In this document: piece by piece, positions 1 through 14,107 of the stretch
Numbering within the stretch: the stretch's first letter is position 1
Layout of the letters: every line of letters begins with the position of its first letter
NCBI GenBank assembly: GCA_001797815.1
Contig: MGQK01000053.1
Span: 118,422-132,528 of the forward strand
Source of the DNA: Deltaproteobacteria bacterium RBG_13_61_14
GTDB lineage: Bacteria; RBG-13-61-14
Length of the DNA: 14,107 nucleotides
Reading direction: 5' to 3'
Program-made: the position numbers and the translations under genes
The notes under the pieces: model-generated
Databases searched by the model: none
The model's input: only the letters and a program-made list of their open reading frames with translations
What the model was told of the DNA's origin: nothing

Positions 1-23
1 CCTCTCGATTCCATCAGGTTTTT

Positions 24-138
24 TTTCGTATATCGTATATCGTATTCAGGATTCCGTATTCCGCAGACGGGAATTTAAATGAGCCGCCCTCTCTCCTGAT
101 CCTCTTATACGATATACGGCATACGATATACGAAATAC
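24..138. repeat. Inverted pair of TCGTATA-type 7-mer repeats downstream of yicC
   Basis: The left arm (24-45) is a run of the 7-mer TCGTATA. The right arm (106-138) is its inverse with small changes. Positions 24-38 (TTTCGTATATCGTAT) pair perfectly with 121-135, and after two mismatched bases CGTAT at 41-45 pairs with 114-118. The loop is about 60-80 bases. The element begins about 10 bases past the yicC stop, so it would form a long AT-rich stem in the yicC transcript. No T-run typical of an intrinsic terminator follows it. Function unknown; one of several repeats of the same design in this window. Confidence 0.75.
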
Positions 139-148
139 CTTATTGTGC

Positions 149-1018
149 CTACTCCAGATTCTGCACCTGCTCCCGCATCCGTTCCAACTCCGCCTTGATT
201 TCCACCACCACCTGGGACAACTCCGCGTCCTGGACCTTGGCGCCCACGGTGTTGGCCTCCCGGTGCATCTCCTGGAGCAGGAAATCCAGGCGCCGTCCCA
301 CCGGCTCCCGGTCGGCCAGGATCTCCCCGAACTTGGCCGCGTGGGTCCGGAGCCGCACCAGCTCCTCGCTCACGTCCGAGCGCTCGGCCACCAGCACCAC
401 TTCCTGCGCCAGCCGGATCGGGTCCGCCTCCACGGCCAGGTCTTTCAGCCTCCGCATGAGCCGCTCGCGAAAGGCTTCCACTCCCCGCCGGGCATGAGCC
501 TCCACATACCCGACCCGCTCCTTAAGCAGCTTCAGCCGCTCGGCCAGATCCCGGGCCAGGGCTTCGCCTTCCGCGGCCCGGCTGGACGAGAGCGCGGCCA
601 GGCAAAGGCTAAAAATCTCTCTTGCCGCTTCCCAGGCCGCGGCCGAGAAGGACTCCATCTCCAAGTTCATAATAACATCTTTTTGTTGGAGGAGCAACGC
701 CAGGTCCGGCTGGCCGGAAAGCCCAAGCTCCGCCTGCATCTGCCGCATCAGGGTCAGGTAGCCCTGGGCCAGGCTCCGGTTCCAGGAAAGCTCAGCCGGA
801 GCAGTCGCCGGACCCAGGGTTACCGTCAGCTCCACCCGTCCCCGGTTAAGGCGGCTCTTGATCAAACCTTGGACCTCGGATTCCAGCGCCTGCATCTCGG
901 CCGGCAGAAAAAGCCGCACGTCCAGGAACCGGTGGTTCACCGACCGGGCCTCCACCACGAGCTTCCGGCCGAGCATCTCGCCCTCCGCCCGGCCAAAACC
1001 CGTCATGCTCTGTGCCAT
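149..1018 (-). CDS. yicC: YicC/YloC family endoribonuclease
   Basis: The product has 289 residues, the normal family length. It opens with the family's hallmark N-terminus (MTGFGRAEG from residue 5, then VEARSVNHRFLD). It ends with the DUF1732 region (LLQEMHREANTVGAKVQD, then VVVEIKAELERMREQVQNLE), where conserved acidic residues and a histidine sit. Members are cytoplasmic RNases; the E. coli protein is linked to turnover of small RNAs such as RyhB. The ATG start is supported by AGGAG at 1024-1028. In related Deltaproteobacteria the gene is commonly beside DUF4416 and upstream of the gmk region, which would lie left of this window. Here a 2.6 kb accessory insert and a tandem repeat precede it, so it may need its own promoter; I could not identify one. 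Family assignment is secure. Confidence 0.95.
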   Translation of the reverse strand: MAQSMTGFGRAEGEMLGRKLVVEARSVNHRFLDVRLFLPAEMQALESEVQGLIKSRLNRGRVELTVTLGPATAPAELSWNRSLAQGYLTLMRQMQAELGLSGQPDLALLLQQKDVIMNLEMESFSAAAWEAAREIFSLCLAALSSSRAAEGEALARDLAERLKLLKERVGYVEAHARRGVEAFRERLMRRLKDLAVEADPIRLAQEVVLVAERSDVSEELVRLRTHAAKFGEILADREPVGRRLDFLLQEMHREANTVGAKVQDAELSQVVVEIKAELERMREQVQNLE

Positions 1019-1043
1019 ATCATCTCCTGTCGTAACTCATCTT

Positions 1044-1099
1044 AAGGTGTCAAGGTGTCATGGTGTCATGGTGTCATGGTGTCATGGTGTCAGGATGTC
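1044..1099. repeat. Seven tandem 8-bp units, NNGGTGTC
   Basis: Seven contiguous 8-bp units run without interruption: AAGGTGTC twice, ATGGTGTC four times, then AGGATGTC. The first two bases vary and the core is nearly fixed. The array lies 26 bases upstream of the yicC start, so on the yicC strand it would read as GACACCAT repeats in a 5' leader. No inverted partner array was found nearby, unlike the other periodic repeats here. Perfect central units make slippage and copy-number variation likely. Confidence 0.9.
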
Positions 1100-1108
1100 A
1101 AGGTGGGG

Positions 1109-1167
1109 GACAGACATTCCGCCTTCGCGGAGGACGAAGCGCTTCGGCGCAGTCTCTCTTGTCTGTC
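1109..1167. repeat. Compound hairpin between yicC and the AT-rich gene
   Basis: GACAGACA at 1109-1116 pairs with TGTCTGTC at 1160-1167. Inside are a hairpin TCCGC-CTTC-GCGGA (1118-1131) and a perfect 12-bp palindrome CGAAGCGCTTCG (1135-1146). No T-run follows on either strand. It probably belongs to the palindromic intergenic elements of this genome; role unknown. Confidence 0.5.
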
Positions 1168-1206
1168 ATCCTTTAACCGCTGTCAAGCCTTATATCTTAT
1201 ATTAGC

Positions 1207-1216
1207 CTCTGACCCC
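1207..1216 (-). repeat. GGGGTCAGAG signature motif, minus orientation
   Basis: The minus strand reads GGGGTCAGAG just after the end of the AT-rich gene at 1228. The identical 10-mer occurs on the plus strand at 13545-13554 after the crotonase gene. I recall similar motifs recurring in intergenic regions of many environmental genomes, often near REP-associated transposase genes, but no transposase is visible here. The assignment is tentative. Confidence 0.4.
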
Positions 1217-1227
1217 AAACTTTCCGG

Positions 1228-1902
1228 TCAAGAACTCTTCACTCCAAGTATTTTTCGAAACTCATCTTCTATGAGCCTTTTAATTTCTGGAACTTTTTCT
1301 TGATATGCTTTTAAAGAGATTATCCACTCATTGATCGCCCTGTGTTCCCCACCTGTTTCCTTTTCTTCTTGTAGGGCGAGAATAAACTTTATTGTAGGAT
1401 CAAAAATTCCTTCAATAACATCACCTATTTTTCCACATAATGCTTCATCAAAGTATAATCTATTTAAATTAAAGTAACGATCCATTTCCCTTATCTGTTT
1501 ATATGTCTTTTCACCGAGTTTTTCTTTCGAGGGTTGCCCTTCGTATCCGATAGAGTTAAGGAATTCTCCCGCAGAATAGTATGCCTCTATAAATTTAGCG
1601 TAAAACTCAGCAATGATTACGGCTCTTCTGTCATGCAGCTTACTGAATCGTATTTCATGCTCAAGCGCCTTCATTTCTAAATCTTTTCGAAGCATTTCTA
1701 TTTCTCTATCTTTGTCATGCTGCAATTTAATCTTAAAGGATTCGAGTTCCTTCTCTAGTATCGCTTTATAGCTCTCTATGTTTTTAGATAATAGATGGAG
1801 GATAAGACTTCGGAATAAAAAACCGAGAACCACCAGTAGAAGTGCATTAGTCGCCGCACTTATGGCACCCAATAAAATAAAATTACAAATATCACTTGAC
1901 AT
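1228..1902 (-). CDS. Membrane-anchored coiled-coil protein, unknown function
   Basis: The product has 224 residues from the ATG at 1902, which has GAAGG ten bases upstream. A GTG seven codons earlier lacks a usable ribosome site. Residues about 5-35 form a hydrophobic membrane segment (ICNFILLGAISAATNALLL onward). Residues about 40-95 are a charged heptad-like coiled coil (ESYKAILEKELESFKIKLQ, then DREIEMLRKDLEMKALEHE). A helical C-terminal domain follows, starting near FSKLHDRRAVIIAEFYAKF. Single-pass proteins of this shape recur as hypothetical genes in defence and accessory islands, but I recognise no named family. The gene is markedly AT-rich beside its GC-rich neighbours, and repeat signatures lie just outside both ends (1207-1216 and 1931-1955). 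Both points suggest horizontal acquisition. No catalytic motif is visible. Confidence 0.8.
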   Translation of the reverse strand: MSSDICNFILLGAISAATNALLLVVLGFLFRSLILHLLSKNIESYKAILEKELESFKIKLQHDKDREIEMLRKDLEMKALEHEIRFSKLHDRRAVIIAEFYAKFIEAYYSAGEFLNSIGYEGQPSKEKLGEKTYKQIREMDRYFNLNRLYFDEALCGKIGDVIEGIFDPTIKFILALQEEKETGGEHRAINEWIISLKAYQEKVPEIKRLIEDEFRKILGVKSS

Positions 1903-1930
1903 TTTATTTTGACCTTCTTTCACCTACTCA

Positions 1931-1955
1931 ATTCGGGGGACACCATACTTAATTC
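1931..1955 (-). repeat. GTATGGTGTCCCC signature motif upstream of the AT-rich gene
   Basis: The minus strand reads GAATT, AAGTATGGTGTCCCCC, then GAAT, ending about 30 bases before the AT-rich gene's start. From memory this motif class recurs between genes of environmental genomes and is often associated with REP elements. With the GGGGTCAGAG motif at 1207-1216 it brackets the gene. Confidence 0.35.
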
Positions 1956-1965
1956 CCTATTCTTT

Positions 1966-1998
1966 CCGCGATCCCGCTCAAAGGCGGGACGGTCGCGG
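1966..1998. repeat. GC-rich hairpin downstream of the HEPN gene
   Basis: CCGCGA (1966-1971) pairs with TCGCGG (1993-1998), and TCCCGC (1972-1977) with GCGGGA (1984-1989). The loop is six bases and there is a three-base bulge. It lies about 100 bases beyond the HEPN stop on the minus strand. No T-run follows there, so it is not a classical terminator. Confidence 0.45.
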
Positions 1999-2099
1999 CT
2001 ACCCCGAAAAATCTGCGAAATCAGACCTCGGCGAGCTCGGTCGAGCCGCGTCATCTGCGGATGCTCCTTGCCTTCTTCCCCTCCCCAGAAAAGGCCAGG

Positions 2100-2513
2100 C
2101 TATTTCAGCGCCCCCTTGGGCAGTTTGGAGCGCACCGCCTCCCGGACTTGACGGGCCACGGCCACCGCTTGCTTGGCTTCCTGTCGCGTGATCGGTTCCT
2201 CCTCTTCCGGACATCTTCCATTAACCGCATACTGGGTCAGGGTAAAGAGCAAGTCCATTTCCAGGCCCAACTCGATTTCGGCGGGAGCCAACTGGATTAT
2301 CGCTCGGAGGTCATGAGTCTTGGGAAAGGCAATGCCTCTGGCGATCAAAAGCGACTTCAGATATTTTTCGGCGCATTGCTGCGCATGAAAGCAAACCGTA
2401 TCGAACGGGCAATTCTTTTTTAGCTTCAGAGTGTGTTCGGCATTGCGGAGGTCGTGCTCAGCCTTTTCGATCCATTGTCTGACTAAATTCAAGGTTTCAG
2501 GCGGCGCGTTCAT
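2100..2513 (-). CDS. HEPN domain protein, partner of the MNT protein
   Basis: The product has 137 residues. The ATG at 2513 is preferred over longer readings because the domain starts there and it overlaps the end of the upstream MNT gene by 17 bases. The HEPN pattern (PF05168 type) is clear: VRQWIEKAEHDLRNAEHTL (residues about 11-29), then CFHAQQCAEKYLKSLL, then FPKTHDL, then LTQYAVNGRCP and a C-terminal helix. HEPN proteins paired with MNT proteins form toxin-antitoxin or related modules in which HEPN is the candidate RNase. The strict R-x(4-6)-H ribonuclease motif of HepT-type toxins is not seen: the only R-to-H pair (ARGIAFPKTH) has seven residues between them. RNase activity is therefore unproven. 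Confidence 0.88.
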   Translation of the reverse strand: MNAPPETLNLVRQWIEKAEHDLRNAEHTLKLKKNCPFDTVCFHAQQCAEKYLKSLLIARGIAFPKTHDLRAIIQLAPAEIELGLEMDLLFTLTQYAVNGRCPEEEEPITRQEAKQAVAVARQVREAVRSKLPKGALK

Positions 2514-2817
2514 AGACCACTTTGCCTTCCCGGAGCGCGGGGTAAATGATGGTGCCGACGATGTCCTTGTATTTGTCAATCTGTTCCGGGGTGAAAACCA
2601 GGATATCCGCGGGCAGGGCGATCCCCCAGAGCGCGACGTGGATCTCCGCCGCTTTTTTTCTTCGCGACCCGGTCAGTCGCATGACCACCAGCAAGTCCGC
2701 GTCGCTGTCCGGCCCGCCTTCACCCCGGGCATGGGAGCCGAAGAGGATAATCTTTTCCGGGTCGAATTTTTCCACGATCCGGCGGATCATCTCCTGGATT
2801 TTCTCTTGCGCCGTCAT
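2497..2817 (-). CDS. MNT-type nucleotidyltransferase (antitoxin candidate)
   Basis: The product has 106 residues, the normal size of minimal nucleotidyltransferases. The active-site pattern GS-x10-DxD is complete in GSHARGEGGPDSDADLLVV, so both metal-binding aspartates are present. In the HEPN/MNT pairs that have been studied, the MNT protein adds AMP to the HEPN toxin to silence it; that role here is inferred from family and neighbour. The gene is first of the pair and overlaps the HEPN gene. A weak AGAAG precedes the ATG. A possible promoter (TTGCTT at 2852-2857, 17-base gap, TAAGAT at 2829-2834 on the minus strand) would leave almost no leader, so I do not list it separately. A resident DNA-repair or resistance nucleotidyltransferase is a less likely reading. 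Confidence 0.9.
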   Translation of the reverse strand: MTAQEKIQEMIRRIVEKFDPEKIILFGSHARGEGGPDSDADLLVVMRLTGSRRKKAAEIHVALWGIALPADILVFTPEQIDKYKDIVGTIIYPALREGKVVYERAA

Positions 2818-2907
2818 TTTCTTCTTTTATCTTATTAGGTTGCAAAATCAAAAGCAAGTCGCATACCGATACACCCTCCCTGCCACCCTGCCACTCTGGT
2901 CCACCTC

Positions 2908-3246
2908 TCAGGGACCGATGATGTCGAGCAGGCCCTCGATGATGCGATTCACCTCCGCTTCCGGCAGGCGGCCTAATTTCTTGCCGAGTCTTTCGGTGGA
3001 AAGGGTGCGAACCTGGCTGATCTTGACCCAGGAGGGTTTGTGCAAAAGGCGCTCGGGCAGGGGATAAGTCAAGGGGAACCCGGCGCGCTGGGGCTGACTG
3101 GTAATCGCCAAGGCCATGATGGTCCCGGAGCGCTCGTTGAAAATCTCCCGGCTGAGGACCAGGACCGGCCGGCGGCGGGTTTGTTCGCGGCCCCGGCCCG
3201 GCGATAGCTCGACCCAGTAGATGTCTCCTCTCAGAATTCGGGCCAT
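2908..3246 (-). CDS. MazF/PemK-family mRNA interferase toxin
   Basis: The product has 112 residues, typical for the family. It opens with the beta-barrel signature RGDIYWVEL, then GREQTRRRPVLVLS, ALAITSQPQ and SWVKISQVRTLSTERLGKKLG. The conserved arginine (R26, in RRRPVLVLS) and Thr49-Ser50 (AITSQ) match the catalytic positions of MazF, so it is predicted to cut single-stranded RNA at a short sequence. Its start overlaps the antitoxin's end by 16 bases, the usual coupling that keeps antitoxin in excess. It ends with the family helix EVNRIIEGLLDII. It should be regulated with the antitoxin from the promoter at 3490-3515. No sign of decay. Confidence 0.93.
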   Translation of the reverse strand: MARILRGDIYWVELSPGRGREQTRRRPVLVLSREIFNERSGTIMALAITSQPQRAGFPLTYPLPERLLHKPSWVKISQVRTLSTERLGKKLGRLPEAEVNRIIEGLLDIIGP

Positions 3247-3467
3247 GCTTCGCCGAAAAGCCTTTCCTCGGCCAGGGCGCGCTCTTCCTCCAGGTCCAGC
3301 TTATTGAGCTCCTCGGCCAGGCGGGTCCGCTCCCAGCGCGCGAGCTTTTCCTTGAGCGCCGCCTGGATAGCCTGGCTGCGGTTGGGATAGCGCCCCTGCT
3401 TGACCCAGCGGTCCACCGTGCGCAGCAATTGCTCGTCCAGCGTGATCGCGACCTTGGCCGTGCTCAT
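3231..3467 (-). CDS. Ribbon-helix-helix antitoxin of the MazF-like toxin
   Basis: The product has 78 residues. Residues about 4-45 form a ribbon-helix-helix DNA-binding domain: a short strand KVAITLDEQ, helix LLRTVDRWV, the turn YPNRSQA, and helix IQAALKEKLARW. The rest is an acidic, probably flexible tail (LDLEEERALAEERLFGEAWPEF) that should wrap the toxin. GGAGG at 3475-3479 supports the ATG. The pairing of an RHH antitoxin with a MazF-type toxin is well known. Such antitoxins repress their own operon, and an inverted repeat suited to that lies just upstream (3478-3502). Confidence 0.92.
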   Translation of the reverse strand: MSTAKVAITLDEQLLRTVDRWVKQGRYPNRSQAIQAALKEKLARWERTRLAEELNKLDLEEERALAEERLFGEAWPEF

Positions 3468-3477
3468 CTTCCTGCCT

Positions 3478-3502
3478 CCGGTATGCTAGATTATCATACC
3501 GG
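3478..3502. promoter_or_regulatory. Operator of the RHH/MazF-like operon
   Basis: CCGGTATG (3478-3485) and CATACCGG (3495-3502) are perfect 8-bp inverted arms separated by nine bases. The repeat covers the presumed -10 region and reaches the antitoxin's Shine-Dalgarno at 3475-3479. Antitoxin bound here would block its own promoter. The arms are seen directly; the binding is inferred. Confidence 0.7.
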
Positions 3503-3515
3503 CGAGAGCTGTCAA
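3490..3515 (-). promoter_or_regulatory. Sigma70-like promoter of the antitoxin-toxin operon
   Basis: On the minus strand a consensus TTGACA (3510-3515) is followed by GATAAT (3490-3495, five of six consensus bases) with a 14-base gap. A 16-base gap to TAATCT at 3488-3493 is the alternative -10. The short gap is not ideal, but the perfect -35 and the overlap with the operator make the promoter likely. Confidence 0.55.
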
Positions 3516-3581
3516 GTCCTGATCCGGCCGCCGGCCGGAGTCTGCCGACTTTGACCGCGCGGCCGAGGGTTTATCCCGACT

Positions 3582-4118
3582 TCACGCTTCCACCAAGCGA
3601 CGAAGATTATCTTTATAGACTTCCCGCAAGCGGTTGAGCATCCCGATCACCGCCTCCTCCGCGTAGTCGGGATAAGTCCAGGCCAGGGCTTTAAAGGTCC
3701 CGCTCTCGTAGATCAAGGTCAGGTCCGCGTAAATCCCCTGGCCCAGGTAAGGCCGGTGCGCCGCCCCTTTGCCGGTGGCCAAAATCAAATGCTGAAAGTT
3801 GAGATAGCCCGGGTCCAGGTTCACCCGCCGCGGCCCGGCTTCGGCCAATTCCCGCTCCAGGTTATTGGTGAACAGCTTGATCTCAGGCAGCGCTTCCGGC
3901 CGGATCAGGTCCCGGAAACTCAGGAACCGGCGAAAAAGCGGGGCGCCCATTTCTTCCTGATAGTAAGACGTCCGCTGGAACGGGACTTCCTTGCTCTGGT
4001 AATCGCACGCTCCGAAGCGCTCCTGCAGCCGCTCCTGGCATTGCTCGAAGCGGCCGCGATCCGCGTAGATCGCGCTCAGGAACAGCTTGGCCCGCTCCGC
4101 CGGCTTGGGCACACTCAT
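3582..4118 (-). CDS. DUF4416 family protein
   Basis: The product has 178 residues from the ATG at 4118, which has AAGGG nine bases upstream; an in-frame TTG two codons earlier is too close to that site. The sequence matches DUF4416: KPAERAKLFLSAIYAD at the start, then PFQRTSYYQEEMG, IKLFTNNLERELA, RRVNLDPGYLNFQHLILATGKG, YLGQGIYADLTLIYESG, and WTYPDYAEEAVIGMLNRLREVY at the end. The family is common in Desulfobacterota and related bacteria and is often encoded next to yicC. Its biochemical role is not established, so I give none. No signal peptide or membrane segment is visible. In this genome the expected link to yicC is broken by the TA and coiled-coil genes. Confidence 0.88.
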   Translation of the reverse strand: MSVPKPAERAKLFLSAIYADRGRFEQCQERLQERFGACDYQSKEVPFQRTSYYQEEMGAPLFRRFLSFRDLIRPEALPEIKLFTNNLERELAEAGPRRVNLDPGYLNFQHLILATGKGAAHRPYLGQGIYADLTLIYESGTFKALAWTYPDYAEEAVIGMLNRLREVYKDNLRRLVEA

Positions 4119-4211
4119 GGTCAAAATCCCTTCGCAGCTATCTTAACACCGCGACCGGCACCGGCCAAGCCCTAACCCGGCCGAGCCGGAAGCAAAGAAA
4201 AAGGGGAAGAT

Positions 4212-4443
4212 TTCACGCAAAGGCGCCAAGACGCTAAGGGTTAAAGCTTCCCGAGAAGAGAGAGCAACTCGGATTGCAGGTCTTTTTTTCCTCTCACGAC
4301 TGCGCCGCCCTCGGCCGTGAGCTCGGGCCGAACGGCAAAGAAGCAAAGTCGCAAAGGAACAAGACTCTTGGCGTCTTCAGGTTCTTGGTGTCGGCTTCTT
4401 CTCTCTTTCTCCTCACCTTGGCGACTTTGCGGCTTAGCGTGAA
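4212..4443. repeat. Inverted pair of NCGCNAAG repeats with a nested second pair
   Basis: The left arm (4212-4238) and the reverse complement of the right arm (4417-4443) both start TTCACGC and continue as alternating NAAG and NCGC tetramers. They agree at 22 of 27 positions, and all five differences fall on every fourth base, the variable N. Nested in the loop are three GCAAAGNN units (4335-4358) and an inverse CTTG/GCGT-rich stretch (4367-4400), plus a copy of the TCGGCC...GGCCGAACGG palindrome (4311-4335). This accounts for most of the gene-free stretch between DUF4416 and the broken amidohydrolase. ORFs here are by-products of the repeat. Confidence 0.8.
4311..4335. repeat. TCGGCC...GGCCGAACGG palindrome, copy 1
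   Basis: A 25-base sequence starting TCGGCCGTGAGCTC and ending GGGCCGAACGG. It recurs at 5245-5269 with a single G-to-A change. It is near-palindromic (GGCC arms around TGAGCTC). It resembles dispersed palindromes with a GAGCTC-type centre and a CCGAACGG end known from many genomes. Function unknown. Confidence 0.7.
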
Positions 4444-4491
4444 ATTCTTCTTTCAGCCCGGCATAAAATCGAGCCCGCTTGGGCAAGGATT

Positions 4492-4943
4492 TCAGCCGTA
4501 AGCGCCCAAAAGTTTCCGGCCATTGCCGGCAAAGATCGGCTCCAGGCACTCCTGGCTCAAGCCCAGGCTCCGCACTGCCGCGGCCATGTTCTTGATCTCC
4601 ACCCGGGGATAATTGGACCCGAACACCAGCTTGTGCCGCAGGCTTTTTCCACCGCGCTCTTGCGGTGCGGGTCCACGCTGGCGAAGCCGACGAAGCGGTC
4701 GCTCATCCGGCAAAGCTCGGCGATCAGCTCGTTGGAGTAGATCTGGCAGCCCCGGCTGGTCCGGGCGTCAATGGGCAGGACCACGGCCCGCTCCAGCCCG
4801 GCCACGTCCAGTTCTAAAAGAAACGTGCGGAGCGGCTGGGGATGGTTGCGGATGAAGAAGACGTCCCGCGCAATCCGGGCCAGGTCCGGCTCGCGCTCGA
4901 ACAGCTCCCGCACCAGAAGCGGGTGGGTATGGAAATCCAACAT
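4492..4943 (-). pseudogene. Amidohydrolase (PF04909-like) remnant with internal deletion
   Basis: The gene starts well: an ATG with AGGAG at 4951-4955, then MLDFHTHPLLV with the metal-binding HxH of amidohydrolases, and family-like sequence through RMSDRFVGFASVDPHRKSA (residue about 95). Near 4650, at a GGAAAAAGCC tract, the reading shifts. A C-terminal piece follows in another frame: LRHKLVFGSNYPRVEIKNMA, then the ending FAGNGRKLLGAYG at 4492. N and C parts together give only about 150 residues against the usual 260-300. Roughly 110-150 residues from the middle, including the central metal-binding histidines, are missing. This is a deletion plus frame change, not a simple frameshift. The remnant adjoins dense repeats on both sides. 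The product should be non-functional. Confidence 0.75.
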
Positions 4944-5021
4944 GGTCCTTCTCCTGGGGGCTTAGGGTTTCGGTCTGGTATTTTACGCGGTCTTGAGATG
5001 CCGGGCAAGTGGGAGTGGCGG

Positions 5022-5158
5022 CTTGCCCACCCCCATTTTTGGGCCGCACCGCATATTTTCGGCCTGCGTAGGGGCGCAATTCATTGCGCCCAGTTCCTGG
5101 CAGGGCGCGATAAATCGCGCCCCTACCCATGGTTCCCGGAAAAATGGGGGTGGGCAAG
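5022..5158. repeat. 137-bp MITE-like element with 19-bp perfect terminal inverted repeats
   Basis: The left end CTTGCCCACCCCCATTTTT (5022-5040) is the exact reverse complement of 5140-5158. Inside are two palindromes of one design, 9-bp arms around a 2-base centre: GGGCGCAAT-TC-ATTGCGCCC (5072-5091) and GGGCGCGAT-AA-ATCGCGCCC (5103-5122). They begin with GTAG and end with CTAC respectively. GTGGCGG directly abuts the left end (5015-5021) and recurs three bases beyond the right end (5162-5168), a possible target-site duplication. No coding capacity is evident. The layout closely parallels 9384-9531. Confidence 0.75.
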
Positions 5159-5201
5159 GGCGTGGCGGTAGAGCGGGTTGTTGCCGCATGATGGTTAGGT
5201 T

Positions 5202-5307
5202 GCGCGGGTGAGGCTTTCGACCGTGAGCTCCCTTCGGTCTGCCTTCGGCCGTGAGCTCAGGCCGAACGGAGCCTCAGGGTCGAAGACAGCCGAACGGTCA
5301 CCCGCGC
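5202..5307. repeat. Palindrome cluster upstream of tetR, with TCGGCC...GGCCGAACGG copy 2
   Basis: GCGCGGGTGA (5202-5211) is the exact reverse complement of 5298-5307. Inside are related CCGTGAGCTC and CCGAACGG motifs: 5220-5230, the near-palindrome at 5245-5269 (24 of 25 bases as at 4311-4335), and a further CCGAACGG at 5290-5297. TTCGACC near 5216-5222 faces GGTCGAA near 5279-5285. The stretch ends about 50 bases before the tetR promoter. With 5022-5158 it fills most of the gene-free boundary between the two divergent-history halves of the window. Confidence 0.6.
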
Positions 5308-5356
5308 CCCGATGTAACGAGCTTAAACTTAAGGTCTGGGTCAAAGAAAAATTTTC

Positions 5357-5385
5357 TTGACAGGATCAGGTAAAGTTGCTATTAA
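5357..5385 (+). promoter_or_regulatory. Sigma70-like promoter of tetR
   Basis: A consensus TTGACA (5357-5362) is followed after exactly 17 bases by TATTAA (5380-5385). Spacing is ideal and the -10 matches four of six positions. The transcription start would fall near 5392, only a few bases before the GTG codons of tetR, so the message would be nearly leaderless. The operator-like sequence at 5386-5403 begins at the very next base. Confidence 0.7.
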
Positions 5386-5403
5386 TTACACCGGGTGGTG
5401 AAA
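5386..5403. promoter_or_regulatory. Candidate TetR operator O1, over the tetR start
   Basis: TTACACCGGGTGGTGAAA matches the perfect palindrome at 6055-6072 at 14 of 18 positions, including both CACC and GGTGAAA flanks. It lies just downstream of the -10 box and contains the GTG start codon or codons, an arrangement that would give simple autorepression. Protein binding is inferred. Confidence 0.6.
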
Positions 5404-6054
5404 AAATTGGCGCGATCGCGACCAGGGGTTAAAAATCATCAAGTCGCTGCGGACGAGTGGCTGTCCAACGAGGAGAAAATTCTCCAGGCGGCGCGGAGCC
5501 TGTTTTCGCGAAAGGGTTTCGCCGCGGTGACCACCCAGGAAGTGGCGGATAAGGCCGGGGTGGACAAACGTCTGGTCTTTTACCATTTCCAGACCAAAGA
5601 GAACCTCTATCTGCAAACCCTGGCCGTCTTTTTCCACCGGATCGAAACGCTGATGAAAAATTTTTCGCCGGCGGAACATCAGCCGACCGATCCCTGGCTC
5701 AGCTTGCTCCAATTCAGCGATAATTTCACGACTTTTGTGGCCCAGCACCAGGAGCCGATCCGGATCCTGATCCGGGAAATCATGGACGATGGCCCCTTCC
5801 TCGACCTCCTCACCAAGCGCTACTTCCAGCCCCTGTTCGGGGTGGGGAACCAGATCCTCAAGGACATGTTCCGGGGCCAGAAAAAACCCGAGCAACAACT
5901 GCTCCATTTCCTGGTCAGCTTCGGCGGCGCCAACCTCCTTTATTTCATGATCGAGCCTTTGCTCCGCCGGCTCGGGACCGCGGATCCCCTGGACGCCGAG
6001 AACCTGGAGAAGCGTAAAGAGGAGATGCGGAGACTTATCGCTCGGAACCTCTAA
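5395..6054 (+). CDS. TetR/AcrR family transcriptional regulator of the catabolic operon
   Basis: The product has 219 residues and a normal TetR layout. The N-terminal helix-turn-helix domain spans about residues 25-72 (EEKILQAARSLFSRKGFAA, then TTQEVADKAGVDKRLVFYHF, then KENLYLQTL). A helical ligand and dimer domain (about 75-219) follows. Start is GTG at 5395 or the adjacent GTG at 5398; neither has a Shine-Dalgarno, consistent with the near-leaderless promoter at 5357-5385. It precedes the SDR gene on the same strand with only 35 bases between. Acyl-CoA-responsive TetR proteins (FadR/PsrA-like) commonly control such operons, so an acyl-CoA ligand is a reasonable guess but is not shown by sequence. 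Matching operator candidates lie at its own start and just after its stop. Confidence 0.93.
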   Translation: MVKKLARSRPGVKNHQVAADEWLSNEEKILQAARSLFSRKGFAAVTTQEVADKAGVDKRLVFYHFQTKENLYLQTLAVFFHRIETLMKNFSPAEHQPTDPWLSLLQFSDNFTTFVAQHQEPIRILIREIMDDGPFLDLLTKRYFQPLFGVGNQILKDMFRGQKKPEQQLLHFLVSFGGANLLYFMIEPLLRRLGTADPLDAENLEKRKEEMRRLIARNL

Positions 6055-6072
6055 TTTCACCAATTGGTGAAA
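6055..6072. promoter_or_regulatory. Candidate TetR operator O2, perfect 18-bp palindrome before the SDR gene
   Basis: TTTCACCAATTGGTGAAA is a perfect palindrome filling most of the 35-base gap between the tetR stop and the SDR start. It is similar to the sequence over the tetR start (5386-5403). I found no convincing -35/-10 pair for a separate SDR promoter, so O2 could cover a weak promoter or act as a roadblock to readthrough from tetR. Confidence 0.7.
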
Positions 6073-6089
6073 AAAAGGGGAGCAGGAAC

Positions 6090-6941
6090 ATGGGACTAGT
6101 GGAAGGTAAAGTGGCGATTGTCACCGGCGCCGGCCGGGGCATTGGCCGGGGCGAGGCCATCCTGCTCGCGGCCGAGGGCGCTAAAGTTTTAGTCAACGAC
6201 CTGGGCGTGGAGCTGGACGGCTCGGGCCGGGACCAGAAGCTGGCGGACCGGGTGGTGGAAGAGATCCGGGCCGAGGGCGGGGAAGCGGTGGCCGACTTCG
6301 AGAGCGTGGCCGACCACCAGGCGGCCAAGCGGATCATTGACGCCGCGGTCGCCCAGTTCGGCCGGCTCGACATCCTGGTCAACAATGCCGGCTTTTTGCG
6401 CGACAAGATGATCTACAACCTCGACGAGGAAATGTGGGACTCGGTGATCGCGGTGCATCTCAAGGGCGCCTTTAACCTGGGCAAGTGGGCCTGCCGCTAC
6501 TTCCGCGAAAAGGGCGAGGCCGGCCGCATCATCAACACCACTTCCGCGGCCGGCCTGATCGGGAACGTGGGCCAGTCCAACTACGGCGCGGCCAAGGCCG
6601 GGATCGCCAACCTGACCCTCACCTGGTCGCGGGAGATGGAGAAGTATAACGTGACCGTGAACGCGATCGCTCCCGCGGCCCGCACCCGCATGACCGAGTC
6701 CGCCTTTGGCCAGCTGGAGGCGCCGGCCGAGGACGAGTTCGACTCCATGCACCCGGACAATGTGGCGCCGCTGGTGGTTTACCTGGCCAGCGACGCGGCG
6801 GCGCATCTAACCGGCCAGGTGTTCGGCATCTCCGGCGGCGACATTGACCAATACGAGGTCTGGCAGGTGAAAAAGAGCCTCTCCCAAGAGAGCCGCTGGA
6901 ACCCGGCCGAGCTGGTTGAAAAAATGAAAGGCTGGGCTTGA
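6090..6941 (+). CDS. SDR-family (3R)-hydroxyacyl-CoA dehydrogenase, MFE-2/HSD17B4-like
   Basis: The product has 283 residues. It has the Rossmann glycine motif TGAGRGIG (12-19), an aspartate after strand 2 (VNDLG, D37) that favours NAD over NADP, NNAG (98-101), and the catalytic Ser152, Tyr165, Lys169 (TTSAAG, SNYGAAKAG). The wording VLVNDLG, RVVEEIRAEGGEAVADFESV, GNVGQSNYGAAKAG and NAIAPAARTRMTE is typical of the dehydrogenase domain of peroxisomal multifunctional enzyme 2 and its bacterial relatives. These oxidise (3R)-hydroxyacyl-CoA to 3-ketoacyl-CoA; some work on steroid side chains. GGGGAG at 6077-6082 supports the ATG. The next genes encode the matching hydratase halves, which supports this reaction over FabG-type reduction. 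The acyl substrate is unknown. Confidence 0.9.
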   Translation: MGLVEGKVAIVTGAGRGIGRGEAILLAAEGAKVLVNDLGVELDGSGRDQKLADRVVEEIRAEGGEAVADFESVADHQAAKRIIDAAVAQFGRLDILVNNAGFLRDKMIYNLDEEMWDSVIAVHLKGAFNLGKWACRYFREKGEAGRIINTTSAAGLIGNVGQSNYGAAKAGIANLTLTWSREMEKYNVTVNAIAPAARTRMTESAFGQLEAPAEDEFDSMHPDNVAPLVVYLASDAAAHLTGQVFGISGGDIDQYEVWQVKKSLSQESRWNPAELVEKMKGWA

Positions 6942-6950
6942 TCGGGACCC

Positions 6951-6973
6951 GCCCTTGCTTCGCAAGAGTGGGC
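6951..6973. repeat. Small interrupted hairpin between SDR and MaoC genes
   Basis: GCCC-TTGC-TTC-GCAA-GAGT-GGGC folds into a short stem in the 49-base gap before the first MaoC gene. It resembles other short palindromes here and could affect mRNA processing. No T-run follows it. Confidence 0.4.
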
Positions 6974-6990
6974 TACAAAGAGGAAAAGAG

Positions 6991-7440
6991 ATGGCGGACA
7001 GAAATCTGATTGGCAAGGAGACCCCGCCGGGCCGGGCCGAGGCCAAGGCGGAGGAAATGATCGCCTTTGCCCAGGCGGTGGGCGATCTTCAGCCGGAATA
7101 CCTGGACGAGGCCGCGGCCAAGCGGGCCGGATTCCAGGGCCTGGTCGCGCCGCCCACTTTTCCCATGCGCTTCCTGTTTGACGCGCTCGACCCGGACCTC
7201 TTCTTCGAGCTGGGCCTCAACCTGGCCGGGATCGTGCACGCGGAGCAGGAGTTCATCTACCAGCGGCCGATCATAGCCGGCGAGAAGTTCGTGATCTTCG
7301 GCAAGGTGCACGACATCTGGGAAAAGGAAGGCAAGAGCGGGGTGCTGGACTTTGTTACCTTTGAAGCGACCGGCCTGGAAGAAAAAAGCAAGGAGCACGT
7401 TTTCACCGCCCGGATGACGCTGATCTCTCGCCGGGCTTGA
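6991..7440 (+). CDS. MaoC-like hotdog protein, non-catalytic half of a hydratase 2
   Basis: The product has 149 residues from the ATG at 6991, preceded by AGGAAAAGAG; an upstream in-frame start at 6955 has no better site. It is a single hotdog fold of the MaoC dehydratase N-terminal / FAS1-like type: helix AEEMIAFAQAVGDLQPEYLDEAAAKRAGF, then VAPPTFPM, then the strand-rich part VHAEQEFIYQRPIIAGEKF. At the active-site position it reads GDLQPEY (D32 to Y37), where catalytic members have a histidine in place of the tyrosine. That suggests a substrate-binding partner, as in two-subunit hydratases (HadA/HadB, ChsH1/ChsH2) and the N-half of eukaryotic hydratase 2. Its expected partner is the next gene. 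Confidence 0.85.
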   Translation: MADRNLIGKETPPGRAEAKAEEMIAFAQAVGDLQPEYLDEAAAKRAGFQGLVAPPTFPMRFLFDALDPDLFFELGLNLAGIVHAEQEFIYQRPIIAGEKFVIFGKVHDIWEKEGKSGVLDFVTFEATGLEEKSKEHVFTARMTLISRRA

Positions 7441-7444
7441 AGAA

Positions 7445-7527
7445 AGGCTTTAGGCTTTAGACGTTAGGCACTAGACCCAAGTGAGGATGCATCTTCCCTA
7501 AAGTCTAATGTCTAATGCCTAAAGCCT
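7445..7527. repeat. Inverted pair of NNTAGRC 7-mer repeats between the MaoC genes
   Basis: The left arm (7445-7476) reads as 7-base units TTTAGGC, TTTAGAC, GTTAGGC, ACTAGAC. The right arm (7498-7527), reverse-complemented, reads TTTAGGC, ATTAGAC, ATTAGAC, TTTAG. The arms agree at about 25 of 30 positions, with most differences in the first bases of units. The right arm ends 12 bases before the second MaoC ATG, and both flanking genes should be on one transcript, so the stem would sit next to that gene's ribosome site. Confidence 0.8.
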
Positions 7528-7539
7528 GTGAGAAAGAAG

Positions 7540-7965
7540 ATGGCTAATACAAAACTGAAATTTAATGAGATTTCCGTGGGCCAGGAGTTCGCGGCCTGGG
7601 AGCGGGGGGATCTCAACATTGAATTGTTCCAGGCCTATGGCGAGGCCTCGGGCGACGGCAACCCCATGCACACTGACGAGGAATACGCCCGCGACCTGGG
7701 CTATCCGGGGGTGTTCGCCCAGGGCATGTTGATCATGGCCTTTGCCGCCAAATACCTGACCGACCTTTTCGGCGTGGGCGCGATCCAGCGCATCCATTCG
7801 CGCTTCCGAAGACAGACCTGGCCGGGCGAGACGCTGCGGTTTGTGGCGACCGTGACCAAGAAGTCGCAAGAGGGCGGAAAGAACCTGGTGACCGTGGACC
7901 TGAAGGGCGCCAACCGGGAAGGGGAGGAAAAACTTCTGGGCGAGGCCGTGCTCTTAGCGGACTAG
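7540..7965 (+). CDS. MaoC-like enoyl-CoA hydratase, catalytic half (R-specific)
   Basis: The product has 141 residues from the ATG at 7540 (AGAAAG upstream); an in-frame GTG at 7528 falls within the repeat arm and is less likely. The hydratase 2 active-site motif is complete: SGDGNPMHTD with D39, N41 and H44, followed by GYPGVFAQGM and AFAAKYLTDLFG. These residues add water to trans-2-enoyl-CoA giving (3R)-hydroxyacyl-CoA, the substrate of the SDR encoded upstream. Aligned with the preceding gene, GDGNPMH here corresponds to GDLQPEY there, so one subunit appears catalytic and the other not. A heteromer of the two products is the natural prediction. Homodimeric PhaJ-like action is the alternative. 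Confidence 0.9.
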   Translation: MANTKLKFNEISVGQEFAAWERGDLNIELFQAYGEASGDGNPMHTDEEYARDLGYPGVFAQGMLIMAFAAKYLTDLFGVGAIQRIHSRFRRQTWPGETLRFVATVTKKSQEGGKNLVTVDLKGANREGEEKLLGEAVLLAD

Positions 7966-7975
7966 AAAGAATTAA

Positions 7976-8048
7976 CCACCAAGGCACAAAGACACCAAGG
8001 AGCATAACAGATTTTCTTAAGCTTTGAGTCTTAGTGTCTTTGTGGTGG
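7976..8048. repeat. Inverted pair of NCACNAAG repeats upstream of the thiolase gene
   Basis: The left arm (7976-8000) is made of NCACNAAG units (CCACCAAG, GCACAAAG, ACACCAAG). The right arm (8030-8048) reverse-complements to CCACC, ACAAAG, ACACTAAG, the same series lacking five bases. The loop is about 30 bases. The right arm ends 22 bases before the thiolase start and 11 before its GAGG ribosome site. Confidence 0.8.
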
Positions 8049-8070
8049 AAAAGATCTTCGAGGTAAAGAG

Positions 8071-9327
8071 ATGCCGGAACTGAGAGAAGTGGTGATCGTG
8101 GACGCGGTGCGCACGCCGTTCGGCCGCGGGCACAAGGAGAAGGGGTATCTCCGCAACCTGCGCTCGGACGACATGGGCGTCTTGGTGCTCCAGGAGATCG
8201 TGAAGCGCACCGGGGTGGACCCGGCCGAAATCGAGGAAGTGATCCTGGGCGCGGTCGAGCAACTCGGCGAGCAGGCCCACCCGGCCCGCAACTGTCTGGT
8301 GCTGGCCCACTACCCCTTCGAGGTGGCCGGGCTCTCGGTGGAGCGGGCCTGCGTGACCGCGATGAGCGCGGTGCACGTGGCCGCGCTCAGCATCATGGCC
8401 GGGCTGGGCGACATCTACGTGGCCGGCGGCATTGACAGCATGACCCATATCACCCTGCCGGTGGTCACGATGGACACCGACTTTGACGAGCTCTTGAAGG
8501 AGCCGGGCACCATGCTCAGCTCCATGAACCCCAACCCCCGCATGTATGAGGACCTGAACCCGCTCGAGCTGGTGGGCGGGATCACGGCCGAGAAGCTGGT
8601 GCAGATGTTCAAGATCACCCGCGAGGAGATGGACCACTGGGCGGTGATGAGCAACCTCCGGGCGGTGGCCGCGCAGAAAGCGGGCAAGCTCAAGCAAGAG
8701 ATCATGCCGGTCCCGGCCCACGACCTGGAAGGCAAGGAGTTCATGCTCGACTTTGACCAGAGTCCGCGGGCCGACACCACTTACGAAAAGTGCGCCAAGC
8801 TGCCCACGCCCTTCATGCCCGAGGGCGGGACCGTCACCGCGGCCAGCTCTTCCGGCCAGGCCGACGGCGGGGCCGTGTGCATGCTGATGAGCAAGGAAAT
8901 GGCCCGGAAGAAAGGGCTCAAGCCTTTCGCCACCATCCGGGCCATGGCCGTGGCGGGTTGCGACCCGACCATCATGGGCTGGTCGGTGGTGCCGGCCACC
9001 CGCAAGGCGCTCCAGCGCGCCGGGATGACCGTTGACCAGATGGAGGTGATCGAGATCAACGAGGCCTTTGCCTGCGTGCCCATCGTGTTCATGAAGGAGT
9101 TCGGGGTCACCTCCAACGAGCGCATCAACGTGAACGGCGGGGCCTGCGCCATCGGGCACCCGGTGGGCGCGACCGGGGCGCGGCTGGTGGGGCACCTGGC
9201 CTACGAGATGAACCGGCGCCAGAACCGCTTCGGCCTGGCCACCATCTGCGGCGGCTACGGCCAGGGCGGGGCCACCATCCTCGAGCGGGAGGATTACAAT
9301 TGGGGCGAGTATCGGAAGATAAGATAA
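8071..9327 (+). CDS. Thiolase (acetyl-CoA C-acyltransferase)
   Basis: The product has 418 residues, a full-length degradative thiolase. Catalytic residues are present: nucleophile Cys94 (VERACVTAMSAV), Asn330 in NEAFA, His363 in AIGHPVGATGAR and Cys393 in ICGGYGQGG. The N-terminus VVIVDAVRTPFGR is canonical. The nucleophile loop (ACVTAM) differs from the CGSG of FadA/acetoacetyl-CoA thiolases and looks nearer the trifunctional-enzyme beta-subunit type, but I cannot settle the subfamily by eye. It would split 3-ketoacyl-CoA with CoA to release acetyl-CoA, or propionyl-CoA if the chain is branched. GAGG at 8060-8063 supports the ATG. It follows the hydratase-dehydrogenase set and closes the beta-oxidation turn. 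Confidence 0.94.
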   Translation: MPELREVVIVDAVRTPFGRGHKEKGYLRNLRSDDMGVLVLQEIVKRTGVDPAEIEEVILGAVEQLGEQAHPARNCLVLAHYPFEVAGLSVERACVTAMSAVHVAALSIMAGLGDIYVAGGIDSMTHITLPVVTMDTDFDELLKEPGTMLSSMNPNPRMYEDLNPLELVGGITAEKLVQMFKITREEMDHWAVMSNLRAVAAQKAGKLKQEIMPVPAHDLEGKEFMLDFDQSPRADTTYEKCAKLPTPFMPEGGTVTAASSSGQADGGAVCMLMSKEMARKKGLKPFATIRAMAVAGCDPTIMGWSVVPATRKALQRAGMTVDQMEVIEINEAFACVPIVFMKEFGVTSNERINVNGGACAIGHPVGATGARLVGHLAYEMNRRQNRFGLATICGGYGQGGATILEREDYNWGEYRKIR

Positions 9328-9337
9328 AGAATTTTTT

Positions 9338-9592
9338 AACACAGAGAACACAGAGGGCACAGAGTAAGAAGAAAATTTGGGGTTTAAGGGCCTGTTGCCC
9401 AAACCGGATTGATGATTCCTGGGTAGGGGCGCGGCTTGCCGCGCCCAATCAAATCAGGATGATGGGCAGGGCAAGCCCTGCCCCGACGGACTAAAACACG
9501 ACAGAAAATGATTTCGGCAACAGGCCCTTAAGAAAGCAAAAGAATTTCTTTTTTAGCATAAAAATCTCTGTGTGCTCTGTGCGCTCTGTGTT
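9338..9592. repeat. Inverted pair of NNCACAGAG 9-mer repeats enclosing a second element
   Basis: The left arm (9338-9364) is three units of NNCACAGAG (AA, AA, GG as variable bases). The right arm (9566-9592), reverse-complemented, is again three units (AA, CG, CA). The arms agree at 23 of 27 positions and every difference lies on the two variable bases. The loop of about 200 bases contains the whole element at 9384-9531. Together they fill the 287-base gap between thiolase and acyl-CoA dehydrogenase. Translations give peptides like LCALCVLCV, an artefact of the repeat. Confidence 0.88.
9384..9531. repeat. 148-bp element with 16-bp perfect inverted ends and two palindromes
   Basis: TTAAGGGCCTGTTGCC (9384-9399) is exactly reverse-complemented at 9516-9531. 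Inside are GGGCGCGGC-TT-GCCGCGCCC (9427-9446, preceded by GTAG) and GGGCAGGGC-AA-GCCCTGCCC (9464-9483). Both have 9-bp arms and a 2-base centre, the same design as the pair at 5072-5122. It sits wholly inside the NNCACAGAG pair, which points to stepwise insertion. No coding capacity is evident. Confidence 0.8.
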
Positions 9593-9614
9593 TAAATCCT
9601 GAAGGAGTTGAAAA

Positions 9615-10784
9615 ATGGATTTTCGGTTGTCAGAGGAAGAGCAACAGGTCCGGGACGCGGTCCAGAAGTTCATGGAGCGCGAGGTGCTGCCCCTGGAGGA
9701 GAAGCACAAGGAAACGGTCTGGGAAGGCCGGTTCACCGAGGAGGTGCGGGCGCTGGGCGCCCAGGTGCGCAAGAAGTCGGTGGAGCTGGGCTACTACACC
9801 CTGCACCTGCCGGAGTCGGCGGGCGGCGGGGGCCTCAGCCACGTGGCCCTGACCGCGGTGCGGGAGGCGATCGCCAGCTCCGGCACCGTCATCCTCGGCC
9901 TCTATGTCCTCGGGGACCCGCCCATGGGCCCGACCGGGATGCTGATCGCCTGCACGCCGTTTCAGAAAGAGAAATACCTCGAGCCGCTGATGAAAGGCGA
10001 GAAGACCACCTGCTTTGCCCTGACCGAGCCGGGAGCCGGCTCGGACGTGGCCGCGATCAAGACCCGGGCCGTGAAAAAAGGGGACCAGTACATCCTCAAC
10101 GGCCAAAAGCATTTCATCTCCAACGGGCCCTATTGCGACTTTGCCCAGGTCTTTGTCATGACCGACCCGGCCAAGGGCCTGAAAGGCGGCTGCTCGCTGT
10201 TCCTGGTGGACGCGGACACGCCCGGCTTCACCCGGCGGCTGCAGAAATCCATGGGCGATGACGACTTCCAGGCCGAGTTTTTCTTCGAGGACTGCGCGGT
10301 GCCGGCCGCGAACCTGGTGGGCACCGAGGGCTTGGGCTTTGTCGAGGCGATGAAGTGGCTGAGCGCCGAGCGGCTGATCGTGGCCATCAACGGCGTGGGC
10401 ATCGCCCAATATCTCCTCGACCTGGGCGTGGACTACGCCAAGGTGCGCGAGCAGTTCGGCCAGCCGATCAAGAACTTCCAGGCCATCCAGTGGATGCTGG
10501 CCGACGTGGCCACCGAGATCTACGCCGCCCGCTGGATGACCTACCATTGCGCCTGGCTGATTGACCAGGGCCAGAACGCGATGCGGGAAATCTCCATGGC
10601 CAAGCTCTTCGCCTCGGAGATGGCCTTTACCGCCGCGGACAAGATCCTGCAGGTGCACGGCGGCATGGGCTACATGAAGGAGCTGCCGGTCGAGCGCCTG
10701 TTCCGCCTGGCCCGCCTGCTCCGCATCGGCGGCGGGACTTCGGAGATCCAGCGCTGGGTGATTGCCAGGTCGCTGGGACTTTAA
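9615..10784 (+). CDS. Acyl-CoA dehydrogenase, isovaleryl/long-chain-type catalytic base
   Basis: The product has 389 residues, normal for the family. It has the N-terminal helical domain (MDFRLSEEEQQVRDAVQKFM), the flavin/substrate motif CFALTEPGAGSD, NGQKHFISNG, and the C-terminal helices with VREQFGQPI, QVHGGMGYMKELPVERLFR and GGTSEIQRWVIAR. The medium-chain-type catalytic glutamate just before GTSEIQR is glycine here (G373). A glutamate is instead at Glu252 (SAERLIVA), where isovaleryl- and long-chain acyl-CoA dehydrogenases place it. The enzyme should be active, introducing the trans-2 double bond and passing electrons to ETF. AAGGAG at 9602-9607 sets the start. A branched, long or ring-bearing acyl-CoA would fit, but the substrate is not determined. 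Confidence 0.94.
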   Translation: MDFRLSEEEQQVRDAVQKFMEREVLPLEEKHKETVWEGRFTEEVRALGAQVRKKSVELGYYTLHLPESAGGGGLSHVALTAVREAIASSGTVILGLYVLGDPPMGPTGMLIACTPFQKEKYLEPLMKGEKTTCFALTEPGAGSDVAAIKTRAVKKGDQYILNGQKHFISNGPYCDFAQVFVMTDPAKGLKGGCSLFLVDADTPGFTRRLQKSMGDDDFQAEFFFEDCAVPAANLVGTEGLGFVEAMKWLSAERLIVAINGVGIAQYLLDLGVDYAKVREQFGQPIKNFQAIQWMLADVATEIYAARWMTYHCAWLIDQGQNAMREISMAKLFASEMAFTAADKILQVHGGMGYMKELPVERLFRLARLLRIGGGTSEIQRWVIARSLGL

Positions 10785-10786
10785 AG

Positions 10787-10809
10787 GGAACCGGTTTTAA
10801 ACCGGTTCC
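10787..10809. repeat. Palindrome with GGAACCGGTTT arms between dehydrogenase and SCP-2 genes
   Basis: GGAACCGGTTT (10787-10797) and AAACCGGTTCC (10799-10809) are perfect 11-bp arms around a single T. As RNA this gives an 8-bp GC-rich stem with a 7-base loop, and a run of seven T begins five bases later. It could be a weak terminator or processing site lowering or protecting the downstream mRNA. Similar palindromes recur in other genomes, so it may simply be a dispersed repeat. Confidence 0.6.
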
Positions 10810-10842
10810 ACTCATTTTTTTGAAATCAGGAGGTAAGGAAAA

Positions 10843-11172
10843 ATGGCAGTCAGTTCGCCCAAGGAATTCATGGAAACGGTTTTGCCGGGCAAGTTGCTGC
10901 CGGAGAAACTGGCCGGCCTGGACCTGACCCTGCAGTTCAGCATCACCGGCGAGAAAGGCGGGGAGTGGGTCCTGATCATCAAGGACAACAAGGCCGAGAT
11001 CAAGGCCGGCACCGTCGAGAACCCCAAGATCACCTTGAAGATGAAGGACGAGGACTACCTGAAGCTGGTCAACGGGGAGCTCTCGGGCCAGAAGGCCTTC
11101 ATGTCGGGCAAGCTCAAGTTCAAGGGCGACATGAATACCGGGATCAAGCTGCAGAAGCTCGGGATCATTTAA
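10843..11172 (+). CDS. Free-standing SCP-2 (sterol carrier protein 2) domain protein
   Basis: The product has 109 residues, one SCP-2 domain and nothing else. The pattern is clear: GLDLTLQFSITGEKGGEWVL, then IKDNKAEIKAGTVENPKITLKMKDEDYLKLVNGELSGQKAFMSGKLKFKGDM, ending in the ligand-tunnel helix IKLQKLG. SCP-2 domains bind hydrophobic acyl-CoAs, lipids or sterols. In eukaryotes the domain is fused to MFE-2 (SDR-hydratase-SCP2) or to a thiolase (SCP-x); here it is separate but in the same operon as those enzymes. It has no signal peptide and is probably cytoplasmic, possibly presenting acyl-CoA substrate. AGGAGG at 10828-10833 is strong, which may mean high expression. Ligand unknown. Confidence 0.92.
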   Translation: MAVSSPKEFMETVLPGKLLPEKLAGLDLTLQFSITGEKGGEWVLIIKDNKAEIKAGTVENPKITLKMKDEDYLKLVNGELSGQKAFMSGKLKFKGDMNTGIKLQKLGII

Positions 11173-11182
11173 GTTTAGCGAT

Positions 11183-12688
11183 GTGAAAACAATCATTCCG
11201 ACAGCGCGGAGATTTTGGCTCCGGCCGGGGAGACAGATTCTCGTCTGCCTGCTCGGGGTTCTGGCCGCCCTGCAAGTGGTGGGGGCCGGTCCGACCGCGA
11301 ACGGCGGGACCCAGGCCGAAGCGGTCTTCGACCGGATGGCGGCGGCCATTGCGGCGCTGAAAGATTACCAGGCCGAGTGGTCTCACTACAGCGCCACGGT
11401 GGGGGGCCATCCGATTGAGGGCCTCCGGACTTCGCAGGGCAAGTTCCTGAGAGAGCCGGCCCGCTCCTGGCAGAAGTTCGTCAAGATGCAGGACAACTTC
11501 CACGACCCGACCACCCCGGGCACCCAGTTGATCTACGACCCAAGGACCGACGAGATCCTGGCCTTGCTGCCCGGCATCCGCCGGCTCCTGGGCGTGGTCC
11601 ACATTTTCGCGGAGGACGTCAAGTGCCGCTGGCTGAACGGGGAAGAGCTGAAAACTGAGGCGCTGTGGGCCTGGCTCGAGCGCTGGCAGGCGCTCAAACC
11701 CTTTGCCCAGATGAGCCTCCGCCAGGACTCCTGGCAGAACAAACCTTACTCGGTCCTGAGACTGAGCTACCCGGTGGAATCGTTCGCCGGCCGGCCGGAA
11801 ATCAACCGGCTGGAGATCTGGGTGGATCCCGAAGACCACTTGCCCCGGCGCTACCAGGGCTTTGTGCCGGGCCGGGAAGAGCCGGTGTTCGATTACCAGC
11901 TCACCCGGCTCGAGCCCAACGTGGGCTTGCGGCAGGAAGACCTCGAGTTCGAGGGCCTCGAGCTCTGGAACTTTCCGGCCCGGTTCGTGGCCAACGCCAA
12001 GGGCCTGGAGAGCTTGCGCTGGCAGCCGCCAGAGCCGGCCGCGGACGCAACGGCGCCGCCGTTTTCGGAGCTAATGGAAAAATTCAGCCGGGCCCTGGCC
12101 CAGGTGCGGGACTACCGGGCCGAGATGGTGTTTTCGGAAAAATACTTCCGGCTGAAGGCCCGGGGAAAAATCCGGGCGTCGGTGATCCGGGACCCGTTCT
12201 TTTTCGCTTTCGAATTGGACCCGGACTTCCGCATCAACCACCTGCACCTGACCTCGCCCGGCGGCCGGATTTGTTTTCACCGCCGCGAGCAGGAAGTGGC
12301 CGCGGAAGGCGGGGGCGCCATGCGCATGGTGGGCGTCCAGACCATGAACGTGAGCGACCCGCGGACTTTCTTCCCGTTCGGCGAACGCCTGGACCAGCTT
12401 AACCTGTTCGCCCTGCTCGACCGGATCCAGTGGTATGCGGAAAAGGGGGAGGTTGCCACGGAAATGGTGAATTACCATGGCCGGGTTTGTCCCCGGCTGG
12501 TCCTCAAGCGCAAGGGCCAACCCCGGCCGGCCGAGATCCAGAACATGGCCGTGGTCCTGGACCCGAAGAGCTGGTTGCCGCTCCGGGTGGATTACTTCGG
12601 CAACCTCGACCCGCAAGGGTTTGCCGAAGTGGATTACCTTAAGATCGAAACCAACGTCGGCCTGCGGGAGGCCGATCTCTATTTTTAA
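11183..12688 (+). CDS. Exported protein with two tandem LolA/DUF1571-like domains
   Basis: The product has 501 residues and a GTG start 10 bases after the SCP-2 stop; an ATG at 11181 runs into TGA at once. No clear Shine-Dalgarno is seen, so coupling is likely. Residues about 1-36 look like a signal peptide (basic stretch, then ILVCLLGVLAALQVVGAG). Two homologous domains follow: about 45-257 and 290-501. Each begins with a helix and a DYxAE motif (LKDYQAEW, Tyr62; VRDYRAEM, Tyr311). Each has a strand with xDPxxxLP (IWVDPEDHLPRRY; VVLDPKSWLPLRV) and closes with NVGLRxxDLxF (246 and 491 onward). The fold resembles DUF1571 and LolA/LppX-type half-barrels that carry lipids. A periplasmic hydrophobic-ligand carrier feeding the pathway is an inference; the family name is tentative. 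Confidence 0.8.
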   Translation: MKTIIPTARRFWLRPGRQILVCLLGVLAALQVVGAGPTANGGTQAEAVFDRMAAAIAALKDYQAEWSHYSATVGGHPIEGLRTSQGKFLREPARSWQKFVKMQDNFHDPTTPGTQLIYDPRTDEILALLPGIRRLLGVVHIFAEDVKCRWLNGEELKTEALWAWLERWQALKPFAQMSLRQDSWQNKPYSVLRLSYPVESFAGRPEINRLEIWVDPEDHLPRRYQGFVPGREEPVFDYQLTRLEPNVGLRQEDLEFEGLELWNFPARFVANAKGLESLRWQPPEPAADATAPPFSELMEKFSRALAQVRDYRAEMVFSEKYFRLKARGKIRASVIRDPFFFAFELDPDFRINHLHLTSPGGRICFHRREQEVAAEGGGAMRMVGVQTMNVSDPRTFFPFGERLDQLNLFALLDRIQWYAEKGEVATEMVNYHGRVCPRLVLKRKGQPRPAEIQNMAVVLDPKSWLPLRVDYFGNLDPQGFAEVDYLKIETNVGLREADLYF

Positions 12689-12718
12689 ACATGGGCCAAG
12701 ACCGTTAAGGGGAGGAAC

Positions 12719-13537
12719 ATGGCCAACGAAGTGCTTTACGAGAAGAAAGGCCGCATCGCCTACGTGACCATCAACCGGCCGGAGCGGAGGAACTCTTTGA
12801 ACCTGCCGGCCATGCGCGGCCTGGCCCGGACCTGGGTGGAATTCCGGGAAGACCCGGAATGCTGGGTGGCCATCCTCACCGGCGCCGGCGAGCGCGACTT
12901 TTGCGTGGGCGCGGACCTCAAGGAGTTCGTGCCCGCGGTGACCGAGAACATCAAGGAGCTGGCGACCATGGAGACCTCGCTCCTGGGCGAGGACTTTGAC
13001 GCGCGCGCGCCGCTGTTGGCCGTGCTCCGGGAGGGCGACCTCTACAAGCCGGTGATCGCCGCGGTCAACGGCATCTGCTCGGCCGGGGGCATGGAGATGC
13101 TCCAAGGCACCGATATCCGAATCGCCGCGGAACATGCTACTTTCTCTATTGCGGAGGTCAAGCGCGGGCTTTTCCCCGGCGGCGGCTCCACCGTGCGGCT
13201 CCCCCGCCAGATCCCCTTTGCCCGGGCCATGGAGATTTTGCTCACCGGCGACCCGGTCTCGGCGCAGGAGGCTTATGCCATCGGCCTGGTCAACCAGGTG
13301 GTGCCCAAGGAAAAATTGATGGAGGCCGCGGAAAAAATGGCCGAGCGAATCCTGGCCAACGGCCCGCTGGCGGTGCGCGCGGTCAAGGAGAGCGCGATCA
13401 AGGGGCTGTCGCTGCCCATTTCCGAGGCGCTGGACCTGGAATTGGAATTCGCGGCTAAAATTTTTGCCACCGAGGACGCCACCGAAGGTCCTTTGGCCTT
13501 CCTGGAGAAAAGGAAACCGCAATGGAAGGGAAAATAG
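12719..13537 (+). CDS. Enoyl-CoA hydratase/isomerase (crotonase) family protein
   Basis: The product has 272 residues, typical length. The N-terminal strand VTINRPERRNSLN, the oxyanion-hole segment FCVGADLKEF (61-70) and both catalytic glutamates are present: Glu126 in SAGGMEMLQG and Glu146 in IAEVKRGLFPGGGSTVRLPR. It is competent for hydration by the family rule, giving (3S)-hydroxyacyl-CoA. The operon's dehydrogenase is of the (3R) type, so this enzyme may instead act as a double-bond isomerase, hydrolase or on a second substrate. A strong GGGGAGG precedes the ATG. It follows the exported protein by 30 bases. Specificity cannot be read from sequence. Confidence 0.93.
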   Translation: MANEVLYEKKGRIAYVTINRPERRNSLNLPAMRGLARTWVEFREDPECWVAILTGAGERDFCVGADLKEFVPAVTENIKELATMETSLLGEDFDARAPLLAVLREGDLYKPVIAAVNGICSAGGMEMLQGTDIRIAAEHATFSIAEVKRGLFPGGGSTVRLPRQIPFARAMEILLTGDPVSAQEAYAIGLVNQVVPKEKLMEAAEKMAERILANGPLAVRAVKESAIKGLSLPISEALDLELEFAAKIFATEDATEGPLAFLEKRKPQWKGK

Positions 13538-13544
13538 AACCAAT

Positions 13545-13560
13545 GGGGTCAGAGCCTGAC
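13545..13560 (+). repeat. GGGGTCAGAG signature motif, plus orientation
   Basis: GGGGTCAGAGCCTGAC follows the crotonase stop by seven bases. Its first ten bases equal the minus-strand motif at 1207-1216. It contains a small hairpin GTCAG-AGC-CTGAC. In both places the motif comes right after a gene end, in the direction of that gene. Confidence 0.45.
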
Positions 13561-13633
13561 TATTCACTATTAAGCCTGCAAGTCCAATGCCGCCCTCCGG
13601 TCCTTGCGAATTTTTAAAAGAAAGGACACCATC

Positions 13634-13831
13634 ATGGGAAAACTGGTGAGCAAGAGGAAGGTCATCCGCGAGCGCGGCCGGATCGTGGTCCGGCATCGCG
13701 TCGAGACCTTGGAGAGCGAAGAGCTTTCGCCTTCGCCCAGGCTCCGCGCGGAGAACAAGTCACTCTCAACGCCCAGGCAGCGCGGCCGCGGCCGGGGCAT
13801 CCACCTGGACCTTGACCGCGGCGATGACTGA
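13634..13831 (+). CDS. Small, highly basic protein, unknown
   Basis: The ORF has 65 codons from an ATG with a good AAAGGA seven bases upstream; a TTG at 13604 is a poorer start. The sequence is strongly basic in the first third (MGKLVSKRKVIRERGRIVVRHR), with arginine-rich and acidic stretches later. No domain is recognised. Its stop overlaps the start of the next gene in ATGACTGA, so the two would be translationally coupled. That and the ribosome site are the main reasons to accept it. It could also be a leader ORF or chance reading. Confidence 0.45.
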   Translation: MGKLVSKRKVIRERGRIVVRHRVETLESEELSPSPRLRAENKSLSTPRQRGRGRGIHLDLDRGDD

Positions 13832-14107
13832 GGCCCGGCCGGTCCACGTCCGCGACATCCAGGCGGAGGCGTTCCTGCTCGGCCCGGACCGGCTGCTCCT
13901 CTGCGGCCGTTTGCGGGACGACCGGCCCTTCGGCCTGGGCGGCACCGGCGGCGAGCCGGAGACCATCCACCACCTGACCCTGGAGCTTACCGTGCGGCTG
14001 CCGGATTTCACCGTGCTCGCGGCCCGGGCCGAGATGCAGGACATCCCCCAGCCCGAATGCCGCCTGGTGCTGGAAGGGGTGAAGAAGCTGGAAGGGCTTG
14101 CCATCAC
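13824..14107 (+). CDS. DUF2889 family protein, N-terminal part (runs off the window)
   Basis: The frame starts at ATG 13824 and stays open to the last base, giving 94 codons of an incomplete gene. The peptide has the DUF2889 pattern: HVRDIQAEAF, then LLLCGRLRDDRPFG, then IHHLTLELTVRLPDFTVLAARAEM, then PQPECRLVLEGVKKLEGLAI. In the family the conserved histidine, aspartate and cysteine fall in the same places. Function of the family is not established. No Shine-Dalgarno is present; the overlap with the preceding small ORF suggests coupling. It continues the operon strand and may or may not belong to the catabolic unit. Confidence 0.7.
   Translation, partial: MTEARPVHVRDIQAEAFLLGPDRLLLCGRLRDDRPFGLGGTGGEPETIHHLTLELTVRLPDFTVLAARAEMQDIPQPECRLVLEGVKKLEGLAI

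Follow-up and report, generated by a model that had tools for sequence, protein, structure and literature searches.

The gene cluster described here probably encodes a set of enzymes, made of separate proteins, for the (3R)-type beta-oxidation of a bulky or branched acyl-CoA; we put the probability of this reading at about 0.65. Animals fuse the four part types on which the comparison turns into one peroxisomal fat-oxidising enzyme (MFE-2, HSD17B4). In function the cluster is likely to correspond to an MFE-2 acting in trans and to the ChsH1/ChsH2-Ltp2 side-chain modules, and it is not MFE-2 taken apart; it resembles MFE-2 because the same domain families have been assembled repeatedly.

Gene content and organisation of the cluster

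The window, the whole stretch of 14,107 nucleotides that was analysed, contains the following features:

5395..6054, + strand: TetR-family regulator with a CecR-like C-terminal domain (PF00440 59.8 bits, PF09209 29.4 bits)
6090..6941, + strand: SDR, PRK07791-like (Pfam adh_short 155 bits)
6991..7440, + strand: hotdog-N, catalytic His replaced by Tyr (PF13452 102.6 bits)
7540..7965, + strand: hotdog-C, with Asp/His dyad (Pfam MaoC 53.4 bits)
8071..9327, + strand: T1/FadA-type 3-ketoacyl-CoA thiolase (Thiolase_N/C 196/140 bits)
9615..10784, + strand: acyl-CoA dehydrogenase, ACAD (Acyl-CoA_dh domains)
10787..10809, + strand: near-perfect palindrome with a T-rich tail, in the ACAD-SCP-2 gap
10843..11172, + strand: stand-alone SCP-2 lipid-binding protein (PF02036, SCP2, 75.2 bits)
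11183..12688, + strand: putative exported protein with two LolA/RseB/LprG-like repeats (DUF1571 17.9 bits, weak)
12719..13537, + strand: crotonase-type enoyl-CoA hydratase (ECH_1 208.8 bits)
13812..14107, + strand: start of a DUF2889 gene that continues beyond the window end across about 15 Ns (DUF2889 40 bits)

The order SDR, His-less hotdog, His-bearing hotdog and SCP-2, with thiolase and ACAD genes between, was correctly given in the preliminary description, and all are intact open reading frames on the + strand. Hotdog-N starts at the ATG at 6991, the gene-caller's TTG at 6955 being less likely. The TetR-family gene lies upstream of the SDR gene across a gap of 35 bp and probably encodes the regulator of the cluster. 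The genome (4.74 Mb) holds four MFE-2-like SDR genes, five hotdog-N genes and about six SCP2 genes; because random placement would bring an SDR, a hotdog-N and an SCP2 gene within about 5 kb of one another with a probability near 5e-4 (a hand estimate), their co-location is not chance.

The genes of the cluster may be co-transcribed as one operon. A 287-bp gap with inverted repeats stands before the ACAD gene, and the palindrome at 10787-10809, whose 23-mer pattern occurs once in the genome, is a possible terminator or operator; considered as a TetR operator, it has no further AACCGGTT within the window. The terminator-like palindrome before SCP-2 and the repeat-filled gap before ACAD could divide the transcription unit.

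The window thiolase carries the motifs CxT, NEAF and GHP and scores 400.5 bits against TIGR01930 (cut-off 240.55). HDCF is the motif of SCP-x-like thiolases and NEAF that of T1/FadA-like enzymes (PMC7682436). Membership of the SCP2-thiolase/SCP-x type is ruled out for this protein, which is T1-type, unfused and has NEAF, not HDCF, and with it goes, for the thiolase named, the earlier suggestion that the locus displays the parts of the SCP-x fusion. Thiolase matches in 58 genomes were compared by coordinates. The PDB structures nearest to the SCP-2 protein are the SCP-2 domains of SCP-x and MFE-2, and SCP-2 domains are present in 88 of 386 genomes. In the ACAD a Gly occupies the canonical Glu site (IGGGTSEIQ), and the Glu is found instead at the alternative helix-G position (SAERL), an arrangement shared with isovaleryl- and long-chain ACADs. 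The crotonase, whose nearest NCBIfam model is EchA19 (285.7 bits against a cut-off of 400), retains both catalytic Glu residues; since it is also encoded, an (S)-hydration route may be open to the cell as well. Among 145 genomes searched, homologues of the exported protein occur only in G000-G002, of the same order as the window. Its model (pLDDT 69.9) retrieves RseB, LprG and LolA in Foldseek (best E 2.6e-9), suggesting a putative lipid-carrier-like fold.

Past the window end, across the scaffold gap of about 15 N, a thiolase-like gene of Ltp2 type is followed by one for a DUF35 protein and by another ACAD gene, the second of the locus. Ltp2 and Sal are YDxF aldolases (PMC12329534). The Ltp2-type protein (best PDB match 6ok1, 'Lipid-transfer protein', 225 bits) has a YDGF motif and is without the catalytic Cys, and its DUF35 partner (PF01796, 80 bits) is a separate gene; the absence of Cys, the YDxF motif and the DUF35 partner mark an Ltp2/Sal aldolase module, the SCP2-thiolase fold being assigned by sequence kinship only. 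The third residue of the motif is Gly, the catalytic acid elsewhere being the second Tyr (Ltp2) or Cys (YDCY). On these features we regard the gene, which lies just outside the window, as a real SCP2-thiolase-like gene. In Comamonas, MaoC and DUF35 parts are functional when separately expressed (PMC12502768).

The hydratase pair, the SDR and their relation to MFE-2

Hotdog-N has Tyr where the catalytic His stands (GDLQPEY), a position held by Tyr, Phe or Trp in 10/10 aligned sequences (A2). In ChsH2 the catalytic His is replaced by Tyr and the bulky substrate sits in the inert half (PMC11321319); hotdog-N would be an inert, substrate-binding partner with a HadA/ChsH2-like role. It scores 64.4 bits against HadA (NCBIfam) and 25.9 bits against PF22622 (MFE-2_hydrat-2_N), under the cut-off of 27. 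The Asp and His of the hotdog-C motif (GDGNPMH) are invariant in all nine aligned sequences (A4), and this HadB-like protein is probably the catalytic half of an (R)-specific MaoC hydratase. The window pair groups with split HadAB-like pairs in a 23-row clade (support 100/98); the main split was the same when the tree was rebuilt without three long-branch rows. These adjacent hotdog genes, one inert and one with the dyad, in a clade of split pairs, have the marks of a heteromeric MaoC hydratase, and a physical heterodimer with (R) stereospecificity is predicted.

The SDR possesses a Ser-Tyr-Lys set (S152/Y165/K169) and an NAD-type Asp37 and is probably an NAD-dependent (3R)-hydroxyacyl-CoA dehydrogenase, the sole hydroxyacyl-CoA dehydrogenase candidate among the annotated genes of the cluster. 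It scores 371.8 bits against NCBIfam PRK07791, just under the cut-off of 373. Its best PDB matches are 2et6 and 3qlj, followed by MFE-2 SDR domains (about 188 bits), which rank above the best FabG-type reductase (about 161-162 bits); the SDR-based search of the genome contigs covers the matches listed.

The preliminary description saw here a dissected MFE-2. In kind the parts do agree with that enzyme (SDR, inert and active hotdogs, SCP-2), but descent fails in the trees: the MFE-2 SDR clade (support 100/99) leaves out the window SDR (AU p=0.0024), and placement of the hydratase pair as MFE-2 type is rejected (AU p=0.0011). A tree joining the SDR most closely to FabG is not formally rejected (AU p=0.106), so that kinship may hold.

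A search for the same gene order, which the preliminary description had proposed as a check, spoke against it: the exact order was not found elsewhere in 386 sampled genomes, including two others of the same taxonomic order, the window's phylum being represented by three genomes. Partial linkages of these part types recur. Fusions take the forms SDR–hydratase-2–SCP2×3 (G248; SDR-PF22622-MaoC-SCP2x3 at L169), SDR–SCP2×2–hotdogN–hotdogC (G228; SDR-SCP2x2-PF13452-MaoC at L168), SCP2x3-PF13452-MaoC followed by a T1 thiolase (L170), SDR-hydratase 2 (L067) and DUF35-SDR-SCP2 (L062). Clusters have the same part types (G066), hotdogN-hotdogC-SCP2 (L171, L172), SDR and then hydratase 2 (L033) or every part type within 14 kb (L173). 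Eukaryotic MFE-2 nests among the bacterial full-length fusions, with the window SDR and hydratase pair outside; no publication dealing directly with a bacterial MFE-2 that carries SCP2 came up in the literature searched.

Across the bacterial loci studied, these part types are found split, clustered and fused; the fusions have at least two domain orders, with SDR and hydratase domains in different clades. The four-part design of MFE-2 has been put together more than once. With these several forms to compare, one can test what the combination is good for, and why SCP-2 and an inert hotdog half are brought together again and again. The place of eukaryotic MFE-2 beside bacterial full-length fusions bears on the origin of peroxisomal beta-oxidation enzymes.

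Proposed pathway and alternative explanations

In the pathway that we propose, the ACAD would make the enoyl-CoA, and the two hotdog proteins would pair into a pseudo-symmetric (R)-hydratase in which the His half catalyses and the His-less half holds the bulky acyl group. Oxidation of the (3R)-hydroxyacyl-CoA would fall to the NAD-dependent SDR, cleavage of the 3-ketoacyl-CoA to the T1 thiolase and binding of the hydrophobic substrate to SCP-2. The Cys-less Ltp2-type protein with DUF35 could cleave by retro-aldol where a branch prevents thiolysis. The products may form a complex, as first suggested. A (3R)-type route for a bulky acyl-CoA, as first suggested, is plausible from the SDR residues and the inert and active hotdog halves; its attachment to MFE-2 descent is not. 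Counting against the proposed pathway are the gene order, seen in no other sampled genome, and the place of the Ltp2-type module beyond the scaffold gap; substrate size is not fixed by sequence alone.

It is possible, if unlikely, that the cluster serves ordinary beta-oxidation of medium- or long-chain straight or dicarboxylic acids, the hotdog pair and SCP-2 being routine accessories and no bulky substrate being involved. A T1 thiolase, a crotonase and an ACAD belong to the usual equipment of such a pathway, SCP-2 domains are common enough in the genome sample, and NCBIfam provides no substrate because the best substrate-specific matches (AcrC, EchA19, PRK07791) are all under cut-off; however, the inert hotdog, the Ltp2-type aldolase with DUF35, the alternative ACAD Glu, SCP-2 and the LolA-fold protein jointly suggest bulky or branched substrates. 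An extended form of our own reading is distinctly doubtful: a trans-acting assembly that combines (3R) beta-oxidation with retro-aldol cleavage and serves sterol-, hopanoid- or isoprenoid-like acyl chains in a little-known phylum, in which the LolA-fold exported carrier and SCP-2 would pass lipid to an SDR/inert-hydratase/thiolase/Ltp2 complex, making a third, unfused arrangement of MFE-2's domains in addition to two fusions that evolved independently.

A biosynthetic or PHA-related role, with the SDR and a HadAB-like dehydratase carrying out reductive acyl-chain elongation, the reverse of beta-oxidation, is very improbable: the family models that score best include HadA/HadB and 3-oxoacyl-ACP reductase, and the trees tolerate an SDR whose nearest kin is FabG, but the SDR has an NAD-type Asp, KAS and ACP genes are absent from the annotated genes, and acyl-CoA dehydrogenases and a degradative thiolase are present. 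Hardly credible at all is a true dissected MFE-2/SCP-x, in which these genes would either predate the eukaryotic fusions as their unfused ancestors or derive from a copy of them that was split; this reading has in its favour the part types and relative order, the higher SDR score with MFE-2 and the nearest relatives of SCP-2, but against it the bacterial clade of MFE-2 SDRs that omits the window SDR, the exclusion of the hydratase halves from the MFE-2 type and the NEAF thiolase.

Comparison with known systems

MFE-2 and the L169 fusion resemble the window in SDR, inert hotdog, active hotdog, SCP-2 and the probable (3R) route, whereas the window genes are separate reading frames with stops and gaps, their SDR and hydratase belong to other clades and, compared with MFE-2, thiolase and ACAD are interposed between hotdog-C and SCP-2. 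SCP-x likewise combines thiolase and SCP-2, which in the window are unfused within one cluster, the thiolase being of another type. The HadAB-type (3R)-hydroxyacyl dehydratase shares the adjacent PF13452 and MaoC genes and gives the best NCBIfam matches, but the bits are far under the HadA/HadB cut-offs and the setting is CoA beta-oxidation, not mycolate synthesis. With the steroid side-chain hydratase-aldolase ChsH1-ChsH2/Ltp2 (igr operon, Comamonas ORF40-44) the locus has in common the two-gene MaoC hydratase whose inert half has His replaced by Tyr, the downstream Ltp2-type protein, DUF35 and two ACADs; it differs in that DUF35 has its own gene, the SDR, T1 thiolase and SCP-2 are extra, and the motif is YDGF, not YDHF/YDCY. 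The split ChsH1/ChsH2–Ltp2 side-chain clusters and the HadAB-type hydratases are the better comparison for this cluster.

The gene cluster and its spacing

The + strand carries nine consecutive genes between 5395 and 13537, in the order TetR regulator, SDR, hotdog-N (the hotdog half without the catalytic His), hotdog-C (the Asp/His half), thiolase, acyl-CoA dehydrogenase, SCP-2, 501-aa protein and crotonase, with intergenic distances of 35, 49, 99, 105, 287, 58, 10 and 30 bp. The six proteins named in the preliminary description (SDR, hotdog-N, hotdog-C, thiolase, acyl-CoA dehydrogenase and SCP-2) are all real. The shared strand and the spacing suit a single operon, with two cautions. One is the 287-bp gap before the acyl-CoA dehydrogenase gene, where inverted repeats of the CACAGAG type, all imperfect, occur; the other is a palindrome at 10787-10809, followed by a T-rich tail, which precedes the SCP-2 gene and occurs once in the genome. 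Terminator-like sites in the cluster region are no more numerous than in shuffled sequence, so the palindrome is a caution and not proof of a transcription end. Imperfect inverted repeats of the ACACAGAG type are found in several intergenic gaps (window 9336-9595; 10435-10560 and 14185-14337 of L147, a locus extending downstream of the window) and look like a dispersed repeat element. Upstream of the cluster, on the minus strand, a HEPN/nucleotidyltransferase (MNT) pair and a PemK/MazF-like gene (2100-2817 and 2908-3246) are toxin-antitoxin-like.

A Pfam search with the 501-aa protein (11183-12688) gave no confident match; its model (pLDDT 69.9; Foldseek best E 2.6e-9) has two LolA/RseB/LprG-like repeats, and its relatives were confined to this genome and two order-mates among 145 genomes searched. 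The presence of SCP-2 together with this putatively exported LolA/RseB/LprG-fold protein suggests a hydrophobic substrate.

Relationship to MFE-2 and SCP-x

The cluster had been described as an MFE-2/SCP-x taken apart into separate genes, a reading that is rejected for the SDR and the hydratase by AU tests that place both outside the MFE-2 clades, and for the thiolase by its NEAF motif. Among solved structures the SDR is closest to yeast MFE-2 (2et6) and to the actinobacterial SDRs 3qlj and 7ulh, and it scores about 187-189 bits against rat, human and fly MFE-2 and about 161 bits against FabG-type reductases. In a 51-row tree the human, fly and both yeast MFE-2 SDRs join bacterial proteins in a 15-row clade (100/99), and the window SDR occupies a separate 15-row clade (98/91) with Actinobacteria, Methanoliparum, genome G066 and 3qlj. 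Its membership of the MFE-2 clade is rejected (p=0.0024); its grouping with FabG, whose rows were labelled by reading of matches, is not (p=0.106). A second SDR of the same genome (L113, G000:C89, 1803-2822, minus) falls inside the MFE-2 clade.

The position of the catalytic His is Tyr in hotdog-N, and Tyr, Phe or Trp in all 10 aligned sequences; hotdog-C retains Asp and His, both invariant in 9/9. The model for the N domain of MFE-2 hydratase 2, PF22622, gives 25.9 bits, under its cut-off, and HadA gives 64.4. In the hydratase tree (37 rows) the window pair lies among 23 rows of split gene pairs (100/98), and MFE-2 forms a 9-row clade (100/100) with the G248 fusion, the SDR-hydratase 2 fusion L067, Methanoliparum and other fused forms (Streptomyces, Marinibacterium). 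Placement with MFE-2 is rejected (p=0.0011), as is placement with the fused type of G228 and G349 (p=0.0007). The window thiolase passes TIGR01930 and has the CxT, NEAF and GHP motifs; SCP2-thiolases have HDCF in place of NEAF (PMC7682436), and the comparison with SCP-x therefore fails for this protein.

Conservation and fusions in other genomes

The exact gene order was seen in no other genome among the 386 sampled, and two other members of the same taxonomic order lack it; pieces of it recur. Hotdog-N, hotdog-C and SCP-2 genes are side by side in G121 and G384; G066 has both hotdogs, thiolases, acyl-CoA dehydrogenase, SCP-2 and SDR inside 14 kb in a different order; Methanoliparum has SDR, then hydratase 2; and Pseudomonas akapageensis has an SDR-hydratase 2 fusion. 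Three further fusions are set out below.

Fusion proteins in sampled genomes
G248:C4 (L169), 8573-11914, minus: SDR-hydratase 2 (PF22622+MaoC)-SCP2x3, one open frame of 1114 codons
G228:C57 (L168), 8094-10781, minus: SDR-SCP2x2-PF13452-MaoC (hotdogN-hotdogC)
G349:C413 (L170), 7030-9060, minus: SCP2x3-PF13452-MaoC, cut by the contig end

The G248 protein is a bacterial MFE-2 of full architecture; both its SDR and its hydratase domains fall with eukaryotic MFE-2 in the trees, and an HDCF-type SCP2-thiolase adjoins it. The G228 and G349 fusions, of permuted order, fall outside the MFE-2 clades and apparently represent independent assembly of the same parts; a T1 thiolase follows the fusion in G349. 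Because G248 and G228 differ in the clades to which their SDR and hydratase domains belong, the combination of SDR, hydratase and SCP2 has probably been assembled independently at least twice. It is the fusions that most strongly support a shared function of the parts, and it is plausible that the cluster functions like MFE-2 in trans.

A proposed pathway and its known counterparts

The window ends at a brief stretch of about 15 Ns, which a DUF2889 gene crosses in frame. Further genes follow.

Genes beyond the window end
L147:9196-10431 (window numbering about 14474-15709), +: SCP2-thiolase-like gene, Ltp2-type, Cys-less, YDGF
L147:10560-10997 (window numbering 15838-16275), +: separate DUF35 gene, behind the SCP2-thiolase-like gene
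L147:11065-11472, +: small PD-(D/E)XK_3 (GxxExxY-like) gene, between the DUF35 and second acyl-CoA dehydrogenase genes
Window numbering 16806-17960, +: second acyl-CoA dehydrogenase, beyond the N run

We infer the substrate, complex and stereochemistry of the encoded pathway, whose most probable steps are as follows. An acyl-CoA dehydrogenase would form the enoyl-CoA; in both dehydrogenases the usual Glu site is occupied by Gly, and a Glu stands at the alternative place in helix G known from isovaleryl- and long-chain enzymes. The SDR, with its Ser-Tyr-Lys triad and Asp37 in VNDLG, would then oxidise the hydrated product; Asp37, as is known for SDRs, favours NAD and thus the oxidative direction. 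Hydration itself would fall to the hotdog pair, whose inert half would hold the bulky end, as is the case in ChsH1-ChsH2; there ChsH2 has the same His to Tyr replacement as hotdog-N (PMC11321319). Cleavage would be by the T1 thiolase or, for substrates whose branch prevents thiolysis, by the Ltp2-type protein. The latter protein has YDGF, with neither the catalytic Cys nor the GHP motif, and among solved structures it is closest to the lipid-transfer protein 6ok1 (225 bits). The aldolases Ltp2 (YDHF) and Sal (YDCY), which act on steroid side chains, are bound to DUF35 domains (PMC12329534), whereas here the motif is YDGF and DUF35 is a separate gene. An SCP-x-like element thus does exist nearby, but outside the window and in an aldolase-like form instead of the thiolytic one.
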